Positions 1 through 64,000 of a DNA stretch of 64,000 bases are shown here, one piece after another. The notes below the pieces were generated by a model, which had not been told where the DNA came from, searched no databases, and saw nothing but the letters and a program-made list of their open reading frames with translations. Positions within the stretch are counted from its first letter, which is position 1, and every line of letters begins with the position of its first letter. This DNA is from Chroococcidiopsis sp. CCMEE 29 (GTDB lineage: Bacteria; Cyanobacteriota; Cyanobacteriia; Cyanobacteriales; Chroococcidiopsidaceae), in NCBI RefSeq assembly GCF_023558375.1, contig NZ_CP083761.1, positions 4,605,001-4,669,000 of the forward strand. The letters run 5' to 3'. The position numbers and the translations under genes were made by a program.

Positions 1-756
1 TCCTCCGAGGAAACGTACACGATTACTAATGCCAAGCACCTTTGCCAAGGTATGGAGCTCTGAGGTCATGGAACCAGAACCTACCTGGATAAGTGAAACA
101 TTTGGGTACTTTTTTGCAATTCGTGCAAAGGCACGCAAAAGTGTATCAATCCCTTTTTTCTGCTTATGACTACCCACGCAAAAAATGTAACGTTCATTAG
201 ATTTATCGCTTGACGGAGAAAACTTAGCTGTGTCTACACCAATGTAGTGCTGAATAATTTTCTTCTCAGGGTAGCCTTTGTCAAGGAGTTGGTTACGAAT
301 GAAACCAGAGACAGCAATAAACGCTGAGGCTTTTTTCTTTAATTCCTCTTCATACCAAAGAAGCTGATAGTACAAAAGAGGCCCGGTTCGCCATATTGCT
401 GTACGATAAATGGTAATATCATATCCGTGAAATGTTACTATAAAGGGAATTTTAAGCTTCTCGGCAAGTGCCATAGCGTAAACACCATCAGGACCAAAGT
501 GAGCATGAATTAAGGCTAATTTGCCGAAGCTGTCAAGGTGACTAAAAAAACTAGGAGAACGCGTTAATAAATAACTTACTTGTTTAATTTTAAAAAAATC
601 ACCTTGACTAATCGAAAAATTTTGGAAAGGTATTTGATTTAACAGAGTACAAAGAATAAATGTAGGATTGTACCGGCTCAAATTATAGGCTTGTTCTTTG
701 ATGAAAGTCTCTGAAATACGAGGAAAGGCTTTACGATATATGCCAATTTCTTTCAT
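1..756 (-). CDS. GT4-family glycosyltransferase, C-terminus beyond window
   Basis: The reading frame is open from the ATG at 754-756 to the window edge, giving 252 residues. It begins MKEIGIYRKAFPRISETFI, typical of GT-B glycosyltransferases. The motif HAHFGPDGVYAMALA (about residues 87-101) followed by FHGYD matches the N-terminal Rossmann domain of colanic-acid-type GT4 enzymes. Near the end, FCVGSHKQKKGIDTLLRAFA is the start of the nucleotide-sugar-binding Glycos_transf_1 domain. The last third, including the EX7E motif, is missing only because the window ends. The gene is co-oriented with the polymerase, chain-length and sulfate-activation genes upstream, so it probably adds a sugar to the exopolysaccharide repeat unit on the cytoplasmic face. 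Sugar specificity cannot be read from sequence. Confidence 0.88.
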   Translation of the reverse strand, partial: MKEIGIYRKAFPRISETFIKEQAYNLSRYNPTFILCTLLNQIPFQNFSISQGDFFKIKQVSYLLTRSPSFFSHLDSFGKLALIHAHFGPDGVYAMALAEKLKIPFIVTFHGYDITIYRTAIWRTGPLLYYQLLWYEEELKKKASAFIAVSGFIRNQLLDKGYPEKKIIQHYIGVDTAKFSPSSDKSNERYIFCVGSHKQKKGIDTLLRAFARIAKKYPNVSLIQVGSGSMTSELHTLAKVLGISNRVRFLGG

Positions 757-841
757 AAATTTACCGTGGGCTGCTTTTTTCAAAATGGCTACTTTGGTTT
801 ATGCAAGACTACTAACCACTTGCAGACCACAAGCGATCGCA

Positions 842-2227
842 TCAACGTCCGTGTGACGAAAGTACTCTTGTGTAGTAAGGCTGACAAGTGCCATATTCGC
901 GTGTTGGTTTAGGGCGACGAATTGCAGCGCATAGCAAAATAAGCAGTGACGCTAAAGGCATACCATATAAAGCTCCCAGCGTAGGAGAGGCAAGGGTGTA
1001 AAAGATCATCACGCAAAACCCTGTTAAGGGTCTTTCCGCTCGTGTCTGGTAGAACCAAATAAATAGCGATATCCAGAACACTGTAAAAATTACAGTACCC
1101 ACTAAACCATTTTCGTAAAGCAGGTTTCCTAAGATAACGCTGTGGGAGCCTACGATATTTTGACTAGAGCTATTCAGGCTAATCAGCTCTCCCTTACCTA
1201 CGTGACCCCAAAGAGGATTTTCTTGAAAAGCATTCCACGTCTGCCTGTATATCTCGAGACGAGCTGAAGTAGAATTCGCGCGTAAATCGTTGACAGCTTG
1301 TGCTATGCCTGTAAACTGTCCAAAGATTAGGTTACTGATTGGAGGAAGTGACAACATGGTGAAACTTGCTACCGCAATCAGAGCAAAAATGACTGGAGGA
1401 CCCCAGCGCTTACCGAAATAGAAAAACAGGTAACGCAGACCTACCACAATCGGAAAAGCAACCCAAACAACTCGAGCTGTACTCAAAGCAATCAGGAAAA
1501 CACATGCTAAAAATAGCAGCAGCGACCAAAGACGGTTTTTGATTTCCAAGGCAACTAGGCCTATAAATCCTGCGACTACACCGAAAAATTGTGCTGAGAT
1601 AAAGAACAAGCTAAGACGGTATAACTCACCAATCTTGAGAGAACTCATTTCATAAGGCGCGATACGCTTGTAACCGTCATCTCTACCAGTAAACAACCCC
1701 AAAACAGTAGAAAGGCGAGGAGGCATGAAGAGATTTTCCGGCAAGACAAATAAGAGGAGCAACCAAAACCCAAACATCTGAATTACACTAACCGTACAAG
1801 CCCACGCAACCACCTCCATACGAATCTTGATGTTGTTGCTCTGAATGTACCAGAGCAATAAAGCAGGGCAGAACCATGGAAGAACCACAGTAATAAGTAG
1901 ACCGGGCCTTCCAGGCGCATAATAATTGAGCAGAATTTTTACTAGCTGATACGTGGCAAAGGCGAACAAGGCAACTACTGGCAAGTTTGGTCGCTTTAGG
2001 TGCAGTTTTCCGTATTGCAGCCATTCATAAATAGCAATGCCCAACAGCAAGAGTAACGGCAGAAACTGATAGATACCGAGAACCCACCAGACCGGAATCA
2101 GGAGAATACTAATGCAGACAAAGCGTTCTCCTACCGTTAAAGCTCGCCATCGTATCCAGATACCGGAAAACAGGTTGTTAGTCTGTGCTTCTCGGACTGA
2201 AGATTTAGGTTTATACAGCTGGGTCAT
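842..2227 (-). CDS. O-antigen ligase / Wzy-type polysaccharide polymerase-like membrane protein
   Basis: 461 residues, almost entirely hydrophobic with about ten membrane segments. The conserved loop of the Wzy_C (O-antigen ligase) family is visible near residues 315-375: RLEIYRQTWNAFQENPLWG, then a histidine (SHSVILGNLLYENGLVG) before the next membrane span. Family members join lipid-linked glycan units at the periplasmic side of the inner membrane, either polymerising them or ligating them to an acceptor. Sequence alone does not separate polymerase from ligase. The stop of the Wzc-like gene lies 17 bp upstream of this start, so the two are likely co-transcribed and work together on chain assembly and length. 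Confidence 0.8.
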   Translation of the reverse strand: MTQLYKPKSSVREAQTNNLFSGIWIRWRALTVGERFVCISILLIPVWWVLGIYQFLPLLLLLGIAIYEWLQYGKLHLKRPNLPVVALFAFATYQLVKILLNYYAPGRPGLLITVVLPWFCPALLLWYIQSNNIKIRMEVVAWACTVSVIQMFGFWLLLLFVLPENLFMPPRLSTVLGLFTGRDDGYKRIAPYEMSSLKIGELYRLSLFFISAQFFGVVAGFIGLVALEIKNRLWSLLLFLACVFLIALSTARVVWVAFPIVVGLRYLFFYFGKRWGPPVIFALIAVASFTMLSLPPISNLIFGQFTGIAQAVNDLRANSTSARLEIYRQTWNAFQENPLWGHVGKGELISLNSSSQNIVGSHSVILGNLLYENGLVGTVIFTVFWISLFIWFYQTRAERPLTGFCVMIFYTLASPTLGALYGMPLASLLILLCAAIRRPKPTREYGTCQPYYTRVLSSHGR

Positions 2228-2244
2228 AAGTTTAACTGAAACGC

Positions 2245-4314
2245 TTAAGCCTCAGTTTCTAGTAATTCTCGTTGACGTCCGTAGTAGCGGTAGCCTTCGG
2301 TGCGTGACTCCACACCGTTGACTACCAGACCCATAATCCGGGCCTTATGGCGTGTGAGTTGTTCAAAGCTGTCCATGACTGGATAGCGATCGCTAGTACC
2401 CGACCGCACCACAAACAACGCATTGCAAACCACCGCACTCATTAGAGTAGTCTCGCTCGCCAGTCCTACTGGGGGACCGTCTACCAACACGTAATCGTAG
2501 CAACCAGAGCCTCGGGTGCTGCTAAGACATTGCTCAAAACCACCACGGGCAAAGTATTCAGCAATCTTGCCTTTTGGTATAGATGGCGCAGGTATTAAGT
2601 CAAGACCAGGATATACAGAGATTGGAGTTGGTTGACCATTCGCTTTTATCTTTTTCTTGGTACGTCCTAGGCGCCGAGTCATCTCTGCCTGCCGTAAATC
2701 ACCATCTATAATCAGCACCCGGAAACCAAAATTTACTAAGGCTAGAGCCAGACCTAGGGTCACTGTTGTCTTACCCTCCCCAGAAGTCGCGCTAGTCACC
2801 ATTAAGCATTGGTTCTCCAGCATAAGGACGGCTGAAGCCAGGCGCTGGAATTCAATTTCTATTTCGGCTCCGAGAGCCCGCTCCATATCGGGTTGTTTGA
2901 GACGGGGAATGCTTCCTAGCAGAGGGAACTCCACCTTCATTAAATCTTTTGGTTTCAGCAACGGATTGCGATTTTCTAGGAAGAAAATCAAGGCAGTGCT
3001 GCCAAAAATTGCAGCGAGAATACCACCGAAAGCTATCAGTTTACGGCTGACTATTATAGGTTTGGGATCAATAGATGGTTCGTCAAGTACCTGCACATTG
3101 GGGTAGACGTTGAAGGGATTGGTCTTTCCCTGCTGGATCTGAGCAATCGTGCCCTTGTACACACCCTCAGCAATCTCATACCTACGCTGTAGATCTAACA
3201 GCTTTGCTTGATTTGTAGTAACAGAGTTTAGTTCAGTGTTAAGTTTCTCGATCTGGTTTTGAATCTGACTAGCTTGTTGCTGTAGCCCCTGTGCTGTAGT
3301 TTGGTTCCTAGTCAGCTCTGCAATCATTTCTATGCGGCTGTCTCTGGAGCCACTACCACCTAAAGTTGTATCTACCTCTTGGGCGTTAGCGCCAGGCACA
3401 GCTATTGCCACCTGCTGATTGAGCTGACTAAGTAACTCCTGGCGATGTGATATCAGAGATTGCACAGTCGGACTCTCATCCGTATATTTACCACGAGCCT
3501 CAGCTAGAGCGATTTCAACTTCAGACAATTTCTGTCGGATAGCCTGATACTCTTGGTTTTCACCCAGGCGAAGGGAGGTCATTGCTTGCTGGGGAGTTGT
3601 ACCGAGACCTGCTGCCGCTACCTGGGCTTGGGTTTCATTGGCTTGAGCTTGAGCTATAACCGTTGCTTGTGTAGTTTTTAGATTATTAATCGCTTCTATC
3701 AGCCCTTTAGTTTGTTCATTAATGTCGCTCAGCCCAGTGGATTGTTGGAAATTTGCTAGAGCAGTCTGAGCCTGGTTTAAATTAATACGAGCCTGCTCAA
3801 GATCTTCCTGGGCAAACATTTCACGAAAATTAGCATCGCTGCGACGCAGTTCGTTCAGACGCTGTTGATATGCATCAATCAGAGCATTCACTCGTTTGAA
3901 GGCTAGATCGGGACGGGTACCTTGAGCTGCTAGAGCTATGAGTGATGAATCTATCTGTGGAGTTACCTCAAACAATTGCTTGTAGCTACTTAGTCTTGAG
4001 TACGAGCTTTTCTCAGGGTCAACTGCCAATACACGCTCAAGCACAACATCACTGGTGAGAATAGCCAACTGAATTTCTAGAGGATTAACGTCTCTAAATT
4101 CGGCGCCCTGGCTTTGAATATTACCTAAGGTACCTAGGCTGGCATTTAAGCCACCCGATGTTTTGGGAAGATTCAACTGTGCATTGGCCTTCCAGACTGG
4201 GGGAATAGTCATGCCTGCATAAATGACGGCATAAATTGTGGCTGCAAGCACGACACTGTTCAAGCCAAGCAGAGGCAACCAGTGTCTACGGATAATAGTG
4301 GCTATCTGTTTCAT
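2245..4314 (-). CDS. Wzc-type polysaccharide co-polymerase / BY-kinase
   Basis: 689 residues with the layout of a fused Wzz-BY-kinase. There is a membrane span at about residues 15-35, then a long periplasmic region rich in Gln/Ala heptads (about 170-400, coiled coil). A PxxP-like segment and second span follow (about 420-448; PKPIIVSRKLIAFGGILA). The cytoplasmic kinase has Walker A SATSGEGKTTVTLG, Walker A' VLIIDGDLRQ and Walker B YVLVDGPPVG. The C-terminus carries only a short tyrosine group (GYRYYGRQ), fewer than in E. coli Wzc, so the autophosphorylation cluster is reduced. The family sets polymer chain length and couples export to kinase cycling. It sits directly upstream of the Wzy-like gene in the same operon direction. 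Confidence 0.9.
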   Translation of the reverse strand: MKQIATIIRRHWLPLLGLNSVVLAATIYAVIYAGMTIPPVWKANAQLNLPKTSGGLNASLGTLGNIQSQGAEFRDVNPLEIQLAILTSDVVLERVLAVDPEKSSYSRLSSYKQLFEVTPQIDSSLIALAAQGTRPDLAFKRVNALIDAYQQRLNELRRSDANFREMFAQEDLEQARINLNQAQTALANFQQSTGLSDINEQTKGLIEAINNLKTTQATVIAQAQANETQAQVAAAGLGTTPQQAMTSLRLGENQEYQAIRQKLSEVEIALAEARGKYTDESPTVQSLISHRQELLSQLNQQVAIAVPGANAQEVDTTLGGSGSRDSRIEMIAELTRNQTTAQGLQQQASQIQNQIEKLNTELNSVTTNQAKLLDLQRRYEIAEGVYKGTIAQIQQGKTNPFNVYPNVQVLDEPSIDPKPIIVSRKLIAFGGILAAIFGSTALIFFLENRNPLLKPKDLMKVEFPLLGSIPRLKQPDMERALGAEIEIEFQRLASAVLMLENQCLMVTSATSGEGKTTVTLGLALALVNFGFRVLIIDGDLRQAEMTRRLGRTKKKIKANGQPTPISVYPGLDLIPAPSIPKGKIAEYFARGGFEQCLSSTRGSGCYDYVLVDGPPVGLASETTLMSAVVCNALFVVRSGTSDRYPVMDSFEQLTRHKARIMGLVVNGVESRTEGYRYYGRQRELLETEA

Positions 4315-4445
4315 AAAACTCGACCCATGAATATGGTGTCTAATGCGCGAGCAGAATTGAGGCGTAAACTCCTTCCTGTCAAAGGATAAGGAGTGGAAGC
4401 AGTGGCAAAGTTAAGAGATCGCCCTTATGCAACCTAGTAGATACC

Positions 4446-5009
4446 TTAAATTACATAGGTGAGGGCTGGAGTTGGTTTAGCTGGAAGGTAACCTAAGAGA
4501 TCCAGGTGATTAATCACTTTAGCAACGCTTTCCTCGACAGTTTCTTCTGCGGTGTAACAAATAATTTCCGGGTTGAGGGGTTCTTCGTAAGGATCGTCAA
4601 TTCCAGTAAAACCCTGAATTTCCCCAGCTCGAGCCATCGCATAGAGCCCCTTCACATCTCGCTGTTCACAAACCTCCAACGGTGCATTCACATAAACTTC
4701 GATAAAATTCTCAGTCATCCGCCGCACCTCATCCCGAGTCGCTTGATAAGGGCTGATTGCAGCTGTAATTGCTACTACTCCATTGCGGCTGAGCAAATTT
4801 GCCACAAATCCAATGCGACGAATGTTGATGTCCCGGTCTTGCTTGCTAAAGCCCAGCCCCTTGGAAAGATGGGTTCTTACCACATCGCCATCTAGAATTT
4901 CAACCAGGCAGTTACGTGCTCTCAGCTCGCGCTCAACTCCTTTAGAGATGGTAGTCTTACCGGAACCGCTGAGCCCTGTGAACCATAGAGTTAAACCTTT
5001 TCCTTTCAT
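4446..5009 (-). CDS. cysC: adenylylsulfate (APS) kinase
   Basis: 187 residues, the usual length. The P-loop GLSGSGKTT (residues 13-21) is followed by [31 protein letters not shown] and the lid motif [20 protein letters not shown], all characteristic of CysC. The enzyme phosphorylates APS to PAPS, the sulfate donor for sulfotransferases, in the cytoplasm. A strong Shine-Dalgarno AAAAGGAGGT lies at 5021-5030 ahead of the ATG at 5007-5009. It lies between polysaccharide genes, 28 bp from the GT2 gene upstream. PAPS made here may therefore feed sulfation of the polymer rather than, or as well as, assimilation. No sulfotransferase is visible in the window, so that role is inference. Confidence 0.92.
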
Positions 5010-5037
5010 GTTCTAAGTTAACCTCCTTTTGTGCGAA

Positions 5038-6081
5038 TTACGTTGTGCTGCTCGTATCTCGGTTCTTGGTCGATAACTTTAACCGCAAGTAGCCAAGTAG
5101 TCCCAATCGAAGAACAGCTTTACCTTCAGAGGGAAATAGGGCGCAGATGCCGCGCTGCAAAAGCCGATTGAAGGTGTCGCTTGGACTACGCTGAATGGCA
5201 ATACTTTCTTGCAAGGATAGCCAAAGAATCTGCAATGCCTCCGTCCACGATACGCCACCGAGTTGTAGCGCTTTGAAGCAGCGATAATCCACATCTCGCT
5301 GGATATCAAAACGTTGACTGAGTCCTACTCTACTAGCGGCTTGATTGATGCAGGCAGCAGTGTCCTCACGTTGCTCTAGCAAATACGGTATGTTATCGCT
5401 GTGAGCTCGTCTGTTATTACCGTGCATCCGGTAAAACATCAGGGGCTCATTGATGCCACCCACTTCACCATAAAAGGGAACAGTTGCTGTCAAATAGGTA
5501 TCTGCGGCACGGGGTCTTTTGGGAATAGGCAAGACCTGTTGCAGGGCTGTGCGGCGATAAGCTAGCCCGGAAGTGGGTCCCCAAGCGTACTTTCCCCGCT
5601 GCAGCAGCAGATTGCGCACATCGCCTTGAGTCAGAGCCTTCAAAATCCGATTCGTGGGTAAACCCTCCCGATTGATCGAAATCCAACAATGGGTAATCTG
5701 CACCCACCGGGGATGTTTTAGAAAGGCTGCTACCACTTTTGCTAGCTTATCTGTGTGAAAGTAGTCATCAGCATCCAGAAAACAAATAATTTCACCCCGA
5801 GATTTGGCAATTCCAGTATTAAGTGCTTCTCCCTGACCAGCATTTTCTTGAAAAATAGCAATAAGGGAATCTTTATAACGCTCAATCACTTCGCGAGAAT
5901 TGTCTGTTGAGCCATCATCAACAACTATTAACTCAAAATTTTGATAAGTCTGCTTTAAAACACTTTCAATAGCCTCAGGTAAGTAGCGGGCATAGTTGTA
6001 ATTATTAATGATGACGCTAACTAGTGGCGTTGCTTGGATATCAGAAAATTCAAAATTTTCCTGTGCAATTAGCTTTGTCAT
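5038..6081 (-). CDS. GT2-family glycosyltransferase
   Basis: 347 residues. The GT-A fold starts at about residue 19 (PLVSVIINNYNYARYLPEAI), has the nucleotide-binding VVDDGSTDNS and the metal-binding DXD-type motif ICFLDADDYF near residue 100. The remainder (about 120-340) is a family-specific acceptor-binding half with no membrane span, so it is a cytoplasmic or peripheral enzyme. It is first in the minus-strand run GT2-cysC-Wzc-Wzy-GT4 seen here and probably adds one sugar to the lipid-linked repeat unit. The start was taken at the ATG at 6079-6081, which leaves a normal-length N-terminus. The substrate is unknown. Confidence 0.88.
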   Translation of the reverse strand: MTKLIAQENFEFSDIQATPLVSVIINNYNYARYLPEAIESVLKQTYQNFELIVVDDGSTDNSREVIERYKDSLIAIFQENAGQGEALNTGIAKSRGEIICFLDADDYFHTDKLAKVVAAFLKHPRWVQITHCWISINREGLPTNRILKALTQGDVRNLLLQRGKYAWGPTSGLAYRRTALQQVLPIPKRPRAADTYLTATVPFYGEVGGINEPLMFYRMHGNNRRAHSDNIPYLLEQREDTAACINQAASRVGLSQRFDIQRDVDYRCFKALQLGGVSWTEALQILWLSLQESIAIQRSPSDTFNRLLQRGICALFPSEGKAVLRLGLLGYLRLKLSTKNRDTSSTT

Positions 6082-6278
6082 TTTTCACCTGCAACACAAA
6101 ATAGGCAATAGCTTTTCACGCCTAGTAAAATGCTAGAACCCTCTAATCAAATTATCCTGAAAGGAACCAGATGTAAAACCTGATACAAGAGGTTTATTGA
6201 GCCACTCAATAATTGAGAACTACACTATGCCTAAGCTAAATTAAGCAAATAATACTGTCAAAGTGGCAGTGACATACT

Positions 6279-6488
6279 TCATTCGTTTTGGTGAGGAGTG
6301 GGAAAATTAGATGCATTGGTATAAGTTGGTAGCCTACGTATCAGTTCCCTCAATACATCTGTTTTGGTTCTTTGAGTTTGTTGGCAATAAGCTTCAATTG
6401 CTCTCATTTCCAACTCCGAAACTTTTACAGTAATCCACTGCTTCCGTTGGTTGGTCACTTCTAATTTAGATAAAAGGTTATAAGCCAA
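6279..6488 (-). CDS. small ribbon-helix-helix (CopG-like) protein
   Basis: 69 residues. The central part WITVKVSELEMRAIEAYCQQ, followed by TKTDVLRELIRRL, reads as a beta strand plus two helices with the spacing of a ribbon-helix-helix DNA-binding fold. The C-terminal 15 residues are Asn/Pro-rich and probably disordered. Such proteins are dimeric repressors, often antitoxins, but no toxin-like gene is adjacent. It stands alone upstream of the polysaccharide operon in the same orientation, about 200 bp from the GT2 start, so it could regulate that operon. That link is only positional. It could also be an orphan antitoxin. Confidence 0.6.
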   Translation of the reverse strand: MAYNLLSKLEVTNQRKQWITVKVSELEMRAIEAYCQQTQRTKTDVLRELIRRLPTYTNASNFPTPHQNE

Positions 6489-7321
6489 TTGCCATTTAGG
6501 TTAGAAATTAAGTGTTCTTGACAGAAGTGTGATAATTTTAACCACTATCACTCCCTGCCCTTAATAAGCTCATCGCTGCCCACGCCTTCCCAAGATTATA
6601 GAGTAAGATACTCTCCTGCGCTGATGTGAGTAGAGTGGGCAATAGCTTCAACTAGAAGCCATTAAGCTTACCTGATCTAAGAAGCTATCCTTCTGGAAAA
6701 GGTTAGAAGCAGGTCAATCGCTGCAATAATTACCAAAATCAGTTGCTCAAATTGTGTTTTGAGTGATAAGCAACTATTATCAGAAGACTAAATTTCAAGC
6801 CCAATTTTCCTAGTGATCGCGATCAATCTCTGCTAGAATTTTAAAGACCTTCGGTTTACCGATGTCCTACTCGCGGGGCAACTATTCTCTAGCTAAAGAG
6901 GGATTCACCAATACGCGATTCAGCTAAATATGCAAGTGTAAGGCAGATCATGGAAGAAAGATGAATCTTTGTTTTGTACTACACCTCGATTTATTTAAGT
7001 AATTTTGCGTAGAAGTGTAAACTACAGGGAAGTGTTTCAGTAAATTTACTGTTGAACAAGCCGCCTAGGTAGAATAGTTTCCTATGTGATTCTGTTGTAA
7101 TGCAGGACTTGCTTGTAATGCCAACAGGCAAGGCAATCCGTTTTAAACTGTTGTTCTCATACATTAGGTACAAATGAAGTTAAAAGCGAATACCTGTTGG
7201 TAGCCAATTATTCATCTGGCAGTACCCTGAATGATTTTGGTTTACAGCCATGCTTCACTTTTCCTATATCTGCTCGTCCTGCTTGAATTTCTAGATGTAA
7301 AGCTGTTTACATAGGGGATCA
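6489..7321. other. 830-bp stretch without a convincing gene
   Basis: No reading frame here has recognisable protein character. A 60-codon minus-strand frame at 6991-7173 has no family signature and no ribosome site, and was not called. A short TCGGT-TT-ACCGA hairpin lies near 6852. The stretch contains the upstream regions of the RHH gene and of the plus-strand gene at 7322. No terminator or RNA gene was identified. Confidence 0.5.
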
Positions 7322-8275
7322 ATGAGTAAAAACCTGCTATTCAATCAAGGGCAACTCGGGTTACCAAACATTGGCTCAATTGAAAGGTCTGAGCAAGCTT
7401 TCGCTGATGCCTTTCTTAGCGCAGCCAAAATCTTATGTAAACACCTCACACAAATTACATCTGCCATAGAAGTTATTGAAGATTTTACAAGTGAGCCATT
7501 TAACTTGGCTATTTTAGGCTTATTCTCTAAAATGCGTTGCAACTATTACTCGTATGTATTACTCGAAATTCACCACGATCAACTAGGAAGTCAATTTTTA
7601 ATCGAACATTTATGTGAGGCTGCTATTACACTTACGTATTTAGTGGAGGAAGCAGATCGATCTATTTTTTCTGAATATATCTCTGCTTCAGAATGCCAGG
7701 CTCACTCTTTATTGAATGATGTTAAAGAGCAGTTACAAAAATTTCCTACTCATTCAGAATTATTGATTTTGAGAGAAAAACTAAATACTTTCATTACTAA
7801 ACAGCAAAACCATACTACTGAATTCTCACTTGGTCCTAATCCAGAAGTATGTTTATGGGAACCGCAAGGCGCAGAGACTACAGCTAAGCGCGGAGCTATA
7901 GTGGGATTGAATTTTCTAACTAATCCAGCTAGACAAATAGCTTTAAGAGCTGTACCAGCAAGCTGGCTAGATCTTCAACTCAATTATGTGAGTTCTTTTG
8001 CTAAAATCTCTTTTATTAAAGGTCAATCTGAGATTAATTTTAGATACCTACGCGATGCTGCTCATATATGCTTGCATGCCACCCAAAGTTTTCTTGAGGA
8101 AGTCGATCAGCATCAAAATATCAAGCTTCATAATATAGAACATCAGCAACAGATTCTTAATATGCTATACGAATGGTTCTATAACGCTCACCAGTGCTAT
8201 CAACTACCCTGTTGTGCAACCGCTCACGAACAGAGAGACAATCGTATCAAGCAGTATAAAGGGCGCCATGAGTAG
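7322..8275 (+). CDS. helical protein of unknown function (DUF5677-like)
   Basis: 317 residues, predicted largely alpha-helical, with no signal peptide or membrane span. The pattern of a helical bundle with a conserved-looking HLCEAAITLTYLVEEADRSI segment (about residues 95-115) and a later NFLTNPARQIALRA segment resembles DUF5677-type proteins, whose function is unknown. I am not certain of the family. The gene is solitary and its codon use is AT-rich compared with the polysaccharide cluster. The ATG at 7322 follows a weak GGGGAT stretch. It converges with the gene at 8345, and the two share an imperfect hairpin between them. Confidence 0.6.
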   Translation: MSKNLLFNQGQLGLPNIGSIERSEQAFADAFLSAAKILCKHLTQITSAIEVIEDFTSEPFNLAILGLFSKMRCNYYSYVLLEIHHDQLGSQFLIEHLCEAAITLTYLVEEADRSIFSEYISASECQAHSLLNDVKEQLQKFPTHSELLILREKLNTFITKQQNHTTEFSLGPNPEVCLWEPQGAETTAKRGAIVGLNFLTNPARQIALRAVPASWLDLQLNYVSSFAKISFIKGQSEINFRYLRDAAHICLHATQSFLEEVDQHQNIKLHNIEHQQQILNMLYEWFYNAHQCYQLPCCATAHEQRDNRIKQYKGRHE

Positions 8276-8335
8276 TAAGTGGTAAGTACTAAGTAGTAAA
8301 TACTCATGACTCAGTACTTACTACTCACTCTGTAA
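8272..8335. terminator. imperfect inverted repeat between convergent genes
   Basis: Between the convergent stops, AGTAAGTGGTAAGTACT on the left faces AGTACTTACTACTCACT on the right. The arms match at 15 of 17 positions around a loop containing ACTCATGACTC. The arms are built from an AGTA/AAGT simple-sequence motif. Position suggests a bidirectional terminator, but there is no clear U-tract, so it may only be a degenerate repeat. Confidence 0.4.
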
Positions 8336-8344
8336 CACTGCTGC

Positions 8345-8758
8345 TTACTTTGCAGAGTAAGTGAGTTTTTTGCCGGATTGGCGACTCATACGGTGACTAA
8401 ATTCGCTGACTGATGGATTTCGATCATCTGCTAGGATTGTACGGGTTGATTGGTGCCAATCCTTACTCGTTGCTATAGTTGCAACTAGCGTAGCGTCATC
8501 CTTCTTGTTAATTTTCATCCATAGCTTGCCATGCTCTCCACAAAAGAATTCTTCAATCCAGGTTTTACCATCAACAAAGGCACCTTTATTCGCTAAGAAC
8601 ATGGCGTTCTTGCGAGATATATTAACGTTTTCGTGGATTTCTGATGCTCCTAAATAAAACAAAAAGTGCTTTGGGCTACCCAGACGCCACAAGCGGCGAT
8701 CACAGTAGGGACAGATGAAACGCTGCACATGTTTACGGTTACTACGCTTGCCAGGCAT
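8345..8758 (-). CDS. conserved hypothetical protein with CPYC zinc-knuckle start
   Basis: 137 residues. The N-terminus is basic (MPGKRSNRKHVQRF) and leads into ICPYCDRRLW, a single CxxC. A second partial metal site, EFFCGEHGKLW, lies near residue 70. This could be a zinc-binding fold, but two of the four ligands are not obvious. The C-terminal 35 residues are basic and polar. No membrane span. I do not recognise a named family. The gene is solitary, with a long gene-free stretch upstream holding the four structured repeats described below. Confidence 0.55.
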   Translation of the reverse strand: MPGKRSNRKHVQRFICPYCDRRLWRLGSPKHFLFYLGASEIHENVNISRKNAMFLANKGAFVDGKTWIEEFFCGEHGKLWMKINKKDDATLVATIATSKDWHQSTRTILADDRNPSVSEFSHRMSRQSGKKLTYSAK

Positions 8759-8951
8759 TTGTAGACCAACCTCTTTTTACAAGACAAAAATTATGGTTTA
8801 AGAAATCGAACATGCTGTTTAAATAGCTCTGCACCCCTGAGATCACTTTGTCTGCCGGCTGCTCAGTTAAGGCAAGGCAGATAATTTTATATTGTTGCTT
8901 AAATAAATTATCTTTCTAGGCATTTTATATAGATAACCAGACTCGTAATAA

Positions 8952-9040
8952 TAGGCTGTTTATTGACTTATTTTCAAATCTCTAAAGCTCACTCTTGTTA
9001 CTTTCCCTAACAGCCTATAATGCCTATAGTACTGACCTAG
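8952..9040 (+). repeat. structured repeat copy A (candidate small-RNA unit)
   Basis: Most diverged of four related copies. Its core CTAAAGCTCACTCTTG is shared with the other copies. The outer helix TAGGCTGTT (8952-8960) pairs perfectly with AACAGCCTA (9009-9017). In this copy about 30 bases are inserted between the left arm and the core. A second hairpin CTATA/TATAG (9015-9019 with 9025-9029) occupies the place of helix 2 in copies B and C, with completely different bases. It overlaps the end of helix 1 by three bases. The strand of transcription is unknown; plus is assumed. Confidence 0.5.
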
Positions 9041-9104
9041 CTATTTTAAAGGTTTCGTTTAGAATACTTTTAACGTAATTTAGATACAATTATCCCGTTT
9101 ACCA

Positions 9105-9165
9105 GGGCTGTCAAAGTTCACGCTTGGTGTCTTCTCTAACAGCTCGCAGCGCTATAACGCTGGTC
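9105..9165 (+). repeat. structured repeat copy B (candidate small-RNA unit)
   Basis: Core AAAGTTCACGCTTGGTG is almost identical to copy C. Helix 1 is GCTGT (9107-9111) with ACAGC (9139-9143). Helix 2 is CAGCG (9147-9151) with CGCTG (9158-9162) around the loop CTATAA. A TACAAT at 9085-9090 followed by TTATCC lies just upstream and could be a -10 box; TTATCC/TTATCT recurs upstream of copies C and D. The downstream 80 bases also resemble those after copy C, so the duplicated unit is about 150 bp. Confidence 0.55.
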
Positions 9166-9468
9166 AAGATAAGCTTACTATTATTTAAATCTACTTTCTA
9201 GGGATGAGTGTACTAAGAATTTAACTACTTTGTCAATCGCAATCACAGTATATACGTATCAATCTCGAAAAAGATGTAAGGAAAAATACAAATTAGGAAA
9301 AATTTTAGAATTGAATTTTTTGATTTTACAACCCAAATATAAGGCTTTTACAATGCCAGATTTTAATTGCTTTTTTAAGCAAGCCTAGCCAACGTTGACA
9401 CTAGATTTTGGTTTGTATCACCATTTCTAGCTGATGTGATTTAAGACACACTTATCCTATATTTCTGA

Positions 9469-9530
9469 GGGCAGCTAAAGTTCACGCTTGGTGCCTTCTC
9501 TAACGACCCTTAGCGCCTAAGCGCTAGTTA
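9469..9530 (+). repeat. structured repeat copy C (candidate small-RNA unit)
   Basis: Core CTAAAGTTCACGCTTGGTG. Helix 2 is perfect: TAGCGC (9511-9516), loop CTAA, GCGCTA (9521-9526). Helix 1 is weaker here, with GGG (9469-9471) facing CCC and TAAAG facing CTCTA with one mismatch. The segment after it, ending in GGTTTGTCAAT near 9602-9612, matches the corresponding TTTGTCAAT after copy B. This shows the duplicated unit extends well past the hairpins. AGGTA/TACCT forms a third small hairpin near 9557-9571. Confidence 0.55.
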
Positions 9531-9966
9531 AAACCAATTTACTATTTAGATATTAGTAGGTAAGTCTACCTTATAGAGATAAATATACTGATAATTTAAT
9601 TGGTTTGTCAATAAAATCATATTAATCACACTAATTTTAAAAAATCTGTATAACAGGACACAAAAGGCAGGTTACTAGCATTAGAATTTTTTATTTGACA
9701 GAAACTCTTTCTCGCAATATAGTTTTTTAAAATTAAACCTATGCTTTTGTCAGCTTGAGATGAGTTAGCAAAAGTTATAAATGCTTAATGAAGATGGTAG
9801 TCTAAGAGCCAACATTAACTAAGTTGAATTGCCAGTTAAAGTGGCTTATTTCCAAGGGTAAGCAATACAGCATATATTTGTTTTCAAGTTTTTGCCCTCT
9901 TCTGGCTAGCCAAAATTCCAAGAGTTTTTTTAGCTAATTCAAATTAAGAGATTATCTTTTTTGCTA

Positions 9967-10035
9967 AGGCTGCTAAAGTTCACTCTTGCTGTCTTCTTTA
10001 ACAGCCTTTAGCGCCTGTAGCGACACGCAAGTAAA
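9967..10035 (+). repeat. structured repeat copy D (candidate small-RNA unit)
   Basis: This copy has the best helix 1: AGGCTG (9967-9972), one unpaired C, TAAAG (9974-9978), a 17-base loop, then CTTTA (9996-10000), an A, and CAGCCT (10002-10007). That is 11 pairs around a single mismatch. Helix 2 is reduced to CGC/GCG in this copy. Downstream, AGTATA-TTTT-TATACT forms a further hairpin. TTATCT lies about 10 bases upstream, as in the other copies. No open frame crosses the unit. Confidence 0.55.
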
Positions 10036-10586
10036 ATTGGCGCAGTATATTTTTATACTCTATATTCCTAATATTTGAATTAGATTTATTTTATCAAAAC
10101 TAGCTTAAAGAATAACTGTAATATATATTTAAAAACTGTAGTGAAAAATACAGAGACTAAACAGAAAATCGCACGTCAAATTTGGTCAGGTTCTTTCTCT
10201 AATTCTCTGACCTCTGACCCCTGACCCCTTCTTCGGTCAAGTCAATACGCGCTACTAGGTTTTGAGAGATAGTGACGGTAGAGAAGATTTGAAGCTAGGG
10301 TGCGATCGCCTGTGAAATTGTACTGCTGGAGGTGCGATTGCTGTTCTGGATGCGCTGAAGAGCTTGGTCTAAATTCAAAGCCTAAGCCAACTTTCGCTCT
10401 TTGTCACTGTGACGAAGAATTCAGCTAGAGCTTGGTAGAGCGTTAACCATGATGAGTAGAACACCTCTGCAACTCCCTTCTCCAGGGTAACAAATCAGAT
10501 ATGTCCTTCTTCGCCTATGCTTTCGGCTAGGGGAATAACAGGGCGAATCGCCCATACTGGACGAAACAGCACTATTCAGTATTGCC
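10036..10586. other. gene-free stretch with low-complexity tract
   Basis: AT-rich to about 10180, then a CTGACC/CTGACCCC low-complexity tract at about 10205-10230, a type also found at 41826-41860. From 10250 the base composition rises and one HIP1 site is present near 10304. That suggests old coding sequence, but no frame could be assigned to a family. The last 100 bases are the leader of the acetyltransferase gene at 10587. Confidence 0.45.
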
Positions 10587-11093
10587 ATGAATCCTGAAGA
10601 TAGTAAACAGAAGCGCCACACTTTAACCGATCTGCCTCAACAATTTCGCCTTGTCAAAGTAACCCAGGAGGATTTTGATGAGTGGCTGAGCCTTGCGCTA
10701 GAGCTTTGGTCAGAAGGCTCATCTGAGGAAATGCAGGAAAGTCTGACCAAGAGTTACCAATCTCCAAAGGAGGCAGGATTTCTGGTCAAAAATGAGGATG
10801 GAACGGCGATCGCATTTATGAATCTTTCTCTCCGCTATGACTATGTTCCAGGTGCAACTCAGAGTCCAGTTGCCTATTTAGAAGGAATCTATGTCAGGGA
10901 GCCATATCGTAAACAGGGGGTGGGTTCTTTTCTAATTCGGTATGCAGAGCAGTGGGCACTGGAACAGAACTGTGTGCAACTCGCTTCCGATGCTTTACTA
11001 GAAAACACAGTCAGCTATGAGTTTCATACCAGGGTAGGTTTTCAGGAAATAGAGCGAATTGTCAGCTTTATTAAAACAATTAATGCTGAATGA
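10587..11093 (+). CDS. GNAT acetyltransferase, aminoglycoside AAC(6')-like
   Basis: 168 residues, one GNAT domain. The N-terminal DFDEWLSLALELWS, the central LSLRYDYVPGATQSPVAYLE and GIYVREPYRKQGVGSFLI (acetyl-CoA-binding Q/RxxGxG/A) are laid out in the same order as in AAC(6')-I aminoglycoside N-acetyltransferases. So is the late QLASDALLENTVSYEFH. Those enzymes acetylate the 6'-amino group of aminoglycosides in the cytoplasm. Resistance in this organism is not shown, since chromosomal homologues often act on other amines. It is monocistronic, converging on the WYL regulator. The window offers no sign that it is on a cassette or integron. Confidence 0.75.
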   Translation: MNPEDSKQKRHTLTDLPQQFRLVKVTQEDFDEWLSLALELWSEGSSEEMQESLTKSYQSPKEAGFLVKNEDGTAIAFMNLSLRYDYVPGATQSPVAYLEGIYVREPYRKQGVGSFLIRYAEQWALEQNCVQLASDALLENTVSYEFHTRVGFQEIERIVSFIKTINAE

Positions 11094-11152
11094 TCAATTT
11101 AAGTGAGACTGATTTTCTAATACTTGCCGAATCTTATGGGCTCTTGCTTAAT

Positions 11153-12115
11153 TTAATACCTGGTGTAGAGTGCGATCACTTCTTTTGCGGCTTGCAAAAC
11201 GCGATCGCGCAATTGGGACGGCTCTAACACCTCCACCTGTGCCCCAAACCCTAGCACATAGGCACAAGCCTCTTCTTGCACATCAAATCGAATTGAGATC
11301 AGAATACAGCCCTCTGCATCCGGTGAGCCGATTTGCTCTATTCGGGCAAAATGTCCGCCATATCGCAATCGGGGTAACACATCAGGCGCAACACGCAGCA
11401 TCACCCCATAGCGAGGGAGATTGGCGTTGAACTCAACCAGCGATCGCTGCCAGTATTCAGCTAAATTGAACTCGCTCGGACGAATGCACGGGCGATCGGT
11501 GATTGTGGCACTCTGTACTCGTGAGATGCGGTAAGAACGCACCTCTTCTTCTACAGAAGCAACCAAGTACCAGACACTGCCTTTGGCAACTAATCCCAGC
11601 GGATTGACCAACCGTTCAACCACCTTGCCATCACTGCGTTTGTAGGTAAGTTGTACTTGATGTTCCTGCCAAATCGCGGTTTGGAGAATCGGGAACGCTG
11701 CCATCTCCTCTTCCCAGCGGTGCCAACCCGTTGGATCGAGATGAATGCGCTGGCTCACCGCTTCTGCCTGCTGGCGGTTGGCATCGGGTAGGGTTGCCAG
11801 AAGCTTGAGTAAGGCTGCCTCAAAGGCTTGGCTCCAGCCTAAGTCTGCAAGCAGGTGAGTGGGTTTGGGTAGAAACAGTGCTTGAATTTCCGCGAGATTG
11901 AGTCCAGTCAGCGTGGTCTGATAGCTACCTAGCAGGCTCCACCCGCCGCCCTGCCCTCGTTCTGCTACCACAGGTACTCCAGCACTGCTGAGGGCTTCCA
12001 TATCCCGGTGAATCGTGCGTTCAGAGACTTCTAAGCGTTCTGCCAAATCTCGCGCCGTGAGACGACGATGAACCTGTAACAGCATCAGGATGGAAAGGAG
12101 GCGATCGGCACGCAT
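11153..12115 (-). CDS. YafY-type HTH/WYL-domain transcriptional regulator
   Basis: 320 residues. An N-terminal HTH_11 winged helix (about 5-58: DRLLSILMLLQVHRRLTARD, then LEVSERTIHRDMEAL) precedes a WYL domain. The WYL domain shows VNPLGLVAKGSVWYLVASVE at about 170-190. A C-terminal WCX domain follows from about residue 225. Proteins of this type bind small ligands or nucleic acid through WYL and usually repress a divergent gene. Here the divergent neighbour is the SDR gene at 12265, with a TGACA-N5-TGTCA palindrome between them. The regulator probably controls that gene and itself. The inducing signal is unknown. Confidence 0.85.
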   Translation of the reverse strand: MRADRLLSILMLLQVHRRLTARDLAERLEVSERTIHRDMEALSSAGVPVVAERGQGGGWSLLGSYQTTLTGLNLAEIQALFLPKPTHLLADLGWSQAFEAALLKLLATLPDANRQQAEAVSQRIHLDPTGWHRWEEEMAAFPILQTAIWQEHQVQLTYKRSDGKVVERLVNPLGLVAKGSVWYLVASVEEEVRSYRISRVQSATITDRPCIRPSEFNLAEYWQRSLVEFNANLPRYGVMLRVAPDVLPRLRYGGHFARIEQIGSPDAEGCILISIRFDVQEEACAYVLGFGAQVEVLEPSQLRDRVLQAAKEVIALYTRY

Positions 12116-12164
12116 GGCTATCCTGACAGCAATAGAGACTACTTCTTACTCTACTGCTGAAACA

Positions 12165-12179
12165 TGACAAAGGGTGTCA
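12165..12179. promoter_or_regulatory. palindromic operator candidate for the WYL regulator
   Basis: TGACAAAGGGTGTCA is a perfect TGACA-N5-TGTCA inverted repeat in the 149-bp divergent gap. It lies 50 bp from the regulator start and 86 bp from the SDR start. A further CTGACAG half-site lies near 12123. YafY-type regulators commonly bind such symmetric sites in their own divergent promoter. The assignment is by position and symmetry. Confidence 0.5.
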
Positions 12180-12264
12180 GGAAAGGGTAAGTATGCTACG
12201 GAAAGATGGCTTGGAGCAATGATTTCTTGCAGCCATCTGGAGGAATTTCAGGAGGTCAACGATC

Positions 12265-13173
12265 ATGTTGCAGTTGAAGAATAAGATTGCGATCGTGGCT
12301 GGAGGTACACGCGGCGCAGGGCGAGGCATTGCAGTGGAACTGGGGGCAGCAGGGGCAACCGTTTATGTGACTGGACGCACGACCCGCACCCAGCGCTCTG
12401 AATACAATCGCCCTGAAACTATCGAAGAAACCGCAGAATTAGTCACTCAGGCAGGAGGGCAAGGAATCGCGGTTCAAGTCGATCATTTAGACCCAGAACA
12501 AGTACAAACGCTAATTGCTCGCGTTGAGCAGGAGCAAGGTCGTCTGGATGTTCTGGTCAACGATATCGGCGCAGAATACCTAGCGGAGTTTAACAAGCCT
12601 ATCTGGGAGCTTTCTCTGGATCGGGGGCTGCGAATGCTGAGACTAGCGCTCGACACCCACATCATCACCAGTCATTTTGCACTGCCGTTGTTAATTCGGA
12701 ATCCAGGTGGACTGGTAGTCGAAATCACCGATGGCACTGCCGAATACAACGGCACCCACTACCGCCTGTCGTTGTTCTATGACCTGGCTAAAACTTCTGT
12801 GATTCGCATGGCGTGGGCACTAGCGCAAGAGCTTCAGCCTCATCACTGCACCGCTGTTGCGCTCACTCCCGGCTGGTTGCGCTCGGAACTCATGCTGGAT
12901 CATTTTGGGGTCAGTGAAGCAAATTGGCTTGACGCAACGGCAAAGGAACCGCACTTTGTCGTCTCCGAAACACCGCGTTATATCGGGCGTGCCGTCGCCC
13001 ATCTAGCTGGCGATCTGGAGGTGGCTCGCTGGAATGGTCAGTCGCTTTCGAGTGGTCAACTGGCGCAGGTCTATGGCTTTACGGATCTGGATGGCTCTCA
13101 GCCGGATGCGTTCCGCTACTTTTTGGAGGTACACGAGGTCGGTAAACCAGCTGATGTGACTGGATACAGGTAA
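12265..13173 (+). CDS. short-chain dehydrogenase/reductase
   Basis: 302 residues, Rossmann fold. The cofactor loop is AGGTRGAGRG (about 12-21), a variant of TGxxxGxG, followed by VYVTGRTT, whose basic residue suggests NADP(H). The active-site tyrosine and lysine are in YDLAK (about 172-176). The usual NNAG is replaced by VNDIGA, and the usual active-site serine is not obvious (EITDGTAEY), as in a subgroup of atypical SDRs. A good Shine-Dalgarno (CAGGAGGT) precedes the ATG at 12265. It is divergent from the WYL regulator, its likely controller. The substrate is unknown. Confidence 0.85.
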   Translation: MLQLKNKIAIVAGGTRGAGRGIAVELGAAGATVYVTGRTTRTQRSEYNRPETIEETAELVTQAGGQGIAVQVDHLDPEQVQTLIARVEQEQGRLDVLVNDIGAEYLAEFNKPIWELSLDRGLRMLRLALDTHIITSHFALPLLIRNPGGLVVEITDGTAEYNGTHYRLSLFYDLAKTSVIRMAWALAQELQPHHCTAVALTPGWLRSELMLDHFGVSEANWLDATAKEPHFVVSETPRYIGRAVAHLAGDLEVARWNGQSLSSGQLAQVYGFTDLDGSQPDAFRYFLEVHEVGKPADVTGYR

Positions 13174-13264
13174 GTCTGAACTGGGTCTAACCGCCAATTG
13201 TACTCACCACGCCCTCAAACGCAGTGTCGATCAAAACTATCCTTCCAGGCAGCTAAATCAGCCG

Positions 13265-13417
13265 CTACAGCACCACAGGGGCAGCAAATGGATCCACTTT
13301 AAAGGAAAGGTGGATCATTCCCCAACCGACGAAAAACAGGAGCAGCCCTGAAGCGGAAGCGATCGCGATCGTCACAGCAAAGTTAGAGCCAATGTTCAAA
13401 GCAAACGCACTCACAGT
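13265..13417 (-). pseudogene. 3' fragment of a membrane-protein gene cut by a TnpB remnant
   Basis: About 50 codons ending in a stop at 13265-13267 read as a plausible protein C-terminus. There is a hydrophobic span (VTIAIASASGLLLFFVGWGM) followed by HLSFKVDPFAAPVVL. Upstream of about 13417 the frame runs into antisense of a TnpB fragment, so the N-terminal part of the gene is lost. The parent family was not recognised. HIP1-like GCGATCGCGATCG within it shows it is resident cyanobacterial sequence. Confidence 0.5.
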
Positions 13418-13849
13418 TCTAGAAGACTGTTGAGAAGGCTTTCTGGCAAGGAACAAAGGTATCACAAGTGGCTGAATCACAACATATCTAAGCGGATTGT
13501 TCAAGATGCACGACAGTTGAGTGCAACATTGGTTTTTGAGGATTTGACAAATATTAGAGAGTCTCTCAATCAAAAGCCACGCAGCAAAACGGAACGACGT
13601 AGAACAAATAACTGGACGTTTTACCAGTTGCGCTTGTTTGTCGGGTACAAAGCAAATATTGCTGGCGTACCTGTTGTGTTCGTTCCACCTGCCTATACAA
13701 GTCAAACCTGTTCGCGATGTGGACACATCCACCCGGTTATTGGTAAGTCCTATCGCAACGGCAAGTTTTTTAAGTGTGGGCATTGGGGGTTTGAACATGA
13801 TGCAGATATAAATGCAGCTTTAAATATCGCTACTTTGGGGTTGCTGTAA
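13416..13849 (+). pseudogene. tnpB: 5'-truncated TnpB (IS200/IS605 family) remnant
   Basis: About 144 C-terminal residues of a TnpB RNA-guided nuclease. The RuvC-II glutamate is in LVFEDLTNIRE, the zinc finger starts TSQTCSRCGH, and RuvC-III is EHDADINAALNIA. The N-terminal half with RuvC-I is absent and the frame simply starts at the junction with the disrupted membrane-protein gene. It cannot encode an active nuclease. The zinc finger has also lost canonical spacing in its second half (FKCGHWGFEH). Downstream, the element's right-end hairpin survives at 13911-13931. Confidence 0.85.
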
Positions 13850-13910
13850 CTCAGCCCGAAGTTCCGGGGATGTCTTATGGATTAAACCATGCGGCAAATC
13901 TGGGACAAAG

Positions 13911-13931
13911 CTCCGTGGCTTCAGCCCGGAG
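13911..13931 (+). repeat. right-end hairpin of an IS605-type element
   Basis: CTCCG-T-GGCT followed by AGCC-CGGAG forms a nine-pair hairpin with one bulge, 60 bases past the TnpB stop. This is the usual place for the subterminal right-end hairpin and the 3' part of the TnpB guide RNA. It supports a former element ending near 13935. Confidence 0.55.
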
Positions 13932-13982
13932 TTAGTTACGGGTTACGGCTTGTACTTCGAGGCAATTTGCCAAGTGTGAGAA

Positions 13983-14150
13983 TTAGTGAAGCAAAAAGTG
14001 CCTGAATTGCTCGATCGACCAGGCACCAAACAAAATCCCCAGTGCCCCAACGAATCCCATCAAAGGAGGCGCAGGTAACGGCAGTTTTAACCACCCAAAT
14101 AAAACACCCACGATCCAACCTGCTACAAGGGAAAGGATAAAGTCCTTCAT
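13983..14150 (-). CDS. XapX-domain small membrane protein
   Basis: 55 residues from the ATG at 14148-14150. MKDFILSLVAGWIVGVLFGW followed by LKLPLPAPPLMGFVGALGIL is the XapX (DUF1427) signature: two membrane spans around a PAPP motif. The function of the family is unknown. The start overlaps the stop of the FMN-reductase gene by four bases (ATGA), so the two are translationally coupled. An upstream in-frame ATG (14165) would lengthen the protein by five residues but would lie inside the reductase gene. It is last in a minus-strand run of detoxification-like genes. Confidence 0.8.
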   Translation of the reverse strand: MKDFILSLVAGWIVGVLFGWLKLPLPAPPLMGFVGALGILFGAWSIEQFRHFLLH

Positions 14151-14752
14151 GATTGCATGCTCCAACTCATTTCAAAAGGATTTAATTTGACAGTCATCGT
14201 TACGAGTTTGTGACCAAGTTGCAGAATGGCTGCCTGTTGTGATTCATCTTTCAAATTGCCGTTCTCATCAAACGCCTGATGAGCATTGCTAATTGCCTTC
14301 TGATCCGGCAGTACCAGAACACCGATGTTGCCGAGAATAGAACGAACATGCACCAATCCTCGCAAACCTCCCAACCCTCCAGGGGAAGCACTCATCAACA
14401 CAGCAATCTTCTCTTTGAAACACACCAGTGAAGGTTCGCCCGGTTCGGAACGCGATGCCCAATCGATCGCATTTTTCAGCAACGGGGTAATGGAACTGTT
14501 GTACTCCGGGCAAGCAATCAGAAATCCCTGATGCGCTTTCATCAATGCCTTGAGTTTGAGGACATTTTCTGGCAGCCCCTCAGCCGTCTCCAAATCCTCA
14601 TCATAAAGAGGGAGGGCCAGGTTACGGAAGTCTAGATAGGTGACCTCTGCACCTGCGGCTCTGGCTCCTTCGGCAGCAATTTTCACCAGTTTTTTGTTAA
14701 AAGAGTCTTTTCGCGCACTTCCAGCAAAGGCAAGAATTTTGGCAGCAGTCAT
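14147..14752 (-). CDS. NADPH-dependent FMN reductase (NAD(P)H:quinone/azo reductase-like)
   Basis: 201 residues from the ATG at 14750-14752, chosen because GAGGAG sits six bases ahead. ILAFAGSARKDSFNKKLVK is the flavodoxin-like FMN phosphate loop, and the flavin-binding LIACPEYNSSITPLLKNAID is the family signature. GGLGGLRGLVHVR near residue 120 completes the fold. Members reduce flavins, quinones, chromate or azo dyes with NAD(P)H in the cytoplasm. It follows the ABM monooxygenase by 10 bp and is coupled to the XapX gene, so the three form an operon. The physiological electron acceptor is unknown. Confidence 0.88.
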   Translation of the reverse strand: MTAAKILAFAGSARKDSFNKKLVKIAAEGARAAGAEVTYLDFRNLALPLYDEDLETAEGLPENVLKLKALMKAHQGFLIACPEYNSSITPLLKNAIDWASRSEPGEPSLVCFKEKIAVLMSASPGGLGGLRGLVHVRSILGNIGVLVLPDQKAISNAHQAFDENGNLKDESQQAAILQLGHKLVTMTVKLNPFEMSWSMQS

Positions 14753-14762
14753 GAAGTTCTCC

Positions 14763-15107
14763 TCAGCATTCATACATTCTCGACCACTCGCATGACGCGA
14801 AAGGTATCGAGTTCAGAGTCTTGGCACCACAGCGACTAATTAACTCGTCAATAGAGGTCTGGACTTCGTTACGATTAGGCGCGTGAAATGAGTCCTGCCA
14901 GGCTTCTTTTGATTGCCATTGAGCGTAGTTAACAACCCGCTGTCCGTCATCGCTCGCATGAAAACTTGCAGAAACGAACCCAGCATAACTCTTGAAGTGC
15001 TGTTCAACTTGTTCGGCAATCTCATTAATAAATGTGTACTGCTGGGATGGATCAACTTCAAACTCAACCAGCACCGTGAAAAATTGGTTTTCATGAATGG
15101 TCGGCAT
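14763..15107 (-). CDS. antibiotic-biosynthesis-monooxygenase (ABM) fold protein
   Basis: 114 residues from the ATG at 15105-15107, which has AGGGAGGA eight bases ahead. FFTVLVEFEVDPSQQYTFI, then SYAGFVSASFHASDDGQRVV and NYAQWQSKEAWQDSF show the split beta-alpha-beta ABM (dimeric ferredoxin-like) pattern. Members oxidise quinols or aromatic compounds without cofactors, or act as heme-degrading enzymes. No heme ligand is evident. The frame continues open upstream to 15659 through an unrelated frameshifted cupin gene, so the longer frame is an artefact and not a fusion. Confidence 0.8.
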   Translation of the reverse strand: MPTIHENQFFTVLVEFEVDPSQQYTFINEIAEQVEQHFKSYAGFVSASFHASDDGQRVVNYAQWQSKEAWQDSFHAPNRNEVQTSIDELISRCGAKTLNSIPFASCEWSRMYEC

Positions 15108-15171
15108 TTTATTCCTCCCTAGGTGAGCACGCAGACTCAGCCAGCGGAAGTCGGCAACTTCCCGCAGCCCC

Positions 15172-15659
15172 TTAAATGAAGTAGTTGTCGTGACAGAGGC
15201 AGAGTTCCAACCACTCCTCGTCACTGAGCTGACGACCTGCGGCAATCTCGGTGAGTGCTTCGAAGTACGCCTCGCGCGGCGCGCCGGGTGCGAAGAGAAG
15301 CAGCATCGATGCCAACTCGTCGGACTCGTTGTGGAAGGCGTGCACTCCACCCTCGGGAACGTACAAAAAATCCCCTGCCGTCGCGTCGAGCCAACGCTCT
15401 CGGTTGAACAGCCGCACCGTTCCCGACAGTATGAAGAACGATTCGGACAGTGTCTTGTGGAAGCGCGCGCTCGCCCCGGCGTGTGCGGTCGCATGTCCAC
15501 CCTGTACAAGCCGAATTGTCCATTCGTGGACGCTCCGGTAGCCAGATAGTGCATCGCTGTGCCTGAACTGATTGTCAGCTCGGGTTCCTGGTCCGCCGGA
15601 CGATATATCGCACTGATCTCGCCCTTGTCACCTAGATAGCGGGCATCTGGATATGACAT
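15172..15659 (-). pseudogene. cupin-domain protein gene with one frameshift
   Basis: The N-terminal part (from the ATG at 15657-15659: GTAMHYLATGASTNGQFGLY) and the C-terminal part (FHKTLSESFFILSGTVRLFN, then GDFLYVPEGGVHAFHNES) are consecutive halves of one cupin. They are in different frames. The break falls at the CCCC run at 15474-15477. One added base there restores the frame and gives a normal 160-residue protein with cupin histidines in FHKT and GGVHAF. This is either a recent loss or a base-calling error. GC content is clearly higher than in neighbours, which suggests acquisition from a GC-rich donor. Confidence 0.75.
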
Positions 15660-15685
15660 CTGTGACTTCTTTTCGCCTTTCGCGG

Positions 15686-16372
15686 TCAGCGATCCTCACC
15701 TCGTCGCACGCGATCAAGAATCATACCGATGCGACGTTGGGCATCTAACTTGTCAGCCATTGCGTAATAGGATTGCCCGTGAGTTGCGATCCACGGTACG
15801 AGTACATCAAAGTCAAGTTCGCGAAGGAGTTCAAGACTCTTGATGTAAGCGGCACGATCGCTCGATTCAAGCACAGCAGCAACCCACTCGCCCTCATTGA
15901 GGTAAATTGTGTCGCTTGTAAACAGGAAGCGATGCTCTCCGTTGTTCCAGAGAAAGGCAGTCGCTCCGCTAGTATGACCTGGGGTTGGAATTACCTCAAA
16001 GTTGTCGTCGAGCTGGTGGCGCGTGGAGAAGGTTTCGCTCACCTGTGTCTTCTCGGTGACCCACTTGCGCTCGTTCTCGTGGCAGAAGAGGGGCGCATCA
16101 ACTCGATCTGAAACGAACATTGCCTCGTGCCAGTGGTTTAGGTACTGGCGTATGATGCCACCAAGATTCTGAACGATCGGTGTATCAAACTCGAATTTGC
16201 TGACGCTGTAAACGAGCAAATTGCCTTGCATACGCTGTAACAGGAAGGCGCGCATATCGAGTGAGGGGGCAAACGGAAGCGGTTGCGGAGCCGAGGCGTA
16301 TAGTCCAGAGAAAACGGCTTCCATTTGAGTAGGCTCTTTGATGGGTACAATTCCCTTCAGCTTATCGTCCAT
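15686..16372 (-). CDS. metallo-beta-lactamase-fold hydrolase, atypical metal site
   Basis: 228 residues. The late MBL motifs are clear: FEVIPTPGHTSGATAFLW (motif 3 histidine) and FLFTSDTIYL (motif 4 aspartate), with a final WIATHGQSYY. The expected HxHxDH motif is replaced by NHWHEAMF, so two of the usual metal ligands are missing. The protein may bind one metal or have another activity. No signal peptide, so cytoplasmic. It begins a minus-strand run with the cupin, ABM, FMN reductase and XapX genes, 26 bp ahead of the cupin start. An AraC-type gene lies upstream in the same direction and may regulate the run. Confidence 0.75.
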   Translation of the reverse strand: MDDKLKGIVPIKEPTQMEAVFSGLYASAPQPLPFAPSLDMRAFLLQRMQGNLLVYSVSKFEFDTPIVQNLGGIIRQYLNHWHEAMFVSDRVDAPLFCHENERKWVTEKTQVSETFSTRHQLDDNFEVIPTPGHTSGATAFLWNNGEHRFLFTSDTIYLNEGEWVAAVLESSDRAAYIKSLELLRELDFDVLVPWIATHGQSYYAMADKLDAQRRIGMILDRVRRGEDR

Positions 16373-16549
16373 GATTTGAACTTCCTTACTATCCGAGAAC
16401 TATCTTGGGAATGTCGCAGTCTAGTTCAAGGTTCATGTTTCGGAAATAGCTTCTGCGGGTTATCGCTTGTTCTTACTAGACTGACTTCAGTATGTAAAAT
16501 CTTCCGAATCCGTGTCTTGCAAATTCCTGTACTTTTGAGCAGATTCTTA

Positions 16550-17443
16550 TTAACTGTTGAGGAATGCTTTAGGACTACTGCCAGTCAGACGTTTGAAGTG
16601 ATGGCTCAAGTGGCTTTGATGAGTAAATCCCAAAGAATATGAAATCTCTGCAAGACTCAGTTTGCCCTGGAGCAATAACTGTTTGGCACGATCGACCCGA
16701 CACTGAATCACATATTGATGAGGGGATAATCCAGTAGATTGTTTGAACAAGCGAGAGAAATAGCTTGGACTCATGTGCGCGATCGCCGCTAACGTCGCTA
16801 ATGTTATGTCTTGATTGAGATGTTCATGGATGTAATCTATAACCTGTCGCAATATGCGTTTAGGTAAGCCACTAACAGTTGAAGGTAGCGAATTCTTTTG
16901 AACAGAATAATGCCTCAACAGATGCGCCATCAACGCTGTTGTCATGGCATGGACATACAAACGTCCCCCAATCCCACCCGATTCCAGTTCTGCTTTAAGA
17001 GTTAACCCGATGCTATAAATCAGAAGATCAGACGGATTGATGATAGGAAGCAGTTCTACGGAACTGGAATTACTTGATTCAGCAATTTGCTGCACCAGTA
17101 AATCAGGTTCAAATGCCAGCATCATAAACTGATGCTCTGTCTCCCAATGAGCCCAGGTTCGAGCATTGGCAGGTAACACTCGAACCGTTCCAGGACTCAC
17201 TGGATTTAGCTGGTTTTGTCCTTCAAAGATTTCCAGGATGGGTGATTGTAGATTGCGATCGTTGATGATAATGCGATGCTGGGAACACGAATGTTCAACC
17301 ATATCAAACGATGGCTGGCGGTGATATTGCAAGGAGAGTCCACCCCAATCGGTTGAAGTACTGGATAACAGTGGTTCGCGGGGGTAGAGTCTTGAAAGAT
17401 TATTGTTGCCAGCCAGATCAACCCTCAGAGCCTCTGTCGCCAT
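16550..17443 (-). CDS. AraC-family transcriptional regulator
   Basis: 297 residues. The C-terminal 100 residues hold two helix-turn-helix motifs: DITLATLAAIAHMSPSYFSR then FKQSTGLSPHQYV, and LSLAEISYSLGFTHQSHLS then FKRLTGSSPKAFL. The N-terminal 190 residues are a divergent cupin-like sensing half. It shares its organisation and much of its HTH sequence with the AraC gene at 24193, so the two look like paralogues. It lies upstream of the MBL-cupin-ABM-FMN-reductase-XapX run in the same orientation, the likely targets. The ligand is unknown. Confidence 0.88.
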   Translation of the reverse strand: MATEALRVDLAGNNNLSRLYPREPLLSSTSTDWGGLSLQYHRQPSFDMVEHSCSQHRIIINDRNLQSPILEIFEGQNQLNPVSPGTVRVLPANARTWAHWETEHQFMMLAFEPDLLVQQIAESSNSSSVELLPIINPSDLLIYSIGLTLKAELESGGIGGRLYVHAMTTALMAHLLRHYSVQKNSLPSTVSGLPKRILRQVIDYIHEHLNQDITLATLAAIAHMSPSYFSRLFKQSTGLSPHQYVIQCRVDRAKQLLLQGKLSLAEISYSLGFTHQSHLSHHFKRLTGSSPKAFLNS

Positions 17444-17534
17444 AACCCATGCCTCCCCGTTCAGCGAAGCGACGACTGTTTAAAGTAGTTGGAATGACTT
17501 CATTTTAGCTTGACGCTCTGCTCTTGAGTGCGTT

Positions 17535-18410
17535 TTATGCTGGTGGATTTGCAATAACTTGCTTCAGTTTCTCTGGATTCCGCACCATATAAATCGATTG
17601 AATGGAGCCATCTAAAATCTCAAACGTCGCAACACTGTGAATACAGCCATCTATCAGGGTGATAATACCAATTTGTCCATTGATCTCGATCGTGTGAGCG
17701 ACTGCTGTCGACAGCCACTTGCTGTGAATTGCCAGCAGGAAACGAGCTACTTTCATTGCTCCATGCAACGGTTTCAGAGCAGCTGCAACCTGACCACCAC
17801 CATCCGACCAGAAGGTGACATCTTTGGCTAGAAGTGACAACAGACCTTGTAAATTGCCCTGATTAGAGGCTTCCAAGAATTTCGCTGTGATTTGCTCCTG
17901 TTGCTGCCGGGAAACTGGAAAGCGGGGACGTTGAGCGGTGATATGTTGTCGCGATCGCCTAAAAATTTGCCGACAGTTTGCTGAACTTTTTCCGACCATC
18001 TGAGCAATTTCGTCGTAGTCGTAATCAAACACTTCTCGCAGCAGAAATACGGCTCGTTCAATTGGCGATAAGCGCTCCAGTAGGACTAGAAATGCGATCG
18101 AAAGCGAATCAGCTAACTCTACCTGAGCGGCTGGATCATCAGTCTGTTGTGTCACGATCAGTTCCGGTAACCACGGTCCCACGTACTGCTCCCGCTGCAC
18201 TCGAGCAGACCGCAAATGATCAATGCAAAGGCGCGTGATAACCGTTGACAAATAGGTTTTGGCAGATTTCACCGTCGCTTCTGCGGTTTGCTGCCAGCGC
18301 AGGAAAGTTTCTTGCACCATATCTTCGGCATCCGTAACCGTTCCCAACATCCGGTAGGCGATCGCAAACAACAAAGAACGATGCTGGTTAAAGGTTTCGA
18401 GATGGCTCAT
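17535..18410 (-). CDS. ECF41-type sigma factor with SnoaL-like C-terminal extension
   Basis: 291 residues from the ATG at 18408-18410, which overlaps the upstream stop by four bases. Sigma region 2 is FAIAYRMLGTVTDAEDMVQE and region 4 is LSPIERAVFLLREVFDYDYD followed by a helix-turn-helix. The linker has WLPELI, and the C-terminal SnoaL-like domain has WSDGGGQV and RNPEKL. These match the WLPEP, DGGG and NPDKL signatures reported for ECF41 sigma factors, whose extension acts as a built-in anti-sigma. ECF41 genes usually lie beside carboxymuconolactone decarboxylase, oxidoreductase or epimerase genes, as here. It probably transcribes its own operon from the promoter at 19436. Confidence 0.9.
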   Translation of the reverse strand: MSHLETFNQHRSLLFAIAYRMLGTVTDAEDMVQETFLRWQQTAEATVKSAKTYLSTVITRLCIDHLRSARVQREQYVGPWLPELIVTQQTDDPAAQVELADSLSIAFLVLLERLSPIERAVFLLREVFDYDYDEIAQMVGKSSANCRQIFRRSRQHITAQRPRFPVSRQQQEQITAKFLEASNQGNLQGLLSLLAKDVTFWSDGGGQVAAALKPLHGAMKVARFLLAIHSKWLSTAVAHTIEINGQIGIITLIDGCIHSVATFEILDGSIQSIYMVRNPEKLKQVIANPPA

Positions 18411-18817
18411 AAAACCTGCTCTCTCCGCTGTAGTGTGCTCACACCCCATGCACTGATCGCACATCCGATGCCTTCAGTGAGAGATAAAAGAATCGCAGTG
18501 ATGTGAAAAACGATGCCCCAATCAGTCAAGGGAACTTGGGAAATACGATCAGGGCTGAGGACAATGAAATGATGATAGACCCCAAACAGCAGTGCACCCG
18601 CCATTGAACACAGCAAAAGCCAGCTACCCAGTTGTTGCAATGGTGTCCAGAGTAAAATCATCGCAGCAATCGGAGCTACCACAATAATAGAAGCGACAAA
18701 CCAATGTTGGAATGGAGATAAAGGAACGGGAATTTCCCGGTGAGCCAATCCATGCAGGATGACGGCAAGGGCATGAATGATAACAATAATCGTGCCATAA
18801 CGAGCGATTGAACGCAT
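18407..18817 (-). CDS. four-span membrane protein of unknown function
   Basis: 136 residues from the ATG at 18815-18817, preferred because AAGGAAACG lies just ahead. Longer starts (ATG at 18846, GTG at 18898) are possible. Four hydrophobic segments are evident: YGTIIVIIHALAVILHGLAH, WFVASIIVVAPIAAMIL, WLLLCSMAGALLFGVYHH and IVFHITAILLSLTEGIG. Conserved-looking histidines sit in spans 1 and 3. No family was recognised. It lies between the decarboxylase and the ECF41 sigma gene and overlaps the latter by four bases, so the three are co-transcribed. The membrane protein may sense or handle the same stress. Confidence 0.7.
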   Translation of the reverse strand: MRSIARYGTIIVIIHALAVILHGLAHREIPVPLSPFQHWFVASIIVVAPIAAMILLWTPLQQLGSWLLLCSMAGALLFGVYHHFIVLSPDRISQVPLTDWGIVFHITAILLSLTEGIGCAISAWGVSTLQRREQVL

Positions 18818-18903
18818 TTCAACGTTTCCTTGTGAATGTACTGACATGAAAAATTCTCTAGCTTGGGAGAGTAAGAAAAGAGTGATTTGCTCTCCCACAT
18901 CGC

Positions 18904-19395
18904 TTACACAGAAAGGGTTTCAGGAGTTGCTTTTCGCTGCTGCAATGACTGTGGCTGATAGCTGCCAGGAACCATGCGGGTTGTAATGGCAATGCGGTTC
19001 CAACTGTTGATTGTGACGATCGCCATTAACAGATTTGCAATTTCATCCTGAGAAAAATAACGGCTCACTTCTTCGTAAATTTCATCGAAAACTGGATGAG
19101 TCGCAATCAGGGTGACGGCTTCAGTCAGCGCCAAAACTGCCCGTTCTTGTGGTGTAAAAAAGGGTGTTTCTCTCCAGGCATTGAGGGCATAGATCCGTTG
19201 TTCTGTTTCGCCGTTGAGTCGGGCATCTTTAGTGTGCATATCGATGCAAAAGGCACAACCATTGATTTGGGATGCCCGAATTTTAATCAATTCCAGTAGT
19301 GTTGGGTTAATGCCACTGCCTCGAACATACCGTTCCAATTGCAACATCGCTCGGTAGGCAGCGGATTCAACTCCAAGTTCCATTCTGGGTTGCAT
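18904..19395 (-). CDS. carboxymuconolactone decarboxylase / AhpD-like protein
   Basis: 163 residues. The redox motif GCAFCIDMHTKDARL (CxxCxxxH) and preceding LLELIKIRASQI are diagnostic of the CMD/AhpD fold, and ALTEAVTLIATHPVFDEIYE fits the helical bundle. Members with CxxC act as peroxidase-coupled thiol reductases in the cytoplasm. True decarboxylases lack this cysteine pair. It is the first gene of an operon with a membrane protein and the ECF41 sigma factor. CMD-type proteins are the standard partner of ECF41 sigmas. A matching ECF41 promoter lies 41 bp upstream of the ATG. Confidence 0.9.
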   Translation of the reverse strand: MQPRMELGVESAAYRAMLQLERYVRGSGINPTLLELIKIRASQINGCAFCIDMHTKDARLNGETEQRIYALNAWRETPFFTPQERAVLALTEAVTLIATHPVFDEIYEEVSRYFSQDEIANLLMAIVTINSWNRIAITTRMVPGSYQPQSLQQRKATPETLSV

Positions 19396-19435
19396 TTGTG
19401 AATCTCCTGTTCTGTAAATGGGCGTTCACCTATTA

Positions 19436-19462
19436 GACGAAAGAGAACTGCTGGTTGTGACA
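19436..19462 (-). promoter_or_regulatory. ECF41-type promoter of the CMD-sigma operon
   Basis: Read on the minus strand, TGTCACA (19456-19462) is followed by exactly 16 bases and then CGTC (19436-19439). This equals the target consensus described for ECF41 sigma factors (TGTCACA, 16 bp, CGTC). The -10 part is 41 bp from the decarboxylase ATG. The ECF41 gene is third in the operon, which implies autoregulation. Confidence 0.75.
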
Positions 19463-19492
19463 GGTAGCAGAGGTGACTGATGTTGGATCACC

Positions 19493-19760
19493 CTATGCAG
19501 CAACTAGCTCAGTGATTTTGGCACGAGCATTGGCGATCAACTCTGCCAACTTTTGCCCGCCGTACTCATCGTTTTCCACATGAACAGTGATATCCGTGAT
19601 GCCCATGAATCCAAAAACGGTGACAAGGTACGGGTCATGGTGGTTCATTTTTTCGTAGCGTCCACCCGGTTGAAAGCCAGAATCTCCACGTGCTTCAATA
19701 TCCTGTGCTTGTGTTTTTGTATAAGGGATAATGTCAAGAACAACATCGGGGCAAACCGTT
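19493..19760 (-). pseudogene. 3' fragment of FMN-dependent NADH-azoreductase gene
   Basis: About 80 C-terminal codons in one frame, from near 19755 to the TAG at 19493-19495. They include GFQPGGRYEKMNHHDPYL, VTVFGFMGITDITVHVEN and DEYGGQKLAELIANARAKIT, which match the end of AzoR-type flavoproteins. The N-terminal two thirds are missing, and an in-frame stop lies just before the IS630 left end. The gene was truncated at or near the IS insertion. The sequence beyond the other IS end belongs to a different gene. Confidence 0.75.
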
Positions 19761-19797
19761 CAAATTCAGCTTTAAAATTGGGTAAGCTACTAGACAT

Positions 19798-20487
19798 CTA
19801 ATCTGCAATTGCTCTATTTCCCTTATTACGGATTCTTCTATTCCAATTAATTACTAATTCTCCCTGATTGAGTAACCTATGCAGGAGTTCTTTAAGTTGC
19901 CCCACGGACTGAAATAGCCGATGTGCAATAAACTCTTTACAGGAATGCCACACTAATTCAATTAAATTGAAGTCCGGGCTATAAGCAGGTAAAAAACACA
20001 AGTGAATGTTTGGTAGTGCTTGCTCTATTTTCTCAACGATATCTTCACGTTTGTGATAGCTGGCATTATCCAAAATTACTAGAACTCTCGGACCTGTCTT
20101 TTCATAAAGCTCAGAGTCATTTCCTTGCTCAATCCATTCTTGTTTAACAAATTCATTCAGTAATTCCAACTGCTCAAAAAAACTCTCTCCCTTGCCTTTG
20201 TCAATAAAATAGCACAAGCGTTTTCGGTCATGATAACGCAGCCCACCCATGACATTTACTCGCCCTCGACTCCTTTGACCTGTAACTTTTCTTCGCCAAC
20301 CTCGGCGTGTCCAGCACTTACGCCGTAGCACTCGTAAACTAAAGCCGGTCTCATCCCAAAACCATACCTGGAAAAGCTCCGGCGCTACCTGCCCTGCTTT
20401 CAGATCGGTCTCTAATTTCTCTCGAAATACCACTCGTTTGGTCGCATCTTGCTTATCCTCTAAGCTGTATTTCGCCCAGATGTACAC
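19798..20487 (-). CDS. IS630 transposase, catalytic DDE part
   Basis: 229 residues reading YIWAKYSLEDKQDATKR and then FWDETGFSLRVLRRKCW (first Asp), VLVILDNASYHKRE (second Asp) and LPAYSPDFNLIELVWHSCK (Glu). This is the complete DDE triad of the IS630/Tc1-mariner superfamily. The enzyme cuts and pastes at TA. No good ribosome site precedes the GTG at the overlap, so translation probably depends on frameshifting from the N-terminal frame. The stop lies 13 bp inside the left inverted repeat. Confidence 0.88.
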   Translation of the reverse strand: MYIWAKYSLEDKQDATKRVVFREKLETDLKAGQVAPELFQVWFWDETGFSLRVLRRKCWTRRGWRRKVTGQRSRGRVNVMGGLRYHDRKRLCYFIDKGKGESFFEQLELLNEFVKQEWIEQGNDSELYEKTGPRVLVILDNASYHKREDIVEKIEQALPNIHLCFLPAYSPDFNLIELVWHSCKEFIAHRLFQSVGQLKELLHRLLNQGELVINWNRRIRNKGNRAIAD

Positions 20488-20908
20488 ATACTTTTTTTTG
20501 CAATATTCGACTAATTTGCTTGCTACTCAGCTTAATCCCGGTCTGTTCTAGCAGATAAGTTGATAATCGCCCAGTTGTCCATCTGCCAAATTCATAACCA
20601 AGTTCACTCGGAGCTTTCTCGACCACTTCTAGGAGCAATTCAATATATTGCTCAGTCGCCTTTCGGTAGTTGCCCTGCTCGCGTTTATCTCGTAAACTAT
20701 CGAGATTCTCGGGGTCTCCATGCACACACCAGTAAGCCACACTACGGTAACTACAACCGATGAAATTAACAATCTCTTGATAAGTTTTGCCATCATTTTG
20801 TAGCAGGAGAATCAGGGCATGTTCTCGCAATCGAGGACGATCGCCTTCTCGCACTACCGCTTGCAGACGTTCTTTCTGTTCTTGATTTAAAAACCCCTTT
20901 GCAGGCAT
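20453..20908 (-). CDS. IS630 transposase, N-terminal HTH part
   Basis: 151 residues carrying the paired helix-turn-helix of IS630 transposases: RLREHALILLLQNDGKTYQE, FIGCSYRSVAYWC, and later GIKLSSKQISRILQ. It binds the terminal inverted repeats. The frame ends shortly after an A8 run (minus strand, complement of 20492-20499). The catalytic half continues in another frame. A one-base loss within the A8 run gives a continuous protein, so transcriptional slippage or +1 frameshifting may make the full enzyme. Otherwise the element is a recent pseudogene. Confidence 0.85.
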   Translation of the reverse strand: MPAKGFLNQEQKERLQAVVREGDRPRLREHALILLLQNDGKTYQEIVNFIGCSYRSVAYWCVHGDPENLDSLRDKREQGNYRKATEQYIELLLEVVEKAPSELGYEFGRWTTGRLSTYLLEQTGIKLSSKQISRILQKKVCVHLGEIQLRG

Positions 20909-20971
20909 AGTCCAAGCTCTTCTGAAGCTTTAATATTTTAATTCTATCTCTTTTAGAAGTCCATTAGCTTA

Positions 20972-21089
20972 GCTCATTGCGAGTGCCACAGAGGTGCACG
21001 ATTGAGTCCAGTTCGCTTGCAGTGGTGTTGCCTCGATGAAAAAGGACAACCTGATGCCCCTGCATCAGCAGTGTACTAGTCAAGAAGGT
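20972..21089 (-). pseudogene. fragment of an NAD-dependent epimerase/dehydratase gene
   Basis: About 38 codons directly next to the IS630 right end read STLLMQGHQVVLFHRGNTTA and then SELDSIVHLCG. This is the second strand and helix of an extended-SDR Rossmann fold. The first GxxGxxG strand is missing on one side and the rest of the gene on the other. Epimerases are a usual ECF41 partner, so this could be a lost member of the neighbouring sigma operon. Confidence 0.6.
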
Positions 21090-21131
21090 CAAGGGATAAT
21101 TGGTAATTGATCGCTAATGACCACTGACCTA

Positions 21132-21635
21132 CTAATTCAATGAGATGGCAATGACGATCGCGATCAGGCTCACCAGGGCAAATCCTGCACGCACCACATG
21201 TGAGTACTCCCATTGGTTCCGCAAATCCGTCCAGTCCAGCGGATGAGCTTCGTTAGACCGATTTGCTCCAAACGAGAAGAAGCCAGCACTAAAGCCACTG
21301 AGGTTTTCACCCTCAAGCCAAAACTGATTCACTGGATGCGTCAAGAGCCAGTACACGGCTTGCATCCCGACCAGTCCGAGTAATGCCACCAGTGTCAGCC
21401 AGAATTGTGCACTTCCCCAAGGTGTAAAGAACAAGAGAATGAGGGTTGCAATTAAGCCACCAAACTCACCAACCCCTCCACCAATCGTAAAGCCTGGATA
21501 ATAGATGGGCTGCATAGCAAAATACGCTTCCTTTGTCAGCCGCATTTTCCCAGGGAACTCAAGCGCATGGGCAAGTGCCATCGCCATCGCCACAGCAATG
21601 AGGATTGCAACTATAATTTGTAGAACATTGAACAT
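21132..21635 (-). CDS. DUF1772-like membrane protein (paralogue 1)
   Basis: 167 residues with four hydrophobic segments. The first contains IAVAMAMALAHALEFPGKMR, and the C-terminal motif is LRNQWEYSHVVRAGFALVSL. The WEYSH motif before the last span is shared with DUF1772 proteins (anthrone-oxygenase-like family). The next gene upstream (21693) shares HALELPAKM and LRSQWEYSH, so the two arose by tandem duplication. The ATG at 21633-21635 has GGAGGG about eight bases ahead. Function is unknown. It lies in a run of three DUF1772-type genes around a MarR regulator. Confidence 0.65.
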   Translation of the reverse strand: MFNVLQIIVAILIAVAMAMALAHALEFPGKMRLTKEAYFAMQPIYYPGFTIGGGVGEFGGLIATLILLFFTPWGSAQFWLTLVALLGLVGMQAVYWLLTHPVNQFWLEGENLSGFSAGFFSFGANRSNEAHPLDWTDLRNQWEYSHVVRAGFALVSLIAIVIAISLN

Positions 21636-21692
21636 TGGTTATCCCTCCTCGCCAACCATTGATGATTGGTATTGGATTCCTTCACATGAAAA

Positions 21693-22214
21693 TCAATCTT
21701 TCAAGACTGCATAGAGCTGTTCAGCGCGATCTCGCAGATACCGTGCAGGTGTTTCAACTAAAACAGAAACTACAAGCGCACTGAATGCGGCTAGATGGCA
21801 GAAAAAACGTGCCAGGTGCGAATATTCCCACTGGCTGCGAAGTTGTTCCCAGTTTGTCGGAATCGATTCTGGTGTAGCACTACGAAAGACAACATTTGCG
21901 GGTTCTGTGAAAGCAAAGAAGATGACTGGAAATGCCAGTAGCATAAACCCGATTGCCACCAGTGTCAGTTGAAAGGCAGGGCGACGTTTACGAACACAAA
22001 TAGCCAAAGCGATCGCGGAAAGTGGTGCAGCCAATTCAATCAATGCGCCAATATTGGGAGGTCCAAATACCACATAGAGGCTGTTTTGAATTGCAATATA
22101 TTGCGACGCAGAGTATTGCATTTTTGCCGGGAGTTCTAGCGCGTGACAAAATGCCATTCCCGTAACCAGGGCAGACAGAATAATGGTGATGAAACGCCAA
22201 CTTTTCACAAGCAT
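21693..22214 (-). CDS. DUF1772-like membrane protein (paralogue 2)
   Basis: 173 residues from the ATG at 22212-22214, chosen because AGGAGGA lies six bases ahead. A longer frame to 22298 would run through the MarR operator region. Four membrane spans; motifs HALELPAKMQYSASQYIAIQ and LRSQWEYSHLARFFCHLAA parallel paralogue 1. It is divergent from the MarR gene at 22353, and a perfect TGACAA-N4-TTGTCA palindrome lies in the gap, so MarR repression of this gene and its downstream paralogue is likely. No enzymatic residues can be assigned with confidence. Confidence 0.65.
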   Translation of the reverse strand: MLVKSWRFITIILSALVTGMAFCHALELPAKMQYSASQYIAIQNSLYVVFGPPNIGALIELAAPLSAIALAICVRKRRPAFQLTLVAIGFMLLAFPVIFFAFTEPANVVFRSATPESIPTNWEQLRSQWEYSHLARFFCHLAAFSALVVSVLVETPARYLRDRAEQLYAVLKD

Positions 22215-22300
22215 CGTGATTCCTCCTAAGAGGCTCTCTGCCAGTTGAATGGCATGGCTTAATTCAGCCATAATTGAAGTATGACAATTAATAATCAAAG

Positions 22301-22316
22301 TGACAATTATTTGTCA
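22301..22316. promoter_or_regulatory. MarR-type operator palindrome
   Basis: TGACAATTATTTGTCA has perfect TGACAA/TTGTCA arms around TTAT. A further TGACAAT half-site lies at 22282-22288 on the same strand. The site is centred in the divergent gap, about 37 bp from the MarR ATG and 87 bp from the DUF1772 ATG. Palindromes of this size and AT-rich centre are typical MarR dimer sites. Confidence 0.6.
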
Positions 22317-22352
22317 ACCAAGAATTATCAACTTTTGTGATGAATAACGCTG

Positions 22353-22817
22353 ATGACAAGACAGGCAGTCAATAGAACTCTTGCAGGACAGGCGATCGAA
22401 GACTTAATCATTGAAATTGTGGCAACCTTTTTTTTACTGCGGGCAGAAGGGATGCGAATAGGAGTCGTTTCACCCTCTGGAGAGGGCTACTGGAGTGTTT
22501 TGCGATTGCTCAAGGTGAACGGTGCACAAACAGTGCCGCAGATTGCCCGATATCGCTATGTTCCCCGGCAAAGTGTTCAAAAACTCGCCAACGAAATGCT
22601 AGCGGATGGCGTAATTGAGTTAGTGAACAATCCAGCCCACAAGCGATCAAAACTCCTGCGCCTCACATCCAAGGGAGAAGCCGTTTTTCAAGAATTGAGC
22701 GATCGCATTGCTGTGCTAACTGAAACCCTGGCAGAACAAGAAGATACAGCCCAGTTGCAAAATGCAGTCGTTGTTATCAAACATTTGCACGAACAACTCA
22801 GAGCAATGTTGGATTAA
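22353..22817 (+). CDS. MarR-family transcriptional regulator
   Basis: 154 residues. The winged helix spans about 45-115: SVLRLLKVNGAQTVPQIARY, the recognition helix PRQSVQKLANEMLADGVIEL, and the wing NPAHKRSKLLRLTSKGEAVF. Flanking helices give the MarR dimer interface. MarR proteins release DNA on binding phenolic or oxidising compounds. It probably represses the divergent DUF1772 pair (22214 leftwards), and perhaps itself, through the palindrome at 22301-22316. It ends 18 bp before the convergent DUF1772 gene at 22835. Confidence 0.87.
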   Translation: MTRQAVNRTLAGQAIEDLIIEIVATFFLLRAEGMRIGVVSPSGEGYWSVLRLLKVNGAQTVPQIARYRYVPRQSVQKLANEMLADGVIELVNNPAHKRSKLLRLTSKGEAVFQELSDRIAVLTETLAEQEDTAQLQNAVVVIKHLHEQLRAMLD

Positions 22818-22834
22818 TAGGTCATATACCATTC

Positions 22835-23338
22835 CTATTGCACTGTTTGATTGCAGAGCGCAATGGTGAGTAATGCTGCTGCCGCAAGTGCCGCTATTGT
22901 CCGAACGTGGTTCCAGATTGTCCAGTTGGTCAGGTATTTCACCCATAAATTTGCGCCTTCAGGACTGTCTGGCTTGACGATCGCCAGTGCATCATTCAGC
23001 GGGACATTGAAGGCGATCGTCACTCCGACAGTGCCAACGAGATAGAGCAGACTACCAACCAGCAAGTAGACCGCACCGCCGAGTTGCTGCCACTTTGACA
23101 GCGAGGCGATCGCCAGAAAGAAGCAAGCCACCCCCGTTCCAAACAGCGCCACCATAAACCATGGATTGATCGCCGTGATATTGATGGATTGCATGGTGGC
23201 AATGCCCTGTGCTGACGGTTGTTGAGCAAGAGCCTTCATCACAAAGGTCGAGAAGGCGAAGAAAACCCCGGCAATCAGCCCGCAGCCGATTGCCGCGAAA
23301 AGCATTAAAGGGAAGCGCAAGTTGTGAACAATTGCCAT
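22835..23338 (-). CDS. DUF1772 / anthrone-oxygenase-family membrane protein
   Basis: 167 residues with four spans and the classical family motifs: AGVFFAFSTFVMKALAQQP near the N-terminus, NVPLNDALA near residue 115 and WTIWNHVRTIAALAAAALL at the end. The family was named after fungal anthrone oxygenases, but bacterial members are uncharacterised. It is more typical than the two paralogues at 21132 and 21693 and is probably not part of that duplication. It converges with MarR and lies 56 bp from the NmrA-like gene start region on the same strand. Confidence 0.8.
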   Translation of the reverse strand: MAIVHNLRFPLMLFAAIGCGLIAGVFFAFSTFVMKALAQQPSAQGIATMQSINITAINPWFMVALFGTGVACFFLAIASLSKWQQLGGAVYLLVGSLLYLVGTVGVTIAFNVPLNDALAIVKPDSPEGANLWVKYLTNWTIWNHVRTIAALAAAALLTIALCNQTVQ

Positions 23339-23394
23339 AAAGCCTCCTGCAGATTAGTGTCAGTTTGACAAACTAGAAAAAGACAAAAAAGCGT

Positions 23395-24024
23395 TCAATA
23401 CGACACACTCGGTGTCTTGTGAAGATAGGAATCATCCGTCAATTGCTTCAATATAAAATCAGCGACATCAGCACGCGAGATTTTGAGCTTTGATGTCTTG
23501 TCGGTGCCTGGAAAGCCGTGCCGGTACTTGCCAGTGCGCTTCCCGTCCACAAAGGCTCCGGGACGGACGATTGTCCAGTCCAGGCGGCTTTGCTTGACAT
23601 AGCTCTCTTGCTTTTCATGATCGGCAAACACGTCGCGCAAAAGGGTTCCAAACATAATGTATTTCCAGAAGAAGTTTAGATTTCCCCAACTATCTCCTGC
23701 CCCAAGCGTTGTTTGGCAGATAAAACGTCGGATGCCTGCTGTCTCCATTGCGCGGATAATCTGTCGCGTCCCCTCTGACCTGATCGTCCCCTTCCTGTTC
23801 CCACCTGAACCAAGCACACACACCACTGCATCTTGACCTTGCACCGCTTTCTCCACGGATGCGAGATCCATAACATCGCCCTGAGCAACCTTTAGATGTG
23901 CGTGCTTAATGTCGAGCTTCGCAGGATCGCGTGTAAACGCCGTGACCGTGTGTCCCTGCTCAAGCGCCTGCTCAACAACCTGGCGACCGATACTACCCGT
24001 TGATCCAAAAATAAGCAGCTTCAT
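23395..24024 (-). CDS. NmrA-like NAD(P)-binding reductase/epimerase
   Basis: 209 residues from the ATG at 24022-24024, with GGGAGGA about eleven bases ahead. The longer frame to 24084 adds 20 residues before the fold. The Rossmann loop is MKLLIFGSTGSIGRQVVEQA, followed by AFTRDP (adenosine-binding) and VVCVLGSGG. The late DWTIVRPGAFVDGKRTGKYR is typical of atypical SDRs of the NAD(P)H-binding/NmrA group (YwnB, BVR-B-like). A classical YxxxK is absent. It is divergent from the AraC gene at 24193, the probable regulator. The substrate is unknown. Confidence 0.85.
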   Translation of the reverse strand: MKLLIFGSTGSIGRQVVEQALEQGHTVTAFTRDPAKLDIKHAHLKVAQGDVMDLASVEKAVQGQDAVVCVLGSGGNRKGTIRSEGTRQIIRAMETAGIRRFICQTTLGAGDSWGNLNFFWKYIMFGTLLRDVFADHEKQESYVKQSRLDWTIVRPGAFVDGKRTGKYRHGFPGTDKTSKLKISRADVADFILKQLTDDSYLHKTPSVSY

Positions 24025-24192
24025 CTTCTCTATTTTCCTCCCGATCAATTGCCCTTCCAGCTTAGAAAAACGATCAATGCTCAACTATCTAATTCCTGTG
24101 CCACTATCACAATCTTGCGGTCAGTTTTCAGCCAGCTTGACGGAAGGTATCCTGATAAATAGAGTTGAAACGAGATGAATTGGGTTTGCATT

Positions 24193-25065
24193 ATGAAAAC
24201 TCCTGCTAACCATCAGCTTGAATGTACCCGCTTGCCCATTTTGTCTAGTCGAAACCAAGGTTGGGAAAATATTTTGGTCGAGCAATTCCAACATCCTGCG
24301 GGGGAGGGGAACACTTATTACAGCGATGAACATTCGATTTGTTTGTCTCTTGCTCCGCGTCCAGTACACTTGTTACAAACTCAGGGAGACAAGACCCGCA
24401 CGGGATTATACGCCAAGGGTGACTTTTGCATTACACCTGCCAAGATGCCTTTTTTTGCCCGTTGGGATAGGGACGATCGCTTTTTGCAGATGCGGATTAC
24501 ATCTCGGTTTATCCAAAGTGTTGCTGAAGAAACCATCGATACCAATCCCGAGCACCTGGAATTACTCCCCGAATTTCGGATTCGCGATCCACAGATTGAG
24601 GCGATCGGCACTTTACTACTCGCTGAACTCAAACAGGGAAGTTCAGGCGGCAGGCTATATATTGAATCACTAGCAAATATCCTGGCAGTGCATTTGCTCA
24701 GACAATACGCGGCTACCAAACCTCACCTTAGAGTCTACGAAGGTGGATTACCCCAACGTCAACTCCTGCAAGTCTTAGACTACATTAACGACCATTTGAG
24801 TCAAGACATCAAGCTTTCAGATTTAGCCGCCTTATTGGATATGAGTCAGTTTCATTTCAGCCATTTATTTAAGCAGTCGCTCGGCACGTCACCTTACCAA
24901 TACCTGCTTCAGCAACGAATAGAACGAGCGAAGCAGTTGTTGAAACACAGCGATCGCTCCATTATAGATATCGCCTTCCTATGTGGATTCAACAGCCACA
25001 GCCATTTAAGTAAGCAGTTTCGGCAATTGACAGGCATGACACCCAAAGATTACAGAGCGATTTAA
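24193..25065 (+). CDS. AraC-family transcriptional regulator
   Basis: 290 residues from the ATG at 24193. The C-terminal region has both AraC helix-turn-helix units: DIKLSDLAALLDMSQFHFSH then FKQSLGTSPYQYL, and SIIDIAFLCGFNSHSHLSKQ then FRQLTGMTPKDYR. The N-terminal sensing half (about 1-185) is only weakly conserved. It resembles the AraC protein at 16550 along its length, including GGRLYIESLANILAVHLLRQ against GGRLYVHAMTTALMAHLLRH. It is divergent from the NmrA-like reductase gene with a 168-bp gap, and probably activates it. Confidence 0.88.
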   Translation: MKTPANHQLECTRLPILSSRNQGWENILVEQFQHPAGEGNTYYSDEHSICLSLAPRPVHLLQTQGDKTRTGLYAKGDFCITPAKMPFFARWDRDDRFLQMRITSRFIQSVAEETIDTNPEHLELLPEFRIRDPQIEAIGTLLLAELKQGSSGGRLYIESLANILAVHLLRQYAATKPHLRVYEGGLPQRQLLQVLDYINDHLSQDIKLSDLAALLDMSQFHFSHLFKQSLGTSPYQYLLQQRIERAKQLLKHSDRSIIDIAFLCGFNSHSHLSKQFRQLTGMTPKDYRAI

Positions 25066-25176
25066 CAATCATTCTTTTGGTGCAGGAGCAGCAATAAAAC
25101 GATGTCCTCTAGCCAATCCACTCATTTCACCCGAGTAACGGAATCCTTACTATCAGTCTAGCCACTCCTAAGCCGC

Positions 25177-25719
25177 CTATTTCAGCAACGGCATAATTTC
25201 ATCACACCAGTTTAGCCAGCTTGTTTCATAGTGAATGCCGCGCAGCAACGTCATGTACTGAAACTTTAGGGTTTTCGACAGCGCTTGCGGATTCTGGAAG
25301 TACTGCCTTCTAATTTCTTGATAGATCGCCAGTCGCTGCTGGTGTTGCTGACGATGATCTTCTAGTTTTAACAAGATTGTTTGATGAGGCACCAGATGCC
25401 CAACATAAAGTTTCACTAGCAACTCATCTTTGATTGGTGCCATCGCCTCTGATTGAGCCATCCACTGACACAACTGCTGTTTACCCAGTGCTGTTACGGT
25501 ATAGATGCGTTTGTCGGGACGATTTTCCTGCTGCACAGATTCGGCTTGCAGCCACTCCTTTTCTTCCAGGCGGTTTAATTCTCGGTAAATCTGTTGGAAA
25601 CTGGCGCTCCAGAAAAAACCAACCGACCCTTCCACAGAGGGATTGAATCGTTTGGCAAGGTCATAGCCGCTGCTAGGAGCATTGACCAAGACTGACAGAA
25701 TTGCATAAGCAAGAGACAT
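25177..25719 (-). CDS. PadR-family transcriptional regulator
   Basis: 180 residues. The winged helix starts at the N-terminus (LAYAILSVLVNAPSSGYDLA, then WSASFQQIYRELNRLEEKEW) with the wing RIYTVTALGKQQLCQW. A C-terminal PadR_C-type helical dimerisation half follows from about residue 95. PadR proteins repress stress genes and respond to phenolics or drugs. It is divergent from the DUF4188 gene at 25841. A 14-bp inverted repeat covers that gene's promoter, so that gene is the obvious target. Confidence 0.88.
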   Translation of the reverse strand: MSLAYAILSVLVNAPSSGYDLAKRFNPSVEGSVGFFWSASFQQIYRELNRLEEKEWLQAESVQQENRPDKRIYTVTALGKQQLCQWMAQSEAMAPIKDELLVKLYVGHLVPHQTILLKLEDHRQQHQQRLAIYQEIRRQYFQNPQALSKTLKFQYMTLLRGIHYETSWLNWCDEIMPLLK

Positions 25720-25730
25720 AGGTTAAGGGG

Positions 25731-25785
25731 TTGACATATTCACTTAGTTGAATACAATTTAGATTATATAGTCAATTAAGTGAAT
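25731..25785 (+). promoter_or_regulatory. sigma70 promoter overlapped by PadR-type inverted repeat
   Basis: TTGACA (25731-25736), 16 bp, TACAAT (25753-25758) gives a near-consensus plus-strand promoter for the gene at 25841. ATTCACTTAGTTGA (25738-25751) and TCAATTAAGTGAAT (25772-25785) are inverted repeats matching at 13 of 14 positions. The left arm fills the space between -35 and -10. A repressor bound here would block RNA polymerase directly. Confidence 0.65.
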
Positions 25786-25840
25786 AATCTCATTGTTTAG
25801 TAAGTGGCTTACGGCGGTAAGGTCGCAAAGGAGTCTGAAG

Positions 25841-26245
25841 ATGGCAAGTGCAAAGACTTATTCCATGTACCAAATCAATCTAACAGAACACCCAGAGGCA
25901 GTTGTCTTTATCAACGGCTTTTTGGCACGCGATCGCGCAGGCTTTTTCTGGATGTGGAAAAATCTGCTGTGGATCAAGAGTGCCACTGCCAAAGCGGAAG
26001 GCTGTGTGCAAGTGAAAGCTGGAATTTGTGGACCTGACGAAGCGATCGTGGTCAGTTACTGGCGTTCAGAGCACGCTCTGAAACAGTTTTTCCGAGGTGA
26101 ATCCCATCGACAGATGATGCAGTTTGTGATGAAAAATCCCAACAGCCTCGGTTTGTATAACGAGACATATCGACCGGGACACAGTGGCAAATACAGCCAT
26201 GAACCGCAAGGGATGGCAACGCTTTACGCAGGTTTGGCACAATAA
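25841..26245 (+). CDS. DUF4188-like ABM-fold monooxygenase-like protein
   Basis: 134 residues from the ATG at 25841, with AAAGGAG eight bases ahead. A longer frame from 25793 has no ribosome site. VVFINGFLARDR, then AIVVSYWRSEHALKQFF, GESHRQMMQFV and GLYNETYRP follow the order of DUF4188 proteins, which are related to aldoxime dehydratase/ABM-fold enzymes. The conserved His in GESH and Glu-Thr-Tyr segment are present. Catalysis is unproven for the family. Expression is probably controlled by the divergent PadR gene. Confidence 0.65.
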   Translation: MASAKTYSMYQINLTEHPEAVVFINGFLARDRAGFFWMWKNLLWIKSATAKAEGCVQVKAGICGPDEAIVVSYWRSEHALKQFFRGESHRQMMQFVMKNPNSLGLYNETYRPGHSGKYSHEPQGMATLYAGLAQ

Positions 26246-26305
26246 AAGCATTCTCTAGCAATTAGCACAAAGCAGCACTCCAAAGGAACCACAGCGAGGA
26301 ATGAG

Positions 26306-26383
26306 ATGTCAACGCCAACAGTTCCAGTCATTGATTATCACAAAGCGAATGCAGCGGGTTCGCTTCTGCCCAATTCATCTAAT
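26306..26383 (+). pseudogene. 5' end of a gene interrupted by the IS605-type element
   Basis: GAGGAATGAG followed by ATG at 26306 begins a frame reading MSTPTVPVIDYHKANAAGSL before entering the terminal hairpin of the IS at 26389. About 26 codons survive. Nothing resembling the rest of the gene is found on the far side of the element (28260-28408). Either the remainder was deleted or insertion accompanied a rearrangement. The family was not recognised. Confidence 0.45.
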
Positions 26384-26386
26384 GAA

Positions 26387-27703
26387 CTACTCGCCCTTAC
26401 TTCGTTGAAGGGCGAGTTTCTGGCGCTTCAACGCCCCTAGTTGCTTCATGCTTGCGCATAAAGTAGAGCTAGGCGGCTCTGCGCCTAAAGAGGAGCGTTC
26501 CACCCCCCTGTCTTGGAAAATTCGGGGAGCGGAGGGGGAACTCCTCCGCCCTTGATACCCCGACTTTCCGCTTGCCCAAATCAAGTTAACTTGGGCAGCA
26601 TTAACATCTCGGTCTTCGGTATGTTGGCAAGCCGGATTTGAACAAACGTGAACTCTGTCAGCTAAAGTTTTGGGTGTTAGTTCCCAGCACTTAGCGCATC
26701 GTTGAGTGGGCTTGAGAGTCTTGGTAGGCGACTCTACGTAGAATCCACTTGACTCCGCTAACTTGTACTCAAGCATCTGTCCAATCATGCCAAAACCAAC
26801 ATCCAGTATGGAGCGGTTAAGCCCTGCCTTCTGTCGCTTTTGCTTCTTTCCCTTGCGAGTCATACCTCTGACATTTAACTGTTCGCCAGCAACTAGGCTA
26901 TTACTGCTAACTATGCTGCTGGTTGTCTGATGTAGCCAATCAGAGCGCTGACGGGCTACTTTGCGTTGCAACGACGATACTTGCTGTCTTTCTTTCCTCC
27001 AACGGCGCGATGCTTTAATCTTTTTGTTACGGTTGGGAGCGCGTTTATGTCTCAGTTTTTTGGATGCAACCTTGACCTTTTGTTGCCCTTCTTTAATGAA
27101 ATCAGGTTTAGCAATCTTTTCCCCAGTTGATAGAGTAATCGCATCTTTGCACCCTAGATCGAGTCCGATTGCACCGCTGCCAGTTTCTCTGGTTGGGGTA
27201 CACTGCACTGTAATTGAGGCATACCATCTATTATTGCGGTAGGTAATAGTGCAGGTGGTGGGCGTTCCCCACATTCGCGCTTTGCCCCGCATTTGGATAC
27301 TGCCTAGATTAGCAAGCTCCAAATCTCCATTATTTCCAGTAGTATGTGCTTTCCACGATTGCTTGTCTGGATAAGTCCATCCACTATAGCGGCGAGAAGC
27401 CTTGAACTTGGGATACTTGCCTAATCCCTTAAAGAAGCGCACAAATGCGAAGTCTACCCGTTTTAACGTCGCTTGCAGAGCATGAGAGCCTAGTGGCTTG
27501 TACTCCGTCCAAACTTCTTTGAAGGCAGGTAGACTATTTTGTTGCTCTAGGTAGCCTACTGAATGCCCAAACTTTTGATACTGGGTTTTACGGTTATAGA
27601 CTGCCGCGTTGTACAGACTGCAATGCATCTTTCGCCAGTAGTGTAAGGTGTCCTGCTGGCGACGATTTGGATAGAGTCTGAAGGTAACGCGGCGAGTTAT
27701 CAT
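26387..27703 (-). CDS. tnpB: TnpB, RNA-guided nuclease of IS200/IS605 elements
   Basis: 438 residues. The N-terminal half begins RVTFRLYPNRRQQDTLHYWR and has a basic RNA-binding region. RuvC-I is AIGLDLGCKDAITLSTG, RuvC-II is SLVAGEQLNVRGMTR, the C4 zinc finger runs from PTQRCAKCWEL to CSNPACQHTE, and RuvC-III is DRDVNAAQVN. All three acidic catalytic positions and four zinc cysteines are present, so it can be active. TnpB uses an RNA from the element's right end to cut unoccupied target sites and keep the element in place. The coding sequence runs into the right-end hairpin (26389-26417), and the guide would come from bases just below 26385. Confidence 0.92.
   Translation of the reverse strand: MITRRVTFRLYPNRRQQDTLHYWRKMHCSLYNAAVYNRKTQYQKFGHSVGYLEQQNSLPAFKEVWTEYKPLGSHALQATLKRVDFAFVRFFKGLGKYPKFKASRRYSGWTYPDKQSWKAHTTGNNGDLELANLGSIQMRGKARMWGTPTTCTITYRNNRWYASITVQCTPTRETGSGAIGLDLGCKDAITLSTGEKIAKPDFIKEGQQKVKVASKKLRHKRAPNRNKKIKASRRWRKERQQVSSLQRKVARQRSDWLHQTTSSIVSSNSLVAGEQLNVRGMTRKGKKQKRQKAGLNRSILDVGFGMIGQMLEYKLAESSGFYVESPTKTLKPTQRCAKCWELTPKTLADRVHVCSNPACQHTEDRDVNAAQVNLIWASGKSGYQGRRSSPSAPRIFQDRGVERSSLGAEPPSSTLCASMKQLGALKRQKLALQRSKGE
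26389..26417 (-). repeat. right-end hairpin at the TnpB 3' end
   Basis: ACTCGCCCTT (26389-26398) and AAGGGCGAGT (26408-26417) are a perfect ten-pair stem around nine bases. The TnpB stop codon overlaps its outer edge. This is the position of the IS605 right-end hairpin and the scaffold end of the TnpB guide RNA. Confidence 0.7.
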
Positions 27704-27737
27704 AGTTTTATCCTACATTGAGGTACACCCTGAGTCA

Positions 27738-28142
27738 ATGCAGCCTAGGAAAGGTTCACACTCTGTTTACTCAATTCACCTTCATCTCGTATTTGTCACT
27801 AAATACCGACGTAAAGTTATATCCGCTCCTATGTTGGAACGGATGAATGAGATATTTGGGCAAGTGTGCTGCAAAACTAACTCTATACTGTTGGAGTTTT
27901 CAGGAGAGTCAGACCACGTACACGCACTAGTTGACTTGCATCCAGACAACAATATCTCTGCTTTTATCGGTAGTCTAAAGAGCGCATCTAGTCGAATCTT
28001 GCGTAAAGAATTCGAATCTCACTTAGAGCAGTTTTACAGTAAGTCTGTATTATGGTCTGGCTCCTACTATGTTGCATCTACTGGTGGCGCACCCATTGAA
28101 AAAATTAAAGCTTACATTAAGTCGCAAGAGATGCCAGATTAA
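27738..28142 (+). CDS. tnpA: TnpA, HUH Y1 transposase of IS200/IS605 family
   Basis: 134 residues. YSIHLHLVFVTKYRRKVI is the N-terminal strand of Y1 transposases, SDHVHALVDLHP holds the HUH metal-binding pair, and YYVASTGGAPIEKIKAYIKS holds the nucleophilic tyrosine on helix alpha-D. The length is normal for the family. The enzyme excises and inserts single-stranded element DNA at hairpin-marked ends without target duplication. It lies divergent to tnpB in an intact-looking element, so the element may be mobile. Confidence 0.93.
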   Translation: MQPRKGSHSVYSIHLHLVFVTKYRRKVISAPMLERMNEIFGQVCCKTNSILLEFSGESDHVHALVDLHPDNNISAFIGSLKSASSRILRKEFESHLEQFYSKSVLWSGSYYVASTGGAPIEKIKAYIKSQEMPD

Positions 28143-28181
28143 TTGCGAGACTACATTTCATTTCGTCTCGCCGCTATCCTA

Positions 28182-28210
28182 CCCCACCCTACCTTCGGTT
28201 GAAGGTGGGG
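28182..28210 (+). repeat. left-end hairpin downstream of tnpA
   Basis: ACCTTC (28191-28196), loop GGTT, GAAGGT (28201-28206) is extended by CCCC/GGGG (28182-28185 with 28207-28210) across a five-base bulge. It lies 40 bases after the tnpA stop, as expected for an IS605 terminal hairpin. Confidence 0.6.
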
Positions 28211-28408
28211 ACAGCCGCGAAACGTTCTTTGATGAACATTTGATGAACATCTGTAAGTAGCAAGACAATCCGGAGGGGCGGCTCCCGGTTTTCTATCTTA
28301 TGTTTATTTAGAGCATCGGTTGCGCGAGGTTCAGCCCTAATGTCCAGCATCGCCGAACGCACGTAATATTGAGGAAGACATCAGATTTACATAGATGTTC
28401 CACTCGAC

Positions 28409-30478
28409 ATGGTTAGTCCCCTACTCATCACCAAGCTGCATCTTCCGTCGCCACGCTCGCCTCTGGTACAGCGGAAACGTCTGTTGGAGAAATTAAATCA
28501 GGGATTAGCCCACAAACTAATTCTCGTTTCAGCAGCAGCGGGTTTTGGTAAAACAACGGTATTGAGTGAATGGGTGCATTACATCAAATACTCGGTTAGT
28601 TGGCTCTCACTCGATGAATTGGATAATGAGCCATCCCGCTTCTGGACATATGTCGTTGCTGCTTTACAGCGTATTGAGAAAACGATTGGGGAATCAACGC
28701 TGACGATGCTGCAAGCGGCTGAACCCTATCCCTTTGAAGTCTTTTTGATCCCGCTGATCAATGAACTGTCGCAACTTCAAACAGAAGTCATTCTGGTTCT
28801 GGATGACTATCACCTGATTGTGAATCCAGCGATTCATCAGGCAATGTCTTTTCTGTTAGAGCATTTACCCATTCAGGGACATTTCGCGATCGCGACTCGT
28901 GTTGATCCGCCACTTCCCTTAGCCAAATTGCGAGTCCGCGCTCAACTGACAGAACTCCATACTGATGACTTGCGCTTTACGGATGAAGAAGCAACTACAT
29001 TCCTGCACCAGTACCTATCACAGCCATTAACTGAGTCACAGGTGGCAATGCTGCAAACGCAAACTGAAGGCTGGATTGCAGGATTACAGTTAGCGATGCT
29101 CTCACTGCAAGATAGTGAAAATCCTGCGGCGTTGATTGACTTTTTTAGTGGCAATCAGCCATATGTTCTCGATTATCTAGTAGAAGAAGTCTTAGAGCGC
29201 CAATCGCCATCTCTCCAATCCTTTCTGCTGCGAACCTCAATTCTGGGGCAAATGTGCAGTTCTCTGTGTGAAGCCGTTGTAGGAGAAGATGCAATCAATG
29301 ATTCTGATATTTTAGAGCAACTGGAGCGTCAGAATTTGTTTGTCGTGCCATTGGATAGAGATCGCACCTGGTATCGCTATCACCACCTGTTTGCAGAATC
29401 ATTGCGTCATATTTTGCAGCGTACAGAGCCAAATCGTGGATTGAACTATCACCATCGCGCCGCTCAATGGTATGAACAACAGGGATATATTACAGACGCA
29501 ATTCAACATGCGATAGCAGCGAGATCATTTGACTATGCAGCAAGTTTAATTGAACACGAAATTCAGACGAGTGAAAATCCTCGTTTTGATGCCATCGTCT
29601 TGCGAAATGCTCTGGCAGAATTCCCGCCTGAACTGACGCATACCCGTCCCTGGCTACTCGTTGCAAAAGCGTGGACAACATTCAATTCTTCGCAGTTCAC
29701 CAATGCGATCACGACTGTCCAAATGCTTGAACAGTGGCTCAATCAAAACAATCCAGCGACTGAAAACTCGGATCAACTTTGGGGGCTAGTCGCGGCTCTG
29801 AAAGGAGCACAAGCCCGTCAACGGGGAAACACAACAGAATCAATCGCATTCCTGGAGAAAGCCTTGCAGTTATTGCTGCAAAATAATTCTTGGTTGCGAT
29901 CACTGATTCTGCTCAATCTCGGGGTCACATACTTTGTTGCCGACAATTACGAGGCTGCAAAGCGATTACTGCCCGAAGTCAGCCGCATTGGACAGGTGCG
30001 AGGCATGGCTGATCCGGCGATTGCCGGACTCTACTTACAGGCACAGTTTCTTGCATTGCGGGGTCGCATGGATGAAGCCACGTCACTCTGTCAGCAAGGC
30101 TTGGAACTGGCAACGGAACGACGCTGGTTAGCGACCTATGCCGGAGTATTAGTCCAGGTAGCATTAGCTGATTTGCTGCGGGAACAGAACCAGTTAGAAG
30201 CTGCTGCCCAACACTTGACCCAAAGTATCGATCGCGCCATTCAAAATCAGCAGCCCGGACTAATGATGGGCTACATTACCCTGGCACGAGTGCGTCAGGC
30301 GCAAGGAGACTTTCAGGCAGCATGGGCTGCCATTCATGCGGCTGAACACTGTCAACTCTGGCTCTGGCCTACCATTCTTTCAGTCGAAGTCTGTAAGGTA
30401 AGATTGCACCTGGCAGAGGGAAACGTGGATGGGGCGATCGCGTCAAACTGGATAAATCGGGTGAATACACGATGCTGA
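28409..30478 (+). pseudogene. MalT/LAL-type LuxR regulator lacking its DNA-binding domain
   Basis: 689 codons. The N-terminus TKLHLPSPRSPLVQRKRLLE, Walker A SAAAGFGKTTVLSEW and Walker B VILVLDDYHLI are the STAND ATPase of large ATP-binding LuxR-family (MalT-like) regulators. A TPR-like helical repeat region (about 400-680) follows. Relatives are about 900 residues and end in a LuxR helix-turn-helix. Here the frame stops at about the end of the repeats with an unrelated tail (NWINRVNTRC), and the next gene starts at once. The output domain is deleted. The remaining protein could still bind ATP and ligand but not DNA in the usual way. Confidence 0.8.
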
Positions 30479-30504
30479 GAAATCAGAGGACAGGGAGACG
30501 GGCT

Positions 30505-31071
30505 ATGGAAATTAGTACCAAAAGATTTCTTCTGCGTGATTTTGTTCAGGAGGATGAGCCTGCATTTCTTGCCTATCACGCTGAGCCTGCTTACGCCGAA
30601 TTCTGTTTGCCAAAAGAAACGACACCTGAATTTACTCATGAACTGTTTCAACGGTTCAGACAGTGGGCAACAGAGGTTCCCCGACGCAATTACCAGTTTG
30701 CGATCGTCGATCGTCGCAATTTGGAGTTATTAATTGGCTGTGGAGGGTTGCGGCAGGATAGTTACGGTTCCGAACAAGCAGAACTCGGAATTGAGTTGGC
30801 ACCTCAATTTTGGGGACGTTATGCCTATGCCATTGAAATTGGGAAAGCTCTGATTGACTTTGGGTTTCGCGATTTGGGGCTAGAAGAAATCATCGGGATT
30901 TCTGTGAGTGCTAACCTGAGGGTATCCCGATTAGCAGAACGTTACGGATTTCTTGCAATCGGTACACGACCTGGCCCTGATTGGATGCGTACGCGAAGGT
31001 GGAGTCAAATGGAGTGGCAGCTTACGAGAGAATCGTGGGCGCGTGTATTTTCCTTGAAAAAGTTCCGCTAA
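30505..31071 (+). CDS. GNAT-family N-acetyltransferase (RimJ-like)
   Basis: 188 residues from the ATG at 30505, with GGGAGA ahead. The frame is open further upstream to 30472, but that overlaps the truncated regulator. STKRFLLRDFVQEDEPAFLA is the N-terminal strand and helix of RimJ/RimL-type acetyltransferases. ELGIELAPQFWGRYAYAIEI is the acetyl-CoA strand region, and ISVSANLRVSRLAERYGF is the C-terminal signature. The substrate may be a protein N-terminus or an amine. The gene lies directly after the truncated MalT-like gene and 91 bp before the DJ-1 gene. Confidence 0.85.
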   Translation: MEISTKRFLLRDFVQEDEPAFLAYHAEPAYAEFCLPKETTPEFTHELFQRFRQWATEVPRRNYQFAIVDRRNLELLIGCGGLRQDSYGSEQAELGIELAPQFWGRYAYAIEIGKALIDFGFRDLGLEEIIGISVSANLRVSRLAERYGFLAIGTRPGPDWMRTRRWSQMEWQLTRESWARVFSLKKFR

Positions 31072-31162
31072 TTGTGTTTTTAGAAAGAACCAAAGTATTC
31101 CAAGAAGTTTTGTGATGCGTCCTTCCAGTGTGGCGTTTTAAAGCTCAACCAGGAGTTGCTTT

Positions 31163-31789
31163 ATGGAAAAACAATTTGTTCATCTGTTTGTGTTCAACAC
31201 CCTTGCTGATTGGGAAACCGGATACGCTGTTGCCGGAATTAATAACCCAGATATGCAAAAACATCCCGGACGGTATCAGATCCAAACGGTTGGCTTAGAT
31301 GCTGAACCTATAACTACAATCGGCGGTATCACAATTCTTCCCGACATCACCCTCGATGAACTGGAACCCGGTGCCATGCTAATTCTGCCGGGGGGTGAAG
31401 CCTGGGATAGGGGTGAAAACTCAAAAATTTTGGCATCCGCGAAAGCACTTTTGGCGGCAGACATTCCCGTTGCAGCTATCTGTGGCGCGACCGCAGGACT
31501 GGCTCGTGCTGGCATTTTGGATGACATCCCGCACACCAGCAATGCTCCAGAGTATTTGCAAGCAACGAACTATCGGGGCGCAGCCCTGTATCAAAATCAA
31601 CCTGTTGTTACAACGGGTAATGTGATTACAGCTAATTCAACAGCACCGCTTGAGTTTGCGTACCATATCTTCAAAAAACTCGACCTTTATGAGGCTCCCA
31701 TTCTGGAAGCCTGGTATGGACTGTTCAAGACGGGGGATGCTTCGTACTACTTCACTCTAGAGCAACGCACAACTTCGCCCACGACCTAG
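31163..31789 (+). CDS. DJ-1/PfpI-family protein
   Basis: 208 residues. VHLFVFNTLADWETGYAVAG is the N-terminal strand of the family, AMLILPGGEAWD precedes the nucleophile elbow, and AAICGATAGLARAG holds the reactive cysteine at about residue 105. A conserved Glu early in the fold is probably E19. Members act as glyoxalases, deglycases, chaperones or isonitrile hydratases. The group with this elbow is often annotated as a type 1 glutamine amidotransferase-like protein. It is 11 bp ahead of the DUF3703 gene, with which it probably forms an operon. Confidence 0.85.
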   Translation: MEKQFVHLFVFNTLADWETGYAVAGINNPDMQKHPGRYQIQTVGLDAEPITTIGGITILPDITLDELEPGAMLILPGGEAWDRGENSKILASAKALLAADIPVAAICGATAGLARAGILDDIPHTSNAPEYLQATNYRGAALYQNQPVVTTGNVITANSTAPLEFAYHIFKKLDLYEAPILEAWYGLFKTGDASYYFTLEQRTTSPTT

Positions 31790-31800
31790 TGGAGGAAACG

Positions 31801-32148
31801 ATGAAAGCAGTTTTACAGGAACATTTCAACGCTGAACTTGGCAAAGCAAAAACTGCCATTGCAGCCCAGGATTTTGAAACCGCATGGATCGCTCTGCAAC
31901 GCGCTCATATCTTGGGAGGACAGAAGGATGCGATCACCCACATGAGCGGCCACTGGAATATGCTGAAGGTCGTCTGGAAACAGAGAGGTTTTCGAGAGGT
32001 CACGGGGCAACTCATGCCAGTACATTCTTGCAGTCCCTCAACACTTCTATATGGGCAGTTCCGATCCTTGAGAGGTGTTAAAGCTAACATGAATGACTCA
32101 GAACAAATGTCTGTTCCAGAAGATATTCAACAAATTTTGAATCAGTAA
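31801..32148 (+). CDS. DUF3703 protein, C-terminal part divergent
   Basis: 115 residues from the ATG at 31801, with GGAGGAAACG directly ahead. The first 70 residues match DUF3703: FETAWIALQRAHILGG, then ITHMSGHWNMLKVVWKQRGF and REVTGQL. The following residues PVHSCSPSTLLYGQFRS do not look like the family, while KANMNDSEQMSVPEDIQQIL again could be its end. Two compensating small shifts may have altered about 20 residues. Function of DUF3703 is unknown. It follows the DJ-1 gene by 11 bp. Confidence 0.7.
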   Translation: MKAVLQEHFNAELGKAKTAIAAQDFETAWIALQRAHILGGQKDAITHMSGHWNMLKVVWKQRGFREVTGQLMPVHSCSPSTLLYGQFRSLRGVKANMNDSEQMSVPEDIQQILNQ

Positions 32149-32222
32149 TGCTGTAGCGTTACTCAAAACTATCCGTTCAACTATCCGTTTGGTCAGGGAT
32201 GAAATTGAATTGAGGAGCGATT

Positions 32223-32528
32223 GTGAACATACAGTTGCACATCAATGAGGTTTCATCATGGAGTGAACAATCGGATGGTGGCAGGTTTCTGTTCAACGAG
32301 TTTATCCGACCACTAAACAACTCTCCCAAACCTATAATCAGGCTGCTTCCTGACTTTGTGGTAGGTGATATTGATCGCGAATACGCGCGATTGCAAGCAG
32401 AAGGGGTGACGATTGCAACCCCACTCGAAACCGAACCTTGGGGTGAGCAGTTCTTTCAGGTTATCGATCCAAACGGTATTGTGCTCCAACTCGTCCAGTG
32501 GATGACCGATCCAATCCCGCAACCGTAA
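32223..32528 (+). pseudogene. VOC/glyoxalase-family protein, N-terminally damaged
   Basis: The last 55 residues are a typical vicinal-oxygen-chelate half module: VVGDIDREYARLQAEGVTIA, then EPWGEQFFQVIDPNGIVLQL with the metal-ligand glutamate near the end. Residues 1-45 do not resemble the expected first half. The whole frame is 101 residues against about 125 for single-module relatives. The start GTG at 32223 is a guess. Most likely an old deletion or frameshift removed the true N-terminus, but a divergent short VOC protein is possible. Confidence 0.55.
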
Positions 32529-32885
32529 CCCTTTAATGGTGATGAATCTCGTGAAGAAGTCTTGACTCAATAGGTAGACTATTTCTTGAACTACATTTGT
32601 ATTGTTTGTATTGCAATGTGAGAAAGATAGCTGCCGGCAATGATACACACGCCATAGATCAACTTTTTTCCGTCATGGCAGATGAAAAACTAAACCGCTC
32701 TACACGCACGGTACAGGCAGTCGCAGCAGCCGTATTGGTTGCTTTTACTTACGGTGTAAAGGTTAATAGCCCTCGTGTGTTTGCGGATGCTTACTCAGTG
32801 CGGGCTCATTTCCACTCTGCACCATTGTTGCATGTGCTCTTAACAACTAAAACCCATACCGTGCATCTAATCCAGGTGCTTGCTA
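32529..32885. other. 357-bp leader of the efflux operon, no recognised gene
   Basis: A 101-codon plus-strand frame crosses this stretch (32597-32902), but its sequence is of no known type. It overlaps the HlyD start and has no ribosome site, so it was not called. The stretch presumably carries the promoter of the RND operon. No clear operator was found. Confidence 0.4.
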
Positions 32886-34223
32886 ATGATGAAAACATCT
32901 GAACTTCAAGGGTCATCGTCAAAGCCCTTGCGATCGCCTCCCCTCAAACGATCGCAGCTTGGGCTACTCGCACTTCTGTTAATTGTTGGTGGTGGCGTGG
33001 TTGTTTGGCGAACATTCACGCCTGCTCGTGACCCCGCACCGTCTGAAATGGCTCAAGGACTGCCCCCGGTTCCCGTTGAAACCGTCACTCTGCAACGGGG
33101 CGAAGGCATGAGGCGCATCCAGTTGTTAGGGCAAATTGAGGCAAATAAAAGCGCCACACTCCGGACTCAAACCGCAGGAACAGTCCAGCAGGTTTTAGTG
33201 GAGGTGGGCGATCGCATCACACCCGGAATGACGATCGCAGTGCTTGATGATGCGGACCAGCAGCTTGCACTGGCAGAAGCACGAGCCAGACTGGCACAGG
33301 AGCGCAGCGAACTCGCACGTCTGGAAGTGGGGACTCGACCGGAAATTATTGCTCAACGTCGAGCCGAACTCCGCTCTGCTCAGGCACGAGAACGGGAGGC
33401 ACAACAGAACTTGGTACGCTATGAAGAGTTGGTGGCAGCAGGGGCAATCAGTGAGAAGGCGTTGTTAGAAGAAAGGGCGACGGTAGATGCAACACGGGCA
33501 GAACGGTTGAAAGTGCAAGCGGCACTAGCGGAAGCCACGGCTGGTCCGACTCGTGAAGAAATTGCCGCTCAACAAGCCAGTGTCGCTGCCGCAGAATCTG
33601 CGGTCAATCAGGCGCAACTCACTCTGGCACGGACTCAAGTTAAGGCTCCGACGGGTGGCATTGTGCGATCGCGCGAAGTCAGCACGGGCGATCTGGTTGA
33701 GAGGAATACTCCCGTTTTAACTCTGGTAGATAGCAATGAATTGGATGTCTTTCTGGAATTGCCAGAGCAACTGAGCGGCAGCATTACTCCTGGTTTGCCC
33801 GTAGAACTGACTGCCCGTGCCCTGCCCAGTTGGCGACAACGTGCCACAATTAGCGGTGTGGTTCCCGCTGCCAATGCCGCATCCCGACGGCAAATAATCC
33901 GGGTGCAGTTGCAAAGTCCACCCGAAAATTTGTTGCCCAAGATGGCGATTGCTGGAGAACTCCAGTTGCCGCTCAATCCAAATAGCTTTGTCATGCCCCG
34001 TGATGCGCTGGTGCAGCGCGATGACAACTGGTTGGTTTACACCGTTGCCAATGGCAAAGCAGCCGAGATGAAGGTGCAGCTAGTGGCTGACATGGGTGAA
34101 ACCGTGGCGATTTCCGGCAATCAGTTACGGTCTGGACAGCCCGTTGTGGTGCGAGGCGGTGAAGCGCTGATGCATGGCGTACCCGTGCAGGTTGCTGAAC
34201 AAAATACGAAGCAAGAATCATGA
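32886..34223 (+). CDS. RND efflux periplasmic adaptor (HlyD/MFP family)
   Basis: 445 residues from the ATG at 32886; an in-frame ATG two codons upstream is equally possible. A short basic N-terminus leads to one membrane span (LGLLALLLIVGGGVVVW), then the membrane-fusion layout. That is a beta-barrel/lipoyl half (RIQLLGQIEANKSATLRTQT, VEVGDRITPGMTIAVLDDAD), a coiled-coil hairpin rich in Ala/Glu/Arg at about 120-235, the second lipoyl half (KAPTGGIVRSREVSTGDLVE) and the barrel domain. It bridges an inner-membrane pump to an outer-membrane channel. Its stop overlaps the RND pump start (ATGA). No TolC-type gene is adjacent. Confidence 0.9.
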   Translation: MMKTSELQGSSSKPLRSPPLKRSQLGLLALLLIVGGGVVVWRTFTPARDPAPSEMAQGLPPVPVETVTLQRGEGMRRIQLLGQIEANKSATLRTQTAGTVQQVLVEVGDRITPGMTIAVLDDADQQLALAEARARLAQERSELARLEVGTRPEIIAQRRAELRSAQAREREAQQNLVRYEELVAAGAISEKALLEERATVDATRAERLKVQAALAEATAGPTREEIAAQQASVAAAESAVNQAQLTLARTQVKAPTGGIVRSREVSTGDLVERNTPVLTLVDSNELDVFLELPEQLSGSITPGLPVELTARALPSWRQRATISGVVPAANAASRRQIIRVQLQSPPENLLPKMAIAGELQLPLNPNSFVMPRDALVQRDDNWLVYTVANGKAAEMKVQLVADMGETVAISGNQLRSGQPVVVRGGEALMHGVPVQVAEQNTKQES

Positions 34224-37200
34224 ACTTCATTGAAACAGCTGTGCGTTGGCGGCATGGCACTTTTGTTTTATTTTGCCTGTTGACGATGTTTGGGTTCATC
34301 GCGCTGTCGAAGCTGCCTCTGGAACTGCAACCAGGAGGCGATCGCCCAGAAATTACGATTTCCACTCCCTACATCGGTGCAGCCCCCGCAGAAGTGGAGG
34401 ATTTGATCACGCGCCCAATTGAAGATCTGCTGGAAGAAATCGAAGGCGTTCAGGAAATTACCAGCCAGAGTTTATCGGGGTTTAGCACCATCACTCTGGA
34501 ATTTGATTGGGGCACAGATGTTGATGCCCGGCTGTTGGACGTGCTGAACAAATTACAGCAAGTGGAAGAGCTACCAGAGGAAGCAGGCGAGTCAGATGTG
34601 CAGGTTGCCAGCGGCAACAACAATCCGATGATGTGGATTGTGCTGAAGCCAAAACCAGGCTATCAGACAGACTCAAACCGCTACCGTGACTTGATTGAGG
34701 AAGTGGTTGAACCCGCACTGCGACGAGTAGAAGGAACGAGTCGGTTCTTTATTGTTGGCGGGCAGGAACGAGAAGTGGAGGTACTGGTTGATCCCAAAGC
34801 CTTATCCGATCGCAATCTCACCCTCACTAATGTCACCGAGACGCTAAGAACCAACAATCGCGACATTCGGGGTGGACCGCTGGTGCTGGGCAAACGCGAG
34901 TATCAAGTACGAACGGTCAACCGGGCAGAAGAACTAGAGCAGCTAGAAACCTTTGTGCTGCGGCGCGACGATGCTGGAACAGTATATCTGGGCGATGTCG
35001 CGACTGTAGCAATGGGGCGCAAGTTCCAGGACAGTGCGTTTCTATTTAACGATGCTCCTTCTGCTGGCGTTGGGATTATTCGTCGCGTCGGCGCAAATGT
35101 ACCGCAGGTGGCTCAAGGAGTCCGAGCCACTTTAGCGAATTTGCAAGCGCAGTTTGATCGCCAAAATGAAGGAGTGGAATTTGAGATTGTTTATGACGAA
35201 AGCACTTACATTGATCAGTCGGTATCCAATGTACGGGGTGATTTGATTACGGGTGGCGTATTAGCGATCGCCGTGTTGCTGTTATTTTTAGGTTCACTCC
35301 GCACAGTCGTTGTCGTTGCCATTAGTATTCCGATTGCGATGATTGTGGTGTTCATCGTCAGTGCCGTGCTGGGGTGATCGCTCAACATCATCAGTTTGGC
35401 AGCATTGGGATTTGCGGCGGGGATGGTGGTCGATAACGCGATCGTTGTGATTGAGAGCATCTTTACCCACATGCAGCAGGGAAAAGGTCGATTACAGGCA
35501 ACAATCGATGGGACTCAGGAAGTGGGTGGGGCAATTCTGGCAGCAACTCTAGCAAACGTGGCTGTTTTTGCGCCGCTGGTGCTAGTGACAGGTGAAGTCT
35601 CAGCGCTGTTTGTCGATATGGCTATCACGATTACAGCAGCAGCAGTTTTGTCGATGTTTGCTTCATTAACGTTGCTGCCGATGTTAGCGAGTCTGTTTCT
35701 CAATCCCGCAGAGGCACAGCAAATATTTCAGTTGGACAACTCCAGCGATGTGGAGTCACAGGTGCAGGGGAACTGGCTGGAGCGAGCGATCGCCCGAACT
35801 TCGCTCCTGTTTAGACGGCTGCAAACTAAGTTAGAACGCTTTTTGCTGGCAACAGTCGGTTGGGCATTGGGTCCGCGTCGCATCAAGCGTCGGTTAGCAT
35901 TGCTTTCTATTCCAATCGTGTTACTGGTTTCCAGTTTTGTCTTGCTGCCTCCAGCGGACTATTTGCCCGAAGGCAACCTGAATTTTGTGTTTTGGTTAAC
36001 CGAAACGTTCCCTGGCACCAGTGTTTCAGAGGCAGTCGAACTGTCTGCGCCTGCCAGAGCCTTCCTCAAACAGCAGCCCGAAATTGATAGCACCTTTTTT
36101 GCTAACTTTCCACAATTCCGAGGAATCGGCATTAGCTTGAAACCCGAATCGGCGACGGGCAAGGGGTTGGCGGAGATGCAACAACGCTTAACGAGCAAGA
36201 GCTTTGGCTATCCTGGCTACAAGTTCATGTTCCCGATCCGGTTCCCCATCTTCAACGATCCAGGCAAATCGTTTGAGGTGCAGATCATTGGTCCAGACTT
36301 GAAACAACTAAATCAGTTAGAGCAACAGTTAACGCAACAGATCTCAGCCTTGCCAGGAGTTGCCAATGCTCGTTCTGATTCGATTAATGGTGCGCCGCAA
36401 CTGCAAGTCATTCCCAATCGCACTCGGTTGGCAGAAGTCGGATTATCGGAATCAGAAGTCGGAGCAATCGTCGAAGCAGCATTGGGAGGACGCTTTGCTT
36501 CTGAGTTTGTCGATGGCAAAGAAGAGCTGGATGTGACGGTGCAGTTGCAAAATGTCTTTGTCAAAACACCAGAACAACTGCGGCAGTTGTCGCTGTACAG
36601 TTCACGCATTCCTCGAGCACAGGGAACAGGGAATTGGGAACAGGAAATAGGGAGTAGTCAGCAGTTGGCAGTATCCTCTCAAGGCGGACAAGTTCAACTG
36701 GCAGATGTGGCAACGGTGCGCGAAACCACTGGTCCTGGTGTGATTAATCATGTGGATTTAGAACGCTCTACTACCCTTACCGTGAGCCTAACTCCTGACG
36801 CACCCTTGGGACAGTTGGTAAATCAGACCGAGAATCAGATTCTGGCACCCCTACGCAGCAAATTACCGCCTGAATTTCGCGTGGAACTGGCGGGTTCTGC
36901 CGATCGCCTCTCAGAAACTGTAGGACAACTCGCCTCTGCCTTTGTGTTTTCGGTGATCATTACCTATTTGCTGTTAGTAGCTCTCTATCGTTCATTCCTG
37001 TACCCACTGGTAATTATGGCAACCGTACCAATGGGGTTAACCGGAGCTTTGCTCAGCTTGGTTGTTGCTAACTGGATTCCCGGTGTGATTGTGCCTCTGG
37101 ATATGATTACTGGGTTGGGTTTTTTAATTTTGACGGGCGTAGTCGTCAATAACGCCATCTTGATTGTGGAGCGGGTTCTACAGCTTCAAGAAGAAGGACA

Positions 37201-37450
37201 AAAGTACAATGAAGCACTTTACAATGCAACGCGCGATCGCCTCCGTCCCATTTTCATGTCCGCAGGCACGAGTGTATTGGGCATGATCCCGCTGGCAATC
37301 TTTCCCGGACAGGGATCTGAATTGTATCAAGGTCTGGGAATTGCACTCACTGGAGGCTTAGCATTTTCTACGATTCTGACTCCGACTGTGGTTCCCGCTT
37401 TGATGGCGCTATTGCACGATTTTGCTCATCAGCAAAAAGGGAGACTTTAA
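34220..37450 (+). pseudogene. RND-family efflux pump gene with one in-frame TGA
   Basis: One continuous frame of 1077 codons, normal length for an HAE-type RND permease, broken only by TGA at 35375-35377. The first part (MNFIETAVRWRHGTFVLFCL; GVQEITSQSLSGFSTITLEF) covers the pore and funnel subdomains to TM3. The second resumes in the same frame with LNIISLAALGFAAGMVVDNA, the TM4 proton-relay aspartate signature, and runs to TM12. Relatives have arginine at the stop position (G-R-SLNIIS), so TGA is a CGA-to-TGA change. A ribosome could not easily make the second half alone. Either the pump is dead, the stop is read through, or the base is an error. Confidence 0.9.
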
Positions 37451-37628
37451 GAACATTATTCAATAACGTCTTTGCCGCGATTTCTCATCCAAGGCAGTGT
37501 CAATCCCTGGAATTTTCAAGACATTCTAGACTGAGCATCTAGATGTGAACGCTAGCTATTTTTTGCCCAGTTAAAAATTAAACGAAGAACAACAAAGCCT
37601 ACAGAAAACCCATGAGGGAAAAATTAAC

Positions 37629-37921
37629 ATGATTAAGAACGAGATCGTGCATCCAAGAATTGTTAGGCAAGATGAGTGGCTCACCGCTCGCAAGACGCTC
37701 CTCGACACGAGAAAGAGTCACGAAGCATCGCGATCTCATTAATGCTGAGCGCGACGCAGGCTACCGATGGTCAAGCTTGAGAAGGATCGAATGGTTCTGC
37801 CAAATTGGTGGATCTGTTCGATGGACGTACCTAGCCGATCATCTACTACTTCATGTTCGACCCGAAATGGGATAGAGGTTGTACAGGTTGCACGGTTTAT
37901 GTGGATGCCCTAGGCGAATGA
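37629..37921 (+). pseudogene. degenerate DUF899 (thioredoxin-like) gene
   Basis: Pieces of one DUF899 protein lie in order in different frames. These are HPRIVRQDEWLTARKTLLDT from the ATG at 37629, TKHRDLINAERDA near 37700, and finally YFMFDPKWDRGCTGCTVYVD and ALGE ending at the TGA at 37919-37921. The central part matching the usual DYVFEG region is unrecognisable, and at least two frame changes are needed. The family is thioredoxin-like with unknown function. The stop overlaps the MFS start by four bases, so the intact ancestor was translationally coupled to that pump. Confidence 0.75.
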
Positions 37922-39213
37922 AAAAACGTTTTTATGCCGTTCTAGCAAACTCACTGGTAGCATCGCTGACCAATAACTTTGTCTGGTTTGCGGTCACATT
38001 TTGGGTGTATCTGCAAACGAAGTCAGTGCTAGCGACATCGGTCATGGCGGGCATATATCTCATGACAGTTGCCATTTCTGGATTTTTTCTTGGATCGCTG
38101 GTTGATCGGTATAAAAAGAAAACAGCCATGATGCTTTCAAGCATCTGTTCTCTTATTTTATACATTCTCACTTACGTCATTTTTGTTTCGACTCCAACCG
38201 CTGTTTTTACTGATCCTGCCAGTGTCATTCTTTGGGTTTTCATCATCCTCGCGTTGATGGGTGCGATCGCAGGCAATATCCGCACGATCGCCTTGCCAAC
38301 TCTCGTGACAATCCTAATTCCCGAAGCGCAACGAGATCGGGCAAACGGTCTGGTGGGAACGGCCAATGGTGTCGCGTTCCTGGTTGCTTCCATTTTCAGT
38401 GGACTGGCGATCGGATTTCTTGGCGTGTACTGGATGCTGGTTTTCTCGATCGGATTGACCCTTCTGGTGATGCTCCATCTGGGGACAGTACCCATTCCTG
38501 AAAAAAGAATCATCCATCCTGAAACTCAAACGAACCACATTGACATTCGTGGCACAATTCGAGTCATCCAGCTTGTCCCTGGACTGTTTGCGCTGATCTT
38601 TTTCAATACCTTCAACAACTTCCTGGGTGGAGTCTTCATGTCCCTGATGGATGCCTATGGCTTGTCACTCGTTTCGGTACAAGTTTGGGGCACTCTCTGG
38701 GGATTCTTGAGCTTAGGATTTATTGTGGGCGGATTAATTGTTGCTAGAAAAGGGCTAGGGAAAAATCCGCTGCAAACGCTCTTTCTGGCAAATATTGTCA
38801 TGTGGATTATTGCTATTTTCTTTACAATCCAGGCATCGATCGTATTGCTGGCGATCGGTTTGTTTATTTATCTGTGTCTGATTCCAGTGGTCGAAGCTTC
38901 AGAGCAAACGATTCTACAAACCGTGATACCGCTTGAACGTCAGGGTAGAGTCTTCGGCTTTGCCCAAAGCATTGAACAAGCAGCGTCACCGCTGATGGCT
39001 TTTACAATCGGACCGATCGCCCAATTCATCTTCATTCCCTTCATGACGACGGGCGCTGGCGTGGATCTCATTGGCACCTGGTTTGGAATTGGAACAGATC
39101 GAGGAATTGCGCTTTTATTTACAGTGAGTGGATTAATCGGGCTGATTGTGACGCTGATGGCGATGCGATCGCCTTCATATCGGAGATTAACAACGAATTA
39201 TCAAAAGCACTAG
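37918..39213 (+). CDS. MFS transporter
   Basis: 431 residues from the ATG at 37918 (KKRFYAVLANSLVASLTNNF), with about twelve membrane spans. The cytoplasmic loop between spans 2 and 3, GFFLGSLVDRYKKKTAMMLS, is the MFS signature. A central loop around residues 195-225 divides the halves. The layout resembles the MFS_3 exporters such as macrolide or staphyloferrin efflux proteins, so drug or metabolite export is the best guess. It was coupled to the now broken DUF899 gene just upstream and is followed by simple repeats and an IS630 end. Confidence 0.85.
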   Translation: MKKRFYAVLANSLVASLTNNFVWFAVTFWVYLQTKSVLATSVMAGIYLMTVAISGFFLGSLVDRYKKKTAMMLSSICSLILYILTYVIFVSTPTAVFTDPASVILWVFIILALMGAIAGNIRTIALPTLVTILIPEAQRDRANGLVGTANGVAFLVASIFSGLAIGFLGVYWMLVFSIGLTLLVMLHLGTVPIPEKRIIHPETQTNHIDIRGTIRVIQLVPGLFALIFFNTFNNFLGGVFMSLMDAYGLSLVSVQVWGTLWGFLSLGFIVGGLIVARKGLGKNPLQTLFLANIVMWIIAIFFTIQASIVLLAIGLFIYLCLIPVVEASEQTILQTVIPLERQGRVFGFAQSIEQAASPLMAFTIGPIAQFIFIPFMTTGAGVDLIGTWFGIGTDRGIALLFTVSGLIGLIVTLMAMRSPSYRRLTTNYQKH

Positions 39214-39246
39214 CTAGAAGGATGTAGGGATTATAAACCCAGTCAT

Positions 39247-39270
39247 TAAGCTGTTAGACATCTAATTTGC
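39247..39270 (+). repeat. solitary IS630-type inverted-repeat end
   Basis: TA followed by AGCTGTTAGACATCTAATTT closely matches the left end of the IS630 element at 19785 (AGCTACTAGACATCTAATCT), including the preceding TA. No transposase and no partner repeat are nearby. It looks like a scar of a related element near the right edge of the accessory region. Confidence 0.5.
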
Positions 39271-39283
39271 CTGTTAGGGCAGA

Positions 39284-39323
39284 GCAGGGGAAGCAGGGGA
39301 GGCAGGGGAGGCAGGGGGAGAAG
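39284..39323 (+). repeat. GCAGGGGA/GGCAGGGG low-complexity tract
   Basis: Tandem octamer-like units (CAGGGGAAG, CAGGGGAGG) on the plus strand. The same unit recurs at about 44200-44231. These purine-rich tracts commonly occur between genes in large cyanobacterial genomes. No function is known. Confidence 0.6.
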
Positions 39324-39354
39324 AATTAATAGTTCCAGTTCAAGAATATGCAAG

Positions 39355-39475
39355 TTAAATGTGCAATAGCTTATTTGATTCATGAATGTAACGCCCTTCT
39401 ACTTCAAACCCCATTCGCAGATAAAACCCCACCGGCTGTTCATTCTGCTCGTTACACAAGTCCAAAACTCTCTGC
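39355..39475 (-). pseudogene. C-terminal fragment of a GNAT acetyltransferase gene
   Basis: Read on the minus strand, LDLCNEQNEQPVGFYLRMGF and then EVEGRYIHE end in a TAA (39355-39357). The NEQPVGFYLRMGF pattern (helix alpha-4 and strand beta-6) is the usual GNAT C-terminus. The rest of the gene is absent upstream, where the acyl-CoA dehydrogenase gene ends at 39504. About 38 codons remain. Confidence 0.6.
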
Positions 39476-39503
39476 GGAGAATTACTCTCTGTGCATTAGA
39501 TGT

Positions 39504-40610
39504 TCACCGCCTTACCACCGCCTGCTCAAACTCAGAACGCTGCAACCTAGCCAGTGTTGCCGCCATCACAGCAGTGGTTTGACCGGAAACAGTAAAAACC
39601 AGTGCCTCTCGATAGACTCGCTGTGCAGCATGGTGACTGTAGTTGGCAGCACCACTCGAAACTGCGATCGCAGCATGGCTGCACCGAACGGCTAAATCAA
39701 TCGCCCAAGCTCGAAGTTGCAGCCGTTTGTCCAAAGATTCACCCTGATTCTGCTGAGCCTGCCTGATAGCAGTGCGACAATCAGCAATTTCCTGGTTTAG
39801 TGTCTTAAAGGCTTGGACAATAAAGGCAAGTGGCTTAGTAGAGTGAGCAGCTTGCAAAATATCAAGACCAGCAGTTGCACATCCTAGAGCTAAGCTAGTC
39901 GGATTGAGAACATTTTTCTTGTCGTTTTTATCAATCCAATCTCTAGGCTTAACCGAGACTACATGCTCTTCAGATAAGAACCAACTTTTTAGGGTGGCAG
40001 TGACGGTATTGGTGGATGTCATTGCTGCCAAAGCGATCGCCTGACTGAATGCGATCGTACCCCAGCCATCCTGAATGGTTTTGACAAACGGCACTACACC
40101 AAAAACCACCTGACCATCCGGTAGTGTAGCAGCAACAATAAATTCTTGAAACAAGCCAAACCCCGTTACCCAAGGTACGTGTCCCTCTATTTGATAACCA
40201 CCAGTCACGGGAACAGCTTTAACAAGCGGATCTCCCTCACGCCGCAGATGGGAAAAACCAACACCAAGTAGAACTTTACCGTTACTCAAGGCGGGCAAAT
40301 ACTCTTGCTGCAAAAAGGAGTTTTTGCTTTGAATAAGCATGGCGGCAGCACTCTGGTGTTGCGTTTGTAGGAATGCCAATGCACCAGAATATCTTGCTAC
40401 TAATTCCTGAAAGGTGTGAAACGTTTCTTGACTGACTGCCAAACCGCCCCCCTCAGAAGGAATTCGCAGTGCCAGTAAACCCAGCTCACCCAGACCCATC
40501 AGTGCCTTTTGCAGAGCCATTGGATCGCTATTAATAACTGCTGCATGGGGGAAAACTGACTCTTGAAGATAAGACTTGGCAAGGTTGAGCAGGTGTTGAT
40601 AACCATCCAT
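39504..40610 (-). CDS. acyl-CoA dehydrogenase-family flavoprotein
   Basis: 368 residues. The N-terminal helical domain has GELGLLALRIPSEGGGLAVS. The middle beta domain has YQIEGHVPWVTGFGLFQEFI, where GxxxWVTG is the flavin-adjacent region, and the C-terminal helices include LDKRLQLRAWAIDLAVRCSH and AVSSGAANYSHHAAQRVYRE. This is the three-domain acyl-CoA dehydrogenase layout. The usual catalytic glutamate is not obvious, so an oxidoreductase or monooxygenase-like role (DszC/HpaB-type) is possible. It is monocistronic. The start ATG at 40608-40610 gives a full N-terminal domain. Confidence 0.8.
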   Translation of the reverse strand: MDGYQHLLNLAKSYLQESVFPHAAVINSDPMALQKALMGLGELGLLALRIPSEGGGLAVSQETFHTFQELVARYSGALAFLQTQHQSAAAMLIQSKNSFLQQEYLPALSNGKVLLGVGFSHLRREGDPLVKAVPVTGGYQIEGHVPWVTGFGLFQEFIVAATLPDGQVVFGVVPFVKTIQDGWGTIAFSQAIALAAMTSTNTVTATLKSWFLSEEHVVSVKPRDWIDKNDKKNVLNPTSLALGCATAGLDILQAAHSTKPLAFIVQAFKTLNQEIADCRTAIRQAQQNQGESLDKRLQLRAWAIDLAVRCSHAAIAVSSGAANYSHHAAQRVYREALVFTVSGQTTAVMAATLARLQRSEFEQAVVRR

Positions 40611-40762
40611 GGGATTACTAGGATATTACGGCTACACAAACTAGACTCACCTGTGTAGGCTATTAAAGTCTAGAAGCCTAGGGTAGCAAACTTTGTCTAT
40701 TTAGAGTCCAAGACTTTCACCCGCAGGGTATCGCCCGTTTCTGCAGTGCTAACATTAAGAGA

Positions 40763-41497
40763 ATGAAATCTATACCACCGCTGATTGGGATTACGACTTC
40801 CGGTAGGCTAATTACAGGTAGCTTTTGCCTACCCGGATTATATGCAGAGGCAGTCCGCTCTGCGGGTGGCATACCTATCTTGCTACCACCGGGAGAACCT
40901 GAAGAAGGCGCTGTCATCTGGCAACAGGTAGATGGTCTAATCTTCTCTGGTGGCGGTGATATTGACCCTGCTGTCTACAATGGCGCATCCCATCCAACGA
41001 TTTATAACGTAGATCCGGAGCGCGATCGCTCGGAAATCTCCCTAGCTCAGCTAGTTTTAGCTACAGATATCCCAATCTTGGGGATTTGTCGCGGTTTAGA
41101 AGTGCTGGTAGTAGCAACGGGCGGAAGTTTGGTACCCCACTTACCAGCTCAGTTTGGTGAAGTTGTTATCCATCGCGCAGAGGAGTTACGCTCAATTGAG
41201 CATAGCGTCGACATTTCCCCCGGAAGCCGCCTTGCCACTATAATGGGAACGACACAGGTAAAAGTCGTCTCGTGGCATCATCAAGCGGCTAGCACTGTAC
41301 CGCCAGAGTGGCGCATTACAGCACAGGCAGCGGATGGAGTGACTGAGGCGGTAGAGCATCAACATCATCCTTGGGCGATCGCCCTCCAATGGCATCCAGA
41401 ACTCTCCATTAATGACCCGTTACAGCAGCGGATTTTCCGCGCTTTTGTTGCCGCAGCAGGCACCCGCAAGGCAGTATTATCTCAACAAGCTAGCTAA
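40763..41497 (+). CDS. class I glutamine amidotransferase-like hydrolase (peptidase C26)
   Basis: 244 residues. PPLIGITTSGRLITGSFCLP is the N-terminal strand. DGLIFSGGGDIDPAVYNG precedes the nucleophile elbow PILGICRGLEVLVVATGG with its cysteine near residue 111. The partner histidine and glutamate are in IALQWHPELS. This pattern defines gamma-glutamyl-gamma-aminobutyrate hydrolase (PuuD)-type enzymes, which split gamma-glutamyl amides in the cytoplasm. No putrescine-pathway gene is adjacent, so the substrate is open. The end overlaps a histidine-kinase remnant by a few bases. Confidence 0.9.
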   Translation: MKSIPPLIGITTSGRLITGSFCLPGLYAEAVRSAGGIPILLPPGEPEEGAVIWQQVDGLIFSGGGDIDPAVYNGASHPTIYNVDPERDRSEISLAQLVLATDIPILGICRGLEVLVVATGGSLVPHLPAQFGEVVIHRAEELRSIEHSVDISPGSRLATIMGTTQVKVVSWHHQAASTVPPEWRITAQAADGVTEAVEHQHHPWAIALQWHPELSINDPLQQRIFRAFVAAAGTRKAVLSQQAS

Positions 41498-41826
41498 GGA
41501 GAATTTACAGAATTAATCCGACTACCATTCTTTTGAAAACTGCTACCTGTTCCCACTTTGCTGCTGACTCTGATTTCACCCTGATGTCGTTGCACAATAG
41601 TTTGAGCGATCGCCAATCCTAGCCCCAGACCTTCTTTCGGCTGAGAGCGTACTTTGTCAGCCCGCCAAAAACGCTGGAAAATAAATCGCAGATACTCCTG
41701 GGGGATGCCCATACCAGTATCCTCTACACGGACAACGGCAAATTTTTGTTTCCTCTCTAAACACGGAGCGACCCTTCCCCTTACTCTTCCTAGGGTATAA
41801 GCATTGTGAATGCGTGCCTCCGCCAT
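41494..41826 (-). pseudogene. histidine-kinase ATPase-domain fragment
   Basis: Residues about 29-95 of this frame are the end of a HATPase_c domain: the G1 box VRVEDTGMGIPQEYLRFIFQ, the F box RFWRADKVR, the G2 box EGLGLGLAIAQTIVQRHQGE and the final SKVGTGSSF. The H box, N box and all sensor domains are missing. The first 28 residues derive from unrelated sequence next to a CTGACC low-complexity tract. It cannot be a functional kinase. Confidence 0.8.
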
Positions 41827-41862
41827 CAGCTGACCCCTGATCCCTGACCTCTGACGCCTTTC

Positions 41863-44109
41863 CTAGGGTACTTCAATCGGAATCAAACCATTCTCGGGCA
41901 AATATTCGCGAAAACTTCCTTCATCCGAAAGCATCAAAATTAGCCGTAGTGGAAAGTCAGGTGGAACCTGCAAATCTGCCCATGGTACCGCTACCTCCAA
42001 ACACCGTTCAAGCGCCACCTGAGCGCGACTGGCACGAGGATGCCATTGATAATTTTCTCCTGCCTCCTGAAACTGAATCGATTGAGTCAGTAAATTAATC
42101 TCCAGGTGGTGGTGAAACAGGTAATTAACCGGGGGTTGAGCGGGGAGATTATCTAAAGGAACCGGGCTATTGTGCATTGTCCGGTCGGGATAGAACCACA
42201 ATAAATTCAATTCTGGTGGCAAATCCCGGTCTAGCTGGATGCCGTGTTTGAAGTCCAGACGCAGATAAAAATTCAGGTGATCTACTCCGTACCAGAGACG
42301 CTGAATTGCACTACTCTGGTGCATCGTCCCCCGCGCCCCACCAACTTCTAAGCGTCCAGCTTTGTCCCAATCCTGTTCATCACCGAATCCATTAATCACT
42401 GGATGAATAAAGCTGTGCGGTCGGTGGTCAGATTGTGCCTCGTGGGCTTCTATTGGTTGGTGTAGGTGAGGGGGAATAGGTTCATTTAATGCCTGGTAGA
42501 TCCCACACAGATGTTCTCGAAATAATTGGTCAAAGATCGCATCCTGATTTGAGGAATGACCTTCGCCAAACCACCAAAACCAATCGGAACCCTCTGCAGC
42601 ATACAAAGCTTCCCAGACTTCAGGATTGTTTTCTTCCGTTGCCTCTGGATGATTTGCTAATGCCTGCCGCGCCTCTGTCAGCAGGTCCCAAGCGCGATTT
42701 TTAGCGGGATCGCCAATCCAGGTGGTAAAACTGCCATCAACCCAAGAACCGCTATGTAGCTGTTCCCCTGGAATAGTGGCTGTAGCTGGGAACTGATCGA
42801 GAAATTCAGAGACAGTTACAAGTTTTAGATGAGGATGATTGCTGAGCGTTTGATACAGGTTATCCAGAAAGGGCTTGCCATCTTGGGGATAAAATTCCCA
42901 GCAATTCTCACCATCAAGGGCAATGGTAACTAGCCAGGGGTGTTCGAGCGCAGTGCTGCCGCCTTGCCGATGTTTCAGAGTGTGGGCGATCGCTTCCAAA
43001 TGCCCCACCAAATCAGCTGCCGCCCGCTTGGGTGGCATCGATCCATAGGTGAAGCCAATCAAATCGGATAAGCGGTGGTCTCGAAACACAATTGCCAAAT
43101 CACCTGCTGGTGTCTCTAGGCGATAGGGACGGTACAGTAACTCCGGTTGCATCACATTACCAGCCCCATCCCGGTGGAAAAAGTGCTTTAGTGTCCACCC
43201 TAGCACCGCTTCATCTGAGCAAATCCAATTAAATCCCTGCTTGATAATGTAAGGTAAAATTTCAGGACTAACAGACTGTTCGGAAGGCCACAACCCACGC
43301 GGTTCCTGCCCGAATCTGTCTTCATACAAATCCCAAGCCTTTTGCAAGTGCCGGGGAATATCTTCAGCCCACTGGAACCGATGCTGTGGCAGAGCCATGT
43401 TTGGCACTGCTACTCGACCGGAATTCGTATCGGCTAGTAGCGGCAATATCGGGTGAGTATAGGGCGAGGTTGTTACCTCCAACTGCCCCGCTGTTTGCAT
43501 TTGCCGATGTTGGGGAATAATTCGGCTGATGATTTGTCGCTGTTTGGTATAAATTCGCTGGCGATCGCTTAAACTAAAACCCCGACCCTGCTTCAACCAC
43601 GCTTCGATTTCCGGGTCATCCCAAAACAGCGGATCGATCCAGGCTAGGTTATGCCAAGCTAACAAATCACTATAATCTTGCAGTTCCCAATTTTCTAGAC
43701 ACCAGGCTAGCCCCTTTTCCTGTCGTTGCTGGTACAACTCGGCATAGCGGGGATGAGGATCAATTAGCGTATGGTGGTTAGCATCAAAAAAGTGTTCCAA
43801 AATAAATTGATGCTGTTCTTGACCCAGCTGTTCTGTCGGTGTCAGGCTTACTGCCAAATAGGGATCAAAAGCCGTGCCAGCAATGTAATCTTCAAGTTGC
43901 AATATCAGAGACGGCACCAAGTTTACCGTTTGATGCAACTTGGGATAGCGCTCTAGTAGTAATACTAAATCCAAATAATCCTTTGTCCCATGTAGCCTTA
44001 CCCAAGGTAGACGATACTGACCAGGGGAAACAGAGATACCACTGTCACGACATTTGTACAGCGGTTGGTGCTGATGCCAGATGAAGGCGACGTATAAGGG
44101 ATGGGGCAT
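41863..44109 (-). CDS. GH57-family glycoside hydrolase / glucan-modifying enzyme
   Basis: 748 residues. Conserved region 1, FIWHQHQPLYK, lies near the N-terminus. Region 3, RGLWPSEQSVSPEIL, carries the candidate nucleophile glutamate (about 281), and VTIALDGENCWEFYPQDGK is typical of the amylopullulanase-like GH57 group. The C-terminal 200 residues (from about 545) are a beta-rich accessory domain. No signal peptide is present, so it acts on intracellular glucan, probably glycogen or maltodextrin. It might be an alpha-amylase, 4-alpha-glucanotransferase or branching enzyme; sequence reading does not separate these. Confidence 0.87.
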   Translation of the reverse strand: MPHPLYVAFIWHQHQPLYKCRDSGISVSPGQYRLPWVRLHGTKDYLDLVLLLERYPKLHQTVNLVPSLILQLEDYIAGTAFDPYLAVSLTPTEQLGQEQHQFILEHFFDANHHTLIDPHPRYAELYQQRQEKGLAWCLENWELQDYSDLLAWHNLAWIDPLFWDDPEIEAWLKQGRGFSLSDRQRIYTKQRQIISRIIPQHRQMQTAGQLEVTTSPYTHPILPLLADTNSGRVAVPNMALPQHRFQWAEDIPRHLQKAWDLYEDRFGQEPRGLWPSEQSVSPEILPYIIKQGFNWICSDEAVLGWTLKHFFHRDGAGNVMQPELLYRPYRLETPAGDLAIVFRDHRLSDLIGFTYGSMPPKRAAADLVGHLEAIAHTLKHRQGGSTALEHPWLVTIALDGENCWEFYPQDGKPFLDNLYQTLSNHPHLKLVTVSEFLDQFPATATIPGEQLHSGSWVDGSFTTWIGDPAKNRAWDLLTEARQALANHPEATEENNPEVWEALYAAEGSDWFWWFGEGHSSNQDAIFDQLFREHLCGIYQALNEPIPPHLHQPIEAHEAQSDHRPHSFIHPVINGFGDEQDWDKAGRLEVGGARGTMHQSSAIQRLWYGVDHLNFYLRLDFKHGIQLDRDLPPELNLLWFYPDRTMHNSPVPLDNLPAQPPVNYLFHHHLEINLLTQSIQFQEAGENYQWHPRASRAQVALERCLEVAVPWADLQVPPDFPLRLILMLSDEGSFREYLPENGLIPIEVP

Positions 44110-44290
44110 AGGCGATGGATTAGGGGCTAGGGGTTAGTGGTTAGGGGTCAGGGGGAGCAGGGGAAAGGATGAAGGCTAAAGGCTGAAGGCTGAACAAGCA
44201 GGGGAGGCAGGGGAAGCAGGGGGAGCAGGGAAGATTATATTTATCCTTCATCCTTCATACTTCATCCTTCATACTTTTGTCGCCCCTCGC
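44110..44290. repeat. mixed low-complexity tract between GH57 and nfu genes
   Basis: Contains GGTTAGGGG-like units (44123-44150), AAGGCTGAAGG repeats (44170-44193), GGCAGGGGAAGC units (44203-44231) and TCCTTCATACTTCATCC repeats (44245-44275). The whole gap is repeat sequence, with no promoter recognisable inside it. Confidence 0.65.
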
Positions 44291-44292
44291 CC

Positions 44293-44523
44293 CTAGACAA
44301 CTTGCTCGACTTCGGCAATTTCAGGAATCATTTCCCGCAGTCGGCGCTCAATGCCCATTCTTAAAGTCATTGTTGAACTAGGGCAAGAACCACAGGCTCC
44401 CTGAAGACGCAGCTTTACAATCGGACCGTCTAGTTCAACCAATTCTACGTTGCCTCCATCGGACATCAGGTAAGGGCGCATTTCATCCAAAACGGTTTCT
44501 ACATTATCGGTTGTGAGTTCCAT
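44293..44523 (-). CDS. NifU C-terminal-domain Fe-S scaffold protein
   Basis: 76 residues, the full length of the stand-alone Nfu domain: [20 protein letters not shown], then [20 protein letters not shown] with the CxxC that holds the cluster, and [18 protein letters not shown]. In cyanobacteria such proteins (NfuA-type) transfer [4Fe-4S] clusters to photosystem I and other targets, and are usually essential. The ATG at 44521-44523 is followed directly by the fold. It is a small core gene with the DUF3386 gene 101 bp upstream. Confidence 0.93.
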
Positions 44524-44624
44524 CTTTTAATACCTCTTTCACCTTGCAAAATCTTTATTTCAAGGGCAGCTAAGTCCATCCTAGATCTAATTGCTGCTCA
44601 CCAAGAGCTGAGAAAGACTTCTGC

Positions 44625-45275
44625 CTAAACAGCCACTGGTTCTAGTAGCTTTATGTTCGAGAAGTTGAATTCAGTTGTGGTTCGTTCCTCTTGAGCGTAC
44701 GAGTGAACAACCTGCTTAGTCATTACATAATAGTCGCCAACTTTCTCGTAAGTTTCCTCAAATTTTAGGACTTGAGTGACTTCATTCGTCTGCGGATTAC
44801 GGAAGACAGCATCGTAGCGCGTCGCCACATAGCCCTCGCCAGTGTCTAAACTTTCCTGGGTATCAATTACGAAAGCCATCCGACCCATCACTCGGCTAAC
44901 TTGGCAAATTTCGGTTCCCCGGATCTTGTAATTAGATCCCATTGCGTCACCTTTCACCAGGATTTCCACCGCGTCGGTTTTGTCCCTGTTGCCCAAGTTA
45001 AACTCACTCTTCCCGTGAGACTGCTCAAAGGACGATCGCTTGCGGTGAGTGATCACATCCCGCAACTGAGTATAAACGCTCTCTTGGACTTGTTCGTCTT
45101 CTATTCCTGTGACTTCCACACTCAGATCGCGGTTAATGCAAACTTTGCCAGTGTAGACTTCATTTCCCTGCTTCAGTTGCACATCCGCACTGTAGCCGGG
45201 AAAGTTCTTATCCCAGGTGTAACGATTTTCGTAAGCCGCTCGGAATAACTCGCGAGCACTCGTTTGCTCTGTCAT
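44625..45275 (-). CDS. DUF3386 family protein
   Basis: 216 residues, no membrane span or signal peptide. ELFRAAYENRYTWDKNFPGY and the repeated beta-strand pattern ending FEETYEKVGDYYVMTKQVVH match the cyanobacteria-specific DUF3386 family, which has no known function. The fold looks like an antiparallel beta barrel similar to lipocalin-like or CpeT-like proteins, but this is a guess. It is upstream of nfu in the same orientation, and telomere-like GGGGTTA repeats lie 45 bp beyond its start. Confidence 0.8.
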   Translation of the reverse strand: MTEQTSARELFRAAYENRYTWDKNFPGYSADVQLKQGNEVYTGKVCINRDLSVEVTGIEDEQVQESVYTQLRDVITHRKRSSFEQSHGKSEFNLGNRDKTDAVEILVKGDAMGSNYKIRGTEICQVSRVMGRMAFVIDTQESLDTGEGYVATRYDAVFRNPQTNEVTQVLKFEETYEKVGDYYVMTKQVVHSYAQEERTTTEFNFSNIKLLEPVAV

Positions 45276-45320
45276 AGAACCAATGTGACTTGAACTTTTT
45301 ACAGTTTAGTCTATAGGTGA

Positions 45321-45352
45321 GGGGTTAGGGGTTAGGGGTTAGGGGTTAGGGG
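45321..45352 (+). repeat. telomere-like GGGGTTA tandem repeat
   Basis: Four perfect GGGGTTA heptamers followed by a fifth GGGG. Five G-runs of four bases could form a stable G-quadruplex on the plus strand. It lies in the gap between the sensor-kinase stop and the DUF3386 start, so it would be in the template strand of the upstream leader. Confidence 0.85.
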
Positions 45353-45362
45353 TGACTGATTA

Positions 45363-47147
45363 CTAGATCCAAGAATCTTCGGTTGGGGATAAAACAATTA
45401 CTGGTTCTTGATATAGTGGCACGGTGAACGTGACTGTTGAACCGAGTCCTTCGCCCATGCTGTAAAAATTCACTGCACCCCCCATTGCTTCTACCAGCTT
45501 CTGAGAGATTGTTAGTCCTAATCCAGTGCCACCGTACTGGCGTGTACGGGAGCCATCCACTTGGCTGAACGATTGAAACAGTTTGTCTTGTTTTTCCAGT
45601 GAGACTCCAATACCTGTGTCTGCTACGCGAACTTTCACCATCCCAGGCAGTTCCTGGTTTTGAAAGACAACCTTTTTACGAACTACATCAGCGCTGATGG
45701 TGACACCACCTTCATGGGTGAATTTAATTGCGTTGCCAACTAAGTTCAGCATCACTTGTAGCAGTCGTTGGTAATTGCCATGCACAATGATTTCATCCGG
45801 GGTAGCAGGCAGTTGAATCTGCAAGCTCAAATTTTTCTGCTCTGCTTGGGTTCTGGTAAAGTCTTCTACATCGTGGAATAGCTCATCCAGCTTCACGGGA
45901 ACCAGTTCTAGCTCCATTTTGCCTGCTTCGATCTTGGCAATGTCCAAAATGTCATTGATGATGTTGAGCAGGTGTAGTGCTGAGCGGTAAGCCTCTTGGA
46001 TAAATTCTTGCTGCTCCTCGGGGTCGTCTGCCATACCCTCTAGGATTAGCTTCAGAAAACCCAGCATCCCGTTGAGGGGAGTACGGAGTTCGTGGGAGGT
46101 ATTTGCTAAAAACTCGCTTTTGAGGCGGGAGGCTTCTTCAGCTTGTTGGCGAGCTTCTTCCAGTTGTTTGTAAAGGGTAGCATGGGCGATCGCTGTCCCA
46201 ACTTGATCCCCTAACTCTCGCACTAGTTCTATTTCATCCGCTGTCCACTGGCGCAGGCGAGGTTCCTTTGGTGCTGAGTCGTTGCTGATTGGCTTTTGAC
46301 CGCCGCGTTCACAATGCTGAAGGCTAATCAGTCCATTCGGTTTGTCTTGATAGGAAGTAGCAACCAACAACATCGACTGCTGAAAGTTAGGATGTTCTTT
46401 TTGCTCAAATACAATCGGTTCCAGCGTCTGTAGTGCCTGAAAAAAGCCAGATTCATTGACAACATCAATTTCCATCCCTAACATTGAGCGCACAGGCATC
46501 TGACGATACTCAGCTACCACTTGTAACTGTAAATGCTCCGGTTTGTAGGAACAGATGATAGAGTGGCTTACATTCAAAGCTGCTCCCAAACTATCAACCG
46601 TTTGCTGCCAAATGGTACTTAAATCGAGCGTGCGGTGGATATTTCGAGAAATTTGGCTTAGCAGTTTCTTCGAGTCAATTGAATTAATTGTCCTAGACTT
46701 GATGGCAATTTCTTCCTCGAAGCTGGCTAACTCCCCTAAGGCTGCCTCAACTAGCCGTCCCATTACCAATACCGTGGTGGCATTACCCGTTGATGGTAGA
46801 ATTGGAGTAATGACTAGCTCAAACCCAAAAAACTTCTGCTCATAACAGAATACACATTGGCATCGCTCAGGAACGAGACTTTCAAGAATCCGTTGCACGC
46901 GCTCTAAATAGGCAGATGACTCTACCGGACCAAACGTCTGATTCAGCGAGTGTCCCACTATTTCCTCAGGCTTCAACCCTAAGCATTTAGCCTTCTGCCA
47001 GTAAAACGATAGGTAGCAACCTGCTGCGTCCTGCGTAAAGACTAACTCTGCTCCTAACCCTAGCATTAAGCCAGAAGAATGATTGTCAACTAACTCTAGG
47101 TTAGAGGACAAAGAAAGCGGCATTTGTGAACTAATATCAACACTCAT
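45363..47147 (-). CDS. PAS-GAF sensor histidine kinase
   Basis: 594 residues. A PAS-like domain (about 25-135; DAAGCYLSFYWQKAKCLGLK) is followed by a GAF domain (about 165-325; ISRNIHRTLDLSTIWQQTVD, then LGDQVGTAIAHATLYKQLEE). A short coiled coil leads to HisKA with FLANTSHELRTPLNGMLGF (phospho-accepting His). The ATPase has N box LNLVGNAIKFTHEGG, G1 VADTGIGVSLEKQDK and G2 GGTGLGLTIS. No membrane span and no receiver domain, so it is a soluble kinase. The GAF domain lacks the Cys of a bilin-binding site that I could recognise. No response regulator is adjacent. Confidence 0.92.
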   Translation of the reverse strand: MSVDISSQMPLSLSSNLELVDNHSSGLMLGLGAELVFTQDAAGCYLSFYWQKAKCLGLKPEEIVGHSLNQTFGPVESSAYLERVQRILESLVPERCQCVFCYEQKFFGFELVITPILPSTGNATTVLVMGRLVEAALGELASFEEEIAIKSRTINSIDSKKLLSQISRNIHRTLDLSTIWQQTVDSLGAALNVSHSIICSYKPEHLQLQVVAEYRQMPVRSMLGMEIDVVNESGFFQALQTLEPIVFEQKEHPNFQQSMLLVATSYQDKPNGLISLQHCERGGQKPISNDSAPKEPRLRQWTADEIELVRELGDQVGTAIAHATLYKQLEEARQQAEEASRLKSEFLANTSHELRTPLNGMLGFLKLILEGMADDPEEQQEFIQEAYRSALHLLNIINDILDIAKIEAGKMELELVPVKLDELFHDVEDFTRTQAEQKNLSLQIQLPATPDEIIVHGNYQRLLQVMLNLVGNAIKFTHEGGVTISADVVRKKVVFQNQELPGMVKVRVADTGIGVSLEKQDKLFQSFSQVDGSRTRQYGGTGLGLTISQKLVEAMGGAVNFYSMGEGLGSTVTFTVPLYQEPVIVLSPTEDSWI

Positions 47148-47349
47148 TACTCACGTTATAGGCAAACGGCAAGTGAGACATCTGTACTCACAGCTGCTTC
47201 GAGTTTGGCACAAAATCTAACGATTTAGAGCTTTTTGTTCTTTACTTTTTAATTTTTCCCTGTAACCTTCCTTCACACCTCTGCTATATGAGCCTAAAAT
47301 TAGCACTTAACTCGCCATAATCCGGTTAATGCCTAGTTTTTAGAATTGT

Positions 47350-47580
47350 TCAGTCGTTCCATTCACCACGAGGCGGTACAGGCGTGCGATAGAGATTGCG
47401 GGTTAGTTCATCATCCCGTTGCGTTTCACCTCGAAGCCACTGCCGCAGCGCAACTTCAATTATTTTATTGGGATCGCTCGTTAAGTGCTGGATTTGATCT
47501 AATAATTCTGCATCCAGGTGAATGGAAATTTCTACTTTGTCAGCGTAAGCATCTGACGAATCGAGAATGTTGTCTTTCAT
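47350..47580 (-). CDS. ribbon-helix-helix antitoxin-like protein
   Basis: 76 residues from the ATG at 47578-47580. A longer frame to 47700 adds a basic, improbable N-terminus. KVEISIHLDAELLDQIQHLT, followed by PNKIIEVALRQWLRGE, gives the strand-helix-helix of a CopG/CcdA-type fold. The C-terminal tail RNLYRTPVPPRGEWND resembles the toxin-neutralising extensions of antitoxins. No toxin gene lies on either side, so it may be an orphan or a free-standing regulator. It is upstream of the kinase gene on the same strand and divergent from lepA. Confidence 0.65.
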   Translation of the reverse strand: MKDNILDSSDAYADKVEISIHLDAELLDQIQHLTSDPNKIIEVALRQWLRGETQRDDELTRNLYRTPVPPRGEWND

Positions 47581-47958
47581 AAGCAATAAACACGATTTTG
47601 TTGCAAGGAGCGTCCTGCCAGTGAGCTGGAACCTGTTTGTTATCTTAATTGACCGGCAATTTTGGCGGCGTTTGGGTAAGAGGCTGCGCCTACTAAGCAC
47701 TATTGTAAGCTCCTAGGTGAGCAATGCTAAAAGCTAGACAGATTAACTTTTAGTCTTTAGCTAGCAAAGTCTGCCTAAGATTAAGCTGTTATGCATTTAA
47801 ACTGCATTGTATTGGCAACAGAGGGAGAAGGGGAAGCAAATGCCTTATCGGATTCAGGTAGTGGTTTGAAGCTAGTGGCAGCGACTTCACTCAGAAAGCA
47901 TTAAAATGCGTTAAGTATACAGATACCTTAACTTTGCTTGCTGCTAAACCTAAAGAAT

Positions 47959-49770
47959 ATGACTGACGTTCCCGTCTCTCGCATTCGCAATTTTTCTATT
48001 ATAGCTCACATCGATCATGGGAAATCTACCCTCGCAGACCGCCTATTGCAAACCACTGGTACAGTGGATCAGCGGCAGATGAAGGAACAGTTTCTCGACA
48101 ACATGGATTTAGAACGGGAGCGCGGCATCACAATTAAGCTGCAAGCGGCTCGGATGAATTATTCGGCAAAGGATGGTCAGCAGTACGTTCTGAATTTAAT
48201 TGATACGCCAGGACACGTAGATTTTTCCTACGAAGTGTCGCGATCGCTAGCCGCTTGTGAAGGCGCTTTGTTGGTCGTAGACGCATCCCAAGGTGTAGAG
48301 GCACAAACCCTAGCAAATGTTTACTTAGCCCTAGAGCATAATCTGGAAATTATTCCAGTGCTGAATAAAATTGACCTACCAGGGGCAGAACCAGAACGGG
48401 TGATCGGGGAAATAGAGGAAATTATTGGACTTGATTGCAGCGGTGCAATTCTCGCCTCTGCAAAAGAAGGAATTGGCATCGATCAGATCCTAGAAGCGAT
48501 CGTGCAGCGAGTCCCGCCGCCTCAAGACACAGTAGATCAGCCTTTACGAGCGTTGATTTTTGATAGCTACTACGACAGCTACCGAGGAGTGATTGTTTAT
48601 TTCCGAGTGATGGATGGCACTCTTAAAAAGGGCGATCGCATCCGGCTGATGGCATCTGGCAAAGAATACGAAATTGATGAATTAGGTGTTCTCTCTCCTA
48701 CCCAAAAACAGGTTGCAGAACTCCACGCTGGGGAAGTCGGCTACCTAGCGGCGGCGATTAAGGCAGTAGCAGATGCACGAGTGGGAGACACGATTACCCT
48801 AGCCCCTAAACCAGCTGCTGTACCGTTGCCTGGTTACACAGAAGCTAAGCCAATGGTTTTTTGCGGCATGTTTCCCATTGATGCCGATCAGTTTGAAGAT
48901 TTACGGGATGCTCTGGAAAAGCTGAAGCTTAATGATGCGGCGCTGCACTATGAACCAGAAACATCAAGTGCGATGGGATTCGGCTTCCGTTGTGGGTTCT
49001 TAGGTTTACTGCACATGGAAATTGTGCAAGAGCGCTTAGAGCGCGAATACGACCTAGATTTGATTATCACCGCTCCCTCTGTAGTTTACCGAGTGACCCC
49101 TAACAAAGGTGAGGATCTGTACATCGATAATCCTAGTAAATTACCGCCTCCGAATGAACGGGAAAAAATTGAAGAGCCTTATGTTCAAGTAGACATGATT
49201 ACGCCGGAAACTTATGTCGGCACGCTGATGGAGTTGTGCCAAAATCGGCGCGGGATCTTCAAGGATATGAAGTATCTGACTCAGGGACGGACAACGCTGA
49301 CATATGAGTTACCGTTGGCGGAAGTTGTAACTGACTTTTTCGACCAGATGAAGTCCAGATCGCGTGGCTACGCTAGCATGGAATATCACATGATTGGCTA
49401 CCGCGAGAATCCCCTAGTACGGTTGGATCTTTTGATTAATGGCGACCCGGTTGATTCCCTGGCGATGATTGTCCATCGCGATAAAGCTTACAACGTAGGG
49501 CGAGCGATGGCGGAAAAACTCAAGGAATTAATTCCACGCCATCAATTTAAAGTCCCAATTCAGGCAGCGATCGGTAGTAAGGTTATTGCTAGCGAACACA
49601 TTCCGGCGTTACGGAAAGACGTGTTAGCTAAATGCTATGGAGGAGACATTAGCCGCAAGAAAAAACTGCTCCAAAAGCAGGCGAAAGGTAAAAAGCGGAT
49701 GAAATCTGTGGGTACAGTGGATGTGCCGCAAGAGGCGTTTATGGCAGTACTGCGTCTGGAGCAAGAGTAA
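47959..49770 (+). CDS. lepA: elongation factor 4 (LepA)
   Basis: 603 residues from the ATG at 47959, the normal length; a longer frame from 47938 adds seven residues. G1 is [17 protein letters not shown], the switch region has [15 protein letters not shown]3 is [16 protein letters not shown] and G4 is [11 protein letters not shown]. The LepA-specific C-terminal domain is seen in [18 protein letters not shown] and [18 protein letters not shown]4 is a ribosomal GTPase that remodels stalled or mis-translocated ribosomes under ionic stress. It is followed 29 bp later by a nuclease-like gene. Confidence 0.97.
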
Positions 49771-49799
49771 AATTGCTGGTAGTTCAAGGCTCTATTAAT

Positions 49800-50429
49800 A
49801 TGGCTCAAGTCATCCAAGCGCAAAACATTAACCTGATTGACTTAAAAGAAAAATTCGGTTTAAAACTGAGTGATGAGCGCCAATTTTTTACTGAATGGTT
49901 AGAGCACTTGCCTGAGATTGCAGACTTGGAAAAGCAATACTTAGACCGGGTAAAAGTAAATTATCTCAATTTAGTTGAGCACCGCCCTATTTCAGAAGAA
50001 ATGGTCAAAATGGTGGTGTTATCTCCGTTACTTGATTTAGCAGGTTTTTATCGTCCTCCGTTTTATGTTGAAACAGAAACATCTGTGGAAATCTCTGCTG
50101 AGGATGAGGGAGAAATTGTAAAAGGTAAAATCGATGTGCTGGTTTTAAACCAACAGTTTTGGTTACTGGTAATTGAGTCTAAACAAGCTGGCTTTTCCTT
50201 AATAACAGCCATACCGCAAGCACTCGCTTATATGCTGAGCAATCCCGATCTTGAGCACCCTATTTTTGGATTAGTAACAAATGGTAGTAATTTTATTTTT
50301 CTTAAACTGATTAAACAAGATACGCCCTACTATGATTTATCTGACGAGTTCACGCTGTTGAAGCGAGAGAATGAACTTTATCGTATCCTTAGGATATTAA
50401 AAAACATCGGTCAAGTTTTGAAACAATAA
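49800..50429 (+). CDS. PD-(D/E)XK nuclease-like protein, HsdR N-terminal type
   Basis: 209 residues from the ATG at 49800. KGKIDVLVLNQQFWLLVIES followed by K gives the D-X(n)-E-X-K core of the PD-(D/E)XK fold. AIPQALAYMLSNPDLEHPIFG and LVTNGSNFIFLKL fit the N-terminal nuclease domain of type I restriction R subunits. It has no helicase domain, and stand-alone proteins of this kind are common in cyanobacteria. DNA cleavage is not demonstrated for them. It follows lepA closely and precedes a cysteine-desulfurase remnant. Confidence 0.7.
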   Translation: MAQVIQAQNINLIDLKEKFGLKLSDERQFFTEWLEHLPEIADLEKQYLDRVKVNYLNLVEHRPISEEMVKMVVLSPLLDLAGFYRPPFYVETETSVEISAEDEGEIVKGKIDVLVLNQQFWLLVIESKQAGFSLITAIPQALAYMLSNPDLEHPIFGLVTNGSNFIFLKLIKQDTPYYDLSDEFTLLKRENELYRILRILKNIGQVLKQ

Positions 50430-50431
50430 CT

Positions 50432-50497
50432 ATGTCTTGCCGCCCAATTTATCTAGACTGCCACACCACAACACCTCTGATAGCCAATGTAGATTGA
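50432..50497 (+). pseudogene. 5' remnant of a cysteine desulfurase gene
   Basis: ATG at 50432 begins MSCRPIYLDCHTTTPLIAN and stops at codon 22. The sequence equals the N-terminus of IscS/NifS-type enzymes (family consensus RPIYLDxxATTP). Nothing of the pyridoxal-phosphate domain follows before htpG. A once full-length gene has been reduced to its first 20 codons. Confidence 0.55.
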
Positions 50498-50655
50498 CTC
50501 AAACATTCTACAACCGGGTGAGGAATCTCGGCTATACCAGGTAGGGCAAACCGAATTGCAGCTGCGGGGAATCTCGCCGATAAATAAAAGAGCGATCACC
50601 TCAGATCAGCCTTTAAGATCCTGATTAAGAAAGTTGTCAACAAACATCAATCATT

Positions 50656-52623
50656 ATGCTGGAACAGGGCACGATCAGTATTCACACTGAGAATATTTTC
50701 CCGATCATCAAGAAATCTCTCTACTCCAACCACGAAATTTTCTTACGGGAACTGGTATCCAATGCTGTGGATGCTATTCAGAAACTGAAAATGGTATCTC
50801 GTGCTGGGGAATACACGGGCGATATTGGTGAACCGGAAATTCAAATTGCCATAGACAAGGACAAAAAAACTCTCTCCATTACCGATAACGGCATCGGTAT
50901 GACCGCCGAGGAAGTCAAAAAATACATCAACCAAGTTGCCTTCTCTAGTGCTGAAGAATTCATTCAAAAGTACAAAGGCACATCGGATCAACCGATCATC
51001 GGGAATTTTGGTCTCGGCTTCTACTCGTCCTTCATGGTGGCGCAGAAGGTTGAGATTGATACCCTTTCCTATAAAGAAGGGTCCGAGGCTGTACACTGGT
51101 CTTGCGATGGTTCCCCAGAGTTCCGCCTAGAAGAGTCTTCCCGTCAAGAACGCGGTACTACTATCACCCTCATCCTTCAGGAAGAAGAACAGGAATATTT
51201 AGAAACGGCGAGGATTCGGCAGCTAGTAAAGACATACTGCGACTTTCTGCCAGTCCCAATCAAATTAGAAGGAGAAGTAATTAACCGGCAAAAGGCACCG
51301 TGGCGGGAGTCTCCCAGTAGCCTGACCCAGGAAGATTATTTGGAATTTTACCGCTATCTGTATCCTTTCCAAGAAGAACCGCTGCTGTGGGTGCATCTCA
51401 ATACTGATTATCCCTTCATTGTGAATGGCATTCTTTACTTTCCTAAGCTGAAGCCTGATGTGGATGTTACCCAAGGGCAGATTAAGCTGTTCTGCAATCA
51501 AGTCTTTGTCAGCGACCACTGCGAAGAAATTATTCCAAAATTTCTGTTGCCGATGCGGGGTGTGATTGATAGTACCGATATTCCGCTGAACGTCTCTCGC
51601 AGTGCTTTACAGACCGATCGCACTGTCCGGAAAATTGCCGATTATGTTTCCCGAAAAGTTGGCGATCGCCTGAAGGAACTTTACCGCGATAACCGGGAAG
51701 ACTACATCAAGATTTGGCAAGATGTAGGCACCTTCGTTAAATTCGGCGCTCTTAACGACGAAAAGTTCAAAAAACAAATCGAAGACATTATCGTCTATCG
51801 CACTACTTATGAAATAAAAGGCGAGACACCAGCAGTTCAAGTGCAGTCCCAAGAGGGCGATGCTTGGGAAGATGTCACTCCAGCCGCTGATACCCAAACC
51901 TCATCCTCTAATCGTCCCTACACTACCTTGAAGGAGTACCTGGAGCGTAATAAAGACAGCCACGAGAACCGGGTCTTTTACTGCACCGATCCAGTGACAC
52001 AGGCGACTTATGTAGAATTGCACAAGAGCCAGGGTCTAGAAGTCCTGTTTATGGACTCCTTCATCGATACCCACTTCATCACCTTTCTGGAGCAGGAATA
52101 TCCCAACGTCAAATTCTCCCGCGTGGATGCTGACCTCGACCAGACACTGCTTGACCAAGACAAAGCTCAAGAAATTGTTGATCCCAAGACCAACAAAACC
52201 CGCAGCGAACTGATTAAAGAGCTGTTCGAGAAAGCTCTCAATAAACCCAAGTTGAATATCCGCACCGAAGCGCTGAAATCAGATGATCCACAAGGAACGC
52301 CACCAGCAATGGTGTTGTTGCCAGAATTCATGCGCCGCATGCAAGAAATGAGTGCCTTGATGCAGCAGCAGACAGCCCAATTTCCTGACGAGCATATTTT
52401 GGTGGTTAACACGGCTCACCCACTGATTCAAAATTTAGTCAGTTTGAGCCAAGGCAGTATTCTTCAGGGTGATGGTTCATCTCCTTCAGCAGAACTAGCC
52501 AACTTGATTTGTCACCATGTCTACGATCTGGCGCTGATGGCACAAAAGGGATTTGATGCCCAAGGGATGAAGGCCTTTGTGGAGCGGTCTAATCAAGTGT
52601 TAACTCGCCTGACTGAGCGCTAA
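50656..52623 (+). CDS. htpG: molecular chaperone HtpG (Hsp90)
   Basis: 655 residues, standard bacterial length. The N-terminal GHKL ATPase has IFLRELVSNAVDAIQKLK (Asn, Asp) and ISITDNGIGMT-type motif LSITDNGIGMTAEEVKKYI, then GNFGLGFYSSFMVA. The middle domain includes RGVIDSTDIPLNVSRSALQT, and the C-terminal dimerisation domain ends LVSLSQGSILQG and beyond. In cyanobacteria HtpG helps phycobilisome assembly and tolerance of heat and high light. No CIRCE element was seen upstream, so HrcA control is not indicated. It is monocistronic. Confidence 0.97.
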   Translation: MLEQGTISIHTENIFPIIKKSLYSNHEIFLRELVSNAVDAIQKLKMVSRAGEYTGDIGEPEIQIAIDKDKKTLSITDNGIGMTAEEVKKYINQVAFSSAEEFIQKYKGTSDQPIIGNFGLGFYSSFMVAQKVEIDTLSYKEGSEAVHWSCDGSPEFRLEESSRQERGTTITLILQEEEQEYLETARIRQLVKTYCDFLPVPIKLEGEVINRQKAPWRESPSSLTQEDYLEFYRYLYPFQEEPLLWVHLNTDYPFIVNGILYFPKLKPDVDVTQGQIKLFCNQVFVSDHCEEIIPKFLLPMRGVIDSTDIPLNVSRSALQTDRTVRKIADYVSRKVGDRLKELYRDNREDYIKIWQDVGTFVKFGALNDEKFKKQIEDIIVYRTTYEIKGETPAVQVQSQEGDAWEDVTPAADTQTSSSNRPYTTLKEYLERNKDSHENRVFYCTDPVTQATYVELHKSQGLEVLFMDSFIDTHFITFLEQEYPNVKFSRVDADLDQTLLDQDKAQEIVDPKTNKTRSELIKELFEKALNKPKLNIRTEALKSDDPQGTPPAMVLLPEFMRRMQEMSALMQQQTAQFPDEHILVVNTAHPLIQNLVSLSQGSILQGDGSSPSAELANLICHHVYDLALMAQKGFDAQGMKAFVERSNQVLTRLTER

Positions 52624-52691
52624 GTTCTAGACAGGGAAGCTTTCGGAGCAGGGGATTAAAGTGAACTACCTCTTTGCTCCTTTGCTCCAGG

Positions 52692-52711
52692 AGCATCCGC
52701 CACCAGGAAAT
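52692..52711. repeat. short perfect palindrome downstream of htpG
   Basis: CCAGGAAAT-CA-ATTTCCTGG has nine-base arms. It lies about 70 bp after the htpG stop in a GC-rich gap. Placement suits a terminator, but no T-run follows, so it may be a dispersed palindrome. Confidence 0.4.
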
Positions 52712-52854
52712 CAATTTCCTGGCTAACGTCTCCGCGGCGGGGCATCTCCCCGTCCCCGCGTCCTCTTCAAGGGCGATCGCCTGTCTTTGAAGTTGTGCGG
52801 ATACAATAAGAGATCGCACACAAATTCAAACAGCAGAAATCTGGAGAGCCTATT

Positions 52855-53091
52855 ATGTCACGCAAATGTCAGTTAACAGGCAAAAAAGCAAATAATGCTT
52901 TTGCCATTTCCCACTCTCACCGCCGCACGAAGAAGCTACAAGAAGTAAACTTGCAGTGGAAGCGAGTGTGGTGGGCTGAAGGTAATCGTTGGGTAAGACT
53001 ACGGCTTTCGACCAAAGCGATCAAAAGCTTAGAAACAAAAGGTTTGCAAGCGATGGCGAAAGAAGCTGGAATTAACCTAAATCGTTATTAA
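52855..53091 (+). CDS. rpmB: 50S ribosomal protein L28
   Basis: 78 residues, the usual length. [20 protein letters not shown] and [19 protein letters not shown] are the L28 signature. The tail [20 protein letters not shown] is also family-typical. The protein sits in the large ribosomal subunit near the E site. The gene stands alone after htpG with a GC-rich repeat-bearing gap of 230 bp. A CTGGAGAG Shine-Dalgarno-like stretch precedes the ATG at 52855. It is followed by a short stop-containing spacer and a convergent DUF29 gene. Confidence 0.97.
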
Positions 53092-53183
53092 GGCATACTT
53101 AAGGGGGCAATTTTGCCCCACATTCTTGCTACCGCTAACCTTAGAACCTCCTAGTTTTTACCGCCAAAGAGCGCCATGTCTAG

Positions 53184-53618
53184 CTAGCTAGGTAAGTAAT
53201 TGATATCAAGTGCTTCTTCAGTGGTAAGTGGCAACTGCTCTGGGAAAGTAGTTAAGGTCAGCCCAGTCTCTACTTCCGCCCGCAGAACAGCATCGCTATA
53301 GCACTCACTAAAAACTTTTTCTAGATAAGGTCTGAGGCTAGGGCTTTCTTTCAATTGCTTCTTGATCCTGAGACGATGCTCCAGGATTGATGCCAGCCAA
53401 CTGTTACTCCGATGTGTCGGCTGGTACTTGTATTTGAGCAGATGGAGCAAGATAACGGTTAAATTGCTTTCAAGTGCCCGTCTCTCGCTCTTGCCCATAT
53501 CGTTGATTTCTTCGACTAGGTTAGTGACATCCACTTCATTCCACCTACCTAAAGCTAGCTGTTTAGCCGTCTGCTCCAGCCACAGATAGTAATCTTGTTC
53601 GTAAAGAGCAGGATTCAT
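53184..53618 (-). CDS. DUF29 family protein
   Basis: 144 residues. YEQDYYLWLEQTAKQLALGR, followed by VDVTNLVEEINDMGKSERRA and LLHLLKYKYQPTHRSNSWLA, is the full DUF29 signature. Members are common in cyanobacteria, often in many copies, and are sometimes encoded beside mobile elements. Their function is unknown. Here the neighbour is a decayed TnpB element. The ATG at 53616-53618 precedes the conserved YEQDYYLW closely. The protein is helical and soluble. Confidence 0.87.
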   Translation of the reverse strand: MNPALYEQDYYLWLEQTAKQLALGRWNEVDVTNLVEEINDMGKSERRALESNLTVILLHLLKYKYQPTHRSNSWLASILEHRLRIKKQLKESPSLRPYLEKVFSECYSDAVLRAEVETGLTLTTFPEQLPLTTEEALDINYLPS

Positions 53619-53657
53619 AATAGTTTCCGTCTTATACCGCTAAGAAACCAGCGTTGA

Positions 53658-53682
53658 CACTCCCCATGCCTGAAGGCAGGGG
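53658..53682 (-). repeat. right-end hairpin of decayed TnpB element
   Basis: CCCC-A-TGCCT followed by AGGCA-GGGG forms a nine-pair hairpin with one bulged base, just past the TnpB stop. It is the expected right-end structure of an IS605-type element. Confidence 0.55.
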
Positions 53683-53691
53683 ATTCTTGGT

Positions 53692-55016
53692 TCACAGTCC
53701 AACCATAACCCCGCAGGATTGCTCCAACGAAGCTAGAGGATCAAACTCCCCAAGCTTATAAGATCCCGTATGCCCTACGGTACTTAGTCCCTTCTGCAAG
53801 ATGTTAATCGCTGCGTTCACGTCCCTATCTTCTACATAATTACAATGAGTGCAAACATGAGTTCTAGTTGATAAAGACTTCTGCACTTTTTCGCCACAGC
53901 TAGAACAGTTCTGACTAGTGTTGTAGGGAGAGACAGCAACAGTTATCTTTCCATACTTATAGCCAAAATAATCCAACCAGCGGCGAAAACTTGACCAACC
54001 TGCATCTGTTATCGACTTAGCTAGATGTCGATTTTTAACCGGCGAGTTGCTTTCCGACGCAAGGCGACAGGAACGCACTCGCCTCACCATGCCTTTAACA
54101 TTTAAATCTTCATAGGCTACTAAGTCAAGCGAGTTTGCGGTGTAGCTCTGCTTCCCGCAAAACTCGCGCGTTAGACTTGATTAAGCGGAGTGCAACTCTC
54201 TTGCAAAACTCTTCTCGCTGCCTACTTACCCTTAAATGTTGTCGAGCATATCTGAGTCTAGCTTTGTGGTAATTTTGGGACTGCGGTTTGCCTTTACGGT
54301 ACTTCTTAGACTTCCTAGTGTTGAGTAGATTAAGATGCCTTTCTCCCTGACGATAAAATTGTGGGTTAGGTTCAATATTTCCACAGGATTCTGCTAAAAA
54401 ATACTTGATACCTACATCAATACCCACTGCTTTTTGACTAGGGATTAAGGGTTTAACCGTATCTCTAGGATCTAGTTGTACCGAGAATTGCACATAGTAC
54501 CCATCAGCACGACGCACAATCCTAACTCGCTTAATTTGTTCTATCTGGTAGAAATTTAAGTCTCTAGAACCGATCAATTTCAGAGCGCCTATTCCCTTTT
54601 TGTCTGTAAAAGTAATATGCTTTCTGTTGTGTGATAGTTTCCACCCAGAAACCTTGTATTCAACTGAGCGAGTATTTTTCTTGAACTTCGGATACCCTTT
54701 TGACCCAAGAAGTTTGCTTTTTGCAATTGTCGTAAAAACGATTAACCGCTTTTAAAACTCGTTCAACAGCAGTTTGACAGGCGTGAGAGTTCAATTCTTC
54801 TATAAACTTGAACTCTTTTCTTAACAGCGTGTTGTACCTAAACATCTCAGTCTTACCTACACCACGATTGTCCATCCAATAACACAGCACTTTATTTCGG
54901 ACAAACTGAGATGTCCTAATAGCCTCGTTAATAGCGGCTATCTGTTGTGGCTTAGGATTGACTTTGTACTCGTAGGCAAACACGTTTGATACTGAATGAT
55001 TGGGTATCAAACACAT
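53692..55016 (-). pseudogene. tnpB: frameshifted TnpB of a tnpA-less IS605-type element
   Basis: Three consecutive minus-strand frames make one TnpB. The N-terminal part is 54660-55016 (YKVNPKPQQIAAINEAIRTS). The middle is 54125-54577 (RuvC-I AVGIDVGIKYFLAESCG). The end is 53692-54090 (zinc finger from TSQNCSSCGEK, RuvC-III DRDVNAAINILQ). At least two frame changes separate them, so no full protein is made. Domain order and catalytic residues are otherwise retained, which points to fairly recent decay. Terminal hairpins lie near 53658-53682 and 55034-55049. No tnpA is present. Confidence 0.88.
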
Positions 55017-55348
55017 AATATCATAAAACTTGACGGGGAATAAATTCCCCTACGGGCTTACCCCATAAATGAATTTAGGAAATGAATTTAGGGGCTTGCG
55101 CCCTATGATTCTCGGTCAGGAACAGACAGTGTGGCTAATTCTTAACCAGGATGTTATGGCTTCCACTATGTAGCCTTGGAAAAAGATTAAGCCTGCTGCT
55201 ATAGCAAGCAACAAAAACAATTGCTCAGAAATGACTGGACTCAGGAATAACTGGATACATTTACATTTAGCAATCTAAGCCTCAAGGTAGTGTATACCTA
55301 GCAAAAACCGAGTTTAAGCTGAGGCATACAGGTTTGGAATAAATAGCC
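55017..55348. other. left end of TnpB element and gene-free spacer
   Basis: GGGGAAT-AA-ATTCCCC (55034-55049) is a palindrome at the likely left end of the decayed TnpB element. A second hairpin, AGGGGC-TTGC-GCCCT, lies at about 55089-55103. The remainder (55110-55348) shows no gene and leads into the small gene at 55349. Confidence 0.5.
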
Positions 55349-55597
55349 ATGAGTAACAGTGAAACAGCACCGAATCAAGCTGAAAAGCTTAATCCCGAAA
55401 GCGATCCAGCAGCGCTAGATCCAGAGGTGCTAGACAAGATTAAACACCCTCCAGCAATAGACGATGTAATGCGGGAACTACCCCCAGAAGAACTTACGCA
55501 GAACCCAGCGATGGTACCTCAAATGATCCGCGAACCAAGCGATTTGCGGGACGATGTGAGGCATGATACCTCTAGAGAAGGTATGAACCAAGATTAG
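55349..55597 (+). CDS. small acidic hypothetical protein
   Basis: 82 residues, rich in Pro, Glu, Asp and Asn and lacking hydrophobic core patterns, so probably disordered. Segments LDPEVLDKIKHPPAIDDVMR and ELPPEELTQNPAMVPQMIRE look conserved rather than random. I know of no named family. The ATG at 55349 lacks a strong ribosome site. It precedes the histone-deacetylase-family gene by 75 bp on the same strand and could be co-transcribed with it. Confidence 0.6.
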   Translation: MSNSETAPNQAEKLNPESDPAALDPEVLDKIKHPPAIDDVMRELPPEELTQNPAMVPQMIREPSDLRDDVRHDTSREGMNQD

Positions 55598-55672
55598 GAA
55601 GGCTTCTGTGCTCCGCTAGGATACAATTCCAAAAAACATCAATATATCGCTGCTACTAACCTTGCCTAGACC

Positions 55673-56590
55673 ATGCTGCCTATCATTTATTCGGATGAGT
55701 TTCTCGATCACAAAACTGGTAGGCTGCATCCAGAGAAACCGGAACGCTTGAGCGCGATCACCACTGCTCTCAAGGCAGCTAGTTTTGCTAATCAATTGGA
55801 ATGGCGATCGCCTACCCCAGTGGCAGAGACAAGGGCGATCGCTTTTGTAGAAAGAGTCCACTCCCACAAATACATCAAAACCGTCCAAACTCTCGCCCAA
55901 CAGGGTGGCGGTTATTTGGATTTAGATACAGTAGTTTCACCGCGCAGTTATGATGTGGCATTGCTAGCAGTGAGTGCTTGGTTGGATGGAGTAGATCAGG
56001 TGCTAGCAATTAGTAACCCAGCGTTTGTACTAACTCGTCCTCCAGGACATCATGCTGAGAGCGATTGCGGTATGGGATTTTGTTTATTCTCGAATGCGGC
56101 GATCGCTGCCTATTACGCTTTAGAAAAACCAGGAATCAACCGAGTTGCCATTCTTGATTGGGACGTGCATCACGGCAATGGAACACAAGCGCTCGTCGAG
56201 AACCATCCCCAAATTGCCTATTGTTCGCTACATCAGTCTCCTTGCTATCCTGGCACCGGGCAAGCGTGGGAGCAAGGCGCACATCATAATGTCCTGAATC
56301 TACCTGTACCTCCTGGTAGCACAATCGCACTATACCAACCACTGTTTGAAGCAAAGGTAATGCCGTTTTTAACGGACTTTCAACCAGATCTGTTGATTGT
56401 TAGTGCTGGATATGATGCTAATGCAGCAGACCCTTTAGCGCAAATCTGCTTGCAACCACAAGATTACAGCCTGTTTACTGAGTATTGTCTCCAGCTAACA
56501 CGTAGAATTGTCTTTGGTCTTGAGGGTGGCTACGATTTTGCCGCACTGTCCCAATCAGTTGTGAAAACGATTGAGCCGTGTTTAGTATAG
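55673..56590 (+). CDS. histone deacetylase-family (acetoin utilisation-type) amidohydrolase
   Basis: 305 residues. HPEKPERL near the N-terminus, TRPPGHHAESDCGMGFCLFS (tandem active-site histidines), ILDWDVHHGNGT (zinc-binding Asp and His), SAGYDANAADPL (second zinc Asp) and GLEGGYD complete the class II HDAC/AcuC pattern. All catalytic residues are present. Bacterial members deacetylate acetylated proteins, polyamines or other amides in the cytoplasm. The target here is unknown. No acetoin genes are adjacent. Confidence 0.93.
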   Translation: MLPIIYSDEFLDHKTGRLHPEKPERLSAITTALKAASFANQLEWRSPTPVAETRAIAFVERVHSHKYIKTVQTLAQQGGGYLDLDTVVSPRSYDVALLAVSAWLDGVDQVLAISNPAFVLTRPPGHHAESDCGMGFCLFSNAAIAAYYALEKPGINRVAILDWDVHHGNGTQALVENHPQIAYCSLHQSPCYPGTGQAWEQGAHHNVLNLPVPPGSTIALYQPLFEAKVMPFLTDFQPDLLIVSAGYDANAADPLAQICLQPQDYSLFTEYCLQLTRRIVFGLEGGYDFAALSQSVVKTIEPCLV

Positions 56591-56801
56591 AGGTTGGCTG
56601 CTTGAAAATAGCCAGTTCTAATCAGCCCACTCTGAAATTTATTTCACCTGGGCAGGAATTAAACGCATACTCGTGTAATTACAGGAGTATTGTTTTGTAT
56701 GGAAGCTAGATCCAGTAATCTCTCGGTGGAATTGGACCTCCAACTTGTGGAGAAATAGAAGGAATACTAGCTACAGCCCTAAAGTTCAGCGGATTAAGCT
56801 C

Positions 56802-56963
56802 ATGACTACCTACGTTTTTTTTGATACAGCCCTGCAGATGCTTGTTAACGCCTATTTGGTTTCAGTGATATTGCTACTAGCTACTTCCGCCATTGGGGTA
56901 GTGGTAATTGAGACAATTGAAAAAACTGGCTACCACTCACCTAAATCAAAGTGGTTCATTTAG
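56802..56963 (+). CDS. single-span small membrane protein
   Basis: 53 residues from the ATG at 56802. A longer frame from 56745 adds a polar extension. One long hydrophobic stretch (LVNAYLVSVILLLATSAIGV) is followed by a polar C-terminus ending SKWFI. Small one-span proteins are frequent in cyanobacterial thylakoid complexes, but this sequence does not match a photosystem subunit I know. Standing alone with 200 bp on one side and 500 bp on the other, it is supported mainly by composition. Confidence 0.45.
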   Translation: MTTYVFFDTALQMLVNAYLVSVILLLATSAIGVVVIETIEKTGYHSPKSKWFI

Positions 56964-57477
56964 AACCGCTTAGTTCTCACTTGTGTTGTTTTATATTTAA
57001 GTAACGGCTCACTTGCCGGAGAATGCGCTATCCCAGTACAAGCAAAAGGAACTCCTTAGAGAAACAGCAACGCTGCATATCCTTCATCACCTATATGTTG
57101 AGTTCCTTTCAGCATCGGTAGTGCAAACATACGAGAGTAACCTTCGAAACAGCTTTACCTACAACTGATAGCTGATGAGGGCGAGTGTCAATCACGCTGT
57201 CAGGTAATTCTGACATCTCTATCTACTTGCAGCTACAGCATACCTACAGGTGTCTCTGAGCAAAGCTATGGCTTGGCATTTTCCTGCTTTGGTTAAAGCA
57301 GTATAGTAATTACTCGTAGACAAATTATTGCACCCATCTGAAGATCCAGCATCTTCCCTGAGATATATTTTGCTACTTCTTTAGATATACTTAGCAGAAC
57401 TGCGCTCTTTGCAACTCCTTTGCCGGAGGCTCGTCTAAGCTCGGCGCAGCGATCACCCTTTTCCCTAAGGAAGCCAA
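56964..57477. other. 514-bp gene-free stretch with long-range inverted repeat
   Basis: AAAGGAACTC (57045-57054) and GAGTTCCTTT (57100-57109) are perfect ten-base arms 45 bases apart, which could close an RNA domain. Otherwise the stretch shows no reading frame of protein character, no tRNA fold and no known riboswitch. It forms the leader of the gene at 57478. Confidence 0.4.
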
Positions 57478-57849
57478 ATGCCAGGTATGAACTCTTTACA
57501 GTTAGAAGTAGAAATTGAAAAGTTGGCTAGAGCAATGATGACCCGTAATCGTGAGATTGGGAACGATTTGATTAATTATTTGAGAACTCAATTCCCAGTC
57601 GAAGCAGTGGCGGGTCTAATGATTGTGAGTATTGAGCGTTTGATCTGGTTTGACATCGACTCAGTTTTGTGGACGATAGAACATTTGATTCCTGCCGATG
57701 TCATGCAGGAAATCAAAAGAATCACAACATTCTCTGTCTACCAACGATTAATTAGTAAGGGGTTTACACCGGGACAAGAGTTTAGTGTCGATGCGAATGG
57801 CAAACTGCTACTGAATGACAAAGCAAGAACATCTGTGTTGTGTTGCTGA
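57478..57849 (+). CDS. conserved hypothetical protein
   Basis: 123 residues; an ATG three codons in (57487) is an alternative start. The first 60 residues are helical (LQLEVEIEKLARAMMTRNRE, then IGNDLINYLRTQFPVEAVAG) with a moderately hydrophobic helix (LMIVSIERLIWF). The end has GFTPGQEFSVDANGKLLLND. No family name comes to mind. It lies 91 bp upstream of murF on the same strand. The two terminal cysteines (VLCC) are a small oddity that might allow lipid or metal attachment, but this is speculation. Confidence 0.6.
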   Translation: MPGMNSLQLEVEIEKLARAMMTRNREIGNDLINYLRTQFPVEAVAGLMIVSIERLIWFDIDSVLWTIEHLIPADVMQEIKRITTFSVYQRLISKGFTPGQEFSVDANGKLLLNDKARTSVLCC

Positions 57850-57940
57850 TCGGCTGACAAATTTGTCGTAGCTGACCTGTGCAGATCCCAAATTCCTGAG
57901 ATAATGGCACAAATCTTTTGCAATATTGACGCTCACCAGT

Positions 57941-59317
57941 ATGCCTTGTTGTGTCACTCTGTCGCAGCTGACTCAAGTTCTGGCTGCCAAGCCACTCAAC
58001 TTATCCAACCCTGCCTTAGCATCAGTCTGCACTGGTATTACGACAGACACTCGTAGCCTGAAGCCGGGTGAAGTTTTCGTTGCCCTACGCGGTGAAAAGT
58101 TTGACGGGCATGAATTTGTCTCAGTGGCGATAGAGAAGGGTGCGATCGCCGCCGTTGTTGATTTTAGGTTTGAGACTTCTCCCAGCCAAAATCATCTACC
58201 GCTACTACAGGTAGAAGACACGCTACAGGCATATCAGACACTAGCCAGATGGTGGCGCGAGCAGTTCACGATTCCAGTTATTGGCATCACTGGCTCTGTG
58301 GGCAAAACTACAACTAAAGAACTAATTGCCACAGTTCTGGCAACTCAAGGCAAAGTTCTCAAAACTCAGGCGAATTACAACAATGAAATCGGTGTCCCTA
58401 AAACTTTATTAGAACTGGGGTCAGAATATGACTATGCCGTGATTGAAATGGCGATGCGGGCAAAGGGAGAAATTGCGCTTTTAGCACAGCTGGCTCGTCC
58501 GACGATTGGCGTGATTACGAATGTCGGGACGGCTCATATTGGGCGACTGGGTTCTGAGGAGGCGATCGCGCAAGCTAAGTGTGAATTACTAGCCGAAATG
58601 CCTGCAACGAGTGTTGCTATTCTCAACCACGATAATCCCCGGTTGCTCGCCACAGCTAAGACAGTATGGCAAGGATCAACTTTAACTTACGGTCTAGAAG
58701 GGGGCGACTTAAAAGGAGAGCTGATAGATAATCAGACTCTATTAGTGGAAGGAGTGCGGCTACCTTTACCTTTGCCAGGGCGTCACAACGCCTCGAATTT
58801 CATGGCAGCGCTGGCAGTGGCAAAGGTTCTGCAAATTGATTGGTCGCCTTTAGCAGCAGGTTTAATGGTTAATCTGCCAGATGGGCGATCGCAACGCTAT
58901 GAGTTACCCAATGATGTAGTGATTTTGGATGAAACTTACAATGCTGGGCTGGAATCAATGATCGCGTCATTACATCTGCTAGCTCAAACGCCAGGAAAGC
59001 GACACATTGCGGTGCTGGGTGCAATGAAGGAATTGGGAGAGCGATCGCCTCAGTTGCACCAGCAAGTAGGAAATACGGCGCGGCAGCTGAATTTGGATGC
59101 TTTACTGCTGTTAGTAGATGGTGCAGATGTAGAAGCGATCGCTACTGGTGCAGCGGGAATTCCATCTGAGTGCTTTTCAACTCATGCAGCTGTGGTTAAG
59201 CGCTTGCAGGAATTTGTTCAACCGGGCGATCGCTTACTGTTCAAAGCTTCACATTCAGTCGGACTCGACTCAGTTGTGAATCAGTTTCGAGCAGGATTTA
59301 TTAGCTTGCCTTCGTAG
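57941..59317 (+). CDS. murF: UDP-N-acetylmuramoyl-tripeptide-D-alanyl-D-alanine ligase
   Basis: 458 residues from the ATG at 57941; the frame extends five codons upstream to a TTG. The N-terminal domain has GITTDTRSLKPGEVFVALRG, the UDP-MurNAc-binding signature. The central ATPase has VIGITGSVGKTTTKELIATV, and the domain 2-3 region has LPGRHNASNFMAALAVAKVL and ILDETYNAGLESMIASL. MurF adds D-Ala-D-Ala to the UDP-MurNAc-tripeptide, the last cytoplasmic step of peptidoglycan precursor synthesis. Motifs and length are normal. It is monocistronic, with a MITE-like palindrome downstream. Confidence 0.95.
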   Translation: MPCCVTLSQLTQVLAAKPLNLSNPALASVCTGITTDTRSLKPGEVFVALRGEKFDGHEFVSVAIEKGAIAAVVDFRFETSPSQNHLPLLQVEDTLQAYQTLARWWREQFTIPVIGITGSVGKTTTKELIATVLATQGKVLKTQANYNNEIGVPKTLLELGSEYDYAVIEMAMRAKGEIALLAQLARPTIGVITNVGTAHIGRLGSEEAIAQAKCELLAEMPATSVAILNHDNPRLLATAKTVWQGSTLTYGLEGGDLKGELIDNQTLLVEGVRLPLPLPGRHNASNFMAALAVAKVLQIDWSPLAAGLMVNLPDGRSQRYELPNDVVILDETYNAGLESMIASLHLLAQTPGKRHIAVLGAMKELGERSPQLHQQVGNTARQLNLDALLLLVDGADVEAIATGAAGIPSECFSTHAAVVKRLQEFVQPGDRLLFKASHSVGLDSVVNQFRAGFISLPS

Positions 59318-59472
59318 GGTAGTGTCAACTTAATGCTGCTGTGTTTTGCTTTAGCTTGGCTACAAATCGTTACACCGAAAGTGCCTTGCACTAAGGATTT
59401 CTCAGTCCAAAATCCCAAATCTAAAATCCAAAATTGGTAGCATAGATGCATTTGTACAATGCCTAAGTTCTA

Positions 59473-59599
59473 ATATCAAATCCGGTTGATTGCCCATGAT
59501 TTGGCAGCCCTCACCCCGCCTCCGGCACCCCTCTCCCAAGCGTGGGAGAGGGGCAGGGGTGAGGGCGAGATCTTACAGTTATTTAAGCGGATTTGATAT
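59473..59599. mobile_element. palindromic MITE-like element
   Basis: Terminal inverted repeats ATATCAAATCCG (59473-59484) and CGGATTTGATAT (59588-59599) are perfect. Inside is a nested hairpin: CCCTCACCCC with GGGGTGAGGG outside, and CCCCTCTCCCA with TGGGAGAGGGG inside around AGCG. The unit is 127 bp and non-coding. It lies between the convergent ends of murF and the HetZ-like gene and may serve as a terminator for both. Confidence 0.7.
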
Positions 59600-59601
59600 A
59601 A

Positions 59602-60525
59602 CTAGGCCTTGAAACAGCTGCCAACAAGTTCAGGTTGACATTTCCGAGCAAAAATCTGCGCAGCATGATAGCTAATTTTTTCCCGCAGGCGATATACTTC
59701 CTTGACTGATAAATTCAAACGGGAGGCGATCGCCTTCTGCGACATCCCTTGAAGATATAACCGCAACCACTGCTCTGCCGTTGGTCCTAATCGTTCAGCT
59801 AGATAGTTGGCAAATTCCTGCTGCACTGCTTGCCGCAATGCCTGTTGTTCCTCCAGCGCTTGCATATCCTGATACATCGCGATCGCTTTAATATCTAGCA
59901 AGCTGAGCGGTTGCTCGCCGTCTTCGGCGAGAATTTCCTCCGAAATTAACCGCACCGAACTACTTTGAGGTACCTGAGTTATGCCCCCACGCTGCGTGCG
60001 GCGTAAGTAGTTAATAAATCTATAAACCAGTAACGGTTGATTGCGGATCGGACGTAAGCAATATTCTTGCAGACTAGCAAACAGTAGGGCATTACGTAGC
60101 TTTGGCTGGTCAGTACACTCAGCAATCCACGCCATCTGCTGCTGCATGTAGCGATCGCTTTGCAGTAATTCCTGCAGCACTTCCTGTAGAACATCTACGA
60201 TAGCTTGTTGGCGATCGCGACTGAGGGCAACCCAGCTACAGATTTTATTTCGGAGCAACACCAAACTGCCTAAGCGCTGCATGAGGTTACGATAAGCTTG
60301 CGCTGGTCCTAGCCCCAAGTAACGCTGCTGTAAGATCCGGTAGCGATATTCCATCGCTTGCTGGGTAACTTCCAGTTGATTGAGGTTGAGCATCTCAAAG
60401 CGCTCTAAGTCGTTTCCTAATAGCCAACGAATAATACTCTCCCTAACCGCAGCACTTTGTTCTGGAAAGTCTGCTGAAAGCCGCGATCGCCATTCTTGTG
60501 CTAGGTCTGCTGCTGACTTACTCAT
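59602..60525 (-). CDS. HetZ-like cyanobacterial regulator with C-terminal HTH
   Basis: 307 residues from the ATG at 60523-60525, with AAGGAGTGG about seven bases ahead. A longer frame to 60564 lacks a ribosome site. The body is helical. IRNQPLLVYRFINYLRRTQR and GGITQVPQ form a conserved-looking block, and the C-terminus MSQKAIASRLNLSVKEVYRL is a LuxR/sigma-4-type helix-turn-helix. The arrangement is that of HetZ-related proteins, regulators of heterocyst development that also have relatives in non-heterocystous species. The assignment to this family is from memory and uncertain. DNA binding is likely either way. Confidence 0.55.
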   Translation of the reverse strand: MSKSAADLAQEWRSRLSADFPEQSAAVRESIIRWLLGNDLERFEMLNLNQLEVTQQAMEYRYRILQQRYLGLGPAQAYRNLMQRLGSLVLLRNKICSWVALSRDRQQAIVDVLQEVLQELLQSDRYMQQQMAWIAECTDQPKLRNALLFASLQEYCLRPIRNQPLLVYRFINYLRRTQRGGITQVPQSSSVRLISEEILAEDGEQPLSLLDIKAIAMYQDMQALEEQQALRQAVQQEFANYLAERLGPTAEQWLRLYLQGMSQKAIASRLNLSVKEVYRLREKISYHAAQIFARKCQPELVGSCFKA

Positions 60526-61110
60526 GAGATACCACTCCTTCAATCTCTGCGGTAAAGATTGCATGACAACCTACATTGCAGATGATTCGTAAATGACAAG
60601 TAAAAGGAATTGCAAAAGGTAACATTGCAGTTCAGGTAAAGTTTATTGCCCAAATTTTTGGAGTTGCCGAATAATGCGTTTTAATTAAGCAGAAACGTTT
60701 GTCCTTACAAACTTCTGGCGATAGAACCAAAACAATTCCAAATTTTTAAGTGAATGTGGTGAATTTGCTGTAAATGTTGCCACGGTTTTCTGATAAAAAG
60801 TTCATCTTTATTGCAGCTTTTATCATTGTCTGATTTAGCTGTTTTTAAATCTAGCTTCTTATGCATAGAATTAAAACCTATAAATCTCATGTAAAATCTC
60901 ATACAGTCTTCGTACAATATTTCCGGCAATCTCCCCAGAAACTAAAACTTATAAAAGTAAAGCTAAATAATGTTATAAAAAGCTCATAACTCGCTATTTG
61001 TATAAATTTACGCCTAATATAGGTACTCATAAACTGTATGCACCAGAAAACGGTATTATTTGGGTAGAGTCCAGATCAATTAATAGGTGGAAGACTACCC
61101 GTGAGCCTCC
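60526..61110. other. 585-bp AT-rich divergent intergenic stretch
   Basis: Lies between the divergent HetZ-like and AAA-protein genes. It is strongly AT-rich with direct repeats of AAATCTCATG/AAATCTCATA (about 60883-60905) and AATTCC. No coding frame with protein character, tRNA or recognised riboswitch was seen. Both promoters must lie here. A long leader is possible for either gene. Confidence 0.45.
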
Positions 61111-62469
61111 ATGTCCCTCGATTCTCTCCTTGAGATTCTTAATCGCAAGCTGGTTGAAGCCCAAAATCGCCCTCTTAATGCCACAGAGATTTTAATTTTG
61201 CGGGGAATTTGGGAGTATCAGACCTATAGCCAAATTGCCCAAGCGAATGACTATAGCCCCGGTTACTTCACTAATGTTGTCGCTCCAGAGTTATGCCAAC
61301 GACTCTCTCAGCTCATCGGTAGTCGCGTTACCAAGAAAAACTGCCGGCCACTGCTAGAGTCTTATGCTGCAGCACAGGTAGCACCGGAGACAGCGCCACT
61401 AGTGCAACATCTTACAGACTTTTACCCTGATGTCACTCAGGAGAATATTTCGCCAATCTACCCTAGTGGCTCAGTTCCTCTTAACTCACCTTTTTACATT
61501 GAACACCCTGCCATTCAGGCACAGGTGTATGAAGAAATCAGTAAACCAGGAGCCTTAGTGCGGATTAAAGCTCCTAGAGAAATGGGCAAAACCTCACTGC
61601 TGCTAAGAACATTGGATTATGCCAAGCGCTTAGACTACCGTACAGTTTGCCTGAACCTAGAGCAGATCGAACAGCCAATTTTGAGCGATCTGAATCGATT
61701 TTTGCGCTGGTTGTGTGTCAGTGTTACCCATCAGCTGCAGCTGCAGCCTCGACTAGACGAATATTGGGATGAAGATATTGGCAGCAACGTAAGCTGCACT
61801 CTTTACTTTCGAGGCTACCTACTAGAGCAAATCGGCTCTCCCATTGTCTTGGCATTAGACGAGGTGAACCAGGTTTTTGAGCATCCTCAAGTGGCGAAGG
61901 ACTTTTTACCCCTGTTACGTTCCTGGTATGAAGAAGCCAGAAGACTGCGCATCTGGCAAAAGCTGCGCTTAATTGTGGTGCACTCGACGGAAATATATGT
62001 TCCCCTCCATCTGAACCAGTCCCCTTTCAATGTCGGGCTACCGATTCAGTTAGCAGGCTTTAGTATAGATCAAGTGCAGCAGTTAGCCCAGCGTTATAGA
62101 CTTAATTGGACAGATGGCGAGCAAGCAAGGCTTTTGATGGCTATGGTTGGGGGACATCCGGCACTGGTGCAAATAGCCCTCTATCATCTTAGCCGTGGAG
62201 AGGTAAGGCTAGCGCAACTACTGGAAACTGCCCCCACACCAACTGGAATTTATGGCTATCACTTGCAGCGTCACTGGGCAACCTTACAGCAACAGCCGGA
62301 ATTAGCGATCGCTCTTCATACTGTGATGAGTGCTACCGAGCCCGTGCAGTTAGAACCCACTTTGGCTTACAAGCTAAACAGTATAGGATTGATCCATTTA
62401 GATGGTAATAAAGCAATGCCAAGTTGCCAGTTGTATCGGCAGTATTTTGAGAATCAGCAACCAGAATAA
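61111..62469 (+). CDS. vMAP-type N-terminal HTH plus AAA-like (AAA_35) ATPase
   Basis: 452 residues. The first 75 (TEILILRGIWEYQTYSQIAQ, then YSPGYFTNVVAPELCQRLSQ) match the vMAP-M9-type helix-turn-helix that opens many cyanobacterial STAND proteins. Residues about 125-430 are an AAA-like domain: the entry SPFYIEHPAIQAQVYEEISK, P-loop IKAPREMGKTSLLLRTL, Walker B PIVLALDEVNQVF, and late GGHPALVQIALYHLSRG. The usual WD40 or effector C-terminus is absent. Relatives are proposed conflict or signalling NTPases. A decayed second copy of part of this gene lies at 63628. Confidence 0.8.
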   Translation: MSLDSLLEILNRKLVEAQNRPLNATEILILRGIWEYQTYSQIAQANDYSPGYFTNVVAPELCQRLSQLIGSRVTKKNCRPLLESYAAAQVAPETAPLVQHLTDFYPDVTQENISPIYPSGSVPLNSPFYIEHPAIQAQVYEEISKPGALVRIKAPREMGKTSLLLRTLDYAKRLDYRTVCLNLEQIEQPILSDLNRFLRWLCVSVTHQLQLQPRLDEYWDEDIGSNVSCTLYFRGYLLEQIGSPIVLALDEVNQVFEHPQVAKDFLPLLRSWYEEARRLRIWQKLRLIVVHSTEIYVPLHLNQSPFNVGLPIQLAGFSIDQVQQLAQRYRLNWTDGEQARLLMAMVGGHPALVQIALYHLSRGEVRLAQLLETAPTPTGIYGYHLQRHWATLQQQPELAIALHTVMSATEPVQLEPTLAYKLNSIGLIHLDGNKAMPSCQLYRQYFENQQPE

Positions 62470-63233
62470 CGTATGAAATCTTCTAATGTAGTGTCATAAC
62501 CGCCATATTCATCTATGTAACGGAGAATAGAGGTACTAAATTCATCGTGAGAACCTCGGTTTCTAAGTAGAAGATTTGCCACCCCATAAGGACCCCGCAA
62601 GTGGGCCCCTGCGAGAATGCCAGAAAGGGTGATGGTTATTGTTTTTGATACTCCGCGATCGTCAAAGATCTTTTGCTGACCAAGGTAGTTGTCGATGGAC
62701 GTGCCTTGCCCATTGAGCGTCTCGTCGATCAGCTTCCAGTTCAAGGCAAAAGCCTCACGAATTGCTTCTTCTTGAATATCAGGAGAATGTAAGAATTTTG
62801 ATTTGCTATCAATACCATTCTTTCTTGTCCATATGCCTTGCCAGTAATTTTTGGTGGCACCATGCCCGTAGTAGATAGTGGCTTTGTAGTAGCCAAGATC
62901 GATCAGTAGAGATTCTCCAAATTGGTACTTGCCTATGAAACCCAAGACGTTTTCCACCTGGTACTGATTTAGATCTCCTTTTGGTAAGCCTGATGCAGAT
63001 ACTCCAAGGGCTTCTAGCAAATCTAAAAAACTGCCTTTGCTTAAACCAGTCCCAGGTAGAGGAGGGCTTTTTTGACCCTCCTGCAAACGCTTAGCTTCTT
63101 GTATGAAGCTGGTATCATCTGGTTTCATAATTTCAGTCCAACGGCTATCACTAGCCAATCCTTGTTGGGCAATGATATCGAGTATATTTCCCGTCTTTAT
63201 GGTGTACGGTAAACTACTAAATTGGCAATCCAT
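62454..63233 (-). CDS. lysozyme/transglycosylase-like protein of unknown role
   Basis: 259 residues, no signal peptide. NVLGFIGKYQFGESLLIDLG, then YWQGIWTRKNGIDSKSKFLH, IQEEAIREAFALNWKLID and late SGILAGAHLRGPYGVANLLL follow the order of lysozyme-fold domains found in phage-tail and secreted glycan-binding proteins. In those, GKYQFGE and AGAHLxGxxGV flank the active cleft. The catalytic glutamate could be in YQFGES. The N-terminal 80 residues form a linker or targeting part. It is convergent with the AAA gene and overlaps its end by 16 bp. Peptidoglycan hydrolysis is inferred. Confidence 0.55.
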   Translation of the reverse strand: MDCQFSSLPYTIKTGNILDIIAQQGLASDSRWTEIMKPDDTSFIQEAKRLQEGQKSPPLPGTGLSKGSFLDLLEALGVSASGLPKGDLNQYQVENVLGFIGKYQFGESLLIDLGYYKATIYYGHGATKNYWQGIWTRKNGIDSKSKFLHSPDIQEEAIREAFALNWKLIDETLNGQGTSIDNYLGQQKIFDDRGVSKTITITLSGILAGAHLRGPYGVANLLLRNRGSHDEFSTSILRYIDEYGGYDTTLEDFIRYSGC

Positions 63234-63531
63234 ACAATAACTTCAATTTTGTGTGATTTGAACAAGTGTCTGATCCAAAGTTATTAGTTAAGGAGACAAA
63301 TAACTTTTAACGGTCATCACCAGTTACGTTTATTAGGTTTGGTCTACTTATTCTTATTCTTTATTTTGTATAATTTTGTAAGAAACATATCAGATAAAGT
63401 TAATTATTCTGTATCTTTACTTTAGCAGTTATCAAATCATTTAATCTCATATTAATCTCACACAAATTCTCATCTAAATACTCATCTATAAGCTAATACG
63501 AAGTTAATACAAAACTCATATAATGTAGTTC

Positions 63532-63582
63532 AAATCAGCTTTTGTAGGGTAGGCATCCTGCCTGCCCTACAAAAGCTGATTT
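63532..63582. repeat. 51-bp palindrome with 18-bp perfect arms
   Basis: AAATCAGCTTTTGTAGGG (63532-63549) is perfectly repeated in inverted form at 63565-63582. The loop adds a GGC/GCC pairing. The size and GTAGGG...CCCTAC core are those of dispersed cyanobacterial hairpin repeats. It may act as a terminator or be a small MITE. Confidence 0.7.
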
Positions 63583-63627
63583 CTAATCTTCTAGTGGAAA
63601 GGAAGTAATTGGACGCTTGCAAAGTTA

Positions 63628-63708
63628 TTGAGCAACCTTGCAACAACAGATGGAATTAGCGAGCGCCCTTGCTCCCATCATGAGTATCACTGCATCTAGG
63701 CAATAAAA
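63628..63708 (+). pseudogene. remnant of a second AAA-like gene
   Basis: GCAACCTTGCAACAACAG followed by GAATTAGCG and ATCATGAGT aligns with codons 388-410 of the intact AAA gene at 61111. The remnant translates ATLQQQMELASALAPIMSIT against ATLQQQPELAIALHTVMSAT. The preceding tryptophan codon (TGG) has become TGA. Only about 25 codons are recognisable. It is a decayed paralogue or partial duplicate in the same orientation. Confidence 0.65.
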
Positions 63709-63753
63709 CTTATTCTGATTCTCACCCCTCTGTAGGGGTTTAGGAGGAAAGCA

Positions 63754-64000
63754 CTATTGTTCAAAGTGCGGGTAGATATCTTGCTCAAACATATCCTGCA
63801 CATCTTGAGGCTGCTGTTTGACAAGCTCCTCATAATCCGGTCTCACAGAAATATGATAATCAGCTATGCGAGAGTCAATCTCTGGTAGCCAGGTTGTGTG
63901 TATTGTATAGCCAAAATTGAAGCCAGGATAACTTAACTGGCACACTGGTCCTTTAAATAATTTTTCGGCATCAAAAATCCAAATTTCATCTCCTTTGGGA
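63754..64000 (-). CDS. carotenoid oxygenase-like protein, C-terminal end only
   Basis: The minus frame is open from the window edge to a stop at 63754-63756, about 81 residues. KGDEIWIFDAEKLFKGPVCQ and LSYPGFNFGYTIHTTWLPE correspond to the end of the carotenoid cleavage dioxygenase propeller. There the last iron-binding histidine lies in an F-x-x-H-x-x-W context, here YTIHTTW. A charged extension (PDYEELVKQQPQDVQDMFEQ) follows. These enzymes cleave carotenoids or apocarotenals to retinal-type products. The family call rests on this short piece and is moderate. The start lies outside the window. Confidence 0.55.
   Translation of the reverse strand, partial: PKGDEIWIFDAEKLFKGPVCQLSYPGFNFGYTIHTTWLPEIDSRIADYHISVRPDYEELVKQQPQDVQDMFEQDIYPHFEQ

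What the first reader, a model, noticed from the sequence alone, without database searches (positions are those of the whole stretch)
17535..19462. ECF41 sigma operon with an exact ECF41 promoter in front of it
Minus-strand TGTCACA-N16-CGTC lies 41 bp ahead of the carboxymuconolactone-decarboxylase gene. That gene heads a three-gene operon ending in a sigma factor with the ECF41 motifs (WLPELI, DGGG, NPEKL). It is the ECF41 layout found in other phyla, here in a cyanobacterium, with a four-span membrane protein inserted between enzyme and sigma factor. The membrane protein could be a new input or output of the switch.
Basis: partly seen in the sequence, partly recalled or inferred. Interest (0 to 1): 0.6.

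Follow-up and report, generated by a model that had tools for sequence, protein, structure and literature searches.

The report
Cyanobacterial ECF41 operon with membrane partner
A cyanobacterium carries a self-controlling stress switch of a known kind, and the small membrane protein lodged inside it seems to work with the switch's enzymes, because it lives on beside them in many relatives that lack the switch.

Summary
On the minus strand an exact TGTCACA-N16-CGTC (19436-19462) lies 40 nt before a CMD/AhpD-like gene, followed by a four-helix membrane protein (MEM) and an ECF41 sigma factor. Layout and promoter are textbook ECF41 (PMC3426412, which already lists Cyanobacteria); the switch is not new. 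Comparison adds: (1) Of 19 loci read with an ECF41 gene, 18 carry the promoter exactly and one with one mismatch; of 22 epimerase genes in MEM loci without an intact sigma gene, none does exactly. Some of these keep degraded promoters; three MEM loci keep sigma-gene stubs. (2) MEM has no Pfam name. It lies within 1 kb behind a CMD or epimerase gene in 31 of 41 loci (39 cyanobacterial), and 22 of 25 genomes with sigma-less MEM genes show no ECF41. That favours output, not input. (3) In one genome a DoxX-like protein takes MEM's slot. (4) Genome-wide the motif is at background. One other exact copy precedes a rare ICMT/PEMT-like gene on the second contig, whose homologue directly follows the sigma gene in Nostoc sp. 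T09: a candidate second target, unproven. No expression data exist.

The parts
19436..19462 (-). ECF41-type promoter TGTCACA-N16-CGTC
   Evidence: exact match, 40 nt before CMD; exact with spacer 16 in 18 of 19 loci read with an adjoining ECF41 gene, one mismatch in the 19th.
18904..19395 (-). CMD/AhpD-like enzyme, 163 aa, CAFCIDMH (CxxCxxxH)
   Evidence: PF02627 78.4 bits; TIGR00778 AhpD core domain 69.3 bits; sequence.
18407..18817 (-). MEM, four-helix membrane protein, 136 aa, no named family
   Evidence: AlphaFold pLDDT 95.1, helices 2-28, 35-55, 61-85, 100-135; 34 aligned homologues, invariant H15, H22, H26, H83; no Pfam match at E 0.01 for the window protein; only weak matches, mostly DUFs, among 35 members.
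17535..18410 (-). ECF41 sigma factor, 291 aa, with C-terminal SnoaL-like extension
   Evidence: TIGR02957 393.4 bits; sigma-70 r2 and r4_2 above cut-off, SnoaL_2 below cut-off; SigJ chain 5xe7_A matched over 6-282, E 1.2e-47.
16550..17443 (-). AraC-type regulator directly downstream (possible module member)
   Evidence: PF12833 95.8 bits; 72% identical gene 21 nt after the sigma gene in G351.
15686..16372 (-). Metallo-beta-lactamase-fold protein (same downstream block)
   Evidence: PF00753 30.5 bits; 76% homologue in the same order in G351.
14147..14773 (-). NADPH-dependent FMN reductase (same downstream block)
   Evidence: PF03358 141.6 bits; 89% homologue in the same order in G351.

Best explanation
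This is an autoregulated ECF41 module. An unknown ligand or redox cue is sensed by the sigma factor's SnoaL-like C-terminal extension (inferred from studied ECF41 members). The released sigma factor directs RNA polymerase to TGTCACA-N16-CGTC and transcribes CMD, MEM and itself, a positive loop (inferred from promoter conservation and from work in other species). CMD is an AhpD-type thiol enzyme. MEM is its four-helix membrane partner, an output of the switch: the enzyme-MEM pair probably detoxifies peroxides, quinones or similar reactive compounds at the membrane (inferred). By comparison of loci, the enzyme can be CMD or an NAD(P) epimerase-like protein, a DoxX-like protein can take MEM's slot, and the sigma gene can be lost while enzyme and MEM stay (stubs show this for three loci).
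For: Sigma family and architecture. Promoter: exact in 18 of 19 loci read with an adjoining ECF41 gene, one mismatch in the 19th, from Anaerolineae; exact in 0 of 22 epimerase genes of MEM loci without an intact sigma gene, best 10 of 11. Fisher p 1.8e-9 for 12 of 12 against 0 of 22, nominal because the loci are related. Relics: L042 keeps 10 of 11 promoter bases and a 16-residue sigma stub; L044 keeps 27 residues and L058 a degraded stub (32 loci searched, stub E-values 4e-4 to 4e-10); L034, L039 and L048 share a gap that removes the -10 element. MEM lies within 1 kb behind a CMD (6) or epimerase (25) gene in 31 of 41 loci. No ECF41 match at E 1e-15 in 22 of 25 genomes with sigma-less MEM genes. 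DoxX_2 protein in MEM's slot in G351.
Against: No transcription, binding or phenotype data. The MEM and sigma genes overlap by 4 nt, and in the Anaerolineae locus MEM sits directly between promoter and sigma gene, which would also suit a regulator. Ten of 41 MEM loci show no CMD or epimerase gene within 1 kb upstream (at least three of these are partial or at contig ends). Many of the genomes without ECF41 are drafts or MAGs whose completeness is not told, so some absences may be gaps. Most sigma-less loci show no relic, so they may never have had the switch. The SnoaL_2 match is below Pfam's cut-off. The window's WLPEL departs from WLPEP. MEM shows no detectable kinship to DoxX, so a shared slot proves no shared function. 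The substrate is a guess.
Confidence: 0.72

Rival explanations
1. MEM is an input: a membrane sensor or anti-sigma factor that holds or releases the ECF41 sigma factor.
For: Overlapping stop and start codons with the sigma gene; MEM directly behind the promoter and next to the sigma gene in an Anaerolineae genome (L055); open sigma gene behind MEM in 9 of 41 MEM loci.
Against: No ECF41 match in 22 of 25 genomes with sigma-less MEM genes. ECF41 operons without MEM keep the exact promoter (L096, L098, L136-L138, L021, L022). The model is four long helices from residue 2 to 135 with no cytoplasmic domain. ECF41 is described as having a fused regulatory domain and no obvious anti-sigma factor (PMC3426412).
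Confidence: 0.13
2. MEM is a passenger: a membrane gene carried along in enzyme operons with no function tied to enzyme or sigma.
For: No Pfam name; MEM is absent from several ECF41 operons and the enzyme types differ.
Against: Invariant histidines across 35 sequences; repeated place behind either of two unrelated enzymes; kept where the sigma gene is lost or absent.
Confidence: 0.12
3. The promoter match is chance and the operon is transcribed from another promoter.
For: The exact motif occurs elsewhere at background frequency; 14 of 100 window shuffles give at least one match.
Against: Exact with the same spacer in 18 of 19 loci with an ECF41 gene; not exact in any of 22 loci without an intact linked sigma gene; 11 of 30 matches in promoter position against 1 of 27 control matches.
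Confidence: 0.03

Closest known systems
ECF41 sigma factors with CMD targets (Ecf41Bli/ydfG of B. licheniformis, RSP_0606-0607 of R. sphaeroides, RpoE9/SMb20029 of S. meliloti)
   Same: Sigma architecture, CxxC CMD gene upstream, -35 TGTCACA, CGTC -10, 16-base spacer, operon that includes its own sigma gene (PMC3426412, sections and passages read; PMC6180224, passages read).
   Different: Membrane protein gene between enzyme and sigma gene; WLPEL linker; a possible second target. Both papers report the CMD gene or operon as sole target.
SigJ of M. tuberculosis (5xe7)
   Same: Match over residues 6-282, E 1.2e-47, including the C-terminal extension.
   Different: Only sequence was compared; its promoter and gene context were not looked at here.
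DoxX-like membrane proteins
   Same: One takes MEM's slot in G351 (PF13564 31.3 bits, cut-off 26.3).
   Different: No DoxX family among the Pfam matches of 35 MEM sequences; profile comparison negative.

Membership tests
ECF41 sigma factor | Sigma regions 2 and 4 with family-level similarity over the full length | tested here: met
   TIGR02957 393.4 bits, cut-off 323.25; PF04542 and PF08281 above cut-off. That TIGR02957 stands for ECF41 is recalled.
ECF41 sigma factor | C-terminal extension of about 100 aa, SnoaL-like | tested here: met
   About 135 aa follow region 4; match to SigJ 5xe7 up to residue 282; PF12680 19.8 bits, below its cut-off of 27.
ECF41 sigma factor | WLPEP motif in the linker | tested here: inconclusive
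   WLPEL in the window, four of five residues; WLPEP in the 14 others compared.
ECF41 sigma factor | CMD, oxidoreductase or epimerase gene next to it | tested here: met
   CMD gene upstream, one gene (MEM) between.
ECF41 sigma factor | TGTCACA-N16-CGTC before the enzyme gene | tested here: met
   Exact.
ECF41 sigma factor | Activity controlled by the extension, no separate anti-sigma factor | not testable with these tools
   No activity data; MEM as anti-sigma is judged unlikely from its distribution and model.
AhpD-like CMD protein | CMD domain with CxxC | tested here: met
   PF02627 78.4 bits, TIGR00778 69.3 bits; CAFC in the sequence.
DoxX family (for MEM) | Detectable DoxX profile similarity | tested here: not met
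   No DoxX family among the Pfam matches of 35 members at E up to 1; hhalign against the G351 DoxX-like protein probability 0.1. A shared fold is not excluded.
Membrane anti-sigma factor (for MEM) | Cytoplasmic sigma-binding domain | tested here: not met
   Model holds four long helices spanning residues 2 to 135 and no further domain. The criterion is recalled.

The most novel reading that the evidence does not exclude
Enzyme plus MEM is a portable membrane redox unit of cyanobacteria (invariant histidines may hold heme, metal or quinone) for which ECF41 is an optional, repeatedly lost controller. Where the controller is kept it can also reach a second, unlinked target: the ICMT/PEMT-like methyltransferase on the window genome's second contig.
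Probability: 0.4. Interest if true: 0.6.

Novelty: new variant of a known kind. Interest (0 to 1): 0.42.

Why it matters
The inducing signals and physiological role of ECF41 switches are largely unknown (own knowledge). A membrane protein that stays with the enzymes where the switch is gone says where the output probably acts, and the decayed promoters and sigma stubs form a natural knock-out series for testing which bases and genes the switch needs. A second target in trans would widen the published one-operon picture of ECF41 regulons.

Tried and rejected
Motif as a large regulon: rejected. Matches in the window genome: exact N16 3 (reversed control 1), spacer 15-17 5 (control 6), relaxed 10 (control 14). 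Of the 3 exact ones, one lies inside a 367-aa ORF, one is the operon, one precedes the ICMT-like gene. Of the 7 additional relaxed ones, none passes the position rule below.

ICMT-like gene as a second target from position alone: rejected as proof. Fourteen genomes hold 31 exact N16 matches (control 27); 30 had loci and were examined. By one rule (not inside an ORF of 200 aa or more; ATG of a frame of 90 aa or more 20-60 nt downstream) 11 of 30 pass: 10 ECF41 operons and the ICMT-like gene; two further ECF41 operons (L071 with a split CMD gene, L075 under a long opposite frame) fail the rule. So 1 of 18 off-operon matches passes, against 1 of 27 control matches. Support comes only from gene identity: a homologue follows the sigma gene in Nostoc sp. 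T09, and close homologues are rare (1 of 373 sampled phylum genomes at E 1e-50, the window's own). Against it: Phormidium tenue FACHB-886 has ECF41 and an 82% identical gene without the promoter (best 9 of 11), and G012 has a 61% homologue but no ECF41 match.

Fold comparison of MEM: Foldseek gave nothing at E 0.001 or better; VIA-align Z up to 12.1 against various unrelated helical proteins, within what helical bundles give anyway. No fold family is claimed.

Viral contigs: no MEM relative. tRNA scan: none. Sigma-70 promoter and terminator scan: 2 against 4.9 and 4 against 4.3 in shuffles.

My own slips and dropped rows. In one search the start coordinate for the window was wrong and an upstream ATG misled the L025 row; both were redone. 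The 22 rows include L030 and L031, where the epimerase gene is about 5 kb from MEM, and L027, where only 99 upstream bases exist; L044 (sigma fragment) was scored apart (8 of 11). MEM loci not scored there: L026, L028, L035, L047, L051, L060, L061, L063 (of these L026, L047 and L061 have no match within one mismatch in the whole locus); L055 was scored. In one search, 3 of 27 upstream regions (L040, L043, L058) were dropped because my script found no start codon. Seven of the 41 MEM loci, partial or degraded (L056, L058-L063), were left out of alignment A3. L014 (E 2.4e-4, inside a 676-aa frame) is not counted as a MEM homologue. L033 and L046 are the loci of G269 and G079. One search missed reverse-strand loci and was completed. 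P0001, the MEM query, carries 11 residues before the conserved start.

Full report
What is there. On the minus strand the window holds TGTCACA-N16-CGTC at 19436-19462, then 40 nt to the start codon of a CMD/AhpD-like gene (18904-19395), 86 nt to a four-helix membrane protein gene (18407-18817, called MEM here) and, overlapping it by four bases, a sigma factor gene (17535-18410). The sigma factor scores 393.4 bits with TIGR02957 against a cut-off of 323.25 and matches SigJ chain 5xe7_A over residues 6-282 at E 1.2e-47. CMD keeps CxxC followed by a histidine (CAFCIDMH). A search with the sigma protein finds one match in the genome. Among 15 sigma factors, a DGGG stretch is found in 13 and NPEKL or NPDKL in 12.

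Is it more than chance? In the window alone, only mildly: 0.15 matches expected, and 14 of 100 shuffles had at least one. The strength comes from comparison. I read 19 loci with an adjoining ECF41 gene: the window, L023, L024, L025, L029, L033, L037, L041, L046, L059 (sigma gene interrupted), L091, L096, L098, L136, L137, L138, L021, L022 and L055. Eighteen have the motif exactly with a 16-base spacer; L055 (Anaerolineae) has one mismatch. L136 and L137 come from one genus and look alike, and all cyanobacterial loci are related, so the 19 are not independent; in L098 the motif lies before a gene upstream of the flavodoxin-like one. Of 22 epimerase genes in MEM loci without an intact linked sigma gene, none has the motif exactly within 350 bases; the best is 10 of 11 in L042 (L027 had only 99 bases). 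Two of these 22 (L040, L056) lie in Phormidium tenue FACHB-886, which has an ECF41 operon elsewhere.

Loss leaves traces in some loci. The aligned upstream regions (24 of 27 usable) show that L034, L039 and L048 share a gap that removes the -10 element, while L048 keeps TGTCACA; L045 has a degraded copy. A translated search of 32 loci finds sigma stubs behind MEM: 16 residues in L042, 27 in L044, a degraded one in L058; in L059 the C-terminal part lies beyond an inserted, by eye transposase-like, gene. So in several relatives the switch was lost while the enzyme-MEM pair stayed; for the other sigma-less loci loss is not shown.

What MEM is. A scan of genome contigs with the family alignment gave 41 loci, 39 cyanobacterial by title, one Anaerolineae and one, degraded, Terriglobales. 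From I count a CMD gene (6) or an epimerase gene (25) within 1 kb upstream on the same strand in 31 of 41, and an open sigma gene downstream in 9 of 41 (8 of them with the enzyme gene upstream). In an even sample of the phylum, 8 of 386 genomes match MEM, one of them doubtful, and 6 of 386 have ECF41. Those six are three enzyme-MEM-sigma operons, one epimerase-DoxX-sigma operon and two operons whose first gene is, by eye, an FAD or NAD oxidoreductase; all six carry the exact promoter. Among 25 genomes that hold MEM genes without linked sigma, 22 have no TIGR02957 match at E 1e-15; many are drafts. A protein that is kept beside the enzyme without the sigma factor is more likely a partner of the enzyme than a sensor for the sigma factor. 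The AlphaFold model is confident (pLDDT 95.1); H15, H22, H26 and H83 are invariant in 35 sequences, which invites, but does not show, a cofactor. No named family or fold fits clearly, and no kinship to DoxX was found although a DoxX_2 protein takes the same slot in G351.

Module swapping. A tree of 15 sigma factors is poorly resolved (2 of 12 inner branches well supported). The epimerase-DoxX operon of G351 falls, with weak support (80/86), among the CMD operons near the window; by BLAST its sigma factor is 80% identical to the window's, and those of L023, L024 and L025 83-86%. So the enzyme and membrane slots seem to change under a like sigma factor. Of seven genomes of the window's own family searched, three (G001, G003, G014) have a different ECF41 type (59-62% identical, beside an azoreductase-like gene), and G012 has genes that flank the window's block but no ECF41. 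The window's copy may therefore have come in by transfer (inference).

Regulon. Genome-wide the motif is at background. The only other exact N16 match in a promoter-like place precedes a 227-aa ICMT/PEMT-like gene (PF04191 45 bits, PF04140 34.2 bits) on the second contig by 48 nt. In Nostoc sp. T09 a 59% identical gene starts 21 nt after the sigma gene. Close homologues are rare. Position alone is not significant (1 of 18 against 1 of 27 controls), P. tenue has the gene without the promoter, and G012 has the gene without ECF41. I put this second target at about even odds.

What is known. PMC3426412 (abstract, sections 20, 21 and 25, and passages read) defines ECF41, its promoter, the CMD/oxidoreductase/epimerase context, hypothetical genes between enzyme and sigma gene, Cyanobacteria among 10 phyla, and the single-operon regulon. 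PMC6180224 (passages read) finds one CMD target for RpoE9. PMC8999054 (passages read) reviews the inhibitory SnoaL-like extension. In the open-access library, searches for ECF41 with cyanobacteria (5 papers), ECF41 with DoxX (none) and 'extracytoplasmic function sigma factor' with isoprenylcysteine (2 papers) listed, judged by title and abstract start, none on this arrangement other than PMC3426412. So the switch is ordinary; the MEM family and its fate look new within what I could search.

Noticed in passing
window 13265-20908: The ECF41 block lies between genes (SDR 12265-13173; DUF1772-like 21132-22298; MarR 22353-22817) whose homologues (78-88% identical) lie within about 4 kb in G012, a genome without an ECF41 match; a DDE transposase gene (19798-20487) and a by-eye TnpB-like frame (13430-13849) flank the block, suggesting an inserted island.
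   Followed up: partly
window 15172-15659: A cupin-like gene seems broken by a frame change: start in one frame, cupin part (PF07883 28.5 bits) in another.
   Followed up: partly
window about 19497-19770: An open frame without its start, by eye the C-terminal end of an azoreductase/flavodoxin-like protein, lies just upstream of the promoter and ends near a DDE transposase gene; an enzyme of that look precedes the sigma gene in G001, G003 and G014.
   Followed up: no
L136 and L137 (G003, G014): Two exact ECF41 promoters in one locus, one before an azoreductase-like gene and one before the gene upstream of it.
   Followed up: no
window 14147-17443 and L091 5948-8667: The order AraC, MBL-fold and FMN reductase genes behind the sigma gene is shared with G351, a genome of the same class but another order.
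   Followed up: partly
window 21132-23338: Three small membrane proteins match PF08592 (anthrone oxygenase), one above and two below its cut-off.
   Followed up: no
L055 7954-10018: An Anaerolineae genome has MEM, ECF41 and an NmrA-like gene in a row, with a one-mismatch promoter 29 nt before MEM.
   Followed up: partly
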